Source: Segatella copri
GTDB taxonomy: Bacteria > Bacteroidota > Bacteroidia > Bacteroidales > Bacteroidaceae
Reading direction: 5' to 3'
Length of the DNA stretch: 64,000 bases
Assembly (NCBI RefSeq): GCF_002224675.1
Contig: NZ_NMPZ01000006.1
Span: forward strand, 1-64,000
In this document: piece after piece, positions 1 through 64,000 of the stretch
Layout of the letters: each line of letters begins with the position of its first letter
Position numbering within the stretch: position 1 is the stretch's first letter
Notes under the pieces: generated by a model
The model's input: the letters and a program-made list of their open reading frames with translations, nothing else
Database searches by the model: none
What the model was told of the DNA's origin: nothing
Position numbers and translations under genes: made by a program

Positions 1-40
1 CTCTCCATTGGGGTTCAACCTTCAATGGAGAGTTTTTTTG
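1..40 (+). terminator. Rho-independent terminator of an upstream plus-strand gene
   Basis: A perfect 10-bp stem (CTCTCCATTG at 1-10, CAATGGAGAG at 23-32) is followed directly by seven T residues. The T-run lies on the plus strand, so it ends a transcript entering from the left of the window, not manC, which is on the minus strand. Confidence 0.8.
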
Positions 41-59
41 TATATATAGATATCAATCA

Positions 60-1130
60 TTACTTCTCACTACCTGAGAAAATCTTGATTCGCTGTTCCT
101 CAGACAATTTGCAGATAAGCAACGTTCCGTCTTCCTCTGCTACAATATAGCCATCCAGGCCCTGGATAACAACCTTCTTCTCATTCATGGTATGAACGAT
201 ATTGTTCTTGGATTCCACCATCTGGATATTATCTCCAATCAGTGCATTGCCATACATATCCTTATGGCTCTGTGCCAGGAGGCTTCCCCATGTACCGAGG
301 TCACTCCATCCAAAGTCGGCAGGCATCACGAAGATTTCCTCCGCTTTCTCCATGATAGCATAGTCAACAGAGATATTCTCGCACTCAGGATAACGCAGAT
401 CAATTTCAGCCTGCTCCTTATCTGTACCATAAATACTGCGCATGCTCTCGAAAATCTTGGCAATGCTTGGCTGGTAAACACGGAAGGCATTGACGATGGT
501 TGCGGCACTCATCACGAAGATACCGGCATTCCAGAAGAAACTCTTATCTTGAATATATTGAGTAGCTGTCTCCAAATTTGGTTTTTCCCTGAACTGATCA
601 ACACGGAAGATTTCCTTGTTACGGGCTGAAGGGGTACGGAGATCAGCCTGAATATAGCCATAACCTGTCTCTGGGCGAGTAGGCTTCATTCCCAAAGTAA
701 CAATGCTGTCAGTCTCACCAGTAAACTTCAAGGCAGATGTTACCACTCTTCTGAATTCGTTGGCATTGGTAACGATATGATCAGAAGGAGATACAACAAT
801 ATTTGCATGAGGATCCTTTTCCTTGATTCGCCAACTGATATAGGCGATGCAAGGAGCTGTGTTTCTTCTGCATGGTTCCTGCAGAATATTACCCTCAGGA
901 ATCTCAGGCAACTGCTCGTGAACCAAGGCTGCATACTTTTTATTGGTTACTACCCAAACATTCTCCGGGTCACAGACACCCTCAAAACGATCGAATGTAA
1001 GCTGTAAAAGTGTACGACCTGTTCCTAAGACATCAATAAACTGCTTAGGCTTGTCCACGGTACTCATAGGCCAGAATCTACTGCCTACTCCACCTGCCAT
1101 AATTACCAAATGATTATTTTTATGAGCCAT
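60..1130 (-). CDS. manC: Mannose-1-phosphate guanylyltransferase
   Basis: The enzyme makes GDP-mannose from mannose-1-phosphate and GTP in the cytoplasm, supplying mannose and fucose donors for surface polysaccharides. The 356-residue protein opens with the nucleotidyltransferase loop GGVGSRFWP (residues 13-21), followed by KPKQF (27-31) and the metal-binding SPSDH (114-118). It ends after the transferase and a short beta-helix region, so it is the monofunctional form without a C-terminal isomerase domain. The ATG at 1130 lies about 28 bp below a clear Bacteroidetes promoter (1158-1189). The gene stands alone; xylB upstream has its own hairpin terminator. The family call is firm, but substrate identity (mannose versus another hexose-1-phosphate) rests on family similarity. 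Confidence 0.93.
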   Translation of the reverse strand: MAHKNNHLVIMAGGVGSRFWPMSTVDKPKQFIDVLGTGRTLLQLTFDRFEGVCDPENVWVVTNKKYAALVHEQLPEIPEGNILQEPCRRNTAPCIAYISWRIKEKDPHANIVVSPSDHIVTNANEFRRVVTSALKFTGETDSIVTLGMKPTRPETGYGYIQADLRTPSARNKEIFRVDQFREKPNLETATQYIQDKSFFWNAGIFVMSAATIVNAFRVYQPSIAKIFESMRSIYGTDKEQAEIDLRYPECENISVDYAIMEKAEEIFVMPADFGWSDLGTWGSLLAQSHKDMYGNALIGDNIQMVESKNNIVHTMNEKKVVIQGLDGYIVAEEDGTLLICKLSEEQRIKIFSGSEK

Positions 1131-1157
1131 ATTTATACCTTTTTATATAATATTCCG

Positions 1158-1189
1158 CAAAAGTAATAAAAATAATTGGTTTAAACAAA
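1158..1189 (-). promoter_or_regulatory. Promoter of manC (Bacteroidetes type)
   Basis: On the minus strand a TACTTTTG box (1158-1165) is preceded by TTTG (1186-1189) with a 20-bp spacer, matching the TTTG / TAnnTTTG consensus. The upstream box touches the foot of the xylB terminator hairpin. Confidence 0.7.
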
Positions 1190-1190
1190 T

Positions 1191-1217
1191 AAAGGATGGA
1201 AAATTATTCCATCCTTT
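1191..1217 (-). terminator. Hairpin downstream of xylB
   Basis: Inverted repeat AAAGGATGGAA (1191-1201) / TTCCATCCTTT (1207-1217), 11 bp with a 5-nt loop, lies 63 bp after the xylB stop. The following minus-strand sequence is only moderately T-rich, so this may be a weak terminator. Confidence 0.6.
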
Positions 1218-1280
1218 ACCATATTTTGAAAAAACTCGTGTTATTCGAGCACTTCCCGTATCCCAGTATCAATGCAAAAC

Positions 1281-2768
1281 TTAGAGCTTTCCAAGTTCAG
1301 CTTTCCAGTCAGCATAAGCCTCAAGATAAGCACTGCGATTTGCCTCATCAGGCTCAATTACCGCCAATTTCTTAAGAGATGCAAATGCCTCATCGTGATC
1401 CTTATAGATTCCGGCACCGATACCAGCTCCCTTGGCAGCACCAGCACTACCATCGGTCTCGTAAAGTTCAATGGTTGCACCACTCACACCTGCCAGGGTA
1501 TCACGGAACAGAGGACTGAGGAACATATTTGCCTTTCCTGCATGAACCTTCTTGATATCCATACCCATCTGCTGCATAATCTCCATACCATAGCAGAAAC
1601 TGAACACGATACCTTCCTGTGCAGCTCTTACGATATGGGCACGATTATGCTTGGTAAAGCTCAAGCCACGGATAGAACAGCCCACTTCACGATTTTCCAA
1701 TACGCGCTCTGCTCCATTGCCGAAAGGAATAATCTTCACGCCGTCGCTGCCAATAGGCACACCGGCTGCCATATCGTTCATATCTGCATAGCTTACATCT
1801 GGCGTGATGTTACGATGTACCCAAGCATTCAGAATACCTGTGCCATTTATACAAAGCAACACTCCCAGACGGTCGAGTTCCGTTGTATAGTTAACATGTG
1901 CGAAGGTATTGACACGACTCTTTGGATCGTAATTGACATCACCGAGCACACCATAGACTACTCCGGAAGTTCCTGCGGTGCTGGCAATCTCACCAGGATT
2001 GAACACATTCAGGCTGACAGCATTATTAGGCTGGTCACCTGCACGATAAGAGATAGGAGTTCCCTCCTTCAGACCAAGTTCCTCAGCGGCAGCCTTGCAG
2101 ACTACGCTCTGAACAGAGAAGGTAGGAACAATATCTGCGAGCATACTCTCATCGAATCCGAAATAATCAAGCAGGAACTTGGCTGGTTTCTTTGCCTTGA
2201 AGTCCCACATCATACCTTCAGAAAGTCCGCTGATAGTAGTCTGTGCCTCACCGGATAGTTTCATCGCCAGATAATCACCAGGGAGCATAATCTTATCTAT
2301 CTTATCGAAAAGCTCAGGCTCGTTCTCCTTGACCCACGCCAGTTTGGAAGCGGTAAAGTTACCTGGAGAATTGAGCAGATTACGCAAGCAGAGATCCTCA
2401 CCTAAATCATGGAACGCTTTCTCGCCGTAAGGAACTGCACGGGAATCGCACCAGATGATAGATGGACGCAGAACCTGCTGGTTCTTATCCACACAAACCA
2501 GACCATGCATCTGATAGGAAATACCGATAGCAAGAATATCCTCACCTTTGGCACCACACTCCACCATAATCTTCTTGAGAGCCAACTTGGCATTGTCCCA
2601 CCACATTTGCGGATCCTGTTCAGCCCATCCTGCCTTTACTGCCATGATAGGTGCTTCATGATCAGGATAGAATGCAGAAGCAACAATCTCACCACTATCT
2701 ACATCTGTAAGAGATGCCTTTACAGAACTTGAACCCACATCAAAACCTAATAAATATCTTCTAGCCAT
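1281..2768 (-). CDS. xylB: Xylulokinase (FGGY family carbohydrate kinase)
   Basis: This kinase phosphorylates D-xylulose to xylulose-5-phosphate, feeding pentose into the pentose phosphate pathway. The 495-residue length is typical. The N-terminal ATPase-fold segment FDVGSSSVKASL (9-20) and the AGWAEQDPQMWW segment (46-57) are characteristic of xylulokinases. The catalytic aspartate is probably D245 in YRAGDQPNN, and the phosphate-binding AGTSG loop follows. No xylose isomerase or transporter is adjacent, so other FGGY substrates cannot be excluded. The upstream gap (2769-3239) holds 22-bp-period repeats, and I could not find a convincing promoter there. Confidence 0.88.
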   Translation of the reverse strand: MARRYLLGFDVGSSSVKASLTDVDSGEIVASAFYPDHEAPIMAVKAGWAEQDPQMWWDNAKLALKKIMVECGAKGEDILAIGISYQMHGLVCVDKNQQVLRPSIIWCDSRAVPYGEKAFHDLGEDLCLRNLLNSPGNFTASKLAWVKENEPELFDKIDKIMLPGDYLAMKLSGEAQTTISGLSEGMMWDFKAKKPAKFLLDYFGFDESMLADIVPTFSVQSVVCKAAAEELGLKEGTPISYRAGDQPNNAVSLNVFNPGEIASTAGTSGVVYGVLGDVNYDPKSRVNTFAHVNYTTELDRLGVLLCINGTGILNAWVHRNITPDVSYADMNDMAAGVPIGSDGVKIIPFGNGAERVLENREVGCSIRGLSFTKHNRAHIVRAAQEGIVFSFCYGMEIMQQMGMDIKKVHAGKANMFLSPLFRDTLAGVSGATIELYETDGSAGAAKGAGIGAGIYKDHDEAFASLKKLAVIEPDEANRSAYLEAYADWKAELGKL

Positions 2769-2940
2769 TTGTCCGTTATTTAAAATTGTTTGTTATTACT
2801 AAACCTAAAGTATAGAAATGCATTTGATAGAAATGCTCATTCCATATTTCATTATACAATTATAATACGAACAAACTGACAGATTCCCCCATCAGGATAA
2901 CGAAAAAAATCAAGTTGGTGCCCAACAGGTGTATTTCACT

Positions 2941-3006
2941 CGCACATCAGCTGTTGTGCAAGCGCATATCAGCTGTTATGCAAGCGCACAACAGCTGTTG
3001 TGCGCT
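2941..3006. repeat. Three tandem 22-bp palindromic units
   Basis: Units at 2941-2962, 2963-2984 and 2985-3006 share CGCA-tATCAGCTGTT-TGCAAG-like sequence. Each unit is centred on CAGCTG and nearly self-complementary. The third, with its flanking G (2984-3005), is a perfect 22-bp palindrome. The array sits about 170 bp upstream of the xylB start. Confidence 0.85.
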
Positions 3007-3052
3007 TTGAAAAGACTATGACTCCGGAAACAAGAATTAATCTTTCAGACAA

Positions 3053-3206
3053 CTTCCATTGCTTCTTCGGACAACTTCTATTGCTCCTTTCGATGACTTA
3101 CGTTGCTTCTAACAACAACGCAACTAGCTTCGTTAGACAACGTAACTAACTTCATTAGACAACGTAACTAACTTCATTAGACAACGTAACTAACTTAGTT
3201 AGATAA
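3053..3206. repeat. Seven degenerate 22-bp tandem units
   Basis: Seven consecutive 22-bp units run from 3053 to 3206. The left units are divergent (CTTCCATTGCTTC type), while the two at 3141-3184 are identical (CGTAACTAACTTCATTAG, then ACAA). A partial unit follows to about 3226. The period equals that of the array at 2941, although the sequence is unrelated. The rest of the 470-bp gap 2769-3239 shows nothing else I can name. Confidence 0.85.
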
Positions 3207-3239
3207 CGTAACTTAGTTAGATAACTTACCAGACTTCTA

Positions 3240-3584
3240 TCAATTACCAAAGAGATCAAGTTCCTGCGATTGCTTGCTGTTCTCGCAGTCATCCTCCTCT
3301 TTCTGTATAGAGGCAGAAGAGAAATCAAGCATCAGCTGCTGCATAGCCGAACTCTTATAGTTGATACGATAAACTCCATATCCCTTGCCTTTCTCTATGA
3401 TAGAACTTGGATTCTTGGAATTCTTAATAAGATACTGAGAAACAAAACCATACACATATTTATAATCTAGAGGGGTAAAAATCGAGTTACAAGAATTATA
3501 AACATGACGGACAATCTTCTCCAACTTGAGACCTTGACTGCCGGCTTGTACCAAAACGTTGAATATTTCTTGTTCTAAATTCAT
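3240..3584 (-). CDS. Small winged-helix-like hypothetical protein
   Basis: This 114-residue protein is one I do not recognise by name. Residues 1-30 (EQEIFNVLVQAG, then LKLEKIVRHVYNS) look like the first helices of a winged-helix fold. A middle segment, VYGFVSQYLIKNSKN, and a short strand, GKGYGVYRINY, would fit the recognition helix and wing. The C-terminal 40 residues are acidic and polar and probably disordered. It could be a DNA-binding or protein-interaction module. It has no obvious operon partner: the next minus-strand gene upstream ends 157 bp away behind a terminator. Confidence 0.65.
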   Translation of the reverse strand: MNLEQEIFNVLVQAGSQGLKLEKIVRHVYNSCNSIFTPLDYKYVYGFVSQYLIKNSKNPSSIIEKGKGYGVYRINYKSSAMQQLMLDFSSASIQKEEDDCENSKQSQELDLFGN

Positions 3585-3677
3585 ATAAATTATGCTAGAT
3601 GGTTATGGTGAAAAGAAATTTGAATAAAGACAGAGAAGAGTGAATCGAAAGAAGAGTAAACAGGAAGAAAAGTGAAT

Positions 3678-3724
3678 AAAAAACAGAAAAGCCGCAGTTT
3701 CTTCCACTAAGTTAAGAAACTGCG
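3678..3724 (-). terminator. Terminator of the H1-tailed winged-helix gene
   Basis: Perfect 11-bp stem CGCAGTTTCTT (3693-3703) / AAGAAACTGCG (3714-3724). On the minus strand it is followed by a T-rich stretch (3678-3690), 18 bp after the stop of the gene at 3742. Confidence 0.75.
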
Positions 3725-3741
3725 ACTCTTAAGGTTCTTAT

Positions 3742-4056
3742 TTAAGCGAGAGCTACCTTGTTGTCCTCTTCCTTAATCTTACCCTCTTTGAAGAGCCATC
3801 CAATACCAAGGATAGCATCCTCAACACTAATCTTTGCCTGCTTAGCAACCTCCTCCAAAGAGAGAGACTGTTCTGCTGCTGCCAATGCTTGGTAAACATC
3901 ACCAGCACGGAAACCTGCGTTCTCAGCAGTCAAATAGATAACTTCCTTCTTAGCTGTAGAAGTCTTCTTTGTAGCTGTAGCAGTCTTTGCTGCTGTAGCC
4001 TTCTTAGTAGCTGTCTTCTTGGCAGCTGTCTTAGTTGTTGCTTTCTTTTCTACCAT
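3742..4056 (-). CDS. Winged-helix protein with lysine/alanine-rich H1-like N-tail
   Basis: The 104-residue protein has two parts. Residues 1-38 are almost entirely K, A and T in AAKKTATKK-like repeats, a basic disordered tail like those of bacterial histone H1-like proteins. Residues 39-104 (from VIYLTAENAGFRAGDVYQAL to the end) match the small winged-helix domain family DUF2582/PF10771. Family knowledge supports nucleic-acid binding; by inference it may be an abundant nucleoid- or RNA-associated protein. A possible TAATTTTG box (complement at 4122-4129) lies 66 bp upstream, and a strong terminator follows, so it is monocistronic. The repetitive tail is in frame, and no internal start is better supported. 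Confidence 0.8.
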   Translation of the reverse strand: MVEKKATTKTAAKKTATKKATAAKTATATKKTSTAKKEVIYLTAENAGFRAGDVYQALAAAEQSLSLEEVAKQAKISVEDAILGIGWLFKEGKIKEEDNKVALA

Positions 4057-4186
4057 GTCTTTAGTAATAATTTGTTTTGAGAAATGTTTGTTTCTTAAGC
4101 ATTTCCTTAATTATTCTGATGCAAAATTAAAAAAAATAATTTAAATTTTAGCATTTTAAAGCAGAAAAGTGCTTGTACACAAGAAG

Positions 4187-4230
4187 TTGCACCGCATTTC
4201 TTGACTTACATCAAGATAAATGCAGTGCAA
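4187..4230 (-). terminator. Long hairpin after aspS
   Basis: TTGCAC (4187-4192) pairs with GTGCAA (4225-4230), and the stem continues inward (GCATTT / AAATGC, then CTTG / CAAG) with a few mismatches. It starts 8 bp past the aspS stop. There is no U-tract, so it may stabilise or process the 3' end rather than terminate by itself. Confidence 0.5.
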
Positions 4231-4237
4231 TTTATAA

Positions 4238-5995
4238 TTAATCTTTCAAATCAAGCTTAATCTCCAGCTCATCAAGCTGCTTTGGGTCCAGCTCTGAAGG
4301 AGCATCAAGCATCACGTCGCGACCTGAATTGTTCTTTGGGAATGCGATGCAGTCGCGGATACTGTCGAGACCAGCCAAAATGCTCACGAAGCGATCAAGA
4401 CCGAAAGCAAGACCTGCGTGAGGTGGTGCTCCATACTTGAAGGCGTTCATCAGGAAGCCAAACTGAGCCTCAGCACGCTCTGGCGTGAAACCGAGAACCT
4501 CGAACATCTTCTCCTGCAACTGAGTATCGTGGATACGGAGAGAACCTCCACCCACTTCGATACCATTGCAGACGAAGTCGTATGCCTTGGCACGAACCTG
4601 CTCTGGATGTTCATCGAGCAATGGGATATCATCAGGATTTGGCATGGTGAATGGGTGGTGTGTTGCCATCAGGCGCTGCTCCTCATCACTCCACTCGAAG
4701 AGAGGGAAGTCAATAATCCAAAGACACTTGAACACGTTCTTGTCACGCAAGCCCAGACGATCACCCATCTCAAGGCGGAGTGAGCAAAGCTGGATACGAG
4801 TCTTATTGGCATTGTCGCCGCTCAGAATCAAAACGAGGTCGCCATCGTTAGCACCCATTACAGTCTTGATTTCTGCAAGTTCCTCTGGAGAGTAGAACTT
4901 ATCGATGCTACTCTTCACTGTGCCATCTGCATTATACTTGATATATACCAAGCCCTTGGCACCTACCTGTGGACGCTTTACAAAGTCGGTCAACTCGTTC
5001 AACTGCTTGCGGCTATAGTCAGCACAACCAGGAACACAGATACCACCAATATACTTAGCCTCATCGAATACAGAGAAGTTACCCTTGCCTGTGAAAGCAT
5101 CCTTCAACTCTACAAACTCCATGCCGAAGCGAAGGTCTGGCTTATCGCTACCGAAACGGCGCATAGCCTCATGCCATGTCATCTGCTCCAGCTTAGGAAG
5201 CTCTACACCACGAATCTCCTTGAAGAGATGGCGAGCCATTTCCTCGAAAAGATTGATAACATCGTCCTGATCTACGAAGCTCATCTCGCAGTCAATCTGA
5301 GTAAACTCAGGCTGACGGTCTGCACGAAGGTCCTCATCACGGAAGCACTTGGCAATCTGGAAGTAGCGGTCGAAACCTGCTACCATCAGGAGCTGCTTCA
5401 AAGTCTGAGGGCTCTGTGGAAGAGCATAGAACTGACCAGGATTCATACGAGAAGGAACAACGAAGTCGCGAGCACCTTCTGGTGTACTACCGATGAGGAT
5501 AGGAGTTTCAACCTCCATGAAATTCTGTGAATCGAGGAAGTTACGAATCAAGATACACATACGATGACGCAACTCCAAATTCTTGCGAACCGCAGGACGG
5601 CGCAAATCGAGATAGCGATACTTCATGCGAATATCATCACCGCCATCAGTATTATCTTCGATAGTGAAAGGAGGTGTCTGACTCTGAGAGAGCACATTCA
5701 GCTCCTTTACCAGGATTTCAATATCACCAGTATCCATTTTAGGATTCTTGCTCTGTCGCTCACTAACTGTACCCTTGACCTGGATGCAATATTCACGACC
5801 CAGCTTATTGGCAGCATCACACAAGGCCTTATCATCTGCCTCGTTGAAAACCAACTGTGTGATACCATAACGGTCGCGCAAGTCAACGAATGTCATACCA
5901 CCCATCTTTCTTGAGCGCTGTACCCATCCGGCAAGTGTAACTTCCTTGCCAGCATCAGAGAGACGAAGCTCTCCACAAGTTTGTGTTCTGTACAT
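4238..5995 (-). CDS. aspS: Aspartate--tRNA ligase
   Basis: AspS charges tRNA-Asp with aspartate in the cytoplasm. The 585-residue bacterial-type class II synthetase begins with the OB-fold anticodon domain ([19 protein letters not shown], about 22-40). The class II core has [15 protein letters not shown] and the aspartate-binding [14 protein letters not shown] and [18 protein letters not shown] segments. The bacterial GAD insertion follows, and motif 3 is GLAFGLDR near the C-terminus. Asp versus Asx specificity cannot be judged here. The gene has its own promoter (6031-6038) 35 bp upstream and a hairpin downstream. Confidence 0.96.
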
Positions 5996-6030
5996 ACCTT
6001 ATTATATTATATATTTTTGTTTCTGATGTG

Positions 6031-6061
6031 CAAAGTTACTATAATTTGGGGAAACAACAAA
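6031..6061 (-). promoter_or_regulatory. Promoter of aspS
   Basis: The minus-strand -7 box TAACTTTG (6031-6038) is a full TAnnTTTG match. An imperfect TTG-type -33 box lies at about 6056-6061. Confidence 0.6.
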
Positions 6062-6111
6062 ATAAAATCGCAAAAATGTTACTATAAATAACACCTTTGC
6101 GACTTTATACA

Positions 6112-6615
6112 TTATCTTTTCACATGCTTAGGGTGATTTTGGTGCCACTGTCTGGCTCTCTTAAACGCCTGACGATGGAACTTTTCTTCTGCCTTGATGA
6201 TCTTAAGCACCTTGCTGGCAGGCAGGATATACATAAACCGATTATGATATTCCTGCTGCAACTGCTTCATCTCGATATCCAACTCATCCTGGCGGCGGAT
6301 AGCCTCAGCACAACCATTCTCGTCTGCCGGATTGACGAAATGATACCTACGCATCTCATCAAAACAAGAACGCATCTTCTTCATCATCTGGCGGTAAACC
6401 GGGAAGAACTTACTTGCTTCCTGCGGAGTGAGACTCGCATGGATTGTAATATACTGCTCCAATTCTGCCTCAAAACGCTTCGGGTCAAATGGCGGACGCT
6501 GACCTTGAGAATTCTCGGCATGACAGGTCAGCCCCATCATGGTCATCACAAGAACTGACATAATAATCAGGATTAGATGTCTTGTTCTATGCATGCTATT
6601 ATTATCTTCTTTCAT
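6112..6615 (-). CDS. Periplasmic protein downstream of ECF sigma/anti-sigma pair (Spy/CpxP-like)
   Basis: This 167-residue protein starts with a hydrophobic segment (LILIIMSVLVMTMMGLTCHA, about 14-33) that looks like a signal peptide; an internal ATG at 6594 is an alternative start. The mature part is helical, rich in R, E, Q and M, with LTPQEASKFFPVYRQMMKKM resembling the LTxxQ-type region of Spy/CpxP periplasmic chaperones. Bacteroidetes commonly encode such a protein after an ECF sigma and an anti-sigma. The likely role, by inference, is sensing or buffering envelope stress. It is the third gene of the operon, 28 bp after the anti-sigma-like gene. Confidence 0.7.
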   Translation of the reverse strand: MKEDNNSMHRTRHLILIIMSVLVMTMMGLTCHAENSQGQRPPFDPKRFEAELEQYITIHASLTPQEASKFFPVYRQMMKKMRSCFDEMRRYHFVNPADENGCAEAIRRQDELDIEMKQLQQEYHNRFMYILPASKVLKIIKAEEKFHRQAFKRARQWHQNHPKHVKR

Positions 6616-6643
6616 CTATAAGTCTTTTTTAATCTATTCTACA

Positions 6644-7075
6644 TCAATTCTCCGCAACAAGTTGAGCATAGAAATCCTGACTATCCATCATCGTATAATC
6701 AGCCATCTGCTCAAAGGCAGCATCATCCCCGTCTGTGACGTGTGAACTCTCAATGGCTGGAGTTTCGTTATGCGCCAAAGCATGATGCTTCTTCTCTGAC
6801 TGTTGAAGCTGGTAAAGCACACCACCACCCAACATAGCAGTCACGGCTAAGACGGCAGCAATCTTTCTGAGAGGCAAACGTCTCCACAGGCTTAAATGCA
6901 CGAACTTAGCCTTATTCTCCTGAAGTTCCCTATCAGTCTCTTCAAGAGTATCAATTTCCTGCACAGGAATCTTTGCCATCATCTGTTCTGCAAAGTTATC
7001 GAAATAACCTTCAGGAACCTTGAAATGGTTTTCCTTGCCGAAAATATCATTTATTTTTTTCTCTTCGTTCATCAT
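6644..7075 (-). CDS. Putative membrane-bound anti-sigma factor
   Basis: A 143-residue single-pass protein. The cytoplasmic N-terminus (1-68) has FKVPEGYFDNFAEQMMAKIP, a motif common in Bacteroidetes proteins encoded beside ECF sigma factors. It is followed by a transmembrane helix (about 72-91, KIAAVLAVTAMLGGGVLYQL) and an acidic periplasmic tail. It lacks the Cys/His residues of a zinc-binding anti-sigma domain. Position (54 bp after the sigma gene) and topology support an anti-sigma role; sequence similarity alone would not. Confidence 0.7.
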   Translation of the reverse strand: MMNEEKKINDIFGKENHFKVPEGYFDNFAEQMMAKIPVQEIDTLEETDRELQENKAKFVHLSLWRRLPLRKIAAVLAVTAMLGGGVLYQLQQSEKKHHALAHNETPAIESSHVTDGDDAAFEQMADYTMMDSQDFYAQLVAEN

Positions 7076-7129
7076 ATTGCAATATCCTTTCTTCTTTTAT
7101 TTGAATAGACGATTTACATCTCATAAGGT

Positions 7130-7675
7130 TTAATCAAACAGATGCAAATATTCTGTTATTTTTTTCACTGCTAGATGATAAGAAGCTTTCAGTGCACCTT
7201 CACTGGTATTAAGAATCTGACTCATCTCAGAATACTTCATTTCCTCAAAATATTTAAGATTAAAAACCGTCCTCTGCACTTCAGGCAATCTTGCCACCGC
7301 TTCCTGTAACCTGGCCTGCACTTCATTACCATCAAAATATTCGTCGCTCATCAACCTGGATGCCACGGAAACATCTTCATCAGCACTTACTCTATCTGAC
7401 AGTTTCTGTTTTCTCAGGAAATCGAGTGATTCATTGATGGCAATACGATAAAGCCAGGTAGAAAGCGAAGACTTTCCCTGAAAATTCTGCAGATTACTCC
7501 ATACCTTGATGAATACATTCTGAAGAACATCATTAGCATCTTCATGACTGAGCACGATACGACGCACCTTCCAGTATAGTTTTTCACTATACTGCTTAAC
7601 CAGCACTGCGAATCCTTCTCGCCGGGTGCGTGGTTCCCGAAGCATCTCTACCAGTTCAGAATCACTGAGTATCAT
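7130..7675 (-). CDS. ECF-family RNA polymerase sigma factor
   Basis: The 181-residue protein directs RNA polymerase to a regulon I cannot determine here. Sigma region 2 covers about 20-95 (DANDVLQNVFIKVWSNLQNF and STWLYRIAINESLDFLRKQ). Region 4 is at about 125-178 (LPEVQRTVFNLKYFEEMKYSEMSQILNTSEGALKASYHLA), with the expected helix-turn-helix. The order sigma, membrane protein, periplasmic protein makes an envelope-response operon likely. No TAnnTTTG box is visible in the 59 bp upstream, so it may use its own sigma-specific promoter or read-through from the transpeptidase gene. Confidence 0.92.
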   Translation of the reverse strand: MILSDSELVEMLREPRTRREGFAVLVKQYSEKLYWKVRRIVLSHEDANDVLQNVFIKVWSNLQNFQGKSSLSTWLYRIAINESLDFLRKQKLSDRVSADEDVSVASRLMSDEYFDGNEVQARLQEAVARLPEVQRTVFNLKYFEEMKYSEMSQILNTSEGALKASYHLAVKKITEYLHLFD

Positions 7676-7734
7676 GAAGTTTTCCTATTTAATAATACTA
7701 ATTCTTTAATTCTTATTACTTGCCTACTTTCCGG

Positions 7735-9318
7735 CTATAGATATTTTTTTAATTGCTCGAATATCACACCATCATATCCATAGACATCGGGATAGCTTAC
7801 CACACCCTTGGCAAATGGATAAAGCGTGTAATACGTGATGAAGAGCGGAATCTGCGGTTCCACCTTTACCGATCCAACCACTAATTTCTTAATCTTTAGA
7901 GAATCGGCTGTCATCGAATAGTTGATGCGCTGGATAAGCTTTTCGTTTTTCTCATGAAGCAGGAATTTAGCGAGTTCGAAAGGTTTCTCTACCCTTATGC
8001 ATCCATGCGATACGCCTCTGTCTTCCCGGCTGAAAACAGTCTGACTCGAGGTATCATGCAGATAGACAGAGAAGTTATTATCGAAACGGAAAATGATTCT
8101 TCCCAACGAATTTCCCTTTCCACCACGCTGAACCACACCATATTTACCGGAAAGCAACATGGCTCTTGTAACCTGAGCCGGATTCACTTCCTCACCTGTC
8201 GAACGATCTGAGATATAGTAATTGCGCGCATTGAAGTAAGCCGGATTTCCAGCATGATGCACCATATCCTTGACCATGATGCTGCGAGGCACAAACCATT
8301 TCGGATTCAGATCCATCCGCTTGATATAACTGTTCAGTATCGGTGTCTTGGTCTTGGTTGAGCCACATCCAATCTTCATCGCAAGCGTATCCTGCTCATC
8401 TATGGCATAAAGATGAAAAGATGGTATATTAACCAGCACATACTTCTTATGTCTGGCAGGACTGTCAGCCTCCCTCCACCGGCATCTCTCCATGTTCACA
8501 AGAATCTTCATTCTCTGATTTCTGTCAAGACCTTCCGACTTCAATTTTTCCTGCAACGTATAATAGAAAGGAGACTTTGGCTGAACATCCTTCAAGAATG
8601 CCGCCAATCTGCTTTTCTCAGTTTCTTCGCCACCAACATCCACCCTACTTCTCAACTGCTGAAGAGCAAGATGAAAAAAAGCATCACTGGCATGCTGCAT
8701 CTTCACATCAAAAAGGCCACGGTATCTCACAGCCCGCTTGATGGAATCGTATGGATTGGGGGCAATGCTGTCCAGACGATTCAGGACGAATGAAGGATTG
8801 ACGAATCCAAATCTCTGACCGCCCACGTATCTCAAATACGACTTGGTAAGTCTGTATTCCAGACGAGCCATCACATGGTTGATATCCTCGTTGCCTTCCC
8901 CCAGATTCAAGCTATGGAGTCTTTCCAGATCTTGAGTAATCTGATTCACATAGAAATGCTTAGTCTTGAATCCCATTTCATCCACCTTCTGCAGATAGGT
9001 CAGCAGCGTATCTGCACGATGATCTATTCCATGGCGGTCAACCCAAAGGAATCCTCCATGATTGCGATAATATCTCTTGGTATGCAAGTCGGCAACAGTA
9101 GAACCCGAATCATTGTTCATCAAGCTATCCATCAATCTTCTTACCTTTTTGGAATTGATTGCATAGTTTGGGTTCACCAGCTCCTGATAGTATTCCAACG
9201 TCAAGTTCTGATTTTCGTTGGGTTCATGCTGCTTACACGACAGAATGACCCAACAGAGCAGGAATGGCAAAATTCTAAGTATTTTCACGAAACGTATATG
9301 AATGATAAAAGAAGTCAA
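7735..9318 (-). CDS. L,D-transpeptidase (YcbB/LdtD type) lipoprotein
   Basis: The enzyme makes 3-3 (mDAP-mDAP) cross-links in peptidoglycan, or attaches proteins to it. The 527-residue protein has an N-terminal lipoprotein signal ending VILSC with C28 as the lipidated cysteine, so it should be anchored facing the periplasm. A helical scaffold region follows (about 100-285), then the YkuD catalytic domain (about 292-470). H421 and the motif SHGCIR (437-442) give the catalytic cysteine C440. Length and the large N-terminal region match the YcbB class. It lies 3 bp after the small secreted protein gene, so the two are probably cotranscribed. Confidence 0.9.
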   Translation of the reverse strand: MTSFIIHIRFVKILRILPFLLCWVILSCKQHEPNENQNLTLEYYQELVNPNYAINSKKVRRLMDSLMNNDSGSTVADLHTKRYYRNHGGFLWVDRHGIDHRADTLLTYLQKVDEMGFKTKHFYVNQITQDLERLHSLNLGEGNEDINHVMARLEYRLTKSYLRYVGGQRFGFVNPSFVLNRLDSIAPNPYDSIKRAVRYRGLFDVKMQHASDAFFHLALQQLRSRVDVGGEETEKSRLAAFLKDVQPKSPFYYTLQEKLKSEGLDRNQRMKILVNMERCRWREADSPARHKKYVLVNIPSFHLYAIDEQDTLAMKIGCGSTKTKTPILNSYIKRMDLNPKWFVPRSIMVKDMVHHAGNPAYFNARNYYISDRSTGEEVNPAQVTRAMLLSGKYGVVQRGGKGNSLGRIIFRFDNNFSVYLHDTSSQTVFSREDRGVSHGCIRVEKPFELAKFLLHEKNEKLIQRINYSMTADSLKIKKLVVGSVKVEPQIPLFITYYTLYPFAKGVVSYPDVYGYDGVIFEQLKKYL

Positions 9319-9321
9319 CAG

Positions 9322-9639
9322 TTAACGTCTAACCAGAATCTTTCTCGTAAAGGAGGTTCCTACCTTGATGATATAGACACCATCAGAGAGAGAAAGGTTA
9401 AAGCGCTTGTCCTGTCCCTCTACCCTGAAAGACTTCACGGCGACACCAGCCAGATTGTAGATGGTAACTATCTGACTGTTGGCTCCGGTGATATGCATCA
9501 CGCCTCCGGAATAAGTCAAGGAAATCTTCTGCACTTCCATGTCTATCATTTCCTCAGCACCTGTCCGTGCCGAAGAAACCATAGGCACAGCAAACATCAT
9601 GCATGGCATCATCAATATGGTAAGTATAGTTTTCTTCAT
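9322..9639 (-). CDS. Small secreted protein with sorting-domain-like fold
   Basis: I prefer the ATG at 9639 (an in-frame start exists at 9675), because it gives a clean signal peptide: MKKTILTILMMPCMMFAVPMV-like residues ending near SSA. The mature protein is about 80 residues and consists of beta-strand segments: ITGANSQIVTIYNLAGVAV, LSLSDGVYIIKVG and FTRKILVRR. These resemble the C-terminal type A sorting domain of type IX secretion cargo (Por tail) without any cargo. It could be a stand-alone domain or a degraded remnant. The gene lies 3 bp upstream of the L,D-transpeptidase. Confidence 0.65.
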   Translation of the reverse strand: MKKTILTILMMPCMMFAVPMVSSARTGAEEMIDMEVQKISLTYSGGVMHITGANSQIVTIYNLAGVAVKSFRVEGQDKRFNLSLSDGVYIIKVGTSFTRKILVRR

Positions 9640-9683
9640 ATTCCTGCTTTTACGTAAAAAAATACTTTCCTGCAAAGATATAA

Positions 9684-9731
9684 AAAAAGAAGGAACCTGC
9701 CATCATTCCAGATGCCAAGTTCCTTCTTTTT
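9684..9731 (-). terminator. Strong terminator after galE (bidirectional in form)
   Basis: AAAAAGAAGGAAC (9684-9696) and GTTCCTTCTTTTT (9719-9731) form a 13-bp stem that extends inward with one mismatch (TGCCATC / GATGCCA). Both sides supply T-runs, and it sits 19 bp after galE. Confidence 0.8.
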
Positions 9732-9749
9732 ATATATATTTAACCGTAA

Positions 9750-10787
9750 TTACATAATTCCGTCGGCACGGAGCTTCTGCTGCCACTTCCAGGCAGAAGC
9801 CAAGACATCTTCAAGCTTAGCCTCAGCCTTCCAGCCCAATACTTCGTTAGCCTTGGTGCAATCACCCCAGATCTTCTCAATATCGCCCTCACGACGTGGA
9901 CCATACTTCCAGTTCAACTTCACGCCAGTAGCCTTCTCGAATGTCTCTACGATTTCGAGAGTAGAGTTACCGTTACCTGTACCGATATTGAAGTACTCAA
10001 TTGGTTCAGTCTCCTTGTCGAGTACACGAGCCATAGCGCAAACGTGAGCCTTAGCGAGGTCAACTACATAGATATAGTCGCGGATGCAGGTTCCATCAGG
10101 AGTATCATAATCGTTACCGAAGATGGTGAGTTCCTTGCGAATACCCATAGCAGTCTGAGTTACGTAAGGAATCAGGTTGTTTGGCACACCATTTGGCAAC
10201 TCACCAATCTCTGCAGATGGATGAGCACCGATTGGGTTGAAGTATCTCAAGATAATGCTCTTGATGTTAGCACCGCTATGGATATAGTCTGCGATGATCT
10301 GCTCGTTCACCTCCTTGGTATTACCATAAGGAGAAGTAGCCTTCTGATGAGGAGCCTCCTCAGTTACAGGCAAGTTCTCAGGCTTAGGCTGACCGTAAAC
10401 GGTGCAAGAAGAAGAGAAGATAATACCCTTTACGTTATATTTTGGCATCAACTCAAGCAGGTTGATGAGCGAAACCAGGTTGTTGCGGTAGTACAACAAA
10501 GGCTTCTGTACACTCTCACCTACAGCCTTGCTGGCAGCAAAGTGAATGATACCCTCGATGGCAGGATACTTCTGGAATACAGCCTCTGTAGCTGCCTTGT
10601 CACGAAGATCAACCTGCTCGAAAGCTGGACGAATACCTGTAATCTTCTCAATACCGTCAAGAACCTCAATCTTTGAGTTTGAAAGATTATCTACGATTAC
10701 TACGTTGTAGCCTGCCTGCTGCAACTCTACTGTGGTGTGGCTACCGATAAAACCAGTACCGCCAGTTACCAAAATTGTTTGTTTCAT
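9750..10787 (-). CDS. galE: UDP-glucose 4-epimerase
   Basis: GalE interconverts UDP-glucose and UDP-galactose using bound NAD, for galactose use and for glycan precursors. The 345 residues contain the Rossmann motif GGTGFIGS (9-16), the catalytic SSSCTVYG segment around residue 124 and the YxxxK pair in SPYGNTK near 149-153. The substrate-side motif RYFNPIGAHPS is typical of true GalE. The gene has a good promoter of its own (10895-10925) and a strong terminator. Confidence 0.95.
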   Translation of the reverse strand: MKQTILVTGGTGFIGSHTTVELQQAGYNVVIVDNLSNSKIEVLDGIEKITGIRPAFEQVDLRDKAATEAVFQKYPAIEGIIHFAASKAVGESVQKPLLYYRNNLVSLINLLELMPKYNVKGIIFSSSCTVYGQPKPENLPVTEEAPHQKATSPYGNTKEVNEQIIADYIHSGANIKSIILRYFNPIGAHPSAEIGELPNGVPNNLIPYVTQTAMGIRKELTIFGNDYDTPDGTCIRDYIYVVDLAKAHVCAMARVLDKETEPIEYFNIGTGNGNSTLEIVETFEKATGVKLNWKYGPRREGDIEKIWGDCTKANEVLGWKAEAKLEDVLASAWKWQQKLRADGIM

Positions 10788-10894
10788 ATTGCTAGTCTAT
10801 TGAATAATTGATATTATCTTTATTTATATGAAAGTGAGGATTGATGCCCGGCAGAAATCGATTCCGATACCGGACTTATCATCCTACACGTTTG

Positions 10895-10925
10895 CAAAAG
10901 TAATGCAAAAAAGTGAAACTACAAA
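10895..10925 (-). promoter_or_regulatory. Promoter of galE
   Basis: The minus-strand TACTTTTG (10895-10902) is preceded by TTTG (10922-10925) with a 19-bp spacer. The leader is about 100 nt. The fbp promoter faces the other way 50 bp to the right. Confidence 0.7.
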
Positions 10926-10976
10926 ATATTTCAGAAAAAATATGCCGAAAGATTTTTTATTTTCAAGAATAAGCTG

Positions 10977-10984
10977 TAACTTTG
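10977..10984 (+). promoter_or_regulatory. Promoter -7 box of fbp
   Basis: TAACTTTG matches TAnnTTTG, about 105 bp before the preferred start. The -33 region is only a T-run. Confidence 0.55.
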
Positions 10985-11089
10985 CATCTGAAATATAACT
11001 TATCAACAGAAATGGTGTGTTTCAGCAATTAACATTAGAATTATCAATTATTGACGCAAACAATGACGCAAACATTAAGGATTACGAAT

Positions 11090-13078
11090 ATGAAACAGTA
11101 TGATATCAATCACGACATGCGGTACCTGCAGTTACTCGCACAGTCGTTTCCATCCATAGCTGAGGCTAGCACGGAGATTATCAATCTGCAAGCTATTCTC
11201 AATCTGCCGAAAGGCACAGAGCATTTCCTCGCCGATATTCACGGCGAGTATGAGGCCTTTCTGCACGTACTGAAAAATGCATCAGGCAACATCAAGCGTA
11301 AGGTGAACGAACTCTTCGGCAACACCCTGCGTGAACAGGACAAGCGTGAACTCTGCACCCTGATCTACTATCCGGAACAGAAACTGGAGCAGGTAAAGCA
11401 AAGAGAATCAGATATAGACGACTGGTATCACATTACCCTTCACCAGCTGGTGGCAGTTTGCCGTGATGTGTCAAGCAAGTACACCCGTTCCAAGGTACGC
11501 AAGTCACTGCCATGCGATTTCTCCTATATCATACAGGAGCTTTTGCACGAGCATACGGAAGATCACGACAAGGCTGCATACGTGAATGTCATCGTAGATA
11601 CCATCATCTCTACAGGACGTGCTGACGATTTCATTGTAGCCATTGCCAATGTGATACAAAGACTCGCCATCGACCAGCTTCATATACTCGGCGACATATA
11701 CGATCGCGGACCAGGAGCACACATCATTCTCGACAAGATGCGCCACTATCATAGCTGGGATATTCAATGGGGCAACCACGACGTACTCTGGATGGGAGCC
11801 GCAGCCGGCAATGATGCCTGTATCTGCAACGTCATCCGACTGTCGCTGCGCTATGCCAACCTCGCCACCCTGGAGGAGGGTTACGGCATCAACCTCATTC
11901 CATTGGCAACCTTTGCGATGGATACCTACGGCGATGATCCTTGCGAAGAATTCCAGCCAAAGATGACGGGTGGTGCAGCCGCTATGGATGACAAGACCAA
12001 ACGACTCACATCTCTGATGCACAAGGCTATTGCCGTGATACAATTCAAGATAGAAGGTCAACTCATCGCCAAGCATCCAGAATGGAAAATGGACGGCAGA
12101 CGACTCTTTGAGTACGTAAACTATGAAAAGGGAACCGTAGAGATTGATGGCAAGGAATACGAAATGTCCACATGCCACTTCCCTACCATCGACCCGGAGA
12201 ATCCGAACAAGCTCAGCGAGGAAGAAGAAGTCCTGATACAGAAGCTGCACCATTCATTTATGGTATGCGAGAAACTGCACAAGCATATCAAAACCATGCT
12301 GCAGCATGGCTGCATGTATGCCATCTTCAACAACAACCTGCTCTTCCATGCTTCCTGTCCACTCAACGAAGACGGAACATTGAAAGAGGTAGAGATTTGT
12401 CCTGGAGAAAAGTATAGCGGCAAGGAACTGATGCATCATACCGGAATGCAGATTCGCACGGCATTCCAGCAGGATTCCGACCCAGACGAGAAACAGTATG
12501 CCATCGATTACTTCCTCTATCTCTGGTGTGGTCCAGACAGTCCACTCTTCGATAAGAGCAAGATGGCAACCTTCGAGCGATATTTTATCGCCGACAAGGA
12601 GACCCACAAAGAGGAAAAGGGCTACTACTTCAAGCTGCGTGATGACGAGAAGGTGATAGACCATATCATGGATGCCTTCGGGCTGAAGGGCGAGAATCGC
12701 CATATCATCAACGGTCACGTTCCGGTAAGAACCCTAAAGGGAGAGAATCCTATCAAGGCAAACGGAAAGCTGATGGTGATTGATGGTGGTTTCTCCAAAG
12801 CTTACCATAACGAGACGGGTATAGCAGGTTACACCCTGGTTTATCACTCTCGCGGTTTCCAGCTCGTACAGCACGAACCTTTCACAAGTGCCGAGGATGC
12901 CATCACACGCGGTACCGACATCAAGAGTACCACCCAGATTGTAGAAATGAGCAATCGAAGAATGCTCGTAGCAGATACAGATATCGGTCAGGATTTACGC
13001 AAGCAGATAGAAGATCTCCAGGAACTTCTCTATGCTTACCGACACGGCTACATCAAGGAAACAGAAAGAAAGAAGTAA
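11090..13078 (+). CDS. fbp: Fructose-1,6-bisphosphatase, class III
   Basis: This gluconeogenic enzyme hydrolyses fructose-1,6-bisphosphate to fructose-6-phosphate. The reading frame is open from a TTG at 11051. ATG codons at 11063 and 11090 are both possible; 11090 begins the conserved region leading to DMRYLQLLAQSFPSIAEAS. Metallophosphatase motifs are all present: LADIHGEYEAF, LGDIYDRGPGAH, WGNHDVLWM and, near the C-terminus, INGHVPV. At about 660 residues it matches the long class III family found in Firmicutes and Bacteroidetes, which is unrelated in sequence to the E. coli class I enzyme. The gene is monocistronic and followed by a REP-like inverted repeat. Confidence 0.93.
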   Translation: MKQYDINHDMRYLQLLAQSFPSIAEASTEIINLQAILNLPKGTEHFLADIHGEYEAFLHVLKNASGNIKRKVNELFGNTLREQDKRELCTLIYYPEQKLEQVKQRESDIDDWYHITLHQLVAVCRDVSSKYTRSKVRKSLPCDFSYIIQELLHEHTEDHDKAAYVNVIVDTIISTGRADDFIVAIANVIQRLAIDQLHILGDIYDRGPGAHIILDKMRHYHSWDIQWGNHDVLWMGAAAGNDACICNVIRLSLRYANLATLEEGYGINLIPLATFAMDTYGDDPCEEFQPKMTGGAAAMDDKTKRLTSLMHKAIAVIQFKIEGQLIAKHPEWKMDGRRLFEYVNYEKGTVEIDGKEYEMSTCHFPTIDPENPNKLSEEEEVLIQKLHHSFMVCEKLHKHIKTMLQHGCMYAIFNNNLLFHASCPLNEDGTLKEVEICPGEKYSGKELMHHTGMQIRTAFQQDSDPDEKQYAIDYFLYLWCGPDSPLFDKSKMATFERYFIADKETHKEEKGYYFKLRDDEKVIDHIMDAFGLKGENRHIINGHVPVRTLKGENPIKANGKLMVIDGGFSKAYHNETGIAGYTLVYHSRGFQLVQHEPFTSAEDAITRGTDIKSTTQIVEMSNRRMLVADTDIGQDLRKQIEDLQELLYAYRHGYIKETERKK

Positions 13079-13140
13079 AAACGAACAGGATGGTATCAGC
13101 AGGTACCTGAACAAAAAAATGCGAACAGTATGGTTGAAAC

Positions 13141-13334
13141 GGGCTGAAAGCCCAAAAGCTCCTAGCCCAGGGCACCGCCCTGGGTATAATAGCAATCAAC
13201 AAGACGCCCTGTAAGGGCAAAAGCTTTGTTTATTGCCTGTTTTTTAAAGCTTTTGCCCTTACAGGGCGACGGTTTTGCGTTCATAATTACCCAGGGCGAT
13301 GCCCTGGGCTAGGAGCTTCTGCCCTTTCAGGGCG
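13141..13334. repeat. REP-like repeat pair forming a ~190-bp inverted repeat
   Basis: The left unit (13141-13227) and right unit (13246-13334) are reverse complements of each other with about 18 bp between. Each contains the mini-palindromes GGGC-TGTAA/TGAAA-GCCC and CCCAGGGC-ATG/CCG-GCCCTGGG, plus a GCTCCTAG box and an AAAGCTTTTG edge. A third single copy occurs at 32156-32243. Such palindromic units are spread by REP-associated transposases in many bacteria; no such gene is visible here. Short reading frames through it are not credible genes. Confidence 0.85.
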
Positions 13335-13365
13335 TATTGGGTAAATTCAACCGTACAGGTCGAAC

Positions 13366-14286
13366 TTATCTTTTAGACAAGGAAATCTTCTTGCTCACCT
13401 TAAATCTATCAAATCCCTCACCATACACACCGATTACAGAACTCTGACTCACAAATGCAGTAGGGTCAATCTCATCAATCAGGCGGAATATCTTCTGCGA
13501 TTCTCTCTGTCTAGCCAGCACAAAGAGCATGTGAACATCCTTGCCGCTATAGCAACCATGGCCATCCATTACCGTACATCCACGTTCGGCGGTCGTATTG
13601 ATGGCAGCACTCAGCTCCAGATACTTGTCAGAAATGATAAAGAACTGTACCGAACGGCGCATGGCGTTGACAACATGATCAACTGTAAGCGAAACAACGA
13701 ACAGGCACACATAACCATAAATCACCATTTCCCAGGAGCGAAGCACAAGATAAGAACTGGTAATGATGAGCAAGTCGCAAACCATGATGGCATGTCCCAG
13801 AGAAATGTTATAGTACTTATTGATCATTGCAGCCACCGTATCACTGCCTCCTGTAGAACCATTACATCCAAGACCCAATCCAGCACTGCTACCCATGAAG
13901 AAGGCACCGATGACTGTCGCCATAAAAGGCTGATCGTGAAGCAAAGGCGTCATACCTACCGTATGAATCTCTATGAAGCGAGTCACCGCAGCAAAGATTG
14001 CTACACCATAAATCGTCTTGGCACAGAATTTCCAACCCAGGATACGGAATGCAATCAACAGCAAAAATACGTTGAGCGCCAGATAAGTGACCGAGGCAGG
14101 AATGCCAAATCCCCAGCAGAAGATAGAGGCGATACCGCCTACTCCACCCATCGTGATATGATTAGGGAGGAGGAATAAATTGAGTCCGATACTACCTTCT
14201 ACCATTGCCAGACCGATAATGATGTAGTCGCGCAACTCATGCATTTTTGTTTTTCTCGTCATTTGTTGTTTTTTTTTAAAAATCAT
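13366..14286 (-). CDS. YitT family membrane protein (DUF161-DUF2179)
   Basis: A 306-residue inner-membrane protein with about five to six hydrophobic helices in residues 25-215. Conserved glycine-rich loops such as NHITMGGVGGIASI and LGLGCNGSTGGSDTVA are typical of YitT. The C-terminal soluble domain (about 225-300, VQFFIISDKYLELSAAI and GCYSGKDVHMLFVLARQRE) is DUF2179. The molecular function is unknown for the family. The promoter at 14331-14361 lies 45 bp upstream. An AAAAAAAAA stretch close to the start makes the exact start uncertain (ATGs encode residues 1, 9 and 15). Confidence 0.88.
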   Translation of the reverse strand: MIFKKKQQMTRKTKMHELRDYIIIGLAMVEGSIGLNLFLLPNHITMGGVGGIASIFCWGFGIPASVTYLALNVFLLLIAFRILGWKFCAKTIYGVAIFAAVTRFIEIHTVGMTPLLHDQPFMATVIGAFFMGSSAGLGLGCNGSTGGSDTVAAMINKYYNISLGHAIMVCDLLIITSSYLVLRSWEMVIYGYVCLFVVSLTVDHVVNAMRRSVQFFIISDKYLELSAAINTTAERGCTVMDGHGCYSGKDVHMLFVLARQRESQKIFRLIDEIDPTAFVSQSSVIGVYGEGFDRFKVSKKISLSKR

Positions 14287-14330
14287 GATTATTCATACCA
14301 TAAACGTGAAGCCCAACAGGTTTCGGGGTG

Positions 14331-14361
14331 CAAAGTTACTAGAAATCTTGTTAAAATCAAA
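14331..14361 (-). promoter_or_regulatory. Promoter of the yitT-like gene
   Basis: The minus-strand TAACTTTG (14331-14338) is preceded by TTTG (14358-14361) at 19 bp. Confidence 0.65.
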
Positions 14362-14432
14362 GTAGAATCTGCTAAAAAATAGTCTAAAATGAAAAAAAAG
14401 CTATTTTATGCCGACATTTCAAAAAATATTCA

Positions 14433-14440
14433 TACTTTTG
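14433..14440 (+). promoter_or_regulatory. Promoter -7 box of the phosphoribosyltransferase gene
   Basis: TACTTTTG matches TAnnTTTG, 78 bp before the ATG at 14518. No clear -33 TTTG is present. Confidence 0.55.
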
Positions 14441-14517
14441 TACTGATCTATAAAGACAACGGAAGCAATATCTATTCAAGAAAACTATAAAGAAGAACGA
14501 TTATAAACATCTTGTCT

Positions 14518-15144
14518 ATGGCAGAAAAAAGCATTAACATCGCATCATGGCCTTGCCTCAGCAATGGCCTTCACTACAATTGGCTAGTAGATTACGCTGC
14601 TTTCAGCGCATTCGGCACCTTCGAGCTTTCAGCAGAAGAATGGGAAAAGCGCGACCTCATCGTCAACTTCAAGGGTAACTCGGAACTCACTACCGAGATA
14701 GACCACCAGCAAGCTGTCGATAAGGCCATCGACTTGGTGTCTTCTTTCCTAAAAGCGGTATTCTCTGAAAAAGAGGGAGCCACAAACTCACACTCAACTC
14801 TTTCACAACTCACTCTGGTCTGCCTACCAGCCTCAACCCGAAAGCATACTGAGCGCAGATTCCGCAAGTTCAGCGAACAGGTATGTGCGGCAACAGGTAT
14901 GCAGAATGCCTACAACGCATTCAGCTTCACAACAACAAAGGATGAGGATGGAGATGAAGTGGATACACTTCATATAGATGAAACATTCTTCCAGGGAAAA
15001 CAAGTGATCCTCTTCGATGACATTATTGCATCTGGAGGATCTATTGTTCGATTTGCTGAAAAACTAGAAAAATCGGGGGCTAAAGTCATTGCCGCACTCG
15101 CTCTGGGAAAGAAAATCCCAGACGGATACGACAATAACGAATAG
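14518..15144 (+). CDS. Phosphoribosyltransferase-fold protein
   Basis: The 208-residue protein (ATG at 14518; the TTG two codons earlier is less likely) carries the PRPP-binding loop VILFDDIIASGGS at 163-175, the hallmark of type I phosphoribosyltransferases. It also has an N-terminal region with no clear family match. A charged segment, LPASTRKHTERRFRKFSEQV (103-122), resembles the part of ComF-like and related proteins that precedes the active site. The base substrate cannot be told from sequence; a role in nucleotide salvage or DNA uptake would be guesswork. It is monocistronic and converges on the TonB-receptor gene with only 6 bp between stops. Confidence 0.8.
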   Translation: MAEKSINIASWPCLSNGLHYNWLVDYAAFSAFGTFELSAEEWEKRDLIVNFKGNSELTTEIDHQQAVDKAIDLVSSFLKAVFSEKEGATNSHSTLSQLTLVCLPASTRKHTERRFRKFSEQVCAATGMQNAYNAFSFTTTKDEDGDEVDTLHIDETFFQGKQVILFDDIIASGGSIVRFAEKLEKSGAKVIAALALGKKIPDGYDNNE

Positions 15145-15150
15145 CGATTA

Positions 15151-17595
15151 CTAGAAATGGAATCTCACATCCACACCACATTGGAAAGGATTGCCTCGCT
15201 GGGCAAAATATTCTTTCGTGCCTGTAGCTGAATTATCTACCGCAAAGGTATTATAATTGGTGTCTGTGAGATTTCTACCCCAGAAACTTACATTGAATGC
15301 CTTGAAATTCAAATCAACATGTGCTCCCAAAACTGCATACAGCTTTTGGGAGTAAGTATTTGCATTGTCCCAATAGGTCTTGCCTTGTGCATTCACGTTT
15401 GCACCGAGGGTCAGCCAGTCGGTAAGACGATAGTCTGCCATCGCAGCCATTGTATGCTGTGGCACGTAAGGAACGTATTTTCCTTTATAGTCCACGGCAT
15501 CCTCGCCTTCTCCATCCACATACTTATCAAACTTGCTGCGAGTATAACCATAACTCATTGCCCAATCAAATTTTCCATCGAAAAGCTGTCCTCTCAAAGC
15601 TGCTTCAATACCACAGCTGTGACTCTTTCCGGCATTCACCATCATACGTCCGAAGCCATAATTGCCCGCCATGACAGAGAGCTGCTGGTTGGTCACCTTC
15701 ATATAGAAAGCACTCAAGTCAAAATGCAGCATATTATCGAAGAGATTCAGATGAGCACCAGCCTCATAATTCCAGGAAGTCTCTGGCTTGTAGGCGATGG
15801 TCTTGTCAATACGCTGGTAATCCTCCTCGGTATGCTTTACATGATAATCCCCACGCATTGCCTGATTACGATTGGCATTCAGTTCGGTCTGTAGCACATC
15901 GCTGAACATCTGGATATTATATCCACCAGCACGATAGCCCTTGCTTACAGTAGCATACACATTACTGCCCAGCTCATCAATCTTCAGATTAAGTCCGAAT
16001 TTCGGTAAAAGCTGGCTATAATCGTCACTCACCTCGTGATCCAGCGAAGAATCCAAAACATTGGTAGCCAACATTCCCATTACATTGGCAGTCATCTGCA
16101 TATAGGCACTGGCATCATAATGGATGGCAGTATGCATCAAGTCATAGCGCAAGCCCAAGGTGGCAGTAAGGCGATCGGTGATATTGAAGTTGCTCTCATG
16201 AAAGAATCCCAGGTTCCACTGAGGTGTATGATACAATCCCGGTGCACCCATATTCACATTCATAGATACGCCTCCAGCCTTCTCTATAGCCTTGGCAGCT
16301 GCAGCCTTGGCAGCCTTTTCCGGCATACCCTGTGCAATCATCTTCTGTGCCATCGCATTGACCATCGCATTATACATCTGCTTCTGGATAGCATTGCCGA
16401 TAGGCTGGGTCATACCCTCATTGAAGAAGACCGGTCCATTGGTCTTCAGCCACTGATAAGAGAAGAAGCCACCCGCAGTCCAATTCCAGAAACCGCCCAC
16501 AGCACGATTACTCTTCAAGGTAAATTCCTGGGTAAGCGAGTTCTGAAGCTGCTCCTGCAGGATGCTCATATAATCGGTAGGAAGATAATCCTGATCCATA
16601 TTCATCTTATCCTTCAGATACTGATAGCTTGTGGTAGAAGCAAAGCTATAATCAGCTCCTGTATGATTCACGGTAACACCCGAGATAAAGGAATGGCGCA
16701 AATAGGTTCCGTCGAAGGTGGTGGAAGGAAGCGAAGCCTTGCCTGTCTCCAAATCCAGCTTGCCATAAGGGAAACCATTCTGGTCAACATACTGATAGTT
16801 GGCGAGAAGATCTACGTTCCATCCTCTGTTGAGCTTTGCCTTCAGCACAATCTTTCCTCCAGCCTCATCATACTTGTCGGCTCTGTTACCGGTATTCGTA
16901 TTTCTGAAGAATCCCTTCTGTGCATCATTGAAAGCTGCTACCGTAAACGCCAGATGGTCATTGATACGGTGATAATGAGCCAGCTCTACATTGCGATAAT
17001 ATCGGGAACCATAACTCAACTTCAAATCAGTACCCTCATACTCAAACGGATTACGGGAATAGATACGCACCAGTCCGCCCTCTGTGTTCTGGCCATAGAG
17101 AGTAGCCTGAGGTCCACGCAGGATATCAATACGGGAAGTCTGATAATGATGAAGATTGAAGGCAGACTTGCTCATCACCGGGATGCCATCCAGATAGATA
17201 CCTACCGCAGGACTGTTTACTCTGCTGCCAATGCCACGCACATACATAGCACTGGAAAGACGGCTGCCATAGTTTGGCATTACAAAATTAGGGATATAAC
17301 TAGAAAGCTCTCGCAAATCGCGGGTGCCTAGTTTCTGTATCTGAAATCCACCGACAGAAGTACTGCTGAGTGACTGCTGGCGAAGGCGAAAGTTCTCTTT
17401 AGGTTGTGAAACCACAACCACCTCGTCGATATCAAACACCTTACTGCTATCGGTGAATACTTTGAAATTCGTGTTATCTACTCTTTCATTAACAAGGGAC
17501 AGGACATTGCTTGTGCCAGCCCACAAAGAGATTGGCGCAACTGAGGAAGCCAGCGCCAATGCAATCATTTTCTTATTTATTATATCCTTTTTCAT
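15151..17595 (-). CDS. TonB-dependent outer-membrane receptor
   Basis: An outer-membrane active transporter of about 814 residues. I choose the ATG at 17595 because the next in-frame start upstream (17628) lies before the promoter box. It yields a signal peptide (MKKDIINKKMIALALASSVA...). The plug domain includes VRGIGSRVNSPAVGIYLDGIPV and IDILRGPQATLYGQNTEGG, typical of siderophore-, cobalamin- or haem-type receptors. The SusC N-terminal extension is absent. The protein ends in an aromatic residue (VRFHF), as beta-barrels do. An unusual Ala/Met-rich insertion of about 45 residues (AMVNAMAQKMIAQGMPEKAA region) lies in an extracellular loop. No partner gene indicates the ligand. Confidence 0.9.
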   Translation of the reverse strand: MKKDIINKKMIALALASSVAPISLWAGTSNVLSLVNERVDNTNFKVFTDSSKVFDIDEVVVVSQPKENFRLRQQSLSSTSVGGFQIQKLGTRDLRELSSYIPNFVMPNYGSRLSSAMYVRGIGSRVNSPAVGIYLDGIPVMSKSAFNLHHYQTSRIDILRGPQATLYGQNTEGGLVRIYSRNPFEYEGTDLKLSYGSRYYRNVELAHYHRINDHLAFTVAAFNDAQKGFFRNTNTGNRADKYDEAGGKIVLKAKLNRGWNVDLLANYQYVDQNGFPYGKLDLETGKASLPSTTFDGTYLRHSFISGVTVNHTGADYSFASTTSYQYLKDKMNMDQDYLPTDYMSILQEQLQNSLTQEFTLKSNRAVGGFWNWTAGGFFSYQWLKTNGPVFFNEGMTQPIGNAIQKQMYNAMVNAMAQKMIAQGMPEKAAKAAAAKAIEKAGGVSMNVNMGAPGLYHTPQWNLGFFHESNFNITDRLTATLGLRYDLMHTAIHYDASAYMQMTANVMGMLATNVLDSSLDHEVSDDYSQLLPKFGLNLKIDELGSNVYATVSKGYRAGGYNIQMFSDVLQTELNANRNQAMRGDYHVKHTEEDYQRIDKTIAYKPETSWNYEAGAHLNLFDNMLHFDLSAFYMKVTNQQLSVMAGNYGFGRMMVNAGKSHSCGIEAALRGQLFDGKFDWAMSYGYTRSKFDKYVDGEGEDAVDYKGKYVPYVPQHTMAAMADYRLTDWLTLGANVNAQGKTYWDNANTYSQKLYAVLGAHVDLNFKAFNVSFWGRNLTDTNYNTFAVDNSATGTKEYFAQRGNPFQCGVDVRFHF

Positions 17596-17603
17596 AACGG
17601 GTG

Positions 17604-17633
17604 CAAAGGTACAGCTTTTTCCTGACACCCAAA
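17604..17633 (-). promoter_or_regulatory. Promoter of the TonB-receptor gene, abutting the start codon
   Basis: The minus-strand TACCTTTG (17604-17611) is preceded by TTTG (17630-17633) at 18 bp. Only 8 bp separate the -7 box from the ATG at 17595, implying a leaderless or nearly leaderless mRNA. Confidence 0.6.
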
Positions 17634-17644
17634 ATCCTTATTTA

Positions 17645-18574
17645 TTAGGAATTCCCCCTGCGATAGGACTTGACGGCAAACCAAATGTATGCCACCAGCA
17701 GGATGTAGCCTATATAATATAAGGTGGAAACACTGAAAATGATATAATCGAGTGCACATACACCTGCCAGACCGCCCAGATACAACAGGGCTTCACCAAA
17801 CGGAAGACGATGATAAACTTCATCGACACATGCCAGTCCCACAATGAGAATACTCCATACCAAGGCAAGAAATACTCCCAACACCTTAGGTACCGCAAAA
17901 GGATTCAATGACGGATGGAAATAAAACTGTCGCCACATCTCTGGTTCAAAAGTCTGAATCCAGGCATAAAAGGCTGCCGAGATGGATACCAGAAGCACAA
18001 GAGCAAGAGGATACGGCGAATCAATATCATTGAAATGCACAATCTTGGCATTGCTATGAAATACCTTTCTTACCAGATAAGCCAAAGTGATGACTACGAT
18101 GACCACCAGGAATATGAGCAGGTGGACATTGCTGAAAGTCATGATGAATTCAGAGATAGGATCATCCGGTACTACCTGAGGAAGCAATCTCGATTCCCTA
18201 CTCCATCCAAACCTGTTATCTTCAGTGGCAAGCTGCACCCATACAGAGTCTATGCTGTCTTGTGGCACCATACGGATATCTGTCACAACCAGAAGCTGGT
18301 TCTTTTTGACAGAGAATGAATCTACCGAAAGACCACTCACCAATTCTTCTGGTTGCTGTCGCATCAAGTGGATAGAATCCTTAAACACCATAAAGTTATA
18401 TTTGTTGGTGTAATGGTGGGTGGTAGAGAATGAGATAGAATCCAACTGACGGTCACTGTACTCCAGCATAGCTGCATGCTGTTGATGGGAGTTATGACGA
18501 TGATAGCAGCTGTTGAGCATCAAACAGATGCCCAACATACATACCATCATTCTTATCATCAGTTTTATTCTCAT
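17645..18574 (-). CDS. Membrane lipoprotein of unknown function
   Basis: The 309-residue protein starts with a lipoprotein signal (MLGICLMLNSC, lipidated cysteine at about 23). A periplasmic domain of about 120 residues follows, then four hydrophobic helices (around 150-170, 195-212, 230-250 and 260-300). A lipoprotein signal combined with several transmembrane helices is unusual but known in Bacteroidetes. I do not recognise a family. It is the last gene of the probable metA-U32 operon, 33 bp after the U32 gene, which gives no clear functional hint. Confidence 0.7.
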   Translation of the reverse strand: MRIKLMIRMMVCMLGICLMLNSCYHRHNSHQQHAAMLEYSDRQLDSISFSTTHHYTNKYNFMVFKDSIHLMRQQPEELVSGLSVDSFSVKKNQLLVVTDIRMVPQDSIDSVWVQLATEDNRFGWSRESRLLPQVVPDDPISEFIMTFSNVHLLIFLVVIVVITLAYLVRKVFHSNAKIVHFNDIDSPYPLALVLLVSISAAFYAWIQTFEPEMWRQFYFHPSLNPFAVPKVLGVFLALVWSILIVGLACVDEVYHRLPFGEALLYLGGLAGVCALDYIIFSVSTLYYIGYILLVAYIWFAVKSYRRGNS

Positions 18575-18607
18575 TCTTCATTTTGGGTTACGAAACCCGT
18601 TTCGTTT

Positions 18608-20641
18608 TTATTTTGTGCTATAGACATTCATCTGGCACTCTGCACAGTTGAATTCCAATCGGAATCTTCTGCCATCGCCCAGCTCCAGGAACAGAGGCTC
18701 CTTCCATTGCGGCTTCTTGCCTCCTCGTTTTACACAATAACCCAAAGAGTAACGGATGCAATGGCGGCACTGCATGATGAGGGATTCTCCCTTAGGTTGC
18801 TCAACCTCAAATGCAGATTCAATATGCTTCATGCCATGCGCCTTGTAGAAATGCTCAGCACTGCGGTTAGCGATATTATAGAGATATGGCCATTTGCCAT
18901 AGGCAGGCTGCCATACAAACTTCTCCGGGTTTAACTCGTGCTCACCAGCCTGATTCAGCTGATAAGGTGCAGAGAATATTTCTTCCACCACGCCTTTCAC
19001 CAAGGATCTATCTACAATATTCTGAATTCCTTCTGTCGCCGTCTCGATCAAATCTCTACGAATCTCAGACAATACACTATTTGGAATGAAATAATTCTCA
19101 AGATCACCCGCAAGAACAACTTCATCACACTCAAATATCGTATTACCCATCTTGCTCAACTGCAGTCTGATGTTATCACCCTGCGGACGCCTTGCCAATT
19201 CCAACGGTGCTTCAAAGTCATAAGAATACTCATCAATCTTGTAAAAGAGATGCTTCTCCAAGAAGCCTTCTGTTGTCATTGAGTCTAATTGAGGAACATT
19301 AACCGAAGCACCAATCTCAATCAACACCTGCTGAAGAGCACCGGATTCTAAATACTGAGGCGTAACTCTGATGTGGAGAGGTATCTTGCGGCTCGCAGTT
19401 TTCTTTGATAGAATATTCTCAAAAGCCTGGTCATTATTACGATAGAGAGCCATGCCTGGGCGCAGATGCTCCGGCATACGAAGCGGATAGAGTCGGTTAC
19501 CTTCCACACGGTTTACGCGGAATCCCTCCAGCTCTTTCTCGTCGTTGATAAAGCAGAGACCATCACCATTGGCAAAGCTTGCCACTGTCGCCACGTTGAA
19601 GGAAACATTACCTCTTATCTCCTTGACCTTACCTACATACTCGCCCATCGCCTTCGGTGTATCAAAAGAAGCGATGTCCGGCTGTCGCCCATTGAGGAAA
19701 TAGTTGGTAAATCCTCTGTTGAATGTCTTTTTCAAGTTAGGCTGAAACGTATGGATAGCACGACCAAATGATGCTCTACAATACTTATCCGGATTGGCAG
19801 CAACAATCTCATCGAGTTTCCGACTATAGGCAGCCACAACATTCTTCACATAGTTTACATCCTTCAGGCGTCCTTCAATCTTGAAAGAAGTTGCACCCGC
19901 ATCAGCAAGTTCCAGCAGATGATCTATCTGGCAGAGATCCTTCAAAGACAGCAGATGACGCTCATGCTCTATTTCATTTTCATTGGAATCTATGAGATTG
20001 AATTTCATTCTGCAGAACTGAGCACACTCACCACGGTTTGCAGAACGGCCGAAACATTTTTCCGAAGCATAGCATACACCCGAATAACTAACACAAAGCG
20101 CACCATGCACAAAGACCTCCAACTGCGTAGAAGGATTTTTCCTGTGGATTTCCCTGATTTCATCAAGAGAAAGTTCACGGGCAAGGACCACTCTATCGAA
20201 TCCTAGCGTTGACAGCCAGGCAACCTTGTCTGCAGAACGTGCATCACACTGCGTGCTGGAATGCAACTCGCGATGCCATAGTTGATTGGCTCTTACATCC
20301 CAGAGAACACCCATATCCTGCAACAGGAGTGCATCCACTCCAATACGGTCCAACTCGGCAATCATCTTCAGCGTATCCTCCATCTCATTTTCATAGATGA
20401 TGGTATTCACCGTCACGTGAACCTTGGCACGAAACTGATGGGCATAATCACAGAGTTTCTTAATATCCTCCAGCGAGTTGGCAGCAGCAGCGCGGGCTCC
20501 AAAGCGTGGTGCACCTATATACACCGCATCGGCACCATGATTGATAGCAGCGATACCACACTCCAGATTCTTGGCTGGGGCAAGAAGCTCTAGCTCCGTC
20601 AAGTGTATTTCTTTTTTCTTCTTTGCTTCAATATCATTCAT
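18608..20641 (-). CDS. U32 family peptidase-like protein (RlhA type)
   Basis: The 677-residue protein has the U32 core (ELLAPAKNLECGIAAINHGADAVYIG at about 17-42). It has the conserved cysteine cluster GALCVSYSGVCYASEKCFGRSANRGECAQFC that coordinates an Fe-S cluster in characterised relatives. A C-terminal DUF3656-type part follows, with further cysteines near the end (CRHCIRYSLGYC, CAEC). The closest characterised relative by architecture is E. coli RlhA, which uses prephenate and iron to hydroxylate C2501 of 23S rRNA. That function is inferred from family knowledge. The gene lies 37 bp after metA and is probably cotranscribed with it. Confidence 0.85.
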   Translation of the reverse strand: MNDIEAKKKKEIHLTELELLAPAKNLECGIAAINHGADAVYIGAPRFGARAAAANSLEDIKKLCDYAHQFRAKVHVTVNTIIYENEMEDTLKMIAELDRIGVDALLLQDMGVLWDVRANQLWHRELHSSTQCDARSADKVAWLSTLGFDRVVLARELSLDEIREIHRKNPSTQLEVFVHGALCVSYSGVCYASEKCFGRSANRGECAQFCRMKFNLIDSNENEIEHERHLLSLKDLCQIDHLLELADAGATSFKIEGRLKDVNYVKNVVAAYSRKLDEIVAANPDKYCRASFGRAIHTFQPNLKKTFNRGFTNYFLNGRQPDIASFDTPKAMGEYVGKVKEIRGNVSFNVATVASFANGDGLCFINDEKELEGFRVNRVEGNRLYPLRMPEHLRPGMALYRNNDQAFENILSKKTASRKIPLHIRVTPQYLESGALQQVLIEIGASVNVPQLDSMTTEGFLEKHLFYKIDEYSYDFEAPLELARRPQGDNIRLQLSKMGNTIFECDEVVLAGDLENYFIPNSVLSEIRRDLIETATEGIQNIVDRSLVKGVVEEIFSAPYQLNQAGEHELNPEKFVWQPAYGKWPYLYNIANRSAEHFYKAHGMKHIESAFEVEQPKGESLIMQCRHCIRYSLGYCVKRGGKKPQWKEPLFLELGDGRRFRLEFNCAECQMNVYSTK

Positions 20642-20678
20642 TTCCTAACCTATCTTAGTTCTTTTTACGACTCCAACC

Positions 20679-21596
20679 TTATTGAATATCCTCAATGTTA
20701 TAAGGAGTTTCCTGATAAACGTAATAGTTGATCCAGTTACTGTAGAACAGGTTGGCATGGGCACGCCATGTTACCAAAGGTGCCTCATTCGGATCGTCAT
20801 GGAAGTAATAGTTCTCAGGCAATTCTACGTCGTCTCGCTTGCCCATGTCTCTTTTATACTCCTTATCGAGCGTGTTAGGCGCATATTCCAGATGACCTGT
20901 CACGAAGAATTCGCGTCCACCCCTCGCCATTACGATACTCACGCCACTCTCTGCAGATTCTGCGATAATATCCAGTCCCGGCACTTTTTCGATGTCTTCC
21001 CTGCGCACCTCTGTATGGCGGCTGTGTGGCATATTGAAGATGTCATCAAAACCACGGAAGATAGGGAGTGACGGATCAAGCGGTTTCTGAGGAAAGATAC
21101 CAAACTTCTTTTTATCAAGCTGATATTTTGGTACACCATAAAAGTGATAGAGTCCAGCCTGCGCACCCCAGCAGATATACAGCGTAGAGGTAACGTGGGT
21201 ACGTGCCCAATTGAATATCTCCTGGATTTCCGGCCAATACTCCACCTCCTCATATTCCATCGTCTCTATAGGAGCACCCGTCACTATCATACCGTCAAAC
21301 TTCTGCTTTGACAGTTCCGCAAAGTCCTTATAGAACATCATCATGTGTTCTATCGGCGTATTCTTTGGAGTATGGCTCTTCAACTTCATGAAGTAAACCT
21401 CCAACTGCAGAGGCGTATTGGAGAGCAATCTCACCAAATCAGTTTCTGTCGTGATCTTAAGCGGCATCAGGTTGAGCACACAAATCTTCAGCGGTCTGAT
21501 TTCCTGATTATGTGCACGACTCTCATCCATCACGAAAATATTCTCATGCTTCAGCAGCTCAATAGCTGGAAGTTTATCCGGTAATCTTAACGGCAT
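20679..21596 (-). CDS. metA: Homoserine O-acetyltransferase of the MetA family
   Basis: The enzyme activates homoserine by O-acylation, the first committed step of methionine synthesis. The 305-residue protein has catalytic C142 (YICWGAQA), H235 and E237 (GHLEY) at the positions known for E. coli MetA. Residue 111 is glutamate (GAPIE). In characterised MetA proteins a glutamate here, instead of glycine, switches donor preference from succinyl-CoA to acetyl-CoA. The product is therefore probably O-acetylhomoserine, despite the usual 'succinyltransferase' label. It has its own promoter (21676-21706) with a leader of about 75 nt, in which I see no riboswitch. Confidence 0.93.
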   Translation of the reverse strand: MPLRLPDKLPAIELLKHENIFVMDESRAHNQEIRPLKICVLNLMPLKITTETDLVRLLSNTPLQLEVYFMKLKSHTPKNTPIEHMMMFYKDFAELSKQKFDGMIVTGAPIETMEYEEVEYWPEIQEIFNWARTHVTSTLYICWGAQAGLYHFYGVPKYQLDKKKFGIFPQKPLDPSLPIFRGFDDIFNMPHSRHTEVRREDIEKVPGLDIIAESAESGVSIVMARGGREFFVTGHLEYAPNTLDKEYKRDMGKRDDVELPENYYFHDDPNEAPLVTWRAHANLFYSNWINYYVYQETPYNIEDIQ

Positions 21597-21675
21597 CTTA
21601 TCTTGTTCCTTTCTTCTTTAAAAACATTATATATATCCCCTTTTCTGCAAAAGCGGACATTTCACTTATTCCGTG

Positions 21676-21706
21676 CAAAGTTACGTTTTTATTTTGAAAT
21701 AGCAAA
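21676..21706 (-). promoter_or_regulatory. Promoter of metA
   Basis: The minus-strand TAACTTTG (21676-21683) is preceded by TTTG (21703-21706) with a 19-bp spacer. Confidence 0.7.
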
Positions 21707-21762
21707 AGAAAAAAGAAAGAAAAATAAACTCATATAGGAAAAATATCTTCTGTAACAAAAAC

Positions 21763-21804
21763 AAAAAAGGCCGCATACCCTTTAATAAGAGTATTGCGAC
21801 CTTA
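21763..21804 (-). terminator. Terminator of the rpmB-rpmG-DUF4295 operon
   Basis: On the minus strand an imperfect stem (AAGGTCGCAATACTC... against ...GTATGCGGCCTT) is followed by a T-run (21763-21768). It lies 56 bp past the DUF4295 stop. Confidence 0.75.
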
Positions 21805-21859
21805 TTGTATTTATGCGAGTCTCCAAGAGAACGCTAGTCTGAATGCCTATGCAACCAGA

Positions 21860-22018
21860 TTAGTCCTTGAAGAAATCCTTAACAGCCTCGTTTGGTACCA
21901 TCTTCTCATCGAAAACGTAAGCACCAGTCTTAGGGCTCTTAACCATCTTGATAACCTTTGTGTATGCGCGACCATCCATGTTACCTTCGTGGAGGGTAGC
22001 GACCGCTTTCTTTGCCAT
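21860..22018 (-). CDS. DUF4295 family small basic protein
   Basis: A 52-residue protein read directly from the sequence: it starts MAKKAVATLHEGNMDG and ends AVKDFFKD. It matches the Bacteroidetes-specific DUF4295 family that habitually follows rpmG. Its size, basic N-terminus and position after two ribosomal protein genes make it a likely ribosome-associated protein, but its function is unproven. It starts 45 bp after the rpmG stop and is followed by the operon terminator. Confidence 0.9.
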   Translation of the reverse strand: MAKKAVATLHEGNMDGRAYTKVIKMVKSPKTGAYVFDEKMVPNEAVKDFFKD

Positions 22019-22063
22019 AGTCTATTAAAATTGATAAAATTGTTTATAAACTTGTAAGCGAGC

Positions 22064-22252
22064 TTACTTAATCTCCTTGTGAAGAGTCATCTTCTTAAGG
22101 ATTGGGTTGTACTTCATCAACTCAAGACGCTCAGGAGTGTTCTTACGATTCTTTGTAGTCACGTAACGGCTTGTACCTGGCATACCACTGTTCTTATGCT
22201 CAGTGCACTCGAGGATAACTTGTACTCTATTACCTTTTGCTTTCTTTGCCAT
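22064..22252 (-). CDS. rpmG: 50S ribosomal protein L33
   Basis: This 62-residue L33 ([20 protein letters not shown] start, then [22 protein letters not shown]) is a component of the large ribosomal subunit near the E site. It has a single cysteine (C16) rather than the four of the zinc-binding type, so it is the zinc-free (C-minus) form. It lies 4 bp after rpmB. Confidence 0.96.
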
Positions 22253-22256
22253 GATA

Positions 22257-22520
22257 TTATTCTCCTATAACTTTAATGTCCTTCCAATCTACGTAGCCCT
22301 TCTTTACTGCCTGATTCAAAGCAGCATCGAGACCTACCTTGTTAATAAGACGAAGACCAGCAGCACTGATCTTGAGGCTGATCCAGCAACCCTCTTCTAC
22401 ATAGTAGAATTTCTTGCTGAAGAGGTTAACGTCAAAGCTTCTCTTTGTACGGTGCTTTGAGTGAGACACATTGCAACCTAACTGTGCCTTCTTACCTGTG
22501 ATTTGACAAATTTTAGACAT
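22257..22520 (-). CDS. rpmB: 50S ribosomal protein L28
   Basis: An 87-residue L28, recognisable by [27 protein letters not shown] at the N-terminus and [13 protein letters not shown]. The cysteines are not arranged as a zinc site. It is the first gene of the rpmB-rpmG-DUF4295 operon, driven by the promoter at 22573-22603. Confidence 0.96.
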
Positions 22521-22572
22521 TTCTATCTTTAATTTTGTAATTCGTTAATTGATACCTATTCCAAACAGAGTG

Positions 22573-22603
22573 CAAAATTACAAAATAATTCGGTAATAAC
22601 AAA
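22573..22603 (-). promoter_or_regulatory. Promoter of the rpmB operon
   Basis: The minus-strand TAATTTTG (22573-22580) is preceded by TTTG (22600-22603) at 19 bp. Confidence 0.7.
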
Positions 22604-22667
22604 ATAATCCCTAAAAGAACGCTGTCTTTTAAGGATTATTAATACTTTATGGCTCTAAATTAGCATT

Positions 22668-23180
22668 TTATGCCTCTTTTTTCAAATCTTCAGCATGTTC
22701 TTTCAGGAAATCGAGCATACCCTTAAGCGCTGTATTTGTGGCAATTGCAAGATTGATATCGCGACCGAAATCCTCTGTAAGTTTCACCACACGAACATCA
22801 TCCTTGCTACCAAAACCAACGAAGATTGTACCCACTGGCGCAGATGGAGTACCACCTGTAGGTCCCGATACACCTGTTGCCGAAATGGCGAAATCAACAT
22901 TCAGGGCTTTGATGGCACCAAGCACCATCTCCTTGGCTACTTCCTCGCAGAAGGCTGTCTTCTCCTCCAGAAGCTCATGGCTCACTCCGAGAAGATTCTC
23001 TTTTACCTCATTGGTATAACTTACCACACCACCCTTGAAGTAATTGCTGGCACCTGGCACTGAGATAAGCGCTTCGGCGATACGACCGCCTGTGCAGCTC
23101 TCGGCTGTGCCCACTGTCTTGTCACTATTGTAGAGCATCTCCTGGATGCCCTTGCTTAATATCTTTGTTTCAAATTCCAT
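22668..23180 (-). CDS. pncC: Nicotinamide-nucleotide amidohydrolase (CinA C-terminal domain only)
   Basis: The 170-residue protein is the stand-alone CinA C-terminal domain, which deamidates nicotinamide mononucleotide to nicotinate mononucleotide in NAD recycling. Diagnostic segments are VGTAESCTGGRIAEALISVPGAS (about 23-45), GGVVSYTNEVKENLLGV and the GVSGPTGGTPSAPVGTIFVG stretch. The N-terminal molybdopterin-binding-like domain of full CinA is absent, as in E. coli YgaD/PncC. It lies 12 bp after tsaD and is the last gene of the map-tsaD-pncC operon. Confidence 0.92.
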   Translation of the reverse strand: MEFETKILSKGIQEMLYNSDKTVGTAESCTGGRIAEALISVPGASNYFKGGVVSYTNEVKENLLGVSHELLEEKTAFCEEVAKEMVLGAIKALNVDFAISATGVSGPTGGTPSAPVGTIFVGFGSKDDVRVVKLTEDFGRDINLAIATNTALKGMLDFLKEHAEDLKKEA

Positions 23181-23192
23181 AAGAATTTCTGT

Positions 23193-24227
23193 TTACTTAA
23201 ATGTTACTTTACTATATGCAGGCAGATCGATGGTGGCAAAATCGCCATCACGATACTTGAATGTACCTACACAACCAATCATAGCCGCATTGTCTGTGGT
23301 ATAGCTGAACTTTGGTATGTAGATGGTCCAGCCAAAACGCTTGGCATGATCACGGAAGGCATTGCGGAGACCATTGTTGGCACTCACACCACCAGCCACA
23401 GCCACATGCTTGATTCCTGTCTGTTTCACTGCCATACGCAATTTCTTCATCAGGATATCCACGATGGTGAACTCGATGCTCGCAGCCAAGTCAAACTTGT
23501 TCTTCTCCACAAAATCCGGATCAGCAGCTACCCACTTGCGCAGACTGTAGAGGAAACTGGTCTTGAAGCCAGAGAAGCTATAGTTCAGTCCAGGGATATG
23601 TGGCTCAGCAAAGCTGAAAGCCTTCGGATTACCCTGGCGGGCATACTTATCTACAACAGGGCCACCTGGGTAGCCCCACTCCAACACCTTGGCACACTTA
23701 TCTATCGCCTCACCGGCAGCATCATCGATAGTCTGACCGAGAACCTCCATATCGTTGTAGGCATTCACCTTCACAATCTGCGAGTTTCCACCGCTCACAA
23801 GAAGACAGATAAATGGGAATGGAGGTGCACTCTGGTCATCATCGCTTTCCTTGATGAAATGAGCCATCACATGACCCTGCAAGTGATTGACATCAATCAT
23901 CGGGATGTTGAGCGAACGGGCAAAGCCCTTGGCAAAGCTCACACCCACGAGCAGAGAACCCATTAAGCCCGGTCCACGGGTGAAGGCAACGGCAGACAGA
24001 TCTTCCTTTCTGATGCCCGCACGGGCGATAGCCTGATCTACCACAGGCACCACATTCTGCTGATGAGCACGGGAAGCAAGCTCAGGCACCACGCCACCAT
24101 AGGCACGGTGCACTTCCTGAGAAGCAGTCACGTTACTCAGCAATACTCCATTCTTGAGCACTGCGGCTGAGGTATCGTCACAACTGCTCTCTATACCTAA
24201 TATATATATATCCTTTTTTTCTTCCAT
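23193..24227 (-). CDS. tsaD: tRNA N6-threonylcarbamoyladenosine transferase subunit TsaD
   Basis: TsaD transfers the threonylcarbamoyl group to A37 of ANN-decoding tRNAs, working with TsaB and TsaE. The 344 residues contain the N-terminal GIESSCDDTSAAV, the metal-binding HLQGHVMAH (two histidines) and LLVSGGNSQ. They also contain DDAAGEAIDKCAK and the C-terminal AVAGGVSANNGLR and TDNAAMIG motifs of the ASKHA-type Kae1 fold. The gene is 27 bp downstream of map. Confidence 0.96.
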   Translation of the reverse strand: MEEKKDIYILGIESSCDDTSAAVLKNGVLLSNVTASQEVHRAYGGVVPELASRAHQQNVVPVVDQAIARAGIRKEDLSAVAFTRGPGLMGSLLVGVSFAKGFARSLNIPMIDVNHLQGHVMAHFIKESDDDQSAPPFPFICLLVSGGNSQIVKVNAYNDMEVLGQTIDDAAGEAIDKCAKVLEWGYPGGPVVDKYARQGNPKAFSFAEPHIPGLNYSFSGFKTSFLYSLRKWVAADPDFVEKNKFDLAASIEFTIVDILMKKLRMAVKQTGIKHVAVAGGVSANNGLRNAFRDHAKRFGWTIYIPKFSYTTDNAAMIGCVGTFKYRDGDFATIDLPAYSKVTFK

Positions 24228-24254
24228 AATTACTAAGGGCTAAGCCCATATATA

Positions 24255-25115
24255 TTAATGTGTAAGAATCTCCACACCCGTCTCAGTCATCACGAGTGTA
24301 TGCTCCCACTGAGCAGATGGCTTTTCGTCACCGGTAATTACCTCCCATCCGTATGGATCATCGGCATCGATGAACACCTGCCAGGTTCCCATATTGATCA
24401 TTGGCTCGATAGTAAACACCATACCAGGCACGAGCAACATACCAGTTCCTCTATGACCATAATGAAGAACCTCAGGCTCTTCATGGAACTGGCAGCCTAC
24501 TCCATGACCACAGAGGTCACGGACAACACCATAACCATACTTCTTGCAATGCTTTTCGATGGCATGACCGATATCGCCCACAAAAGAGTAAGGCTTAGCC
24601 GCCTCCATACCAATCTCAAGACACTCCTTGGCAACACGAACCAACTGTTCCTTTTCAGGAGTTGTCTTGCCGCCAACGATGAACATACGGCTGGCATCTG
24701 CATAGTAACCATCCACGATGGTAGTCATATCCACATTGACGATGTCACCCTCTTCGAGAACATCCTCTTCCTTAGGAATACCATGACATACCACTTCATT
24801 GATGGATGTACATACACTCTTAGGGTAGCCCTCATAGTTGAGGCAGGCAGGAATCGCATTATGATCCTTGCAATACTGCATACAGAGGTCATCGATCTGC
24901 TGAGTATTGATACCCGGACGGATCATCTCGGCAACAGCATCGAGACAACCTGTATTCACGACACCACTCTTGCGGATGCCTTCTATTTGTTCCGGAGTCT
25001 TAATCAAGTCGCGGGTAGGCACGAGCTTACCCTTATTTTCCCAAAACATCACCTGCTTGTCGAGCTCTGTAACAGGCTGACCAGGCAGACAATGCCATCT
25101 TTTCTTCTTAACCAT
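24255..25115 (-). CDS. map: Methionine aminopeptidase, type I, with N-terminal extension
   Basis: Map removes the initiator methionine from new proteins. The five metal ligands of the pita-bread fold are visible: D in NVDMTT, D in YADASRMF, H in GHGVGCQFHEEP, E in TIEPMI and E in QWEHTLV. The 286-residue protein carries about 38 extra N-terminal residues (KKKRWHCLPGQPVTELDKQ...) before the core at PEQIEGIRKSG. They do not form a complete zinc motif. It leads the operon map-tsaD-pncC from a good promoter (25143-25173). Confidence 0.95.
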   Translation of the reverse strand: MVKKKRWHCLPGQPVTELDKQVMFWENKGKLVPTRDLIKTPEQIEGIRKSGVVNTGCLDAVAEMIRPGINTQQIDDLCMQYCKDHNAIPACLNYEGYPKSVCTSINEVVCHGIPKEEDVLEEGDIVNVDMTTIVDGYYADASRMFIVGGKTTPEKEQLVRVAKECLEIGMEAAKPYSFVGDIGHAIEKHCKKYGYGVVRDLCGHGVGCQFHEEPEVLHYGHRGTGMLLVPGMVFTIEPMINMGTWQVFIDADDPYGWEVITGDEKPSAQWEHTLVMTETGVEILTH

Positions 25116-25142
25116 TGTCTAATTATTTAATATTTGCGACTG

Positions 25143-25173
25143 CAAAAGTACATTATTTCTTGCAGAATGCAAA
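25143..25173 (-). promoter_or_regulatory. Promoter of the map-tsaD-pncC operon
   Basis: The minus-strand TACTTTTG (25143-25150) is preceded by TTTG (25170-25173) at 19 bp. Confidence 0.7.
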
Positions 25174-25223
25174 ATAAAATGGCAATTATTTGCAGTTGGA
25201 CCGCAAATAATCACCATAAATCA

Positions 25224-25844
25224 TTACTTCAAATAATCGTAGATTTTATCGCACCAGTCCTCTCCGTTCTGCGGACAATAGGTAAAGAGCCCTACCTCAG
25301 AAGCCGCACAGCAGTTACGGGCGCCGTCATCAATAAAGAGACATTCCTCCGGCAACGCCTTTTCCTGAGCCATCACGTAACGGAAGAAATTCTCGTCCGG
25401 CTTCATATATTTCACCTCATAGCTGCGATACATGGCATCGAAATAATCACCGATAGGGTGACCGTCGCCTGAGAAATCCTCACTATCCGTCCAAGCCGAT
25501 ACGTATGGATTGGTATTGCTGAGCAAGACCACGCGATATCCCTGCTTCTTGAGATTTCTGATGGTCATCAACTTGCGGGCAGGCACCTCCTTCATATAGC
25601 CCAGCCAGCAATGCTGCAGCTCCTCAAAGCTCACCTCTCGACCCACCTTCTCGCTTACCAGACGGCGATACTCCTCCTCGGAAAGCTTTCCTCCTTCCAG
25701 ATCGCCATTCAAGCCCGACTGCTTATAAGGATCCATCTTCTCGGCAAACTCCTTCATACCTAACTCAACAAAGCGTTTGCCTGCCTCATTCTCGTCGAGG
25801 GTGATCACGACACCACCCATATCAAAAATAACCGTCTTGATCAT
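25224..25844 (-). CDS. HAD-family phosphatase (HAD-IA, YihX-like)
   Basis: The 206-residue hydrolase has motif I FDMGGV, in which D8 is the nucleophile and the usual second aspartate is glycine, a pattern common in YihX-like members. A helical cap follows. Motif II is LLSNTNPY, motif III is around KYMKPDENFF and motif IV is CLFIDDGARN (paired aspartates). Substrates in this group are small sugar phosphates or nucleotides; nothing here fixes which. It lies 73 bp after metH on the same strand and may be transcribed with it. Confidence 0.88.
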   Translation of the reverse strand: MIKTVIFDMGGVVITLDENEAGKRFVELGMKEFAEKMDPYKQSGLNGDLEGGKLSEEEYRRLVSEKVGREVSFEELQHCWLGYMKEVPARKLMTIRNLKKQGYRVVLLSNTNPYVSAWTDSEDFSGDGHPIGDYFDAMYRSYEVKYMKPDENFFRYVMAQEKALPEECLFIDDGARNCCAASEVGLFTYCPQNGEDWCDKIYDYLK

Positions 25845-25917
25845 ATTATCCTTATTACTAATACCTTATATATTCTATTATAAAACATTTCTGCTACATT
25901 ATCAAAAAACGCTTAGT

Positions 25918-28701
25918 TTAAAACAGCTCAAGCTTGTTCTTTCTGGCTTCTTCCAGCGAGACAATCTTCGCCTGCTGTTCGTGATACTCATTGCGCAAGC
26001 GTTCGTATCGCTCATCAAGTTCAGCTATAAACTTAGGGCATTCAGTCTCGTTGAGGAATCGGGCACAGATACCGGCATTCAGCGAAGCATCCTTCACCCA
26101 GATAACCGGTCCATCATACACCGGTGCGATCTTCAATGCCACATGCAGTTCGCTCGTGGTAGCGCCTCCCACCATGATCGGGATACGCAAGCCTGCCTTC
26201 TGCATCTCCTGGGCAGTGTGAACCATCTCTTCCAGTGATGGAGTAATCAAGCCGCTCAAGCCGATGGCATCCACCTTCTCTTCTATCGCCTTCTTCACAA
26301 TCTGCTCGGCAGGTACCATCACGCCCAGGTCGATGATATCATAGTTGTTGCACGACATCACCACACACACGATATTCTTACCGATATCATGCACATCTCC
26401 CTTTACGGTCGCCATCAGTATCTTTCCGGCAGAAGTACTTCCACCCTGCTTCTCTGCTTCGATATGAGGCTGGAGGATGGAAACGGCAGCCTTCATGGTT
26501 CGTGCCGTCTTCACCACCTGCGGCAAGAACATCTCGCCCTTACCGAAGAGCTCACCCACCAGGTTCATACCATCCATCAGCGGACCTTCGATGACGTTCA
26601 CGGCATGCGGATACTTCTGCAATGCCTCATCTATATCAGGTTGCAGGAACTCGGTAATACCCTTCTGCAGGGCATACTTCAATCTTTCCTCCACAGCCTG
26701 CTTACGCCACTCTGGAGCAGCAGGCTTCGGAGCTGGCGCACCGCCTGCCTTGGCTGCAGCCTTTGCCGCATCAGCCTTCGCCTTGATTTCGGCAGCCAGT
26801 TCGATGAGATCATCGGCAGCACCCTTTCTTCTGTTCAACACCACATCCTCGATGAGTTCGAGCTGTTCTTTAGGTATTTTATCATAATCCATTCTTGCCT
26901 TGGCATTTACGATACCAAAGTCCATACCCACCTTTTGGGCATGATGCAGGAATACACAATGAATCGCTTCACGGATATACGTATTGCCGCGGAACGAGAA
27001 CGAGAGGTTGCTGACTCCACCACTGACATGTGCTCCAGGCAGATTCTGATGAATCCACTCGGTGGCACGGATGAATTCCACGGCATAATTATCATGCTCC
27101 TCCATACCCGTAGCGATGGCAAGCACATTCGGGTCGAAGATGATATCGAGCGGATTCATTCCCAGTTTATCTACCAGGAGGTGATAGGCACGCTCGGCAA
27201 TCTCGATACGTCGCTCATAGGTAGTGGCCTGTCCCACTTCATCGAAGCACATCACCACAACGGCGGCACCATAACGCATCACATCACGTGCATGAGAGAG
27301 GAAAACCTCTTCACCCTCCTTCAGGGAGATGGAATTCACGATACATTTACCCTGACAGCACTTCAGTCCGGCAAGAATCACATCCCACTTCGAGGAGTCT
27401 ATCATCACAGGCACCTTGGCAATCTCTGGTTCTGCCGCTATCATATTGAGGAAGTTCACCATTTCAGCCTTGGCATCCAGCAGTCCGTCGTCCATATTCA
27501 CGTCCACCACGGCTGCACCATCTGCCACCTGCTTACGGGCAATACCGATGGCTTCCTCATAACCTTTCTCATTAATCAATCGCAGGAACTTCCTACTACC
27601 AGCCACGTTACAGCGTTCGCCTACGTTAACGAAGCGGCTGGCATCTACCGGCAGACGAACGGAATCATCCACCTGCAGCAAGTCCAAACCAGAGAGCCAC
27701 ATATACTTAGGCTTCTCCACCACCTGATGCGGTTTCTTACCCTCAGCACTTCTGGCATAGTGAGCGATGAATTCCGGACTGGTTCCACAGCAGCCGCCGA
27801 TGATGTTGACGATGCCCTCATCGATAAACTCGGCTATCTGGGGAGCCATCGACTCAGCCGTCTCGTCATATTGTCCCATCTCGTTAGGCAATCCTGCATT
27901 AGGATGGGCACTAATATAATAAGGTGCAACCTTTGCCAGATGCTCGATGAACGGTTTCATCTGGGGAGCACCGAAGGCACAGTTCATACCTACCGAGAAA
28001 ATAGGATAAGGAGAGAGCGAGGCCAGGAAAGCATCCACGGTCTGACCGCTCAGTGTTCTGCCAGCCAGATCACTCACCGTAAGACTGATCATAATAGGCA
28101 GTTCTACCCCATGCTTCTTCATCATGGTGATGGCAGCATCAATCATAGCCTTGCAGTTGAGCGTATCGAAGATGGTCTCGATGAGGATGACATCAGCACC
28201 ACCTTCGATGAGACCATCCACCTGTTCGCAGACATCAGTGAAAAGTTCATCATACGTAATCTCCCGGGCAGCAGGATCACTGACGTCCGGACTCATGGAA
28301 CAAGTTTTATTGGTAGGTCCCACATCTCCTGCTACGAAGCGTGGTTTATCGGGTGTAGAAAACTTATCACATTCGATACGCGCCAAGCGGGCGCCTTCGA
28401 AAGCCATTTCCCTAGCACAGTCTTCCAGGTGATAATCAGCCTGCGAGATGCGCTGACACGAGAAGGTGTTCGCCGTAATGATGTCGGCGCCCGCCTCCAG
28501 GTAACGTCGGTAAATATCAGAGATAACATCAGGGCGAGTGATGTTGAGCATATCGTTGTTGCCCTTCATCATTCCCGGCACATCGCGGAAGCGATCGCCT
28601 CTGAAGTCTTCTTCTGTAAGATTATACTTCTGAATCTCAGTACCCATGGCACCATCCAGAATCAGAATCTTCTCCTTAACAATCTCTCTTATATTCTTCA
28701 T
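25918..28701 (-). CDS. metH: Cobalamin-dependent methionine synthase lacking the activation domain
   Basis: MetH methylates homocysteine using methyl-cobalamin regenerated from 5-methyltetrahydrofolate. In order, the 927 residues hold the homocysteine/zinc domain (GMNCAFGA and GGCCGTSPE supply the cysteines) and the pterin domain ([17 protein letters not shown], then [12 protein letters not shown]). After an Ala/Pro-rich linker ([17 protein letters not shown]) come the B12 cap and B12-binding domains, with [10 protein letters not shown] giving the cobalt-ligand histidine. The C-terminal AdoMet activation domain (about 300 residues in E. coli MetH) is missing, so reactivation must come from a separate protein or another route. 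It lies 4 bp after smpB. Confidence 0.94.
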
Positions 28702-28705
28702 GGGT

Positions 28706-29185
28706 CTAAAAGTGCTTAATGGCTCTATCCATCTCTCTTCTGTCCTCTTTCTCCTTCAGGGTCTGACGCTTGTCATACTCCTTCTTACCCTTGCAGAGGG
28801 CGATATCCACCTTGGCACGTCCATTGTCGTCAATGAAGACAAGTGTAGGCACGATGGTAAAGCCCGGCTGCTTGCTATCCTCTTCCAAACGGCGCAATTC
28901 GCGCTTGGTGAGAAGGAGCTTGCGGTCGCGGCGAGCCTCATGATTGGAAAAAGAGCCATAGAAATAAGGCGAGATATTCATACCCTTTACCCAAAGTTCA
29001 CCCTGATAGAAATCGCAGTAGCAATCTACCAGGGATGCCTTACCGCCACGGATCGACTTGATCTCGGTACCGGTAAGTACGATACCAGCGGTGTAAGTAT
29101 CAACAAAGAAGTACTCGAACGATGCCTTCTTGTTGCGTATCTGTATCGGACTCTTCTTGCGGAGTTCCTGATCTTTCTTGTTCAT
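28706..29185 (-). CDS. smpB: SsrA-binding protein
   Basis: SmpB binds tmRNA and delivers it to stalled ribosomes. The 159-residue protein has [31 protein letters not shown] near the N-terminus, the AsLvD-type KASLVDCY, and the basic tail region [26 protein letters not shown]. It sits between the DMP19 gene (18 bp upstream) and metH (4 bp downstream) in one operon. Confidence 0.96.
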
Positions 29186-29203
29186 AATCCTAATACCTTA
29201 ATA

Positions 29204-29707
29204 TTATATAATAGTGACGAAGTTTTCGATATGCTCATCAATATAGAAAGCCACCTTGCTGGTCCATTCCTCTTCGTTCTCCACGAATTCATCATCGAAA
29301 TCATCAAACTCAGGGAATTTCTCATAAAGCGCCATGAAGTCCTCGTCGCTCATATCCCCCTCGATTTCTTCATGATGACTCTTATAGAGGAAATGACTTT
29401 TCTTGATAAGCTTTGAAAGCTCCACAAGCCCCCAGTTACGGAACGCCTTGTCGGTAGGATTCTTCCAGAGGAAGGCACCATAGCCGTTATGGATGAGCTG
29501 AATCATACCGCCATCCATCATCTCCTCGTGCAGGGTATCCCACGCCAGGAGCGTAATCTGGTCGCTATTCAGCTCAGCCATGGTCTCAGCAGTGAGTTCG
29601 CCACCAATCGCCTCGCGGATTGCATCCACGAAAGCCTTCACAAATTCATCCATGCCTGCCTCCGCTGCCTGCTGAAGCACGGCGTCCTGTATCTTAACTT
29701 CAATCAT
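29204..29707 (-). CDS. DMP19/DUF4375 family acidic protein
   Basis: I use the ATG at 29707 (MIEVKIQDAV); the longer frame to 29746 would start above the promoter box at 29736-29743. The 167-residue protein has DQITLLAWDTLHEEMMDGGMIQLIHNGYG and LWKNPTDKAFRNWGLVELSKLI, typical of the DMP19 (DUF4375) family. The C-terminal third is very acidic (FPEFDDFDDEFVENEEEW). DMP19 from Neisseria is a DNA mimic; the acidic character here fits that idea, but it is only an inference. It is the first gene of the operon with smpB and metH. Confidence 0.82.
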   Translation of the reverse strand: MIEVKIQDAVLQQAAEAGMDEFVKAFVDAIREAIGGELTAETMAELNSDQITLLAWDTLHEEMMDGGMIQLIHNGYGAFLWKNPTDKAFRNWGLVELSKLIKKSHFLYKSHHEEIEGDMSDEDFMALYEKFPEFDDFDDEFVENEEEWTSKVAFYIDEHIENFVTII

Positions 29708-29735
29708 AATCTTCAAAATTGCTATTTTCAGTTTG

Positions 29736-29767
29736 CAAAGATACATTAAAATAGGGACAAACCCAAG
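29736..29767 (-). promoter_or_regulatory. Promoter of the DMP19-smpB-metH operon
   Basis: The minus-strand TATCTTTG (29736-29743) is a TAnnTTTG match. A weaker CTTG (29764-29767) lies 20 bp upstream. Confidence 0.55.
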
Positions 29768-29812
29768 AAAAAATCTAAATATTAGGTTAAAGAGTTAAAA
29801 AGAATACTCTTT

Positions 29813-29846
29813 TTTGGGTATTTTACAGATATTTTTTGTACTTTTG
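29813..29846 (+). promoter_or_regulatory. Promoter of the NifU-like / GGGtGRT operon
   Basis: TTTG at 29813-29816 is followed after 22 bp by TACTTTTG (29839-29846). The leader before the ATG at 29950 is about 95 nt and AT-rich. Confidence 0.65.
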
Positions 29847-29949
29847 TGGTCGGAATTGAGGTTTAACGCCGATGTTTCAGCAAAACAATATGAATTTAAG
29901 AAGAAGAATTTATACTTTTATATATTCATTAATATAAAATTTAGCGAAT

Positions 29950-30651
29950 ATGATCTATTCAAAAGAAGTAGACAACATGTGCGTTGTCGCTAAGGGTCCT
30001 AACCACGGACCAGCTCCAATTCCTGAAGAGGGAAAATGGATTCAGGCAAAAGAGATCAAGGATATCTCTGGTTATACCCACGGTGTGGGTTGGTGTGCTC
30101 CTCAGCAGGGTGCTTGTAAGCTCTCTTTGAACATCAAGGAAGGCGTTATTCAGGAGGCTCTCGTTGAGACTATCGGTTGTACTGGTATGACTCACTCAGC
30201 TGCTATGGCTTCTGAGATTCTTCCAGGTAAGACTATCCTTGAGGCTTTGAACACTGACCTCGTTTGCGATGCTATCAATACTGCAATGCGCGAGCTCTTC
30301 CTCCAGATTGTTTACGGTCGTAGCCAGAGCGCTTTCTCTGAGGGCGGTCTTGTTATCGGTGCAGGTCTTGAGGACTTGGGTAAGGGTCTTCGTTCACAGA
30401 CTGGTACTCTCTACGGTACTGTAGCTAAGGGTACACGTTACCTCGAGTTGACAGAGGGTTACATCACAAAGCAGTTCTTGGATAAGGACAGCCAGGTTTG
30501 TGGTTACGAGTATGTTCACCTCGGCAAGATGATGGAGGCTATCAAGAACGGTATGGACGCTAACGAGGCTGTCAAGAAGTTCACAGGTAGCTACGGTCGT
30601 ACAACTGCTGAGCAGGGTGTTGTTAAAGCAATTGATCCACGTAAAGAATAA
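29950..30651 (+). CDS. NifU/IscU-like iron-sulfur scaffold family protein
   Basis: The 233-residue protein resembles the NifU N-terminal scaffold fold: VETIGCTGMTHSAAMASEIL (about 72-91) parallels the conserved GC..A.ASAS region of IscU. Cysteines C49, C56, C77 and C106 are candidate cluster ligands. A C-terminal part of about 110 residues (ending VVKAIDPRKE) is not found in IscU. Codon use is strongly biased (GGT, GCT, CGT, CTC), unlike neighbouring genes, which signals high expression. It is immediately followed by the GGGtGRT gene, a pairing characteristic of Bacteroidetes and some Firmicutes. The joint function is not established to my knowledge. Confidence 0.82.
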   Translation: MIYSKEVDNMCVVAKGPNHGPAPIPEEGKWIQAKEIKDISGYTHGVGWCAPQQGACKLSLNIKEGVIQEALVETIGCTGMTHSAAMASEILPGKTILEALNTDLVCDAINTAMRELFLQIVYGRSQSAFSEGGLVIGAGLEDLGKGLRSQTGTLYGTVAKGTRYLELTEGYITKQFLDKDSQVCGYEYVHLGKMMEAIKNGMDANEAVKKFTGSYGRTTAEQGVVKAIDPRKE

Positions 30652-30652
30652 T

Positions 30653-30658
30653 AAGGAG
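30653..30658 (+). promoter_or_regulatory. Shine-Dalgarno-like site before the GGGtGRT gene
   Basis: AAGGAG lies 8 bp before the ATG at 30667 and 2 bp after the upstream stop. Good ribosome-binding sites are rare in this genome segment, so it supports strong translation of this gene. Confidence 0.55.
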
Positions 30659-30666
30659 ATACAGAT

Positions 30667-31680
30667 ATGATTAGAAAAGTAAGTTACGAAAGTCAGGAAC
30701 GTCGCGAGAAGCAGGTTCTTGCTGCTCTTAATGCTAACGGTATTCAGAGCTTGGAAGAGGCTAATCAAATCTGCGAGGACGCAGGTGTTGACCCTTATCA
30801 GATGTGTGAAGATACTCAGCGTATCTGCTTCGAGAACGCTAAGTGGGCGTATGTAGCTGGTGCTGCTATCGCTATCAAGAAAGGTGCTAAGACTGCTGCT
30901 GACGCAGCTGAGGCTATCGGTATCGGTTTGCAGGCTTTCTGCATCCCTGGTTCTGTAGCTGACGACCGTAAGGTTGGTCTCGGTCACGGTAACTTGGCTG
31001 CTCGTTTGCTCCGTGAGGAGACTCAGTGCTTCGCTTTCTTGGCTGGTCACGAGTCTTTCGCTGCTGCTGAGGGTGCTATCAAGATTGCTGAGATGGCTAA
31101 CAAGGTTCGCAAGAACCCATTGCGCGTTATCTTGAACGGTCTTGGTAAGGATGCTGCTCAGATTATCAGCCGCATCAACGGTTTCACATACGTTCAGACA
31201 AAGTTTGATTACTACACAGGTGAGTTGAAGGTTGTTAACCGCATCGCTTACAGCGACGGTCCACGTGCTAAGGTTAACTGCTACGGCGCTGACGACGTTC
31301 GCGAGGGTGTTGCTATCAACTGGAGCGAGGATGTAGATGTATCTATCACTGGTAACTCTACAAACCCTACACGTTTCCAGCACCCAGTTGCTGGTACATA
31401 CAAGAAGGAGCGTATTGCTGCTGGTAAGCCATACTTCTCAGTAGCTTCTGGTGGTGGTACTGGTCGTACATTGCACCCAGATAACATGGCTGCTGGTCCT
31501 GCTTCTTACGGTATGACTGATACTATGGGTCGTATGCACTCAGACGCTCAGTTCGCAGGTTCTTCTTCAGTTCCTGCTCACGTAGAGATGATGGGCTTCC
31601 TCGGTATGGGTAACAACCCTATGGTTGGTGCTACTGTTGCTATCGCCGTAGCTATCGACCTCGCTATCAACAAGAAGTAA
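30667..31680 (+). CDS. GGGtGRT family protein
   Basis: The 337-residue protein contains the name-giving motif GGGTGRT at 262-268 (VASGGGTGRTLHPDNMAAG) and long conserved glycine-rich segments. It has six cysteines (C36, C47, C54, C92, C121, C205). The family (PF14057) has no assigned biochemical role that I know of. Pairing with a NifU-like scaffold 15 bp upstream suggests a role in Fe-S or metal biochemistry (inference). Codon bias is as extreme as in the partner gene. A perfect terminator follows at 31715-31749, so the two genes form a complete operon. Confidence 0.9.
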   Translation: MIRKVSYESQERREKQVLAALNANGIQSLEEANQICEDAGVDPYQMCEDTQRICFENAKWAYVAGAAIAIKKGAKTAADAAEAIGIGLQAFCIPGSVADDRKVGLGHGNLAARLLREETQCFAFLAGHESFAAAEGAIKIAEMANKVRKNPLRVILNGLGKDAAQIISRINGFTYVQTKFDYYTGELKVVNRIAYSDGPRAKVNCYGADDVREGVAINWSEDVDVSITGNSTNPTRFQHPVAGTYKKERIAAGKPYFSVASGGGTGRTLHPDNMAAGPASYGMTDTMGRMHSDAQFAGSSSVPAHVEMMGFLGMGNNPMVGATVAIAVAIDLAINKK

Positions 31681-31714
31681 ATTCTTTGAGATAACAAAGC
31701 AATAAGTATAAATG

Positions 31715-31749
31715 ATCCCTGTAACTTGCTATAAGTTACAGGGATTTTT
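31715..31749 (+). terminator. Terminator of the NifU-like / GGGtGRT operon
   Basis: Perfect 12-bp stem ATCCCTGTAACT (31715-31726) / AGTTACAGGGAT (31734-31745) with a 7-nt loop, followed by a T-run to 31749. Confidence 0.85.
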
Positions 31750-31754
31750 CATTT

Positions 31755-31915
31755 TCATATAAACGATATGGAAGAATACCAATCCCTTATCTTATTCATA
31801 CAAACGATATGGAAGAATACCAATCCCCTATCTTATTCATACAAACGATATGGAAGAATACCAATCCCCTATCTTATTCATACAAACGATATGGAAGAAT
31901 ACCAATCCCCTATCT
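31755..31915. repeat. Four tandem 41-bp repeats
   Basis: Units start at 31755, 31796, 31837 and 31878 (the last truncated), each containing ACGATATGGAAGAATACCAA and a TATCTTAT end. Units 2-4 are virtually identical and the first differs at a few positions. There are no unique spacers, so it is not a CRISPR array. It lies just past the operon terminator. Confidence 0.9.
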
Positions 31916-32011
31916 GAACTACATACAACAGCCCAATATTGTGTAAGAAAAATTCCATATTCTAATCTTTATACTGAAAGCCCCGAAAAATAAGGAGAGT
32001 AGAGACACAAA

Positions 32012-32090
32012 ATTTTCCCTTAAGGAAAAATAAAAATATCCTTAAGGAAAAATATATTTTTCCTTAAGGGAAGAAATTTTTCTCCTTAAA
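32012..32090. repeat. AT-rich cluster of CCTTAAGG palindromes
   Basis: CCTTAAGG-type boxes occur at about 32018, 32040 and 32062, with a weaker one at 32083. The segment 32040-32069 is a perfect 30-bp palindrome: CCTTAAGG, an A/T core, then CCTTAAGG. It could be a protein-binding cluster or a cruciform-forming element. It lies in the 570-bp gap between the GGGtGRT operon and the flippase gene. Confidence 0.7.
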
Positions 32091-32155
32091 GATAATTTTG
32101 ACTTTCTGAAACTTGTAATATTATTTACTAAACTTAAGTAAGTACCTCCCCCACA

Positions 32156-32243
32156 CGCCCTGAAAGGGCAGAAGCTCCTAGCCCAGGGTATCACCCTGGG
32201 TATGAGAACAATCAGTAAGACGCCCTGAAAGGGCAAAAGCTTT
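32156..32243. repeat. Third copy of the REP-like unit
   Basis: It carries the same modules as 13246-13334: GCCCTGAAAGGGC, the GCTCCTAGCCCAGGG palindrome region and a GGGCAAAAGCTTT edge. It ends 7 bp from the stop of the flippase gene and could form its 3' hairpins. Confidence 0.85.
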
Positions 32244-32250
32244 ATATATT

Positions 32251-33741
32251 CTACTGCTTCAACGAACGGTGAATTTTGGAGAGACTATACGCCAGAGAAT
32301 CCAGGAACAGGAAAAGACCCAGCAGCCAATAGCCCCAGGAATCTGCATCCCACAACCATACTACACCTCCTATCAGCAGCAGATTCAGAAGATGAACCAC
32401 CAGATGCTTGCCTGCCAGGAAACTCAGGCGATAGGCATAATGAAAATGACAGAAAACAAAGACTCCTATCGACTCCAGGACATAGGCAACAACAATACCT
32501 GCCCCCAAACCATCCAGACCATACCATAGATAGCCGATGATTTCACAAACGATGAGCAATAATACGCAACAGCATTCCTGAACCAGAAATATCCGAGCCT
32601 CACCCCTAGACAAAGGGATATACTCCAGCGGCAGATAAAACGCCTTCCATAATAACCCTGCTGCTGCAATCTGAGTCATACCCAAGACACCTAGAAACTG
32701 AATGTTGTATAATAATGGTATGGCTATAGGAAGCAACAGGATAATGGCAATGATGATTGGACCCATCAAGAGGATATTCATCTCTAACTGCCTGTTTACA
32801 ATCAGATTACGGTTTTCCGCCTCGACCATACAACTCTCCTCACTCTTTACTGCAGAAAGACGGGGATAATAATCAGTTTCCATCACCGAAAAGATCATAC
32901 CACCATACACCAGCACCAGGGTAATACCGGAATTGAAAAGACCAACCACGGCGAGATCTCCCTGCTGATTGAGAAAGGCTCTTACCAGAAATTCTGCCCC
33001 ACTACTCATCATTCCAGCCAAGACAAACGAGAGTCCCAGACGAACCATCGGGAAAGCTTTAACCAACTGGCTCCAGGAAAAGCACAAGCGAAACGGCTTT
33101 TCCTTACGTGAAAACCAAAAGGCAAGCAACCATTGGCTTAATGCCAACAGAAAAAGTACTACGAGAATTCCCTGCTCTCCGAAGTAGCCATAGATGGGCA
33201 CAGAAACAAGCAAAGACAAGAGCGCCAACAAAGAAGACAGCACCGCCAACGCCTTGAGCTTACCCAATCCTTTGAGAATAGCCGTCTCACCTCCAGCCAA
33301 TATGGTAAAGAAGATAGTAGGAGCCAACAATATGAAATGCAGGGTATGATTTCCCCACGAAAAGGTGAAGAGATTAAGCAAGGGGCCTAAAAGAGCACAA
33401 ATCAAAGCACCCAGAAAAGCAGAAAGCAGACTGAGTAAACGGACCTGGGCAACAGCCTGGTCTATCCCGCTTCCGGTATCAGCCTCAGAAACCACTCTAA
33501 CGCCACTGGTAGGAATACCGAGATTGGAAACAGAAGAAAGGAAATTGGAAGTAGAATTGAAAAGAGACAGCAATCCCATGCCTGAAGGTCCCAGGAACAT
33601 AGCGGTAAATTTATTCCTGACTACGCCAACGAGCATATTCAACCCCTGTACTCCTCCAAACAATCCGGTATATTTCAATATATGCGAATAGCTGTTCTTT
33701 TCTGAATCCAGTCTTTCATCCATTTTCTTAGTCTTTCCCAT
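32251..33741 (-). CDS. Polysaccharide/O-antigen flippase (Wzx/MATE-like)
   Basis: A 496-residue multispanning membrane protein with about 12 hydrophobic helices. It starts with YTGLFGGVQGLNMLVGVVRNKFTAMFLGPSGMGLLSLF, a signature of Wzx-type O-antigen translocases in the MOP superfamily. It presumably flips undecaprenyl-linked glycan units across the inner membrane. No glycosyltransferases are adjacent, so it is an orphan flippase and its substrate is unknown. An alternative start is the ATG seven codons in. I find no clear promoter in the 60 bp upstream, which follow the rpsP terminator. Confidence 0.85.
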   Translation of the reverse strand: MGKTKKMDERLDSEKNSYSHILKYTGLFGGVQGLNMLVGVVRNKFTAMFLGPSGMGLLSLFNSTSNFLSSVSNLGIPTSGVRVVSEADTGSGIDQAVAQVRLLSLLSAFLGALICALLGPLLNLFTFSWGNHTLHFILLAPTIFFTILAGGETAILKGLGKLKALAVLSSLLALLSLLVSVPIYGYFGEQGILVVLFLLALSQWLLAFWFSRKEKPFRLCFSWSQLVKAFPMVRLGLSFVLAGMMSSGAEFLVRAFLNQQGDLAVVGLFNSGITLVLVYGGMIFSVMETDYYPRLSAVKSEESCMVEAENRNLIVNRQLEMNILLMGPIIIAIILLLPIAIPLLYNIQFLGVLGMTQIAAAGLLWKAFYLPLEYIPLSRGEARIFLVQECCCVLLLIVCEIIGYLWYGLDGLGAGIVVAYVLESIGVFVFCHFHYAYRLSFLAGKHLVVHLLNLLLIGGVVWLWDADSWGYWLLGLFLFLDSLAYSLSKIHRSLKQ

Positions 33742-33805
33742 AATACTTTAACGCAAATCCAGGATATTTATTGTAAAAACAGGGGATTTATTGTAAAAAC
33801 AGGCA

Positions 33806-33848
33806 ACAAAAAAAAGGCCGACACTCTTCATAAGAGTAATCGACCTTT
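33806..33848 (-). terminator. Terminator of rpsP
   Basis: An imperfect stem with AAAGG (33813-33817) / CCTTT (33844-33848) ends and an ACTCTT / AAGAGT core is followed on the minus strand by a run of T residues. Its shape is very like the terminator of the rpmB operon. Confidence 0.75.
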
Positions 33849-33885
33849 ATACTTTTCAATCTCCAAAGAAGATTCTTTTAGAAGA

Positions 33886-34413
33886 TTAAGCCTCAGCTGG
33901 AGCCTCCTCTGTAGCCTCAGTCTCAGCAGCAGCCTCTGCAGCAGCAGCGGCAGCAGCAGCCTTCTTCTCAGCTACCTTCTTAGCGATTGCCTCGTTCATC
34001 TTCTTCTCAGCCTCGAGCTCCTTAGCAGCAGCTTCCTTCTTAGCCTTAGCGTCGCCCTCGCGAACAGCAGAAGCCTTAGCGTCCTTGCCATTCTTCCAAG
34101 CGTCGAAACGCTTCTGAGCCTCAGCATCGTCGAATGCGCCCTTCTTAACGCCACCCTTGAGGTGCTTCATCAAGTAAACGCCCTCGCCCTTGAGGATGTT
34201 GCGAACTGTGTCTGTTGGCTGTGCACCTGTCTCTACCCAGTAGAGTGCGCGCTCGAAATTCAAATCTACAGTAGCAGGATTGGTGTTAGGGTTGAAAGTA
34301 CCAATCTTCTCAGTAAATTTACCATCACGTGGTGCTCTAACGTCAGCGATTACGATGCTGTAGAAAGCATAGTTCTTACGACCGCCGCGCTGCAATCTGA
34401 TTTTTGTTGCCAT
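33886..34413 (-). CDS. rpsP: 30S ribosomal protein S16 with long acidic/alanine-rich tail
   Basis: S16 helps assemble the 30S subunit. Residues 1-85 are the conserved domain ([23 protein letters not shown], then EKIGTFNPN). About 90 further residues are rich in K, E and A and end in [22 protein letters not shown]-like sequence. E. coli S16 is only 82 residues; the long tail is common in Bacteroidetes and probably disordered or coiled. The gene has its own promoter (34486-34517) and a 5' stem-loop. Confidence 0.95.
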
Positions 34414-34461
34414 TTTTTAAATCTAATTTTAATTTAATTATTAATGAGGTTTGAATTTTAT

Positions 34462-34480
34462 GCTGTCATCTCGTGACAGC
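34462..34480 (-). promoter_or_regulatory. Stem-loop at the 5' end of the rpsP mRNA
   Basis: GCTGTCA (34462-34468) and TGACAGC (34474-34480) form a perfect 7-bp stem with a 5-nt loop. The stem begins about 6 nt below the -7 box, so it would cap the transcript. Confidence 0.5.
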
Positions 34481-34485
34481 GGGTG

Positions 34486-34517
34486 CAAAGGTACTACTTT
34501 TATTTGGTACCCACAAA
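34486..34517 (-). promoter_or_regulatory. Promoter of rpsP
   Basis: The minus-strand TACCTTTG (34486-34493) is preceded by TTTG (34514-34517) with a 20-bp spacer. Confidence 0.7.
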
Positions 34518-34569
34518 TTTTTCTCCTATTTTATAGGCTTTTTTAGCATTTCTTTTAAGAATCAGGGCT

Positions 34570-35040
34570 TTATCGGATGCGATCAGCGGCTTTTACCAGC
34601 TTTTCGTCATCATTTACACCCTTATATGCCATAGCGACAAGTATCAGGCTGACGATTGGCAGACAGGCTGCGAACTCTGTGCCCATCTTGCCCTGAACCT
34701 CTGGAATAGGAATGATACCCAGAAGAATCAAGACATAATCTATCACCCACAGTACCTGAAGCAGCATGGTACATTTGCAGATACTCATCTGTACCTTGCG
34801 ATTCTTATAAAGGAATATCGTTACCAACGATAAGATTGCTGTTACGCTGAGCAGGACAAACAGAGGGATGCAGGTGGCAGAGACAGCAAGACCGCCCTCG
34901 CCTGTCACCACACCCAGATTGTAAACCATGCTGTCTGTTCCCATTCCCTCTGGCGCTATACTGCCAATAGGAAAGAACAGACCCAGCGCACATACAATAA
35001 CAGCTAAAAGCAAAAACAGGGTTTGTTTACGCTGTATCAT
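34570..35040 (-). CDS. DUF4293 family membrane protein
   Basis: The 156-residue protein has four hydrophobic helices (about 8-25, 55-78, 88-110, 122-140) and begins MIQRKQTLFLLLAVIV, the typical DUF4293 N-terminus. It is a Bacteroidetes-specific inner-membrane protein of unknown function. It starts 17 bp after the rpoZ stop and is the last gene of bamD-rpoZ-DUF4293. Confidence 0.88.
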   Translation of the reverse strand: MIQRKQTLFLLLAVIVCALGLFFPIGSIAPEGMGTDSMVYNLGVVTGEGGLAVSATCIPLFVLLSVTAILSLVTIFLYKNRKVQMSICKCTMLLQVLWVIDYVLILLGIIPIPEVQGKMGTEFAACLPIVSLILVAMAYKGVNDDEKLVKAADRIR

Positions 35041-35057
35041 AACTCTACCTGTCTTGT

Positions 35058-35405
35058 TTAGAGTTCATCCTCATCAGAAGAGTGAGCTGGCATACTTGGA
35101 TCACGCCAATAGATGCTCTTCTCTACAAACTCCTCTGTAGCAATCAAAGTTGGCTTTGGCAACTTCTCATAGAAACGAGAGATCTCAATCTGCTCACGGT
35201 TCTCGAAGACCTCTTCCAAAGAATCGTTGTAAGAAGCAAACTCAGAGAGTTTCTTGCTCAAGTCCTGCTTAATCTCAAGCGAGATCTGGTTAGCTCGCTT
35301 AGCGATGATTGCAACACTCTCGTAAATGTTATGCGTATCATCACAGAGATCCATGATGTTACGAGTAACTGTGTTAACTGGTGCTTTTGATTTCTTATAA
35401 TCCAT
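35058..35405 (-). CDS. rpoZ: RNA polymerase omega subunit, Bacteroidetes type
   Basis: A 115-residue omega: TRNIMDLCDDTHNIYESVAIIAKRANQI (about 14-41) contains the ARRAxQ-like motif (AKRANQI) that binds the beta-prime subunit. The C-terminal half (VFENREQIEISRFYEKLPKPTLIATEEF) is the Bacteroidetes form. It lies about 70 bp after bamD in the same operon. Confidence 0.9.
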   Translation of the reverse strand: MDYKKSKAPVNTVTRNIMDLCDDTHNIYESVAIIAKRANQISLEIKQDLSKKLSEFASYNDSLEEVFENREQIEISRFYEKLPKPTLIATEEFVEKSIYWRDPSMPAHSSDEDEL

Positions 35406-35474
35406 AATTTATAGTACTATATATATTATATCTATTTTTATCTATCGTTTCCTGCTAGTAAGCTGTGAGGGGCA

Positions 35475-36341
35475 TTATTTGTTGTCCCCTGCGAGCTTGT
35501 CGAGTGTATCCTCAGGATGTGCCTTCTCGAAAGCCTTGCACTTCTCGATATATTTCTCGGCAGTGGCACGCTCCTTAGAATCCGGATACTCATTGATGAA
35601 GCCATAGCATTCATCCTCAGCATCCTGATAGCGCTCCAGCTGCTTGCTCTCAATACTCATCTTCGCCAGTTCATACTTGCTCTTCATGATGAGTGTAGCA
35701 AATTCCTCGCGCTTGTTGCTGTAAGGATAATCCTTGAGGGCATTCTGCGCTGTTACGATGCAAGCCTCATAATTGTTGCCGCCGTTGGTGCAGTTGCCGA
35801 AGTAAGTACCCATATCGAAGTACAGGCGTGCACTCTTATACTCCTTCTCTACCAGAAGATCCTGCAAGGCAAAGAGACGGTTGGTTGCCTGAGCCTTGAG
35901 ATGAGCATCCGGGAAGAGATCGAGAAACTCCTGGAAGGCTGTAATCGCAGTATAAGTAGTACTCTGGTCGAGTCGAGGCTCCGGGGCATTCTGATAGAGG
36001 CTTTCGCCCACAAAGTACTTCGCCATCTCTGCATACTGTCCCTTCGGATAGCTGGCATAATATTTCTTGAAATACTCTGATGCCGTTTCGTAATCCTTCA
36101 AGCCATACTCAGCCATCGCCAACATATAGAGACACTCCTCGCCCTCAGTTGAACCCTTCTTCATGGTTACAACTTCCTGCAACAGAGGAATGGCACGAGA
36201 ATACTTGCCCTGTGCAAAACACTGCTTGGCATACTCGTACTTATAGGTAGGTGTTGCTGCCTTATATACCTGATTATATTCGCTCGCACAGCCAGTAAGA
36301 AGCAATGCTACACTAGCTGCGATTAGTATTGATTTCTTCAT
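35475..36341 (-). CDS. bamD: Outer-membrane assembly lipoprotein BamD
   Basis: BamD is an essential component of the Bam complex, which folds beta-barrel proteins into the outer membrane. The 288-residue protein has a lipoprotein signal ending LLLTGC (C18), then tetratricopeptide-like repeats: YAKQCFAQGKYSRAIPLLQEVV, YGLKDYETASEYFKKYYASYPKG and TAITAFQEFLDLFPDAHLKAQA. The promoter lies at 36361-36391. Being cotranscribed with rpoZ is typical of Bacteroidales. Confidence 0.92.
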   Translation of the reverse strand: MKKSILIAASVALLLTGCASEYNQVYKAATPTYKYEYAKQCFAQGKYSRAIPLLQEVVTMKKGSTEGEECLYMLAMAEYGLKDYETASEYFKKYYASYPKGQYAEMAKYFVGESLYQNAPEPRLDQSTTYTAITAFQEFLDLFPDAHLKAQATNRLFALQDLLVEKEYKSARLYFDMGTYFGNCTNGGNNYEACIVTAQNALKDYPYSNKREEFATLIMKSKYELAKMSIESKQLERYQDAEDECYGFINEYPDSKERATAEKYIEKCKAFEKAHPEDTLDKLAGDNK

Positions 36342-36360
36342 ATTATTACTTTTGTGGATG

Positions 36361-36391
36361 CAAAGTTACAGATAATTTGCTTATTATCAAA
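36361..36391 (-). promoter_or_regulatory. Promoter of the bamD-rpoZ-DUF4293 operon
   Basis: The minus-strand TAACTTTG (36361-36368) is preceded by TTTG (36388-36391) at 19 bp. Confidence 0.7.
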
Positions 36392-36452
36392 AGAAAAAAT
36401 ACATTTTTTCGCAAATAATTAATCTTTATAACGATTAATGCCGTTTTTTTTG

Positions 36453-36460
36453 TATTTTTG
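36453..36460 (+). promoter_or_regulatory. Promoter -7 box of uvrB
   Basis: TATTTTTG matches TAnnTTTG, 18 bp before the ATG, giving a leader of only about 12 nt. Confidence 0.55.
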
Positions 36461-36478
36461 CACCCAAAAACAGAGATT

Positions 36479-38587
36479 ATGGACTTTAAAATCACATCAG
36501 AATATCAACCGACGGGTGATCAGCCGCAAGCCATCCGACAACTCACCGAAGGCATCCAGCAGGGAGAGCCCGCACAGGTGTTGCTTGGCGTAACCGGTTC
36601 CGGCAAGACCTTCACCGTAGCAAACGTTATAGCCAACGTGGGCAAGCCGACTCTTATCCTGAGTCATAACAAGACGCTTGCCGCCCAGCTTTATCAGGAG
36701 ATGAAAGGCTTCTTCCCCAACAATGCCGTGGAGTATTACGTTTCCTACTACGACTATTACCAGCCGGAGGCATATCTGCCAACCACGGATACCTATATAG
36801 AAAAAGATCTCGCCATCAATGATGAGATCGACAAGCTCCGTCTGGGTGCCGTTTCCGCTTTGCTTTCAGGCAGAAAAGATGTCATCGTGGTATCTTCCGT
36901 ATCATGCATCTATGGTATGGGTGGACCAGTAGCTATGCAGGAAAACATCATCAAGATTCACAGGGGACAGCAACTCGACCGAAATGAATTTCTCCGGAAA
37001 CTGGTAGATGCCCTCTATGTAAGAAACGACATCGAACTGCAGCGCGGCAACTTCCGCGTAAAGGGAGAAACGGTAGATATCTTCATGGCGTACAGCGACA
37101 ATGTGCTGCGAGTAACCTGGTGGGATGACGAGATAGACAGCATCGAGGAGGTAGATTCCCTCACCTATCACCGACTCGCCTCCTTCGAAGAATATGAGAT
37201 TTATCCTGCCAACCTTTTTGTAACCAGCAAAGAGCAGCAGGAAATCGCCATCAGAATGATACAGGACGACCTGGTGAAGCAGGAAGAATTCTTCAAGAGC
37301 ATAGGCGATGGCATCAAGGCACAGCGCATCAAGGAGCGTGTGGAATACGATATGGAGATGATCAAGGAGCTGGGACACTGTTCGGGCATCGAGAACTATT
37401 CGAGATATTTCGATGGCCGACATGAAGGAGAGCGGCCATACTGTCTGCTCGATTTCTTCCCGAAAGATTTCCTTCTGGTGGTAGATGAGAGCCATGTGAG
37501 CATTCCGCAGATCGGTGCGATGTATGGTGGCGATAGAGCCCGAAAGAAGAACCTGGTGGAATACGGTTTCCGATTGCCTGCCGCCTTCGACAACCGTCCG
37601 CTCACCTTCGAGGAATTTCACAGTATGATTCATCAGGCCATCTACGTGAGTGCCACCCCAGCCGACTATGAGTTGAGAGAATCTGAAGGTGTGGTAGTAG
37701 AACAGCTGATCCGCCCTACGGGATTGCTCGATCCGGAGATTGAAGTACGCCCAAGCGAGAACCAGATAGATGATCTGCTCGATGAGATTCTGACCAGAAC
37801 CCACCGGGATGAACGTGTACTCATCACCACCCTTACCAAACGTATGGCAGAGGAGCTGACCGAGTTCCTGCTGAACCACAATGTAAAGGCTGCCTATATC
37901 CATAGCGATGTGGCAACGCTCGACCGCGTGAAGATCATGAATGATCTGCGAGCAGGCGTGTATGATGTACTGGTGGGTGTGAATCTGCTCCGCGAGGGTC
38001 TAGACTTGCCTGAGGTATCGCTTGTTGCCATCCTCGATGCAGACAAGGAGGGATTCCTGCGCAGTCACCGTTCCCTGACCCAGACCGCCGGCCGTGCCGC
38101 CAGAAACGTGAACGGCAAGGTGATTATGTATGCGGACAATATCACAGACAGCATGCAGAAGACCATTGATGAGACTGCCCGCCGAAGAAGCATCCAGCTG
38201 AAATACAATGCCGACCATGGAATTACGCCAAAGCAGATTCAGAAGGCGATTACCTCTGCACTGCCTATGGGCAAGGAAGAAGAAGCTGCTTCAGGTGCAG
38301 CCACCATCAAGAGCATCAAGAGTGCCGAGAAAGCCAAAGGCATTATGGATCATAAGAACATCAAGGGAGCCGAAGGATCCAGACAGCGTGTCTATATCGA
38401 ACCAGATAGCGCCACGATGGTTGCCGATCCTATCGTCCGCAGCATGAGCAGGGAGGAACTGGAGAAGAGCATTGCCAACACCACTGCTCTGATGAAACAA
38501 GCCGCCAAGGACCTCGACTTCATGCAGGCAGCACAATATCGCGACGAAATCATCCGATTGCAGAAGGAATTGGAAGAAAAAGGATAA
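36479..38587 (+). CDS. uvrB: Excinuclease ABC subunit B
   Basis: UvrB verifies DNA damage and loads UvrC in nucleotide excision repair. I take the ATG at 36479 ([19 protein letters not shown]), since the upstream in-frame TTG overlaps the -7 box. The 702 residues include the Walker A GVTGSGKT, the beta-hairpin region [12 protein letters not shown] and helicase motifs such as [11 protein letters not shown] and [16 protein letters not shown] with QTAGRAARN. The UvrC-binding UVR motif ([24 protein letters not shown]) is at the C-terminus. It is monocistronic and followed by the MITE-like element. Confidence 0.97.
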
Positions 38588-38593
38588 ATATAC

Positions 38594-38929
38594 GAAGAGG
38601 GTATGTCATAAGTCCTGATAATGGTAGCCCGAGGACGGATAAAAGCCCCAAAGTACCTAGGTGTCTTCAAGAGCGTAAACCCGCCAGGCGTCCCGGCGGA
38701 TTTGAAATCCGCCGTAAAAAAAGGTTCGACCTATAAACACCGGGGGATTTGTAATCCCCCAATAAAAGGAAAAGCATACTCCTTTGCTGCGGATTGCAAA
38801 TCCGCAGAGCCTAAATAGGTTAGGACATTTTTTAACGCCGGATTGCAAATCCGGCGGGACGCCTGGCGGACTTACGTTCTTTAAAAACTAAAAAAGGGTG
38901 CGTTGTGGACTTATGACACACCCTCTTTC
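38594..38929. mobile_element. MITE-like element with 22-bp inverted ends and nested hairpins
   Basis: The ends GAAGAGGGTATGTCATAAGT(CC) at 38594-38615 and its near-perfect reverse complement at 38907-38929 enclose 336 bp without a credible gene. Inside lies a second inverted repeat (38681-38699 against 38852-38870, CCGCCAGGCGTCCCGGCGG type). Four hairpins are present: 38694-38714, 38742-38760, 38788-38806 and 38836-38856, all of the pattern (G/C)n-GGATT-xxx-AATCC-(G/C)n. No target-site duplication is evident. It looks like a non-autonomous mobile or REP-type element that landed between uvrB and the yigZ gene. Confidence 0.7.
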
Positions 38930-38958
38930 AGGGCGTGTGGGAACTCTGTGATTTTCCG

Positions 38959-39546
38959 TTATTCAAACGACAGCTTTTTCAGGCGGGTACGCAATTGCTC
39001 AGCCTCGCTCTTCCTGATTGACAGCTTGATGCTACAGGTATTGTCGAAAGTCTGATCCACGATGCGGGGATTCATCTCCTTCACAATCCTCATCACATCA
39101 TTCATCATCGGATAGGTGAAATCATAGGTTACGATTTCCTCTACCTGCTGCGTTACCTCCTCGCAATGCGCCAGGGCATCTATCGCTGCTTCACGATAGG
39201 CTACAATCAATCCGCTGGTACCCAGCTTGACTCCTCCGAAATAGCGAATTACAACAATCAGGATATCCGTCAATTCCGCCTTTGTTATTTGTCCCAGTAT
39301 CGGTTTTCCTGCCGTAGAAGATGGTTCACCATCATCATTGGCACGAAACTCCGTGCGCTCCGGACCTAGCATATAGGCATAACAACAATGTCGGGCATCG
39401 TAATATTTCTTACGGTACCCGGCAACAATCTCCTTCACCTCGTCAACAGTGGTAACGTGGTGAGCAAAGGCGAGAAACTTACTCCTTTTCTCGGTGTAAT
39501 ATCCCTCGCCTACAGTATCTGATATAGTTTTAAATTCGTCAATCAT
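38959..39546 (-). CDS. YigZ/IMPACT family protein
   Basis: The 195-residue protein has the IMPACT N-terminal signature: EKRSKFLAFAHHVTTVDEVKEIV, DARHCCYAYMLG and DDGEPSSTAGKPILGQI, then VIRYFGGVKLGTSGLIVAYREA. The C-terminal DUF1949 domain follows (about 130-195). Family members influence translation or peptidase activity, but the exact role is unclear. Its ATG overlaps the stop of the DUF1015 gene by one base (TAATG), which implies translational coupling. Confidence 0.9.
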   Translation of the reverse strand: MIDEFKTISDTVGEGYYTEKRSKFLAFAHHVTTVDEVKEIVAGYRKKYYDARHCCYAYMLGPERTEFRANDDGEPSSTAGKPILGQITKAELTDILIVVIRYFGGVKLGTSGLIVAYREAAIDALAHCEEVTQQVEEIVTYDFTYPMMNDVMRIVKEMNPRIVDQTFDNTCSIKLSIRKSEAEQLRTRLKKLSFE

Positions 39547-40880
39547 TAATCCAACTTGTGAATAATCAATCCGCTGCGCAACTTTGGCTCAAACCATGTT
39601 GCCTTAGGAGGCATAATCTTGCCACTGTCAGCGATGTCCATAATCTGCTGCATGGTAACTGGATGCAAGGCCAATGCCATCTTCATCTCGCCACTATCTA
39701 CACGACGCTTCAACTCGCCGAGTCCGCGAAGGCCGCCCACGAAGTCGATACGCTTATCAGAACGCAAATCCTTGATGCCCAGAATATCATCCAGAATCAG
39801 ACGGGAAGAGATATCTACATCGAGCACGCCGATTGGGTCCTCATCATCATAGGTTCCTGGCTTGGCAAACAAACCGTACCATTTACCATCGAGATACACG
39901 AGAAAAGAATGGAGAGCGGAAGGCTTCAGGATATCCAAGCCAAACTGCTCGATTGCTTCATCAATGGCTATCTTCTCATAGCATGGGATACCCTCCTCAT
40001 CGCCAGAAACATTCACATTAATTGCGTCAATCTCAATAACTTCGAAGTTCTTGGTAAGAGCATCAAGGAATTCATCTGATGTCAGACCATTCAGATCCTT
40101 TACGACACGGTTGTAATCAAGAATGGTGAGCTGACTTGCCTGGAAGCAGACAGCCATAAAATAGTTGTATTCCTCCTTACCAGTATGGTTAGGATTCTGC
40201 TTAGCCTTCTCTGCGCCTACCAAAGCTGCAGCAGCAGAACGGTGATGACCATCGGCGATATAGAGGCTAGGCATCTTGGCAAATTCAGCGGTGATGGTTT
40301 CGATATCCTTGTCATCACTGACAATCCAGAACTGATGACGGAAGCCATCGATTGGAGCAATAAAATCATACTCAGGCTCTGTTGCTGCATAGCGCATCAG
40401 AATCTCATTGAGCACAGAATTATCAGGATAAGCAAAGAAAACCGGTTCGATGTTTGCATTGCAGACACGAACGTGCTTCATACGATCCTCTTCCTTATCA
40501 CGGCGGGTAAGCTCATGCTTCTTGATGACACCCGTCATATAATCATTTACGTATGCACCCACAACAAGACCATACTGTGTCTTGCCATTCATGGTCTGTG
40601 CATAGATATAATACTGTTCCTTATCATCCTGCTTCAACCAGCCATTCTCCTGGAACTTCCTGAAGTTCTCTGCAGCGCTTTCATAGACGCGAGGATCATA
40701 CTCAGATGTACCTGGTTCGAAATTGATTTCAGGTTTAATGATATGATAAAGGCTTTTCTCGTTATCGCCAGCCTCGGCACGAGCTTCCTCTGAATCGAGG
40801 ACATCGTATGGACGAGACTCAACTTGCTCTACTAAATCTTTTGGAGGGCGAATGCCCTTGAAAGGTTTTACTATTGCCAT
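39546..40880 (-). CDS. DUF1015 family protein, serine-pathway neighbour
   Basis: The 444-residue protein opens AIVKPFKGIRPPKDLVEQVESRPYDVLDSEEARAEAG, the DUF1015 signature. It includes ADGHHRSAAAALVGAEKAKQ (about 206-225), a histidine- and arginine-containing motif that looks like an active-site loop of the ParB/sulfiredoxin fold. No enzyme activity is assigned to the family with certainty. It follows serC-serA on the same strand, with a hairpin between. That co-occurrence, seen in several phyla, suggests a role linked to serine; a free-serine kinase of the SerK/SbnI kind is one testable idea. Confidence 0.85.
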   Translation of the reverse strand: MAIVKPFKGIRPPKDLVEQVESRPYDVLDSEEARAEAGDNEKSLYHIIKPEINFEPGTSEYDPRVYESAAENFRKFQENGWLKQDDKEQYYIYAQTMNGKTQYGLVVGAYVNDYMTGVIKKHELTRRDKEEDRMKHVRVCNANIEPVFFAYPDNSVLNEILMRYAATEPEYDFIAPIDGFRHQFWIVSDDKDIETITAEFAKMPSLYIADGHHRSAAAALVGAEKAKQNPNHTGKEEYNYFMAVCFQASQLTILDYNRVVKDLNGLTSDEFLDALTKNFEVIEIDAINVNVSGDEEGIPCYEKIAIDEAIEQFGLDILKPSALHSFLVYLDGKWYGLFAKPGTYDDEDPIGVLDVDISSRLILDDILGIKDLRSDKRIDFVGGLRGLGELKRRVDSGEMKMALALHPVTMQQIMDIADSGKIMPPKATWFEPKLRSGLIIHKLD

Positions 40881-40931
40881 AATGTTATAATTTACTTTGT
40901 CAAGATGAATAAAAACACGAAAAGCCCATCA

Positions 40932-40959
40932 AGAGTGCTTCGGTGAAAAAGCACTCTTC
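40932..40959 (-). terminator. Hairpin between serA and the DUF1015 gene
   Basis: AAGAGTGCTT (40932-40941) / AAGCACTCTT (40950-40959) form a perfect 10-bp stem with an 8-nt loop, extended outward by CAT/ATG across one mismatch. The downstream minus-strand sequence is only partly T-rich (GGGCTTTTCG), so partial read-through into the DUF1015 gene is plausible. Confidence 0.65.
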
Positions 40960-40985
40960 ATGAGCTATATATTCGGGATGAATAA

Positions 40986-41903
40986 TTACTTATTTACCTG
41001 GAACTTGGTGCAGCCATCTGCAAAGAATGCATTGATCTGCTTGGCAGCTGCGATACCAGCATTGATGTTAGCCTCGGCTGTCTGCGCACCCATCTTCTTA
41101 GGGGTTGAGAAGTAGCGGCCCTCGAACTTGGCGAAGTCTGCATCAGCATCTGGCTTGATGTCGGTGATGAACTTCAAGTCCTCACGCTCTGCAAGAAGCT
41201 TCAGGAGCTCAGGCTCATTGATGACCTCCTTGCGGGCTGTATTGATAAGAATACCACCCTTAGGCAACTGGTTCACGGTCTTGTAATCGATGCTCTTGAT
41301 AGTCTCTGGAGTAGCAGGGATATGAAGAGAAACGATATCGCAAGTCTGGAACAGCTCATCCTGAGACTTCACGGCGTGAACACCTGCAGCCTCGATGACA
41401 TCTGCAGGGCAGAAGGCATCATAAGCAGACACTTCCATACCGAAGCCCTTGGCGATGCGAGCTACATTGCGACCCACGTTACCAAATGCCAGGATACCCA
41501 ACTTCTTACCCTTCAACTCAGAGCCAGCCTTGCCATTGTAGAAATTACGAACTGTGAAAACCAGCAAACCGAATACCAGCTCGGCAACGGCGTTGGAGTT
41601 CTGACCAGGAGTATTCTCGGCTACTACGTTGTGAGCAGTAGCAGCAGCCAGGTCGATATTATCATAACCTGCACCGGCACGAACGATAATCTTCAGGTTC
41701 TTGGCTGCGTCGAGCACCTCGGCATCAGCCTTGTCAGAACGGATAATCATCGCATCCACATCCTTCACGGCATCGAGAAGCTGAGCCTTCTCTGTATATT
41801 TTTCGAGCAGTACCAACTCATTGCCTGCTCCCTCTATTTCTTTCTTAATGCCCTCGACAGCAGCTGCTGCGAATGGCTTTTCTGTTGCAACTAATACTTT
41901 CAT
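40986..41903 (-). CDS. serA: D-3-phosphoglycerate dehydrogenase, short form
   Basis: SerA oxidises 3-phosphoglycerate to 3-phosphohydroxypyruvate, the first step of serine synthesis. The 305-residue protein has the NAD-binding loop LGILAFGNVGRNVARIAKGFG, the substrate arginine region NTARKEVINE and the histidine region near PKKMGAQTAEA. The C-terminal ACT or ASB regulatory domains of longer enzymes are missing, so serine feedback through an ACT domain is not expected. It lies 73 bp after serC. Confidence 0.92.
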   Translation of the reverse strand: MKVLVATEKPFAAAAVEGIKKEIEGAGNELVLLEKYTEKAQLLDAVKDVDAMIIRSDKADAEVLDAAKNLKIIVRAGAGYDNIDLAAATAHNVVAENTPGQNSNAVAELVFGLLVFTVRNFYNGKAGSELKGKKLGILAFGNVGRNVARIAKGFGMEVSAYDAFCPADVIEAAGVHAVKSQDELFQTCDIVSLHIPATPETIKSIDYKTVNQLPKGGILINTARKEVINEPELLKLLAEREDLKFITDIKPDADADFAKFEGRYFSTPKKMGAQTAEANINAGIAAAKQINAFFADGCTKFQVNK

Positions 41904-41976
41904 ACTTGAATCCTTTAAGAATCAATTATCACCAAGGATAATTATAAATTATTAATTGTTAATTATAAATTATCAA

Positions 41977-43047
41977 TTAGTGTTGTGCTTCAAAATCCTG
42001 CATAGCCTTGACGAGTGCCTGAACACCCTCCATGGTCTGTGCATTGTAGCAGCTGGCACGGAAACCACCTACAGAACGGTGACCCTTGACACCAACCATG
42101 CCACGCTCTGTAGCGAAATCAAGGAATGGCTTCTCCAGTTCCTTGTACTCATCGTTCATCACGAAGCAGATGTTCATCAATGAGCGGGATGCCTCTTCCA
42201 CGGTACCCTTGAAGAGCTTGTTGCGGTCAATCTCTGCATAGAGAACCTCAGCACGCTCGTGAGCTCGCTTGTCAGCAGCCTCTACGCCACCATTTGCCTT
42301 CAACCAGCGGAGGTTCTCCATCAAAGTATAGATAGGAACTACAGGAGGAGTATTGAACATACTGCCCTTCTCTACGTGAGTACGATAGTCGAGCATGGTA
42401 GGAATCTCGCGAGGAGCCTTGCCGAGCATATCATCCTTCACGACGATGACGGTAACACCAGCCATAGAGAGGTTCTTCTGGGCACCAGCATAGATGGCGG
42501 TGTACTTTGAAACATCCACAGGACGGCTCATGATATCTGATGACATATCAGAAATCAAAGGCACGTTCACATCTGGATCTACACGGAGTTCGGTACCATA
42601 TATGGTATTGTTGCTTGTGAGATGCAAATAATCACAATCGGCTGGCACAACGTTAGGAACCTGAGGATAGAAAGTGTAATTGGCGTCGGACGATGATGCG
42701 ATCTCCACGACCTCACCAAAATGCTTTGCCTCTTTCATAGCCTTCTTAGCCCAAGTACCAGAATTAATGTAGGCAGCCTTCTTGATGAGGAAGTTGGCAG
42801 GAATCTGCATAAACTGCAACGACGCACCACCACCAAGGAAGATTACGGAGTAACCCTCAGGAATGTCAAGAAGCTCCTTGAAGAGGGAGACAGCCTCGTC
42901 GACAACTGGCTGGAAATCCTTAGCACGGTGGCTGATTTCCATCAATGAAAGACCTGAACCATTAAAATCCAAAATCTGCTTTGCTGTGTTCTCAATCACT
43001 TCACGTGGAAGCATTGATGGACCTGCGTTAAAATTGTACTTCTTCAT
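41977..43047 (-). CDS. serC: Phosphoserine aminotransferase
   Basis: SerC transaminates 3-phosphohydroxypyruvate to phosphoserine and also serves pyridoxal-phosphate synthesis. The 356-residue protein begins [14 protein letters not shown]. It has the PLP-binding lysine in [12 protein letters not shown] and the substrate arginines in RSVGGFRAS and [10 protein letters not shown]. It is the first gene of the serC-serA set. Confidence 0.96.
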
Positions 43048-43082
43048 CTTGTTTAATTATTTTAGTTTTCTGACTATGCTAT

Positions 43083-43191
43083 TCCTGTTAGCAGGAACAG
43101 TATAAGCGCAATCCACCCATTTAGGCAACTGAGCAACCCTAATGTATGGATTTACGGATGCGAAATTACATATTTTATTTGAATCTACCAA
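43083..43191 (-). promoter_or_regulatory. Promoter and structured leader of serC
   Basis: A -33 TTTG (43188-43191) is followed at 20 bp by TAATTTCG (43160-43167), one mismatch from TAnnTTTG. The leader is about 105 nt and carries a 6-bp hairpin (TTCCTG-TTAG-CAGGAA, about 43083-43098). I recognise no known riboswitch. Confidence 0.45.
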
Positions 43192-43296
43192 ATTTTCCTG
43201 CACATTTTTAGCGATTTGGGCAAAAATCTTTCATTTTGTCAGTGCTTTTAACATATTTATCGCATATTTATGCCATAAATATCAATTTATAACAAG

Positions 43297-43336
43297 AAAA
43301 GCCTCCTCTGGATATAATTTCCAAGAAGAGGCTTTT
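43297..43336 (-). terminator. Terminator of the DbpA-like helicase gene
   Basis: AAAAGCCTC (43297-43305) / GAGGCTTTT (43328-43336), with further pairing inside (TGG / CCA), ends in a T-run on the minus strand. It lies 14 bp past the helicase stop. Confidence 0.75.
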
Positions 43337-43349
43337 ATCTACATTAGAA

Positions 43350-44669
43350 TCATCGCACTTCTTCTACGATGGTCTTTACGCCCTTAATTTTCTCACCCTT
43401 TACATTGTTGAGCACACTTCTCAACTTTGGTCGGGCTATCGCTGCATAGGCATAGCGGTCGTTGACATCAATCTTTCCGATTTCAGACGAATTCAATCCG
43501 CCCTTCTTGCAAAGGAAGCCCAGGATATCACCCTTGCTGATCTTATCCTTCTTTCCCTTACCTATATATAAGGTAGCCATTTTTGGCTTTGCAGGCATCG
43601 GCAACTCCTCAACGGCAGGAATCTCGTAATCCTCTACCTCTGCATCAACATATTCCGGAATGTGCTCCTCTGGACCCAACAGGAAGAAAGCTCTGCCCTG
43701 TGCCTCCCATCTTGCAGTACGACCCACACGATGGATATAGCCATCCTCGCTTTCCGGCATGTGGTAATGGATGATGTTATCAATGTCTGGGATATCGAGA
43801 CCACGTGATGCGAGATCGGTACTCACCAGGATATTGGCACTGCCGTTGCTGAAACGATAAAGTGAAGCCTCGCGCTCCTTCTGCTCCAGACCGCCATGGA
43901 AGAAAGAGGTAGAGAACCCCTGCTCCACCAGATACTTATTGGTACGCTCTACGCTATCACGATAGTTCAGGAAGACGATGGTACTCTGGTCGCCCAAACT
44001 GCGGAGCAGCATACCCAGACTCTCCAGCTTATCCTTCACCGGACTTTCCACCTTATATATATGTACACGTTCAGGCACCTGCTCCTCGTCCATTCGATAA
44101 TCAATCTTCTCTACTCTGCCCATGTGTACGAAACGAGGAATCTCCTCAGCCTCGGTAGCAGAAAGCAGGAAGTGACGGCGCAAGCCAGGAAGCGATTTCA
44201 CCAAACGGCTCATCTCATCCTGGAAACCCATTTCCAGACATTTATCAAATTCATCAATTACGAGATATCTGATATGGTAACGGTTCAGATTACCCTTATC
44301 AAGATGATCGTTCAGACGGCCTGGAGTTCCGAAGACAATCTGTGGGCGCACCTGCTTCATCACGCGATGCTCATCCATTGTCGCACGACCTCCATAACAA
44401 GCCATGGCACGAAGTCCGCTACCCATATTCTTGAGCACGGTGGCAGACTGCAGCGCCAGCTCTCTACCCGGAGTCACCACGATAGCCTGCGGCTCATCGT
44501 CGCCGGCATCAATGAGTTGCGAGAGCGGCAGGAGATAAGCCAGCGTCTTACCACTACCCGTAGGCGAAAGCACTACCACATCTCTATCGGTGTGCAGCAC
44601 GGCCTGCATCGCATCCTGCTGCATATCGTTGAGTTCGATACCCAACTTATCTAAAATTCTATCTATCAT
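43350..44669 (-). CDS. DEAD-box RNA helicase, DbpA-like, with DEFD motif
   Basis: An ATP-dependent RNA helicase of 439 residues. Motifs in order: Walker A SPTGSGKT, PGRELA, FGTPGRL, motif II VIDEFDK (DEFD in place of DEAD), motif III SAT, STDLASRGLDIPDID and HRVGRTARW. The C-terminal about 75 residues (KGKKDKISKGDILGFLCKKGGL to VEEVR) match the DbpA RNA-binding domain. This domain targets 23S rRNA hairpin 92 in E. coli, so a role in large-subunit assembly is likely. It starts 25 bp after the TPR gene. Confidence 0.9.
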   Translation of the reverse strand: MIDRILDKLGIELNDMQQDAMQAVLHTDRDVVVLSPTGSGKTLAYLLPLSQLIDAGDDEPQAIVVTPGRELALQSATVLKNMGSGLRAMACYGGRATMDEHRVMKQVRPQIVFGTPGRLNDHLDKGNLNRYHIRYLVIDEFDKCLEMGFQDEMSRLVKSLPGLRRHFLLSATEAEEIPRFVHMGRVEKIDYRMDEEQVPERVHIYKVESPVKDKLESLGMLLRSLGDQSTIVFLNYRDSVERTNKYLVEQGFSTSFFHGGLEQKEREASLYRFSNGSANILVSTDLASRGLDIPDIDNIIHYHMPESEDGYIHRVGRTARWEAQGRAFFLLGPEEHIPEYVDAEVEDYEIPAVEELPMPAKPKMATLYIGKGKKDKISKGDILGFLCKKGGLNSSEIGKIDVNDRYAYAAIARPKLRSVLNNVKGEKIKGVKTIVEEVR

Positions 44670-44694
44670 TGTCTTTTGTTTATTGAAAAAGAGA

Positions 44695-45972
44695 TTACCT
44701 TTTCTTCATGATTTTATCTATTTCATCAAACTCCTTACCCATATTCAGGTTCAGATAGATGGTATAGAGCGGAAAAGCCCATTTAGACTGCTCATCAGGC
44801 TGAAGCTTTCTATACTTGACGAGATAAGGGAGTGCCTTCCTGTAATTGGCATCCACCTGTTCACGCACCTTTCTCGAAGTCTGCGAACTCTTATCCTGCT
44901 CCACTGCCATATTGAAGTAACAGATGCCTGCATTATAATATGGATCGGCAAGTTCCTCATTCACGGAGATAGCCTTATCGCTTACCTTGATACACTCCTG
45001 GAGCTTGCTCTGTTCGAAGAGGATGTTGCTCTTGGCAACAAGATACATATCACTGTCTGGCACAATGGTGAGAGCCTTATCTACTACTGCCATCGCAGAA
45101 TCCAGCTGATTGATATCTACATAAAACTCCACGAGTCGTGGGAAGAAATACGGGAAAGTAGGCACCCGTTCGAATCCTTCCTTGAGCGATGCCAGATAGC
45201 GCGCTGTATCCTTCTCCAGATAATAGGTTTCGGCAAGATACTGCAACATATAGTTGTAATGCACGGTATCTTTCAGCGCTACATAAGAATGATGCAGCGT
45301 TGCCTTGGGATCCTTCATCTTATAGCCGGAATATACGGCATAATAGGCAGCCAAAGGAAGATGCTTATCCTTCTGGCTGTAATCGTACGACCGGAACAAC
45401 GGCTGGTTGGCACAATCTATATAACGGTCGAAGAACTTATAGGAATCGGCATACTTCTTCTTACCGAGGAACCACAGTCCACCGTTAAAGAGATTGGTGC
45501 GGATATGGGAAAGATAATCAGCATGCTGCTTACGGAATTCGATTTCCACCTTTCCCTTTTTGTTAGGAACCATCTCTACAGAATCAAACTGCTGCGCAAT
45601 CTCGAAGAGCTGTCGGGTGAAATTGAAGAGCTGGGCAGTATCATACTTCTGCTTGAGATAGAGCTTTTCGTTACCCTGCTCGTATTGCTTACGTACGGCA
45701 TCGAAGTAGAGGTTCCAGATTTTCTTGTTGTTCTGATTGGCAGAATCTGCCAGAAGTTTCTGCATGCTTGCCTGCGCCTGAGGCAGGTTCTTGCCCGACT
45801 TCACCTGATCCTTCGCCAATTGAATTTCCTTCTTCTGGGCAAAGCCCGCAGATGGCACAAGAAGGAGCATCCACAATAGGACACTCGCCAAGTTGCGGAA
45901 AAACGGATATCCCCATTTACTTCTATATCCCGATATTTTATGTCTCAATCTATTATTTATTTCCATAATCAT
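44695..45972 (-). CDS. Secreted tetratricopeptide-repeat protein
   Basis: The 425-residue protein has a basic N-terminus and a hydrophobic segment (NLASVLLWMLLLVPSAGFAQ, about 27-46) fitting a signal peptide cut after FAQ or nearby. The rest is helical with TPR-like units (YYAVYSGYKMKDPKATLHHSYVAL, LVEFYVDINQLDSAMAVVDKALTIVPDS, AGICYFNMAVEQ). It is probably a periplasmic scaffold. Its start (ATG at 45972 or 45966) overlaps the end of the upstream membrane-protein gene by up to 20 bp, indicating coupling. Confidence 0.8.
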   Translation of the reverse strand: MIMEINNRLRHKISGYRSKWGYPFFRNLASVLLWMLLLVPSAGFAQKKEIQLAKDQVKSGKNLPQAQASMQKLLADSANQNNKKIWNLYFDAVRKQYEQGNEKLYLKQKYDTAQLFNFTRQLFEIAQQFDSVEMVPNKKGKVEIEFRKQHADYLSHIRTNLFNGGLWFLGKKKYADSYKFFDRYIDCANQPLFRSYDYSQKDKHLPLAAYYAVYSGYKMKDPKATLHHSYVALKDTVHYNYMLQYLAETYYLEKDTARYLASLKEGFERVPTFPYFFPRLVEFYVDINQLDSAMAVVDKALTIVPDSDMYLVAKSNILFEQSKLQECIKVSDKAISVNEELADPYYNAGICYFNMAVEQDKSSQTSRKVREQVDANYRKALPYLVKYRKLQPDEQSKWAFPLYTIYLNLNMGKEFDEIDKIMKKR

Positions 45973-47056
45973 AATAGTACCAATATGTGTTGCTGTATGT
46001 ATCGCGGAGAACAGACTGGCGTTCTACCGGATTGCTATACTTACGCTCCATCGACTGATAATCGGAAAAATCGGCATCCATCACGTTGTCGTGAAACTCT
46101 ACGATAGGATGCGTCCGAAGATGACAATAGAGCAAAATTGCCTCTTTGTAATGAGTTGGCAGCTTGGTCAATTCGTGATACTTAACCAGCTTGCGGACAA
46201 ATTCATCGAGCTTCTTGTCCAACAGAAGCGCACAAAGCTCGTACTCCTTCGAGAGGCGATACTTCAGACGATGTTTCTTCATCCAGGGCGATGTTCCATA
46301 CATCCACACCGGAGCCTGCCACATCAATGCCTTGACGGACGTGCCATTGATATACATCGATTGGCTGCCGCCTACCAATGGATAGGAGAAAAGACGGCTG
46401 CCCAGCTCGCCCGTTCTGTAAAGACAGGCTATACGGAGCATCGTAAGCGACGAATCGGTCTGCAGGGATTTCTCTCCAACCTCTAAAGCTTTTTCATACT
46501 GTTTTTCTTTCATCAGATGTTCCATCTTCATTCTTTCGTGAAAGAGGCGATCATTGTTGGTGATGAAGATAACTGCCAGCATCATCACGACAAGCTGGGA
46601 GATGTTCACCCATGAGTAACGCGAGAACCAACCGAAACTATGTGGTTCCTGCTCAAGAGGTTCCAACTGTCTGACCACCCACATCACACCAGCCCAGACC
46701 AGGAGACTGAAAGGCAGAACAAGCCACCACCAGCCCAGCGAAACACTGGTATCTACATGGGTAGGCACATCGGCAATCAGGGCCAGCAAAAGGAATGAAG
46801 GGAAATAAGTAAGTCCGTGAAAACGACGCTTCACACGGGTCACCGCATATGCTCCCAACTGCAGCAGAAAGCATACAAAGGTAACAAGCAGCGGTGCAAG
46901 CGTATAGAAATAATCTGTCTTACCTTCTGATAAGACATGCTGCGCCACGGCTAAAATATCTGCCTGGTAACAAGCCAGGAATGTATAAGCAAAAACTAAA
47001 AAAATGATAGCACAGGCGAAGCGCATCTTCGCCGTGCTATTCCTTTTATGATCCAT
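45953..47056 (-). CDS. Membrane protein with C-terminal helical repeats (DUF6057-like)
   Basis: The 367-residue protein has about five transmembrane helices in residues 10-175 (e.g. FACAIIFLVFAYTFLAC, FPSFLLLALIADV, WWWLVLPFSLLVWAGVMWVV). A soluble region of TPR-like helices follows (HLMKEKQYEKALEVGEKSLQTDSS onward). The layout resembles Bacteroidetes proteins annotated DUF6057; I am not certain of the assignment. It is 10 bp downstream of glgB and overlaps the TPR gene, so the three share a transcript. A link to glycogen is only suggested by position. Confidence 0.7.
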   Translation of the reverse strand: MDHKRNSTAKMRFACAIIFLVFAYTFLACYQADILAVAQHVLSEGKTDYFYTLAPLLVTFVCFLLQLGAYAVTRVKRRFHGLTYFPSFLLLALIADVPTHVDTSVSLGWWWLVLPFSLLVWAGVMWVVRQLEPLEQEPHSFGWFSRYSWVNISQLVVMMLAVIFITNNDRLFHERMKMEHLMKEKQYEKALEVGEKSLQTDSSLTMLRIACLYRTGELGSRLFSYPLVGGSQSMYINGTSVKALMWQAPVWMYGTSPWMKKHRLKYRLSKEYELCALLLDKKLDEFVRKLVKYHELTKLPTHYKEAILLYCHLRTHPIVEFHDNVMDADFSDYQSMERKYSNPVERQSVLRDTYSNTYWYYYDYGNK

Positions 47057-47066
47057 ATATCTATGT

Positions 47067-49193
47067 TTAATTTTTCTTGAGCACCAGTGCCGAACGGGCT
47101 GGCAAGTAGAGCTTCAACCACTCCTTGCGATCGTTCACATACACAGGGTCATAGTTGGTGAGGTGGGTCATCTCGTCATCGTTCAGACCATTGCCACCAA
47201 ACGCCTTGTTGTCGGTATCGAGTACCACACTATAGGCACCGGTAGGTACCAGGAAGCCATAGTCGGTAAACGAGCGGGTTGGCGAGAAGTTGAAGACGAA
47301 GAGCAGGTCGCCTCTCATATAAGCGAGTACCTGATCGCCATCATTGTGCCAGATTTCAACAACTGGTGTCTTGTTAAAGTTCTTTTCACTCTTAATTGTC
47401 TTGAGCATCTCCTTGTCGAAGTCGCCGAGATAGTGATAGCAGAGATCCTTGTTATCTACCAGATTCCACTGTCTGCGAGCATACTTGTAGCTCCATCCGT
47501 TACCCTCGCGAGGGAAATCAATCCACTCTGGATGACCGAACTCATTACCCATGAAGTTCAGGTAACCGCCATTGATGGTAGAAGCAGTAGCCAGACGGAT
47601 CATCTTGTGCAAGGCAATGCCTCGGTGAACCATATCGTTCTCATCACCCTTCTTGAAGTGCCAGTACATATCAGCATCTATCAGGCGGAAGATGATGGTC
47701 TTGTCGCCTACCAGTGCCTGGTCGTGGCTCTCGCAATAAGAGATGGTCTTCTCGTCTGCACGACGGTTCTTGATTTCCCAGAAGATGCTGGATGGCTTCC
47801 AGTCTTCATCCTTCAGCTCCTTGATGGTCTTGATCCAGTAGTCTGGAATATTCATTGCCATACGATAGTCGAAGCCATAGCCGCCATCGGCAAACTTGGC
47901 AGCCAATCCAGGCATACCGCTCACCTCTTCAGCGATGGTGATGGCATTCTTGTTCACCTCGTGAATCAGACAGTTGGCAAGAGTGAGATAGCAGATAGCG
48001 TTATCATCCTCATGGCCATTGAAGTAGTCACCGTAATTGCAGAACGCCTCTCCCAGACCGTGGCTGTAGTAGAGCATAGAGGTTACACCATCGAAGCGGA
48101 AACCATCGAAGTGGTATTCGCTGAGCCAGTACTTGCAGTTGCTCAGGAGGAAGTGCATCACCTCATCCTTACCATAGTCGAAGCAGAGACTGTCCCAAGC
48201 TGGATGCTCATGTCTGTCGCCAGGATAGAAGTACTGGTTAGGATCACCGGCAAGATTGCCGAGACCTTCCATCTCGTTCTTCACTGCATGAGAGTGAACG
48301 ATATCCATAATGACAGCTATGCCATTCTGATGGGCTGTATCAATGAGAGACTTGAGTTCCTCTGGGGTTCCGAAACGGCTGCTGGCAGCAAAGAAGCTGC
48401 TAACGTGGTAACCGAAGGATCCGTAGTAAGGATGCTCCTGGATAGCCATGATCTGAATGCAGTTGTAACCATCCTCTATGATACGTGGCAACACATTTTC
48501 CTTGAATTCCGTGTAGGTGCCCACCTTCTCGGCATCCTGTCCCATGCCTATGTGGCACTCGTAGATGAGCAGCGGAGTGGTGTTAGGCCTGAAGGTCTTC
48601 TTCTTCCACTTGTAAGGCTCAGGGTTCCATACCTGCGCAGAGAAAATCTTGGTCTGCTCATCCTGAACCACACGGTTAGCCCATGCAGGGATACGCTCGC
48701 CTTCTCCACCTTCCCAGTGCACCTTCATCTTGAAGAGATCACCGTGCTTCATTGCCTTTTCCGAGAGTTTCAACTCCCAGTTGCCGGTGCCCTTGATACG
48801 CTTAGCACGATACTTAGGGCTTTCCTGCCAGCCGTTGAAATCTCCGATGAGATAGATATCTGTAGCATTTGGCGCCCACTCGCGGAACACCCATCCCTTC
48901 TCCGTCTTGTGTAATCCGAAGTAGTCGTATCCGTTGGCGAAATCGCTGAGCGAAATCTTGCCGTTACGGGTAAGCTGGTTGAGTTTCCAGAGCGCATGCT
49001 CATGTCTTCCTACGATAGCAGGCTCAAAGTCTGCCAGATATGGATCGTTCTTCACGAGTCCGATATGTTTTGGGGCAGCAGCCTTCACGGTTTTCTTGGT
49101 AGCGCACTTGGCGGTTGCCTTGCAGGTAGCCTTCTTGGCTGTTGTCTTCTTTGCTGTAGTATTTTTAGCTGAAGTTTTCTTTTCTGTTGCCAT
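47067..49193 (-). CDS. glgB: Glycogen branching enzyme with lysine-rich N-terminal tail
   Basis: GlgB introduces alpha-1,6 branches into glycogen. Residues 43-708 are the enzyme: an N-terminal CBM48 (about 75-175, YFGLHKTEKGWVFREWAPNA) and the GH13 barrel with FDGFRFDGVTSM (nucleophile aspartate), ITIAEEVSGMPG (acid glutamate) and YCESHDQAL (third carboxylate). An all-beta C-domain follows. Residues 1-42 are a K/T/A-rich stretch with TTAKKTTAKKAT repeats, unlike any branching enzyme I know. No later in-frame ATG would give a complete enzyme, so the tail is genuinely part of the frame. The gene follows the YhcH gene by 41 bp. Confidence 0.93.
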   Translation of the reverse strand: MATEKKTSAKNTTAKKTTAKKATCKATAKCATKKTVKAAAPKHIGLVKNDPYLADFEPAIVGRHEHALWKLNQLTRNGKISLSDFANGYDYFGLHKTEKGWVFREWAPNATDIYLIGDFNGWQESPKYRAKRIKGTGNWELKLSEKAMKHGDLFKMKVHWEGGEGERIPAWANRVVQDEQTKIFSAQVWNPEPYKWKKKTFRPNTTPLLIYECHIGMGQDAEKVGTYTEFKENVLPRIIEDGYNCIQIMAIQEHPYYGSFGYHVSSFFAASSRFGTPEELKSLIDTAHQNGIAVIMDIVHSHAVKNEMEGLGNLAGDPNQYFYPGDRHEHPAWDSLCFDYGKDEVMHFLLSNCKYWLSEYHFDGFRFDGVTSMLYYSHGLGEAFCNYGDYFNGHEDDNAICYLTLANCLIHEVNKNAITIAEEVSGMPGLAAKFADGGYGFDYRMAMNIPDYWIKTIKELKDEDWKPSSIFWEIKNRRADEKTISYCESHDQALVGDKTIIFRLIDADMYWHFKKGDENDMVHRGIALHKMIRLATASTINGGYLNFMGNEFGHPEWIDFPREGNGWSYKYARRQWNLVDNKDLCYHYLGDFDKEMLKTIKSEKNFNKTPVVEIWHNDGDQVLAYMRGDLLFVFNFSPTRSFTDYGFLVPTGAYSVVLDTDNKAFGGNGLNDDEMTHLTNYDPVYVNDRKEWLKLYLPARSALVLKKN

Positions 49194-49234
49194 ATATCAT
49201 GATTTTAGATGGTTCTACTATTTGATTAAGGTTT

Positions 49235-49678
49235 TTAAGCCTTTACCTTGAAGATAGCCTTATGGATATCACCCTTGCCGATGCATGGCTGATGACCGTC
49301 CTGTGGGAAGAAGATAGCAAACTGGCCTGGCTTGCAGGTTACCAGTGTCTGAGCCTTCACGCCAGGATACAAGGTACAATCCTTAGCCTCGTCGTATTCC
49401 ACTTCCGGGAGATCCTTCACTGGAGAATATCCATAGGTTTCCTCTGTATTCATAGGAATCTGAATATCAATCATCTGGCGATGTGCCTCGATGGTAGCCT
49501 CTTCCTCGGTCTTGCCGTGAGCTACAGCGATATTCACAAAGAGTTCATCACCCTGGATAGGATGCTTGCCGGTCTCCAACTTAGTGAGATCAGTCTCGTT
49601 GATAAACTTCACTACTTCTGTGAAGAGTGGATTAAGAGAAACATATTTCTCCAAATTGTCTAATGTATCAATTACCAT
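49235..49678 (-). CDS. YhcH/YjgK/YiaL family cupin protein
   Basis: I use the ATG at 49678 (MVIDTLDNLEKYV); the frame extends to 49777 but the first 33 residues are not conserved-looking. The 147-residue protein has HRQMIDIQIPMNTEETYGYSP and FAIFFPQDGHQPCIGKGDIHKAIFKV, the cupin-type metal-site region of the YhcH family, linked to sugar or sialic-acid metabolism in other bacteria. Its substrate is unknown. It lies directly upstream of glgB, hinting at a carbohydrate role. Confidence 0.87.
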   Translation of the reverse strand: MVIDTLDNLEKYVSLNPLFTEVVKFINETDLTKLETGKHPIQGDELFVNIAVAHGKTEEEATIEAHRQMIDIQIPMNTEETYGYSPVKDLPEVEYDEAKDCTLYPGVKAQTLVTCKPGQFAIFFPQDGHQPCIGKGDIHKAIFKVKA

Positions 49679-49767
49679 AGTATATTGAATTTTGTGATTG
49701 ATTTCTACTTTTTTAAGTTTATATTTCAGGAAAGCATAGAAGCGGATAAGCATTTCATTGCCTCTAG

Positions 49768-49785
49768 ATTGAATCATGATTCAAT
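49768..49785. promoter_or_regulatory. Perfect 18-bp palindrome between the MORN and YhcH genes
   Basis: ATTGAATCATGATTCAAT is fully self-complementary. It lies 13 bp past the MORN stop and 90 bp before the YhcH start. It could be an operator, or a small 3' hairpin without a T-run. Confidence 0.4.
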
Positions 49786-49798
49786 TCTTGCCGGAAGT

Positions 49799-50986
49799 TT
49801 AATCCTCAAATCGCTTTCCGTTCTCATATACACCCTTGGCAGTAACCTGACCATTGCAGTCTTTCTCTACGAATCTGCCATCGCGTGCATCCTTCTTATA
49901 GTTGCCCTCGAAGCGCTTGCCGTCCTTGTTCTCCTCGATACAGAAGCCCTCGCGCTTACCATTGTGATAGACACCCTTGAAGCGGTTGCCGTTGGCGTAA
50001 TGTATCACCACGTTGCCATCGACATATCCCTTCTTGAACTCGCCTTCAAAGATGTCGCCGTTCTTCTTGGTCAACTTTCCCCTACCGTTCTGCAGGTCGT
50101 CTTTCCAGCTGCCAACATAGATGTCGCCATTCTTCCATACGAAAGTACCCTGTCCGGAACGCTGGCCATCCACAAACTGTCCGGTGTATTTCGAACCGCT
50201 GGCTGAGCGGAAAATTCCTTCACCGGTACGTTCACCCTGCGAATAATTACCTTCATAGATATCACCGTTATGGAATTTGTAGATACCCTTACCGTCCTGG
50301 ATATCATCCTTCCAGTCGCCAATATAGGTATCACCGTCAGCATATTTAAAGGTACCCTTGCCGGAGCGCTGGTTATCTACCCACTGTCCATCGTAGGTGG
50401 TTCCATCTCCCCAGTCAAAGAATCCATTTCCATTCTTCATGTCGTTCATCCACTGGCCTTTGTATTTGGCACCGTTGGAATAGGTGTAGGTACCTTTTCC
50501 CTGTCGCTTATCCTTATACCAGTCGCCGTCATACTTATCACCATTGTAATAGTACATCACGCCATGTCCGTGCTGGAAATCGCGGAACCAGAGTCCTACA
50601 TACTTATTATTGTTCTGGAAGTAATAGGTACCCTTGCCGTGCTGCTGGTCCTGCAGCCACTGTCCTTCGTATCTCTCGCCATCCGAGAAAGTATATACGC
50701 CATATCCGCTGCGCTTTCCCTTGACGTAGGCACCCTCGTAAGTATCACCATTCTTATATATGGTAGATCCCTTGCCCTGTGGCTTGCCGCTTACCATCTC
50801 TCCCTTATACTGACCGCCATCACGGGTGATGCAGCTACCGAGCGAGATTTTCTGCGCCGACATGGCAAGAGGCGAACAAGCCAGCATCATCGCCAGCATC
50901 ATCTGCTTACCTGTAAGCAAGAACGTGCTTACAGAAAAATATCTTATAGAATTGTTTTTCTTATCATTCATGTCGTTTATCATCAT
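49799..50986 (-). CDS. Exported MORN-repeat protein (14 repeats)
   Basis: I place the start at the ATG at 50986, because the longer frame (to 51094) would begin at the promoter itself. An N-terminal hydrophobic stretch (LLTGKQMMLAMMLACSPLAMSAQ) is probably a signal peptide. The rest is 14 consecutive 23-residue MORN repeats of the form GDxYEGxWxxGxxxGxGxYxxxN, and a partial fifteenth (QVTAKGVYENGKRFED). MORN repeats form elongated beta-hairpin ladders that bind lipids or proteins. The absence of any other domain suggests a structural or scaffold role at the cell envelope. Confidence 0.88.
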   Translation of the reverse strand: MMINDMNDKKNNSIRYFSVSTFLLTGKQMMLAMMLACSPLAMSAQKISLGSCITRDGGQYKGEMVSGKPQGKGSTIYKNGDTYEGAYVKGKRSGYGVYTFSDGERYEGQWLQDQQHGKGTYYFQNNNKYVGLWFRDFQHGHGVMYYYNGDKYDGDWYKDKRQGKGTYTYSNGAKYKGQWMNDMKNGNGFFDWGDGTTYDGQWVDNQRSGKGTFKYADGDTYIGDWKDDIQDGKGIYKFHNGDIYEGNYSQGERTGEGIFRSASGSKYTGQFVDGQRSGQGTFVWKNGDIYVGSWKDDLQNGRGKLTKKNGDIFEGEFKKGYVDGNVVIHYANGNRFKGVYHNGKREGFCIEENKDGKRFEGNYKKDARDGRFVEKDCNGQVTAKGVYENGKRFED

Positions 50987-51091
50987 TTTGATTTCAATAA
51001 GAACCGGTATTACAACCGTTTCCGAGCCACATGATTGCGAGTCCAGAACGGAGTTTGACCGATTCCGAACCGATATATTCGATTCAATCCC

Positions 51092-51123
51092 CAAAAGTAA
51101 CGCTTTTTCGGCAAACCGCCAAA
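51092..51123 (-). promoter_or_regulatory. Promoter of the MORN-repeat gene
   Basis: The minus-strand TACTTTTG (51092-51099) is preceded by TTTG (51120-51123) with a 20-bp spacer. It implies a leader of about 100 nt. Confidence 0.6.
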
Positions 51124-51268
51124 TAGATTAAGCAAATTTAAGGGAAAAAGAATAAAAATAAGATTTCCTGAAAAAAAGTTCTTCCGGATACAATAAAACG
51201 GGAAATCAGCCGTTATTAGGGCAAATAAATGATAATACCATCCAACTAATCAAAAAATAAAAATAAGT

Positions 51269-51979
51269 ATGATATTAAACTGCGCCATCATAGATGAAGA
51301 TCCTGAGGCTTTGGCTTTGCTGAAGCATTATGTTGAGGAAACACCATCCCTCAATCTTATCGGTGCGTACCACAACGCCATCGAAGCTGTAGATGGAATC
51401 CACCACAGCCATCTTGACATTCTGTTTCTTGCCATCCACATGCAGCAGATCAGCGGACTCGAGTTTGCCAAACTCGTGCCGATGAACGTGAAGATTATCT
51501 TCACCACCGCATTCAAGGAGTATGCCATCGAAGCATACAAGGTGAACGCCTTCGACTATCTGGTCAAGCCTATCCTATACGAAGACTTCATGCAGACCTG
51601 CCAGAAGGTATTCGACCATTATATGCAGGACGATACCTACAACCCTATCAAGCGCGATGGCTTTGTAGTAGTGAGGAACGAAAGCAAATACACCCGAATT
51701 CCTTTCGAGAACATACTCTTTATCGAGAGCGTGAAAGATTACGTGAAGTTCCACATGGCGGACGGACGCAACATCATGACCCTGGGCAACCTGAAACGCC
51801 TGGAAGAGAAACTTCCGCGCCAGAAATTCAGAAGAGTGCACCGCTCTTTCATTGCCAATCTAACTAATTTTGACTACATCCAGAACATGAAGGTAGTCTA
51901 TGGCAAACTGGCGGTGCCTATCTCTGACACCAACAAGGATGATGTGGTGAAATTCGTAGAAGAACACGGAATCAACTAA
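51269..51979 (+). CDS. LytTR response regulator with a degenerate receiver
   Basis: A 236-residue transcription regulator. The receiver domain (1-120) keeps the acidic pocket D9-E10-D11, the threonine in FTTAF and the lysine in LVKP (K100). However, the phospho-acceptor position in the FLDIxMP motif reads FLAIHMQ, with alanine at residue 55 (codon GCC). The C-terminal LytTR DNA-binding domain (about 135-236) has the usual ENILFIESVKDYVKFH and FRRVHRSFIANL motifs. No sensor kinase is adjacent. It probably acts without aspartate phosphorylation. It converges with the CBM20-HAD gene, their stop codons overlapping by 4 bp. Confidence 0.9.
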   Translation: MILNCAIIDEDPEALALLKHYVEETPSLNLIGAYHNAIEAVDGIHHSHLDILFLAIHMQQISGLEFAKLVPMNVKIIFTTAFKEYAIEAYKVNAFDYLVKPILYEDFMQTCQKVFDHYMQDDTYNPIKRDGFVVVRNESKYTRIPFENILFIESVKDYVKFHMADGRNIMTLGNLKRLEEKLPRQKFRRVHRSFIANLTNFDYIQNMKVVYGKLAVPISDTNKDDVVKFVEEHGIN

Positions 51980-53412
51980 CAGATCTGCAGCGGGGATGTA
52001 ACAAATATTCTAGCATCATGTGCGATAAGGAATTCGAGATCGCGGAATCCCCAAAGCACACTGATGCAAGGCATTCCGCTGTTCTTGGCGGTCATGACAT
52101 CCACATCACTGTCGCCGATATAGACTGCGCTTTCCCTATCGGCATTCATCTGACGCAAAGCCTCATTTACAGTATCCGGGGCTGGCTTTTTCTGAATATC
52201 CTCACGTTCACCGATAGCCACATCTACCAAGTCGCCAAAGAAATGGCGACAGAGGGCTTGGGTGGCAGCATAAAACTTATTGCTCACCACGGCAATATTC
52301 TTACCTCTATCCTTCAACTCCTGTAACATTTCCATCACACCCGGATAAGGCTGCGTGGTATCAAGATTATGCATCATATAGTGCTTGCGGAAATCGGCAA
52401 ACACCTGTTCAAACTTCTCATTTTCCAAACCTTCCGGAATGGCACGTTCCATCAGTTTCTTGACACCGTTTCCAACAAAGCGGCGCACCTCATCTACACT
52501 ACGCTCAGGAAAACCATTCGTCTTGAGGGCATAATTGCAGCTCGCAGCCAAATCGCCCAGGGTAGAAAGCAAGGTACCATCCAAGTCGAAGATATAGGTA
52601 TCGAAATTAAACTGAGCATGAGGTGGCATCTTCTTCACACGGAATTCACCGCCATGTAGGATACAGACATCCTTGGAATAAAGTCGGATTTCATCCGGAC
52701 CGCTAACCGCATAGCGGTTGGCTTTCTCCTCCTCATCATGGCCATAGGCGATACCTGTTCCCATGGTGCGATTCTCACCAAACTCCCATCTCTTAAACTG
52801 ATGGGTCCTGGCATCCACTACCACATATTTATACTCCAGCGGAGCCTCCAAAGCCTGTACGTTGACAGAGAGCACCCAACTGGTTCCGCCCTGATGAATC
52901 ATCGGAAGATAATGGTCAGTATTCCACTCGCCCAAGGTTGGATGATTACCCAGCAGTGCCACAGCCTCACCCTCGTGAAGCTGAGGAGCAGAAACCTTGA
53001 AGATCACGGTCTGCTCGAACAGAGGCAGCTTGGCAACCTCATCACCCGTCCAGACTACCGGAGACGTATAGTTGATGAAACCGCCCAGCAGCTCATTCTC
53101 ATCATCCAGCCAGAAGTCGGACAGGATATAGTTTCTGTTCGCCTCATACACATAGGCTCTAGGAGAAGCTACAGATTCCCTGCGCACCACATTTCCCTCG
53201 GCATCCACCACCTTATAATAATAGGCTACAGCCACAAAGGGATGATGACGGTTTTCCAAAGTATGGGTTTCAGCCATCCAATGATAACCATCTACTGTGT
53301 TCATCGCCAGATCTACCACCTTCCGCTTTCCGTCACGTGCGAAGAAGGTGATATCGGCATGCAAAGACTCCCCCCACTCTGCCTTGTATGATATTGTAAA
53401 TTTCATTCTCAT
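51976..53412 (-). CDS. Tandem CBM20 starch-binding domains fused to a HAD phosphatase
   Basis: The 478-residue protein has three parts. Residues 1-125 (MKFTISYKAEWGESLHADIT, then YYYKVVDAEGNVVRRES) match the first carbohydrate-binding module at the N-terminus of Bacteroidetes 4-alpha-glucanotransferases. Residues 134-217 form a clear CBM20 with GNHPTLGEW (W163), W179, LEYKYVVVD and W209. Residues 270-478 are a phosphoglycolate-phosphatase-like HAD domain with every motif intact: FDLDGT (D276, D278), S377, K408/K409 and GDSDVD (D434). There is no signal peptide, so it is cytoplasmic. By inference it dephosphorylates a glucan or glucan-derived phosphate. The nearest carbohydrate gene is glgB, 2.8 kb away. 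Confidence 0.85.
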   Translation of the reverse strand: MRMKFTISYKAEWGESLHADITFFARDGKRKVVDLAMNTVDGYHWMAETHTLENRHHPFVAVAYYYKVVDAEGNVVRRESVASPRAYVYEANRNYILSDFWLDDENELLGGFINYTSPVVWTGDEVAKLPLFEQTVIFKVSAPQLHEGEAVALLGNHPTLGEWNTDHYLPMIHQGGTSWVLSVNVQALEAPLEYKYVVVDARTHQFKRWEFGENRTMGTGIAYGHDEEEKANRYAVSGPDEIRLYSKDVCILHGGEFRVKKMPPHAQFNFDTYIFDLDGTLLSTLGDLAASCNYALKTNGFPERSVDEVRRFVGNGVKKLMERAIPEGLENEKFEQVFADFRKHYMMHNLDTTQPYPGVMEMLQELKDRGKNIAVVSNKFYAATQALCRHFFGDLVDVAIGEREDIQKKPAPDTVNEALRQMNADRESAVYIGDSDVDVMTAKNSGMPCISVLWGFRDLEFLIAHDARIFVTSPLQIC

Positions 53413-53458
53413 ATCATCTATCGTTTTAATATGTCAATATTCCTCAGTTTCAATGATG

Positions 53459-53466
53459 CAAAGGTA
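53459..53466 (-). promoter_or_regulatory. Promoter -7 box of the CBM20-HAD gene
   Basis: The minus-strand TACCTTTG matches TAnnTTTG, 46 bp before the start. No clear -33 box is present. Confidence 0.45.
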
Positions 53467-53527
53467 ATGAAAATCTTCATACCACGGATAAAGAATCAGT
53501 GAATTAACCTATTTTAATTGACTACGC

Positions 53528-53558
53528 TTTGCTATTTGGCATTTTTACTGTACTTTTG
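53528..53558 (+). promoter_or_regulatory. Promoter of mltG
   Basis: TTTG (53528-53531), 19 bp, then TACTTTTG (53551-53558): a full match to the Bacteroidetes consensus. Confidence 0.7.
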
Positions 53559-53565
53559 CACCAAA

Positions 53566-53640
53566 ATGTTTCAAGAAGAACAGATCAAGTTCAAAGACGA
53601 ACAGAAATATTTCAAGAAGAAAAGAAAATGTTTTAAGTAG
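53566..53640 (+). other. Possible 24-codon leader ORF upstream of mltG
   Basis: An ATG at 53566, right at the expected transcription start, opens a 24-codon frame rich in K, E, Q and F that stops at 53640. The stop is 9 bp before the mltG ATG. TTTCAAGAAGA-like segments repeat within it. It may be a translated leader or simply A-rich untranslated RNA. Confidence 0.3.
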
Positions 53641-53649
53641 ATAAAGAAA

Positions 53650-54702
53650 ATGAAGAAAAAGAAAACAACTTCTAAGTTTTACCTCTATGGCGCCATCGGC
53701 TGCATCGCCGTCATTGCCATCGTAGGTTATCTCTACTGCTTCTCATCATTCTCGAAAAGCAGCGAAACCAAGTATGTATATATCGATGCCGATGACAACA
53801 TCGACTCTGTATATAATAAGGTGAAACCTTTCGCCAAGAGCATCCCGATGCAGGCATTCCGCACACTCACCCTTCATTCAGGCTATGCCGACCACATCCG
53901 CACCGGTAGATACGCCATCCATCCTGGAGACGGAGCACTCAAGGTCTGGCGTCACATGAAGAATGGTTTGCAGGAACCTGTCAACCTCACCATACCTTCC
54001 GTACGCACCATCGACAAGCTCGCCGTAGAGCTGAGCAAGAAACTGATGCTCGACAGCACAGAAATCAAGAAGGCACTCACAGATGAGACGGTTTGCGAGA
54101 AGATGGGCTACGACACAGCCACCATCGCCTGCATGTTTATCCCTAACACCTACGATATCTACTGGAATGTATCCATCGAGAAATTCCTGGAACGCATGAA
54201 GAAAGAGAGCGACAAGTTCTGGAACTTTGAACGCACGGAGAAGGCCAAGACGATGAAGCTCACTCCTAACCAGGTGATTACACTTGCCAGTATTGTAGAT
54301 GAGGAAACTGCCAACAACGGCGAAAAACCGATGATTGCAGGTATGTACTACAACCGACTGATGCTGCGCAATGCAGAGTATCCGGAAGGTATGCCACTGC
54401 AGGCTGACCCAACCATCAAGTTCGCCTGGAAGCGTTTCGAACTGAAGCGTATCTACAACAACCTCCTGTACATCAAGAGCCCATACAACACCTACAAGAA
54501 TCCAGGTCTTCCTCCTGGTCCTATCCGCATTCCATCGGTTGCCGGCATTGATGCCGTACTCAACCATGTAAAGCACGAGTATCTCTATATGTGCGCCAAG
54601 GAGGATTTCAGCGGCACCCACAATTTTGCCCGCACCTATCAGGAGCACCTGCAGAATGCAGCAAAATATTCCAAGGCACTCAACGAAAGAGGAATCAAGT
54701 AA
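53650..54702 (+). CDS. mltG: Endolytic murein transglycosylase MltG
   Basis: MltG cleaves nascent glycan strands and sets their length. The 350-residue protein has one transmembrane helix (about 12-33), an N-terminal LysM-like part (about 40-105) and the YceG catalytic domain. LASIVDEETANN (212-223) carries the probable catalytic glutamate (E219 by alignment to the IVEKET motif), followed by GMYYNRL. The C-terminal segments LLYIKSPYNTYKNPGLPPGPI and NPGLPPGPIRIPSVAGIDA are diagnostic. Confidence 0.95.
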   Translation: MKKKKTTSKFYLYGAIGCIAVIAIVGYLYCFSSFSKSSETKYVYIDADDNIDSVYNKVKPFAKSIPMQAFRTLTLHSGYADHIRTGRYAIHPGDGALKVWRHMKNGLQEPVNLTIPSVRTIDKLAVELSKKLMLDSTEIKKALTDETVCEKMGYDTATIACMFIPNTYDIYWNVSIEKFLERMKKESDKFWNFERTEKAKTMKLTPNQVITLASIVDEETANNGEKPMIAGMYYNRLMLRNAEYPEGMPLQADPTIKFAWKRFELKRIYNNLLYIKSPYNTYKNPGLPPGPIRIPSVAGIDAVLNHVKHEYLYMCAKEDFSGTHNFARTYQEHLQNAAKYSKALNERGIK

Positions 54703-54711
54703 ACGATATAT

Positions 54712-54758
54712 CAGAAAACTTGCAAAATGTCTGTCATTTTGCAAGTTTTCTGTTTTTT
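54712..54758 (+). terminator. Terminator of mltG
   Basis: An uninterrupted 18-bp stem (54712-54729 / 54735-54752, CAGAAAACTTGCAAAATG and its complement) with a 5-nt loop is followed by six T residues. It is the strongest terminator in the window. Confidence 0.9.
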
Positions 54759-54759
54759 A

Positions 54760-54791
54760 TTTGGTAGTCTCCCTAAATTGTTGTAAATTTG
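54760..54791 (+). promoter_or_regulatory. Promoter of the ACT-DUF711 operon
   Basis: TTTG (54760-54763), a 20-bp spacer and TAAATTTG (54784-54791) match the consensus. It starts right after the mltG terminator. Confidence 0.7.
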
Positions 54792-54826
54792 CAGCATTAA
54801 ACTATCCATATAAAATAATTTATTAC

Positions 54827-55099
54827 ATGAACAGAACGATTATTACAGTAGTGGGCAAGGATACAAAAGGTATCATCGCCAGAGTTTGTACCTATTTGGC
54901 AGAGAAGGACGTCAATATCCTGGATATCTCTCAGACCATCGTACAAGAGTACTTCAACATGATGATGATTGTTGACATGGGTAAGATGAATACATCTTTC
55001 GAGACTGTTGCCGACGAACTCGCTGATCTTGGCAAGAGCATTGGTGTTCAGGTAAAATGCCAGCGTGAGGAAATCTTCAACATGATGCACCGCATCTAA
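54827..55099 (+). CDS. ACT domain protein (UPF0237)
   Basis: The 90-residue protein, starting at the ATG at 54827 ([20 protein letters not shown]), is a single ACT domain with the ligand-loop motif [32 protein letters not shown] domains bind small ligands, often amino acids. Stand-alone members of this family are regularly encoded next to DUF711 genes and presumably regulate or sense for them. The spacing to the next gene is 31 bp. Confidence 0.9.
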
Positions 55100-55130
55100 G
55101 TTTATCACATTTAAAAGCAATAGAAGGAAT

Positions 55131-56495
55131 ATGATCAATATATCTGAGGTTATCGAAACCAACAAGATGATTGAGCAGGAGAACTTCGACGTGCGCACCA
55201 TCACCATGGGTATCAACCTCCTGGACTGTGCCACTTCAGATCTCGACCAGCTCTGTCAGAACATTTATAATAAGATTACCCGCCTCGCCAAGGATTTGGT
55301 GAAGACTGGTGAGGACATCTCTAAAGAGTATGGTGTGCCTATCGTAAACAAGCGCATCTCTATCACTCCGATTGCACTCGTAGGTGGTTCTGCCTGCAAG
55401 ACTACCGATGACTATGTGAAGATTGCCAAGACTCTCGACAAGTGTGCCAAGGAGTTGGGTGTCAACTTCCTCGGTGGATACTCAGCCATCGTAAGCAAGG
55501 GTATGAGCAAGAGCGATGAGCTTCTCATCCGTTCTATCCCTCAGGCTATGGCTCAGACCGATTTCATCTGCAGCTCTGTAAACGTAGGTTCTACCAAGAC
55601 CGGTATCAATATGGATGCCGTACGACTGTTGGGCGAAATCATCAAGGATACAGCCGAGGCTACCAAAGATAATGGTTCCTTGGGTTGCGCTAAGCTCGTT
55701 GTTCTCTGCAATGCTCCTGATGATAACCCATTCATGGCAGGTGCCTTCCATGGCGTTTCTGAGGCAGACGCTGTTGTCAGCGTAGGTGTCAGCGGTCCTG
55801 GTGTAGTAAAATATGCTTTGGAGCAGGTGAAGGGCGAAAGCTTCGAGGTTCTCTGCGAGACTATCAAGCGTACTGCTTTCAAGATTACACGTGTAGGTCA
55901 GCTGGTTGCCAAGGAGGCATCACGCCGCCTGAACGTACCATTCGGCATCATCGACCTTTCATTGGCTCCTACTCCAGCCATCGGCGACAGCGTAGCTGAT
56001 ATTCTGGAGTTGATTGGTCTGGAGCGTGCTGGTGCTCCAGGTACAACCGCAGCACTCGCACTTTTGAACGACCAGGTTAAGAAGGGCGGTATCATGGCTT
56101 CTTCTTATGTTGGCGGTTTGAGTGGTGCCTTCATCCCTGTTTCTGAGGACCAGGGTATGATCAATGCCGTAGAGGCAGGTGCACTTACTATCGAGAAGTT
56201 GGAGGCGATGACTTGCGTTTGCTCTGTAGGTTTGGATATGATTGCCATCCCTGGCGATACAGCAGCTACCACCATCTCCGGTGTCATTGCCGACGAGGCT
56301 GCCATTGGTATGGTAAACCAGAAGACCACTGCCGTCCGCATCATCCCTGTTGTGGGTATGAAGGTGGGAGATACAGTAGATTTCGGCGGTTTGTTGGGTT
56401 ATGCTCCAATCATGCCGGTTAATCAGTTCAGCTGCTCTGATTTCGTAAATCGTGTAGGTCGCATTCCTGCTCCTATCCACAGCTTTAAGAATTAA
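55131..56495 (+). CDS. PFL family protein (DUF711/UPF0210)
   Basis: The 454-residue protein has the DUF711 features [19 protein letters not shown] at the N-terminus, [15 protein letters not shown], and the glycine-rich [18 protein letters not shown] and [16 protein letters not shown] segments. It is structurally related to glycyl-radical enzymes of the pyruvate formate-lyase superfamily. However, I see no C-terminal glycyl-radical motif, so it is unlikely to work as one. The function is unknown. It is cotranscribed with the ACT gene and ended by the terminator at 56522. Confidence 0.9.
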
Positions 56496-56521
56496 GACAT
56501 TTAAAACTTTCCATATCGTTT

Positions 56522-56569
56522 GGGGGAGGCATCAGTCTATCACGACTGCTTGCCGCCCCCTTTTCTTTT
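56522..56569 (+). terminator. Terminator of the ACT-DUF711 operon
   Basis: GGGGGAGGCA (56522-56531) pairs with TGCCGCCCCC (56551-56560), with an inner CAGTC/GACTG stem. TTTTCTTTT follows. Confidence 0.85.
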
Positions 56570-56596
56570 GTGGGAAATAGATTATCATACAACTAC

Positions 56597-56816
56597 TTCA
56601 CCTATCACTTACAGCTGCCTCTCCTATCACTTATAGCTGCCTCTCCTATCACTTACAGCAGACTCTCCTATCACTTGCAGCTACTTCTCCTATCACCTGC
56701 AGCTACTTCTCCTATCACCTGCAGCTACTTCTCCTATCACTTGCAGCTGACTCTCCTATCACTTACAGCTGACTCTCCTATCACTTGCAGCTGACTCTCC
56801 TATCACTTGCAGCTAC
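56597..56816. repeat. Ten tandem 22-bp repeats
   Basis: Ten consecutive 22-bp units have the form CTCTCCTATCACTTRCAGCT plus 2 variable bases (AC, GA or GC). Variation is mostly at the last two positions and at one C/T. A decayed eleventh unit follows. Most units include CAGCT(G). The array fills much of the 516-bp gap between the DUF711 terminator and hisS. From 56817 to 57011 I see nothing identifiable. Confidence 0.92.
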
Positions 56817-57011
56817 TTCTCTATACTGGCACCAAACTGCAGCACATACTTGATCTGCTTGCCGGCAACATGAGAAGGATTCGCTTCTAGCCCTAAAGCT
56901 AAAAAAAATCCGCCTCCTATGCAGAGTTTTCACAAATTCATACATAAGAGAACGGACGAATGGTAAATATATACGGTAGAAAAACCTTATACCAGAATTA
57001 TATAGCCTTTA

Positions 57012-58376
57012 TTATTTCTTAACGACAGCGATGAGCTCCTCTGCAGAAACCAAAGTCTGCTCACCACTCTCCATATTCTTCAATGTAACCTTGCCAGCTG
57101 CCATCTCATTCTCGCCAGCGAGAACAACAAATGGAATCTGCTTGGCGTTGGCATAGCTCATCTGCTTCTTCATCTTCGCCTTGTCTGGGAAGATCTCAGT
57201 GCGGATACCAGCTGCACGAGCGGCAGTCACGATAGGAAGACAATAGGCTGTCTCTTTCTCACCGAAATTGATGAAGAGCACCTGAGTAGAATTGACCGCC
57301 TCCTTTGGATAGAGATCGAGGGCATTGAGCACATCGTAGATGCGGTCGGCACCAAAACTGATACCTACTCCACTCAATCCTGGCAAGCCAAAGATACCGG
57401 TAAGGTTGTCGTAACGACCACCACCAGTGATACTGCCCATAGGAGTATCAAGCGCCTTCACCTCGAAGATGGCACCAGTATAATAGTTCAAGCCACGAGC
57501 CAAAGTAAGGTCGAGCTCAATCTCATTGTTCAGACCAACAGACTTCAAGGTATCAAGGATAAACTTAGTTTCCTCTACACCCTTCAATCCGATTTCAGAA
57601 CCTTCGAGAACCTTGGAAATCACTTCAAGTTTCTCATCGTTAGAACCTGACAATGAGATGATTGGCTGCAACTTCTCAATAGCCTCTTCAGAAATGCCAT
57701 CATTGCGAAGTTCCTCGTTCACATTGTCAAGACCAATCTTGTCGAGCTTATCGATAGCCACGGTGATATCTACGATCTTCTCTGCCTCGCCAATTACCTC
57801 AGCAATACCGGTAAGGATCTTACGGTTATTGATCTTGATGCAGACACGCACACCAAACTTGGTAAAGACTGTATCTACAATCTGCATCAACTCAACCTCG
57901 TTGAGAAGAGAATCAGAACCAACCACATCAGCATCGCACTGATAGAACTCGCGATAGCGACCCTTCTGTGGACGGTCGGCACGCCATACTGGCTGAATCT
58001 GATAGCGCTTGAAAGGCATCTGCAACTCATCTCGATGCTGCACCACGTAGCGTGCGAAAGGCACGGTAAGATCGTAGCGAAGACCCTTCTCGCAGAGCTT
58101 TGCCGCCAACTTGAGTGATCCGAGCGAATGAATATCCTCATCGCTCACCTTATTCATATAGTCACCTGAATTCAAAATCTTAAAGAGCAGCTTGTCGCCC
58201 TCCTCACCATACTTACCCATCAAGGTCTGAAGGGTCTCCATGGCAGGAGTCTCAATCTGCTGGAATCCGTAAAGGGCATACACATCCTTGATGGTATTGA
58301 AGATGTAATTACGCTTTGCCATCTCAACAGGACCGAAATCGCGGGTACCCTTTGGAATACTTGGTTTCTGAGCCAT
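57012..58376 (-). CDS. hisS: Histidine--tRNA ligase
   Basis: HisS charges tRNA-His. The 454-residue class II enzyme starts [21 protein letters not shown]. It has motif 2 ([31 protein letters not shown]) and the histidine-specific [14 protein letters not shown] and [13 protein letters not shown], then the C-terminal anticodon domain. It is 96 bp downstream of purA. The gap holds short inverted AT-rich repeats (GTTTAATG / CATTAAAC). Confidence 0.96.
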
Positions 58377-58472
58377 TTATTTATGTTAAATATTAAATGT
58401 TAAATGTTTAATGCCTAGTGCTATGCTCACCCTTAAGCAAACATCATACACCAAACATTAAACACTATCAAA

Positions 58473-59747
58473 TTATTTACGAACAATAGTCTGAGCGCGG
58501 TCTGGACCGATAGAGATGATACCAATCTTGGTCTCAAGGAACTCCTCTACGAATGCAATGTAGTCCTTGAATTCCTGTGGGAACTGATCCTCAGAAGTAA
58601 ACTGAGTCATATCAGTCTTCCATCCCTTGAACTCCTTGTAAACAGGCTCTACGTTATCAATCTCGTAAGGGAAATCTGTAGTAACAGTGCCATCAGGCAA
58701 CTTGTAAGCCACGCAAGCCTTGATGGTATCGAAACCATCGAGCACATCGCTCTTCATCATGATAAGTTCGGTTACACCGTTTACCATAACAGAATACTTG
58801 AGCTGTACGAGGTCGCACCATCCACAACGACGCTCACGGCCAGTAACCGCACCATACTCATGACCCAGGTCACGGATCTTGGCACCAGTCTCATCGAAGA
58901 GCTCTGTTGGGAATGGACCTGCACCTACGCGAGTACAGTAAGCCTTCATGATACCATAGACATTGCCGATACGGTTAGGACCGACACCCAGACCGATGCA
59001 GGCACCCGCACAGATGGTATTAGAAGAAGTTACGAATGGATAAGAACCGAAGTCAACATCGAGCATAGTACCCTGAGCACCCTCGCAGAGGATGTCCTTG
59101 CCAGAGCGGAGCACCTTGTTGATTTCCACCTCGCTGTCGATGAGCTTAAACTGCTTCAAGTATTCGATGCCCTCCATCCAGGTCTTCTCTACCTCAGTGA
59201 TATCGAAATCAGTGTATCCGAGGCTAGCGATAGTCTTGAGATGAGCAGCCTTGTGAGCAGCATACTTCTCCTCGAAGTTTTCGAGGATATCACCTACGCG
59301 AAGACCAGTACGGCTTACCTTATCAGTATAAGTAGGGCCAATACCCTTACCAGTAGTACCTACCTTGTTCTTGCCCTTAGAAGCCTCAATGGCTGCATCG
59401 AGCACACGGTGAGTAGGCATGATGAGATGCGCCTTCTTAGAAATGTAGAGACGGCTCTTGAGGTCATGGCCACTCTTCTCCAAATCCTTAGCCTCGCCCA
59501 TAAAGAGGTCTGGAGCCAAGACTACGCCGTTACCGATGATGTTTACCTTGCCACCCTGGAAGATACCAGAAGGGATAGAACGAAGAACATACTTCTCGCC
59601 TTCGAACTCGAGAGTATGACCCGCATTAGGACCACCCTGGAAACGAGCAATGACATCATACTTAGGGGTCAAAACATCAACCACCTTACCTTTTCCTTCA
59701 TCGCCCCACTGCAAACCGAGCAGGACATCTACTTTACCTGTGTTCAT
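58473..59747 (-). CDS. purA: Adenylosuccinate synthetase
   Basis: PurA joins aspartate to IMP using GTP on the route to AMP. The 424-residue protein has the GTP-binding LLGLQWGDEGKGKVVD (with catalytic D and H), GPNAGHTL, GTTGKGIGPTYTDKVSRTGLR and CEGAQGTMLDVDFGSYPFVTSSNT, all diagnostic. It starts 24 bp after the fur-family gene, so both are probably in one transcript. Confidence 0.97.
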   Translation of the reverse strand: MNTGKVDVLLGLQWGDEGKGKVVDVLTPKYDVIARFQGGPNAGHTLEFEGEKYVLRSIPSGIFQGGKVNIIGNGVVLAPDLFMGEAKDLEKSGHDLKSRLYISKKAHLIMPTHRVLDAAIEASKGKNKVGTTGKGIGPTYTDKVSRTGLRVGDILENFEEKYAAHKAAHLKTIASLGYTDFDITEVEKTWMEGIEYLKQFKLIDSEVEINKVLRSGKDILCEGAQGTMLDVDFGSYPFVTSSNTICAGACIGLGVGPNRIGNVYGIMKAYCTRVGAGPFPTELFDETGAKIRDLGHEYGAVTGRERRCGWCDLVQLKYSVMVNGVTELIMMKSDVLDGFDTIKACVAYKLPDGTVTTDFPYEIDNVEPVYKEFKGWKTDMTQFTSEDQFPQEFKDYIAFVEEFLETKIGIISIGPDRAQTIVRK

Positions 59748-59771
59748 TTCTATAAAATATAGTTATTTTTA

Positions 59772-60236
59772 TTACTTATCGTTTTTCTTGCGTGTAAGCT
59801 TTGCCTGGCATGTACTGCATACGCCGTAAATATAGAGGGCGAAAGTATCCTTTCGGAAACGCTGCAGCTTGAGGTCATTCACTGCTGCCGTAACAGCCGG
59901 CACATTGATCTCCGTTACCTGCCCACACACGCTACACACCTGATGGATATGGCTATCATTGTAATAGCACGCCTCGTATTTGGTACCATCCACCAGACTG
60001 TGTCTCATCACGAGCCTCAGCTCGATGAAGAGATGCATTGTATTATAGAGCGTAGCTCTGCTCACCCGGAAGTTTCTCTTCGTGAGCTCAGCATCCAGCT
60101 CTTCAAGAGTGAAGTGCCCATCAATGCTATAAACCGCATCCAGAACTGCATATCTTTCCGGGGTCTTGCGGTGATGATTGCACTCCAAATATGTGTCCAA
60201 GATTTCACGAACCTTGGCTTTATTTTTCTCAGTCAT
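59772..60236 (-). CDS. Fur-family metalloregulator
   Basis: The 154-residue regulator has a winged-helix N-terminal domain (HRKTPERYAVLDAVYSIDGHFTLEELDAELTKRNFRVSRATLYNTM) and a C-terminal dimerisation domain. The latter has two CxxC pairs (VCSVCGQ and VCSTCQAK) forming a structural zinc site, and DSHIHQ for the sensor metal. Whether it is Fur, PerR or Zur is not decidable by eye. Its -7 box is at 60263-60270, and it leads the fur-purA-hisS set. Confidence 0.9.
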   Translation of the reverse strand: MTEKNKAKVREILDTYLECNHHRKTPERYAVLDAVYSIDGHFTLEELDAELTKRNFRVSRATLYNTMHLFIELRLVMRHSLVDGTKYEACYYNDSHIHQVCSVCGQVTEINVPAVTAAVNDLKLQRFRKDTFALYIYGVCSTCQAKLTRKKNDK

Positions 60237-60262
60237 AATCCTTGTTAGTTACATAAAACGCA

Positions 60263-60270
60263 CAAAGATA
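60263..60270 (-). promoter_or_regulatory. Promoter -7 box of the fur-family gene
   Basis: The minus-strand TATCTTTG matches TAnnTTTG, 27 bp before the start. The -33 box is not clear. Confidence 0.45.
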
Positions 60271-60412
60271 CTCATAATTCCGGACATAAGGGCATATTTA
60301 AATTTAAAAAAACTAAATTGCCCTATTTTTGATGATTTTCCTGCTGTTTCTTCACCAATCTGATGGCTGTTTAGGGATTATTGATGCAAATTGCCACAAA
60401 AGCCCCGACCAA

Positions 60413-61087
60413 TTACTCTGCTAATTTAAGCATTTCAGCATAGATGCGCTGCACTGGCAAACCCATCACGTTGTAGTAACTGCCCTTGAGTCCGGTACAT
60501 CCGATGTAACCTATCCATTCCTGGATGCCATAGGCACCCGCCTTATCGAATGGTTTGTAATGAGTGATATAATAATTAATCTCCCATTCTTCAAATTCCT
60601 TGAAACTTACTTCCGTACATACCGAGAACTTGCGCTGTTCTTTCTTCGTAGTAAGACATACGCCCGTAACCACATGGTGAGTCTTGCCGCTCAACATCTT
60701 AAGCATGCGAACCGCATCATCGGCATTCTGCGGCTTTCCGAGAATGATTCCCTTACCCTCCTGATCGTTCTGTTCATCGGCAGCAGGAGCAATCACTACG
60801 GTATCCGCTGTAAGAATGAGCAAATCATCGGAGGAGGATTTGCCTGAAGATTTTTCTGAAGTAGAATCTTCAGAAGCCTCTTCAGAAGCCTCATCTCCAT
60901 CCAATAAAGAGCGATAAGCATCCGCTTTCTTCTGGGCAATATACTCAGCCACATCGTATGCATCCAAATCTTCAGGATAGCTTTCATCAATACCACGCAA
61001 TACCTTCACCTCGAAATTAACATCCAATCCTGCCAACAACTCCCTGCGGCGTGGCGAATTGCTCGCCAAAATAATCTTATACTTCAT
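60413..61087 (-). CDS. Maf-like nucleotide pyrophosphatase with serine-rich insertion
   Basis: Maf proteins hydrolyse non-canonical or pyrimidine nucleoside triphosphates. The 224-residue protein opens IILASNSPRRRELLAGL (SxSPRR motif). It has the catalytic ILTADTVVI and GKPQNADDAVRMLKMLSGKTHHVVTG. An insertion of about 30 residues (around 66-96), made mainly of S, E and D in SEEASEDSTSEKSSGKSSSD-like runs, interrupts the fold before the catalytic aspartate. The typical length without it is about 190. The gene lies 48 bp after kdsC. Confidence 0.92.
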   Translation of the reverse strand: MKYKIILASNSPRRRELLAGLDVNFEVKVLRGIDESYPEDLDAYDVAEYIAQKKADAYRSLLDGDEASEEASEDSTSEKSSGKSSSDDLLILTADTVVIAPAADEQNDQEGKGIILGKPQNADDAVRMLKMLSGKTHHVVTGVCLTTKKEQRKFSVCTEVSFKEFEEWEINYYITHYKPFDKAGAYGIQEWIGYIGCTGLKGSYYNVMGLPVQRIYAEMLKLAE

Positions 61088-61135
61088 CTGTTTTTTACCA
61101 TACTGAACTTGCGAAAGTTCAAATTACTAATTCAT

Positions 61136-61654
61136 TTACCATCCAAACGCCTTGGCATTGGAAAGCCAATGCCCCTTGGCACGAAGCACCTGCTCTACAA
61201 TATCCCTGCCCACTCCTTCGCCACCATTGGCAGAAGAGACATAGCAGGAAATCTCCTTGATATCAGAGCAGGCATCGGCTGGGCAGCACGGGCAGCCACA
61301 ACGACGCATTACCTCGTAATCCGGGATATCATCACCCACATAGATGATTTCCTCATCAGAAAGCTGATACTTCTCCAGAAAAGCATCATAGGTATTGATT
61401 TTCACAGCACATCCCATATAGATATCCTGCACGCCCAATCCCTCATATCGCTTGCGGATAGCCTCGGTAGTTCCGCCCGTAAGGATGACGATGCGCACAC
61501 CCACCTTCTGAGCCAACTGAATTGCATAGCCATCCTTGATATTCACGGTGCGAAGAGGTTCACCCGTACTGGCAAGCGTAATGGTCTGGCGGGAAAGCAC
61601 GCCATCCACATCAAATACAATTGCCTTTATCTTCTTCAAATCGTAATTAATCAT
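61136..61654 (-). CDS. kdsC: KDO-8-phosphate phosphatase (KdsC-type HAD)
   Basis: KdsC releases KDO from KDO-8-phosphate for lipid A core synthesis. The 172-residue, cap-less HAD protein has [12 protein letters not shown] (nucleophile and acid aspartates), [11 protein letters not shown], the second motif ILTGGTT and [10 protein letters not shown]. The C-terminal region is cysteine-rich ([13 protein letters not shown]), more so than usual. It sits between the DUF2520 gene (41 bp upstream) and maf. Confidence 0.9.
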
Positions 61655-61695
61655 ACTTGAAAACTTTTTCTATTTAGTAATCAGACACTTGAACT

Positions 61696-62472
61696 CTATT
61701 CCTTGATACTTAGCTTATGAATACTCATGCTCATTCTGTCATAGATATCCTTCATCTGCGGATTCGACTTGAGCAGAGCTCCCTGCGCCCGAAGCACATT
61801 CTCATCATACCTTACAGCCGGCCCCGTCTGTGCATCTTTCGGATCCAACTCGTGCACCTTCGCAGCCGTCTCGTCTATCAACGGAAGCATCACATCAAAT
61901 GGTATTCCGTGCTCCTCCAGGATTTCCCGACTCAAGGCATAGCAATGATTCACGAAATTGCAGGCAAAGACGGCAGAGAGATGCAGGTACTTGCGGTCTT
62001 CACTCGCCAGATGATACACCCTACTGCTCACCTGATGCGCCACATCACCGATCAGCTGCAAGGCATGCTCATCATTCGCCTCGATAAAACAAGGTATCTG
62101 AGAGAAATCCACCTCACGCTGCTTGGAGAAAGTCTGCATCGGATAAAGCACACCATAATGTAAAGCCATTCCCTGGAAAACATCCATCGGGATAGAGCCT
62201 GCCGTATGCAGAAAAACCTTGGTCTCCTTTCCTTTGCAGAGAACAGGAATCAACTCTACAATAGCACTATCCTTCACCGAAACGACGTACAGATCTGCAT
62301 CTGAGCGAACATCTGATATATCCGAAACAGGCTGTGCGCCCACCTCGGAAGCCAGAGCCGTAGCCGATTGCATCGTGCGGCTGAACACCTGCACCACATC
62401 ATGACCTGCGGCAAATATCGCCTTCCCCAAATGAGTGGCAAGATTGCCAGCACCAATCAATATCACCTTCAT
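61696..62472 (-). CDS. Rossmann-fold dehydrogenase-like protein (DUF2520)
   Basis: I use the ATG at 62472 (MKVILIGAGNLATHLGKAI), which places the nucleotide-binding GAGNLATHLG at the very N-terminus, as the family requires; the frame is open to 62514. The 258-residue protein has an NAD(P)-binding half and a C-terminal helical DUF2520 half (SAVFACNFVNHCYALSREILEEHGIPF). Its substrate is unknown. The order DUF2520-kdsC-maf recurs in Bacteroidetes. A possible -7 box (TATTTTTG, complement at 62570-62577) lies about 98 bp upstream. Confidence 0.86.
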   Translation of the reverse strand: MKVILIGAGNLATHLGKAIFAAGHDVVQVFSRTMQSATALASEVGAQPVSDISDVRSDADLYVVSVKDSAIVELIPVLCKGKETKVFLHTAGSIPMDVFQGMALHYGVLYPMQTFSKQREVDFSQIPCFIEANDEHALQLIGDVAHQVSSRVYHLASEDRKYLHLSAVFACNFVNHCYALSREILEEHGIPFDVMLPLIDETAAKVHELDPKDAQTGPAVRYDENVLRAQGALLKSNPQMKDIYDRMSMSIHKLSIKE

Positions 62473-62607
62473 ATCTTTTTCTTTTTCAATCTTATTTTTA
62501 CCTGAAGCCATCAAGCCGCTTTACGCAAGCCATCAGGCCATTTTTACCTAAACAATCCTTGATAATGTGCAAAAATACTAAAAAAGAGCCACACAATGGA
62601 AGAAAAC

Positions 62608-62638
62608 TTGTTTTTTTATAATTAATTTATTATTTTTG
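62608..62638 (+). promoter_or_regulatory. Promoter of the FemAB/GNAT-like gene, next to its start
   Basis: TTG (62608-62610), 20 bp, then TATTTTTG (62631-62638). The GTG start is at 62643, so transcription would begin at or near the start codon. Confidence 0.55.
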
Positions 62639-62642
62639 CAAT

Positions 62643-63653
62643 GTGAAAAGAATAGAAGTAAGAATATATTCGGAAAACGAGGAGCTGCCCCATCTGCTGG
62701 AGGGCAACTTCTTCCATAGCTTGGAACTCTTCCAGATAGGTGAAAAAGTACCAAGCGATACCCCCATTATGGCTGTAGCTACCCAGGAAGGAAGAGTAGT
62801 CGGACAAATGCTAGCCATGATACACCGCCGCCATATCCTTATTCCACCTTTTATATATATACATGCCCACGTGCACGGAGAAGGAGCCTATCTGGATGAA
62901 GAAACCGCCGAAGCCACCTTCCCTACTCTTCTGCATGCGATGACCCGCGAACTCACCCGCCGCCATACCCTCTACATCGAATTTTCAGAGATACAGAAAA
63001 AGATGTTCGGCTACCGACATTTCCGTCGCACGGGCTACTTCCCTGTGGCTTGGCAGGAAATATACAATTCACTACACAGCAAGACACCGGAAGAGCGTCT
63101 CACCGACAAGGCTAAAATGCAAATTGAAGCAGCAGAAAGAAAAGGATTGAAATGCCATAGCACTTCTGACGAAAACGAAGTGGGAAAATTCTATCAACTC
63201 TATAGAAACTTCTACAAGATGAAACCTCGCCGCTATGTGCCACCAAGAGAATACTTTGAGCAAATAAGCAAAAGCAGCGAAGCAAAGGTCTTTGTGACAA
63301 CCTACGACAAGAAACGCCTGGGTATCAAGAAAGCATCTTACGAAAACAAGATACTGGGCGGATGCACCCTGGCCTTCTGCGACAACGATGCCTATCTGTG
63401 GCACCTGGCATCGCTCAGGAAAAGCTACCGATATCTGCATCCCGATGCCCTGACCGTCTGGCACGCCATCCAATACGCCCACCAAAGGGGCTTCAAGCAC
63501 CTGCACTTTATGGATGTAGGCTTACCTTGGAAGCGAAATCCGTATAGAGAATTCATTCGCAGCTTCGGAGGCAAGCCCGTGGCAAAATACCGCTGGTTCA
63601 GATGCAACATCGGCATCATCAACAGACTGATGAAATGGATATACAAGCTTTAA
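62643..63653 (+). CDS. FemAB/GNAT-like acyltransferase family protein
   Basis: The 336-residue protein starts with GTG at 62643; the ATG two bases earlier is followed at once by a stop. It reads as two acyltransferase-like halves: residues 40-130 (IMAVATQEGRVVGQMLAMIHRR, then TLYIEFSEIQKKMFGYRHFRRTGYFPV) and 165-325 (FYQLYRNFYKMKPRRYVPPREYFEQI, GGCTLAFCDNDAYLWHLASLRKSYR, GFKHLHFMDVGLPWKRNPYREFIRSFGG). This pattern fits FemAB-type aminoacyltransferases or paired GNATs acting on cell-wall precursors or glycans. The substrate is unknown. It converges with the TetR gene, their stop codons overlapping. Confidence 0.75.
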   Translation: MKRIEVRIYSENEELPHLLEGNFFHSLELFQIGEKVPSDTPIMAVATQEGRVVGQMLAMIHRRHILIPPFIYIHAHVHGEGAYLDEETAEATFPTLLHAMTRELTRRHTLYIEFSEIQKKMFGYRHFRRTGYFPVAWQEIYNSLHSKTPEERLTDKAKMQIEAAERKGLKCHSTSDENEVGKFYQLYRNFYKMKPRRYVPPREYFEQISKSSEAKVFVTTYDKKRLGIKKASYENKILGGCTLAFCDNDAYLWHLASLRKSYRYLHPDALTVWHAIQYAHQRGFKHLHFMDVGLPWKRNPYREFIRSFGGKPVAKYRWFRCNIGIINRLMKWIYKL

Positions 63654-64000
63654 AGCTGTCCGATTGCCTTATCCAGCAATTCGAGACCGCGATCGGTACA
63701 GAAACCACGAATCATAATGAGAGTGAAATTATCGAAGAGCTCCTGCATCGTAAATCTCTTATAGAGCTGCTGATGCATCATCTCTGACATACAGATTCTC
63801 GAAGACTCATAAACCACCTCGAAATTTACATCCTTGCGGAAGTATCCCTCATCTACACCAGCCTGGAAGAAGCGCATGCTATCATCATATTCCTTATCAT
63901 GCTCCTCTTTCAGGAACTTCAGGATGCGGGGCATTCTATGAATCTCCTCATAGAAAACTACCCCCACCTGCTGGTTACGCTCCATCTGAAGGCGATAGAT
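63650..64000 (-). CDS. TetR-family regulator, C-terminal part (truncated by window edge)
   Basis: The reading frame continues past the end of the window (residues IYRLQ precede the internal ATG at 63985), so the N-terminal helix-turn-helix is not seen. The visible 117 residues are all-helical (VFYEEIHRMPRILKFLKEEHDKEYDDSMRFFQAGVDEGYFRKDVNFEVV). They end LDKAIGQL, like the ligand-binding and dimerisation domain of TetR regulators. The stop overlaps that of the convergent acyltransferase gene. Confidence 0.75.
   Translation of the reverse strand: MYRLQMERNQQVGVVFYEEIHRMPRILKFLKEEHDKEYDDSMRFFQAGVDEGYFRKDVNFEVVYESSRICMSEMMHQQLYKRFTMQELFDNFTLIMIRGFCTDRGLELLDKAIGQL

Follow-up and report, generated by a model that had tools for sequence, protein, structure and literature searches.

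The window, that is, the whole stretch of 64,000 nucleotides of Segatella copri DNA that was analyzed, carries a gene in which a pair of starch-binding-type domains (CBM20a and CBM20b) is joined in frame to a phosphatase of the HAD type (Table 1). The gene order MltG-type, fusion, LytTR, MORN, YhcH, and GlgB is common to the window, a one-contig genome of the genus (G044), and S. copri iA622 (L057); the MltG-type name of the first gene is our assumption. A gene for a MORN-repeat protein (49799-51094) separates the GlgB and YhcH genes from the LytTR regulator, and this arrangement is found in all three. At their stop codons the LytTR regulator (plus strand) and the fusion (minus strand) overlap by 4 bases (51976-51979). 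The candidate promoter motif TACCTTTG was likened by us to TAnnTTTG, which we take to be the Bacteroidetes -7 box.

Table 1. Coordinates of the fusion gene, its domains, and surrounding features in the window
Feature	Position	Strand	Basis and remarks
CBM20-CBM20-HAD fusion CDS, 478 aa	51979..53412	minus	Single open frame; stop 51976-51978
CBM20a, residues 1-101, divergent first starch-binding-type beta sandwich	53110..53412	minus	AlphaFold2 model and PDB matches
CBM20b, residues 134-219, canonical CBM20 with site-1 residues W163, K195, W209, N214	52756..53013	minus	Pfam, alignment
Linker, residues 220-267, where MalQ2 carries GH77	52612..52755	minus	Low pLDDT, alignments
HAD phosphatase, residues 268-478 (D276, D278, S377, K408/K409, D434, D438)	51979..52611	minus	Pfam, model, structure superposition
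Helical C1 cap, residues ~285-350, between HAD motifs I and II	52363..52560	minus	Four helices in model
TACCTTTG, -7-box-like, 46 bases 5' of fusion ATG	53459..53466	minus	Sequence reading; candidate, without statistics
LytTR response regulator, convergent with fusion	51269..51979	plus	ORF and Pfam
MltG-type gene, divergent from fusion; locus marker in relatives	53650..54702	plus	
GlgB-type branching enzyme, CBM_48 and alpha-amylase domains	47067..49193	minus	Pfam

Two of the three domains were recognized directly by Pfam, namely CBM20b (PF00686, CBM_20, residues 135-219; 55.6 bits against a cut-off of 23.3) and the phosphatase (PF13419, HAD_2, residues 273-452; 134.5 bits against a cut-off of 23.8). 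CBM20a gave no CBM_20 match up to an E-value of 10, and its sole Pfam match was DUF3710 (E 0.16, below the cut-off of that family). Folded alone with 27 relatives, CBM20a was modeled by AlphaFold2 as a beta sandwich (mean pLDDT 82), for which all 15 best PDB matches obtained with Foldseek were chains that carry CBM20 (E 2.2e-4 to 6.1e-3); their TM-scores were modest, at 0.48-0.55 by query length. The matched chains belong to beta-amylase, glucoamylase, maltogenic amylase, human STBD1, and human GPCPD1; for some of them the presence of a CBM20 is presumed by us. As modeled, residues 1-101 have the CBM20 fold despite the absent Pfam match. The model of the full fusion (mean pLDDT 79, pTM 0.52) consists of a first sandwich (1-100), a low-confidence stretch, a second sandwich (134-217), and the HAD domain with its helical cap (268-478); the linker falls below a pLDDT of 50 at 219-245 and 256-267, and the placement of the domains relative to each other is not fixed.

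In this model, motifs I-IV and a helical cap between motifs I and II are all present, which points to a C1-capped member of the HAD superfamily; we take D276 to be the nucleophile and D278 the acid/base. The HAD part with its cap could be superposed on 2hi0, a putative phosphoglycolate phosphatase (VIA-align; Z 29.2, 211 residues, rmsd 2.0); with the full fusion model VIA-align listed HAD chains only, because the HAD domain fills the list. The fusion shares all motifs and the cap with this free-standing phosphoglycolate-phosphatase-type enzyme but differs in carrying CBM20 domains and in scoring under the NCBIfam cut-offs, reaching neither phosphoglycolate phosphatase equivalog (TIGR01449, 126.4 of 180 bits; NF009695, 132.6 of 225 bits). 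Among the Pfam matches of the fusion, GH77 (PF02446) was absent up to an E-value of 1, as was the dual-specificity phosphatase family PF00782. The original prediction, which had read the frame as a CBM20 pair followed by a complete HAD domain, is thus borne out by Pfam, the AlphaFold2 model, and the superposition on 2hi0, and the catalytic residues that it named (D276/D278, S377, K408/409, and D434) are present; the CBM20 fold that it assigned to residues 1-217 is backed by Pfam for CBM20b and by the model only for CBM20a.

When 200 genus genomes were searched with the complete fusion protein, three gave full-length matches: the genome of the window itself, G044 (66% identity), and G011 (52% identity). 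Some match at E 0.001 was obtained in 198 of the 200 genomes, and in 146 of 149 genomes among the matches listed it was limited to the HAD part, at 55-73% identity there. When a profile of four fusions was run against 398 genus genomes, the full-length matches (E 1e-108 or better) were these three and G208, whose fusion scored 476 bits, followed by 417 bits for the next-ranked match, a HAD alone. A scan of the named genomes with the full fusion protein found no relatives; the CBM20-pair profile found 292, and the best 80 of these were kept as loci, among which is one fusion, that of S. copri iA622. By hand count, the HAD gene is present in 58 of the same 80 loci and absent in 22, in some through a contig end. 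Three named loci duplicate genomes of the genus set (L082 = L037, L072 = L044, and L113 = L050). On how widely the fusion occurs in the genus, a question raised with the original prediction, the searches gave four cases among 398 genomes plus S. copri iA622, and these five fusions (window, G044, G011, G208, and L057) were used in the comparisons below. Those of G011 and G208 are the more divergent ones.

An assembly error or frameshift that joined two genes would fit the finding that the halves are separate genes in most of the relatives seen. However, no direct sign of error was detected in the window, and the same fusion stands at the same locus in one-contig G044 and in S. copri iA622, with the HAD parts of the window, G044, and L057 forming one clade (99/93 in the HAD tree, whose bootstrap has not settled). 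Since both the fusion and the gene order recur in these two genomes, we judged an artefact to be extremely improbable and concluded from the genome comparison that the fusion is genuine. The original prediction had named separate halves in close relatives as a possible mark of an artefact. Neighboring separate genes were indeed found, but they point to the evolutionary source of the fusion and not to an assembly error.

The window genome has two CBM_20 places, one of which is the fusion and the other an ordinary CBM20-CBM20-GH77 MalQ (895-aa frame, G000:C16), so that a separate CBM20-MalQ is kept in addition to the fusion, a point on which the original prediction had called for a survey. We liken this 4-alpha-glucanotransferase architecture to the plant DPE2 type. 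The N-terminal half of the fusion is homologous to the CBM20 pair of the Bacteroidetes MalQ but lacks the GH77 domain, the HAD domain standing in its place. The ordinary MalQ of the same genome was rejected as the source of this half, to which it is 25-26% identical, versus 38-43% for the CBM20 pair of MalQ2, the name given here to a second MalQ-type enzyme linked to the HAD gene; the latter range rests on nine rows, some of them shortened forms. The predicted descent from a MalQ-type CBM20 region therefore held as to the type, but the closest relative is the HAD-linked MalQ2 and not the ordinary enzyme.

In 200 genus genomes, the CBM20-pair profile found 93 places in 93 genomes at a score of at least 182 bits, separated from a lower group of the ordinary MalQ type that scored at most 163 bits among the matches listed. 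The place of the HAD gene is known for 86 of the 93 MalQ2-type genomes among the matches listed, the other 7 lying outside them. In 71 of these 86, the pair either immediately precedes the HAD gene, with both read in the same direction, or shares a frame with it; these comprise 60 MalQ2 frames of at least 850 aa, 5 shortened genes (G136, G002, G165, G178, and G093), 1 split frame (G191), 2 CBM20-pair-only genes, and 3 fusions. In the other 15, the pair and the HAD gene are on different contigs (13 genomes), 6.8 kb apart (G081), or on opposite strands (G027). The two CBM20-pair-only genes (L055 and L164, in G038 and G076) encode ~258 aa directly before the HAD gene, in a different frame and unfused. 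At 13 retrieved genus loci with a HAD gene but without a MalQ2-type pair, GH77 matches above 60 bits were not seen.

Most GH77-bearing MalQ2-type proteins (79 of 87, repeats included) keep all five checked positions R, D, E, H, and D, which were read by alignment to the MalQ of the same genome and which we take to be catalytic in GH77; judged by these residues, MalQ2 looks active. The eight exceptions are the shortened L037, L038, L039, L040, and L082 (L037 and L082 being one genome, Hoylesella oralis ATCC 33269), the contig-end L067, L112 with unread bases, and the split frame L134. In L037, L038, L039, and L040 the GH77 domain is gutted and its catalytic residues are lost, while the CBM20 pair is kept and the HAD gene still adjoins. 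The shortened exceptions indicate that GH77 was lost or broken in several lineages with retention of the CBM20 pair. By the fewest changes, the fusion state takes three changes on the HAD tree (two forced by starred branches) and two on the CBM20-pair tree (one forced), the internally deleted forms take two and one, respectively, and the C-truncated and CBM20-only forms one each, which brings the CBM20-pair tree to five GH77 losses with the pair kept. In both trees the bootstrap has not settled; L151 is a long branch in both and L042 in the pair tree. Between CBM20b and HAD, the fusions of G011 and G208 carry additional residues that look, by eye, like the start of GH77, as separate deletions would leave. 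Compared across genomes, the locus shows intermediate steps in which a catalytic domain was lost and its carbohydrate anchor was passed to the neighboring gene. By this comparison, the locus in relatives holds a second CBM20-CBM20-GH77 enzyme with a separate HAD gene behind it, and in the window locus GH77 is missing and the CBM20 pair has become joined in frame to HAD.

In other genera of the same family, related HAD domains also stand at the C-terminal end of one-frame fusions with unrelated proteins, where they are preceded by an RNase III with a dsRNA-binding domain (dsrm; L155), PanE/ApbA (L156 and L157, two genomes), or a PPDK_N protein (L152, 1213-aa frame). These four loci are wrongly labeled 'HADalone' in the HAD tree, as part of the set L152-L157. 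The 505-aa frame of L153 was rejected as a HAD fusion, its upstream part having no family match, with a chance-like frame and an inner start before HAD; L154, of the same frame length, was set aside by its likeness to L153. The HAD gene thus seems to be fusion-prone, joining whatever precedes it, and the unrelated partners imply that the identity of a fusion partner says little about the chemistry or substrate of the HAD domain.

The same promiscuity (RNase III, PanE, and PPDK_N protein) would suit an explanation in which the CBM20 pair is a leftover that gives the HAD domain a promoter, a start, and a soluble fold, with glucan binding irrelevant and the old job of the enzyme unchanged. Because keeping the N-terminal part also keeps the promoter and start codon, some retention bias is expected even without a binding function. 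Between the window and G044, identity is 81% in HAD, 55% in CBM20a, and 64% in CBM20b, whereas 153 MalQ2 pairs at 80-85% HAD identity have CBM20a/CBM20b medians of 68/78% and tenth percentiles of 62/71%. The CBM20s of the fusions are thus less alike than those of full-length MalQ2 at equal HAD divergence, and their constraint is relaxed. In addition, residue 80 of CBM20a (window 53173-53175) is serine in four of the five fusions, three of which are one clade, and tryptophan in all 26 rows of alignment A5 other than the window and L057, so that CBM20a may no longer bind. W80 may have contacted the lost GH77 domain or may take part in binding; the latter role is no more than a guess, since a weak profile comparison of CBM20a with CBM20b (probability 8%, P 0.004) ends just before this residue.

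Against a mere leftover, the frames have stayed open in fusions at 70-81% HAD identity and the codon-position bias is kept in both CBM20s. Codon positions 1/2/3 differ between the window and G044 by 31/25/59% in CBM20a, 29/16/56% in CBM20b, and 18/7/46% in HAD; these differences were used instead of dN/dS because synonymous changes were saturated or undefined. The pattern shows purifying selection on CBM20a and CBM20b that is weaker than that on HAD. Moreover, GH77-less CBM20 genes also persist unfused, and the CBM20b residues W163, K195, W209, and N214 are kept in all five fusions. In an alignment that also took in STBD1 and a CGTase, these residues pair with positions of 1ac0, a domain of A. 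niger glucoamylase, and presumably match its site-1 residues W543, K578, W590, and N595, respectively. On balance, we consider such a leftover possible, as a secondary explanation. With site 1 intact in all five fusions and the codons of the CBM20 pair under purifying selection, glucan binding by the fusion is plausible.

We lean slightly toward the interpretation that the fusion is a cytoplasmic phosphatase for small molecules that is anchored on glycogen or another alpha-glucan, and the tethered phosphatase offered in the original prediction is a fair reading. CBM20b would bind alpha-glucan and hold the HAD domain on the glycogen particle, where the latter would act by the standard aspartyl-phosphate mechanism; its residues D276, D278, S377, K409, D434, and D438 are kept in all five fusions and K408 in four, the fifth having R. 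C1 caps in HAD enzymes enclose small substrates, and polymer-acting HAD members are usually capless. The substrate would probably be a small phosphometabolite entering under the cap, not phosphate buried in a polymer, and could be either the ancestral housekeeping substrate of the HAD enzyme or a sugar phosphate that arises on the surface of glycogen.

The original prediction had also offered a laforin-like activity, should the protein act on glucan. In this proposal, phosphorylated glycogen or starch would be brought by the CBM20 pair to the HAD domain, which would strip the glucan phosphate as laforin does, with another fold. That a single protein unites CBM20 with a phosphatase and keeps its glucan-contact residues is consistent with this proposal, as is the glycogen branching enzyme gene near three of the fusion loci. 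However, the modeled C1 cap covers the active site; most of the relatives listed have the HAD domain without CBM20, and elsewhere it has other partners. No recognizable CBM20-bearing glucan dikinase was found in the whole genome, where the two CBM_20 and two PPDK_N places are on different contigs, and a PF00782 match is absent from the whole genome at E 0.001, leaving it without a dual-specificity phosphatase. A convergent prokaryotic glucan phosphatase therefore appears unlikely, and its wider form, a Segatella/Prevotella enzyme that arose separately from laforin and SEX4 and acts on glycogen inside the cell or on starch fragments taken up from outside, is equally doubtful. That GH77 was reduced repeatedly while the CBM20 pair persisted next to HAD would suit a glucan phosphatase assembled through GH77 loss from a glucanotransferase, which we likewise find improbable. 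Given the small-molecule-type cap, the HAD-only matches in 146 of the 149 genomes listed, and the unrelated fusion partners, glucan dephosphorylation by the fusion is not supported.

Laforin and the fusion are alike in that CBM20 precedes a phosphatase domain within a single chain; in laforin the latter is a DSP domain, and here it is a HAD fold with an Asp nucleophile and a cap, preceded by two CBM20s. In PMC2714694, each domain is stated to occur in bacteria but never both in one protein, and a bacterial glucan phosphatase is considered unlikely. The present fusion, joining a CBM20 pair to a phosphatase of another fold, makes that statement directly testable. No report was found of a CBM20-HAD or CBM20-phosphoglycolate phosphatase protein in a literature search that most subscription papers and all preprints fell outside, or, in mostly open papers, of a bacterial or prokaryotic laforin or a Prevotella copri 4-alpha-glucanotransferase with CBM20; the available part of PMC11046441 does not mention 'CBM20'. 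Because no CBM20-HAD protein was found in print, we take the CBM20-CBM20-HAD architecture to be a new combination built from known families. CBM20 domains in non-glycoside-hydrolase proteins have a parallel in human STBD1 and GPCPD1 (PDB 8x8k and 2z0b), which are eukaryotic and have other partner domains. Segatella copri, a species of the gut, belongs to the group in which the domain hand-over described here is seen.
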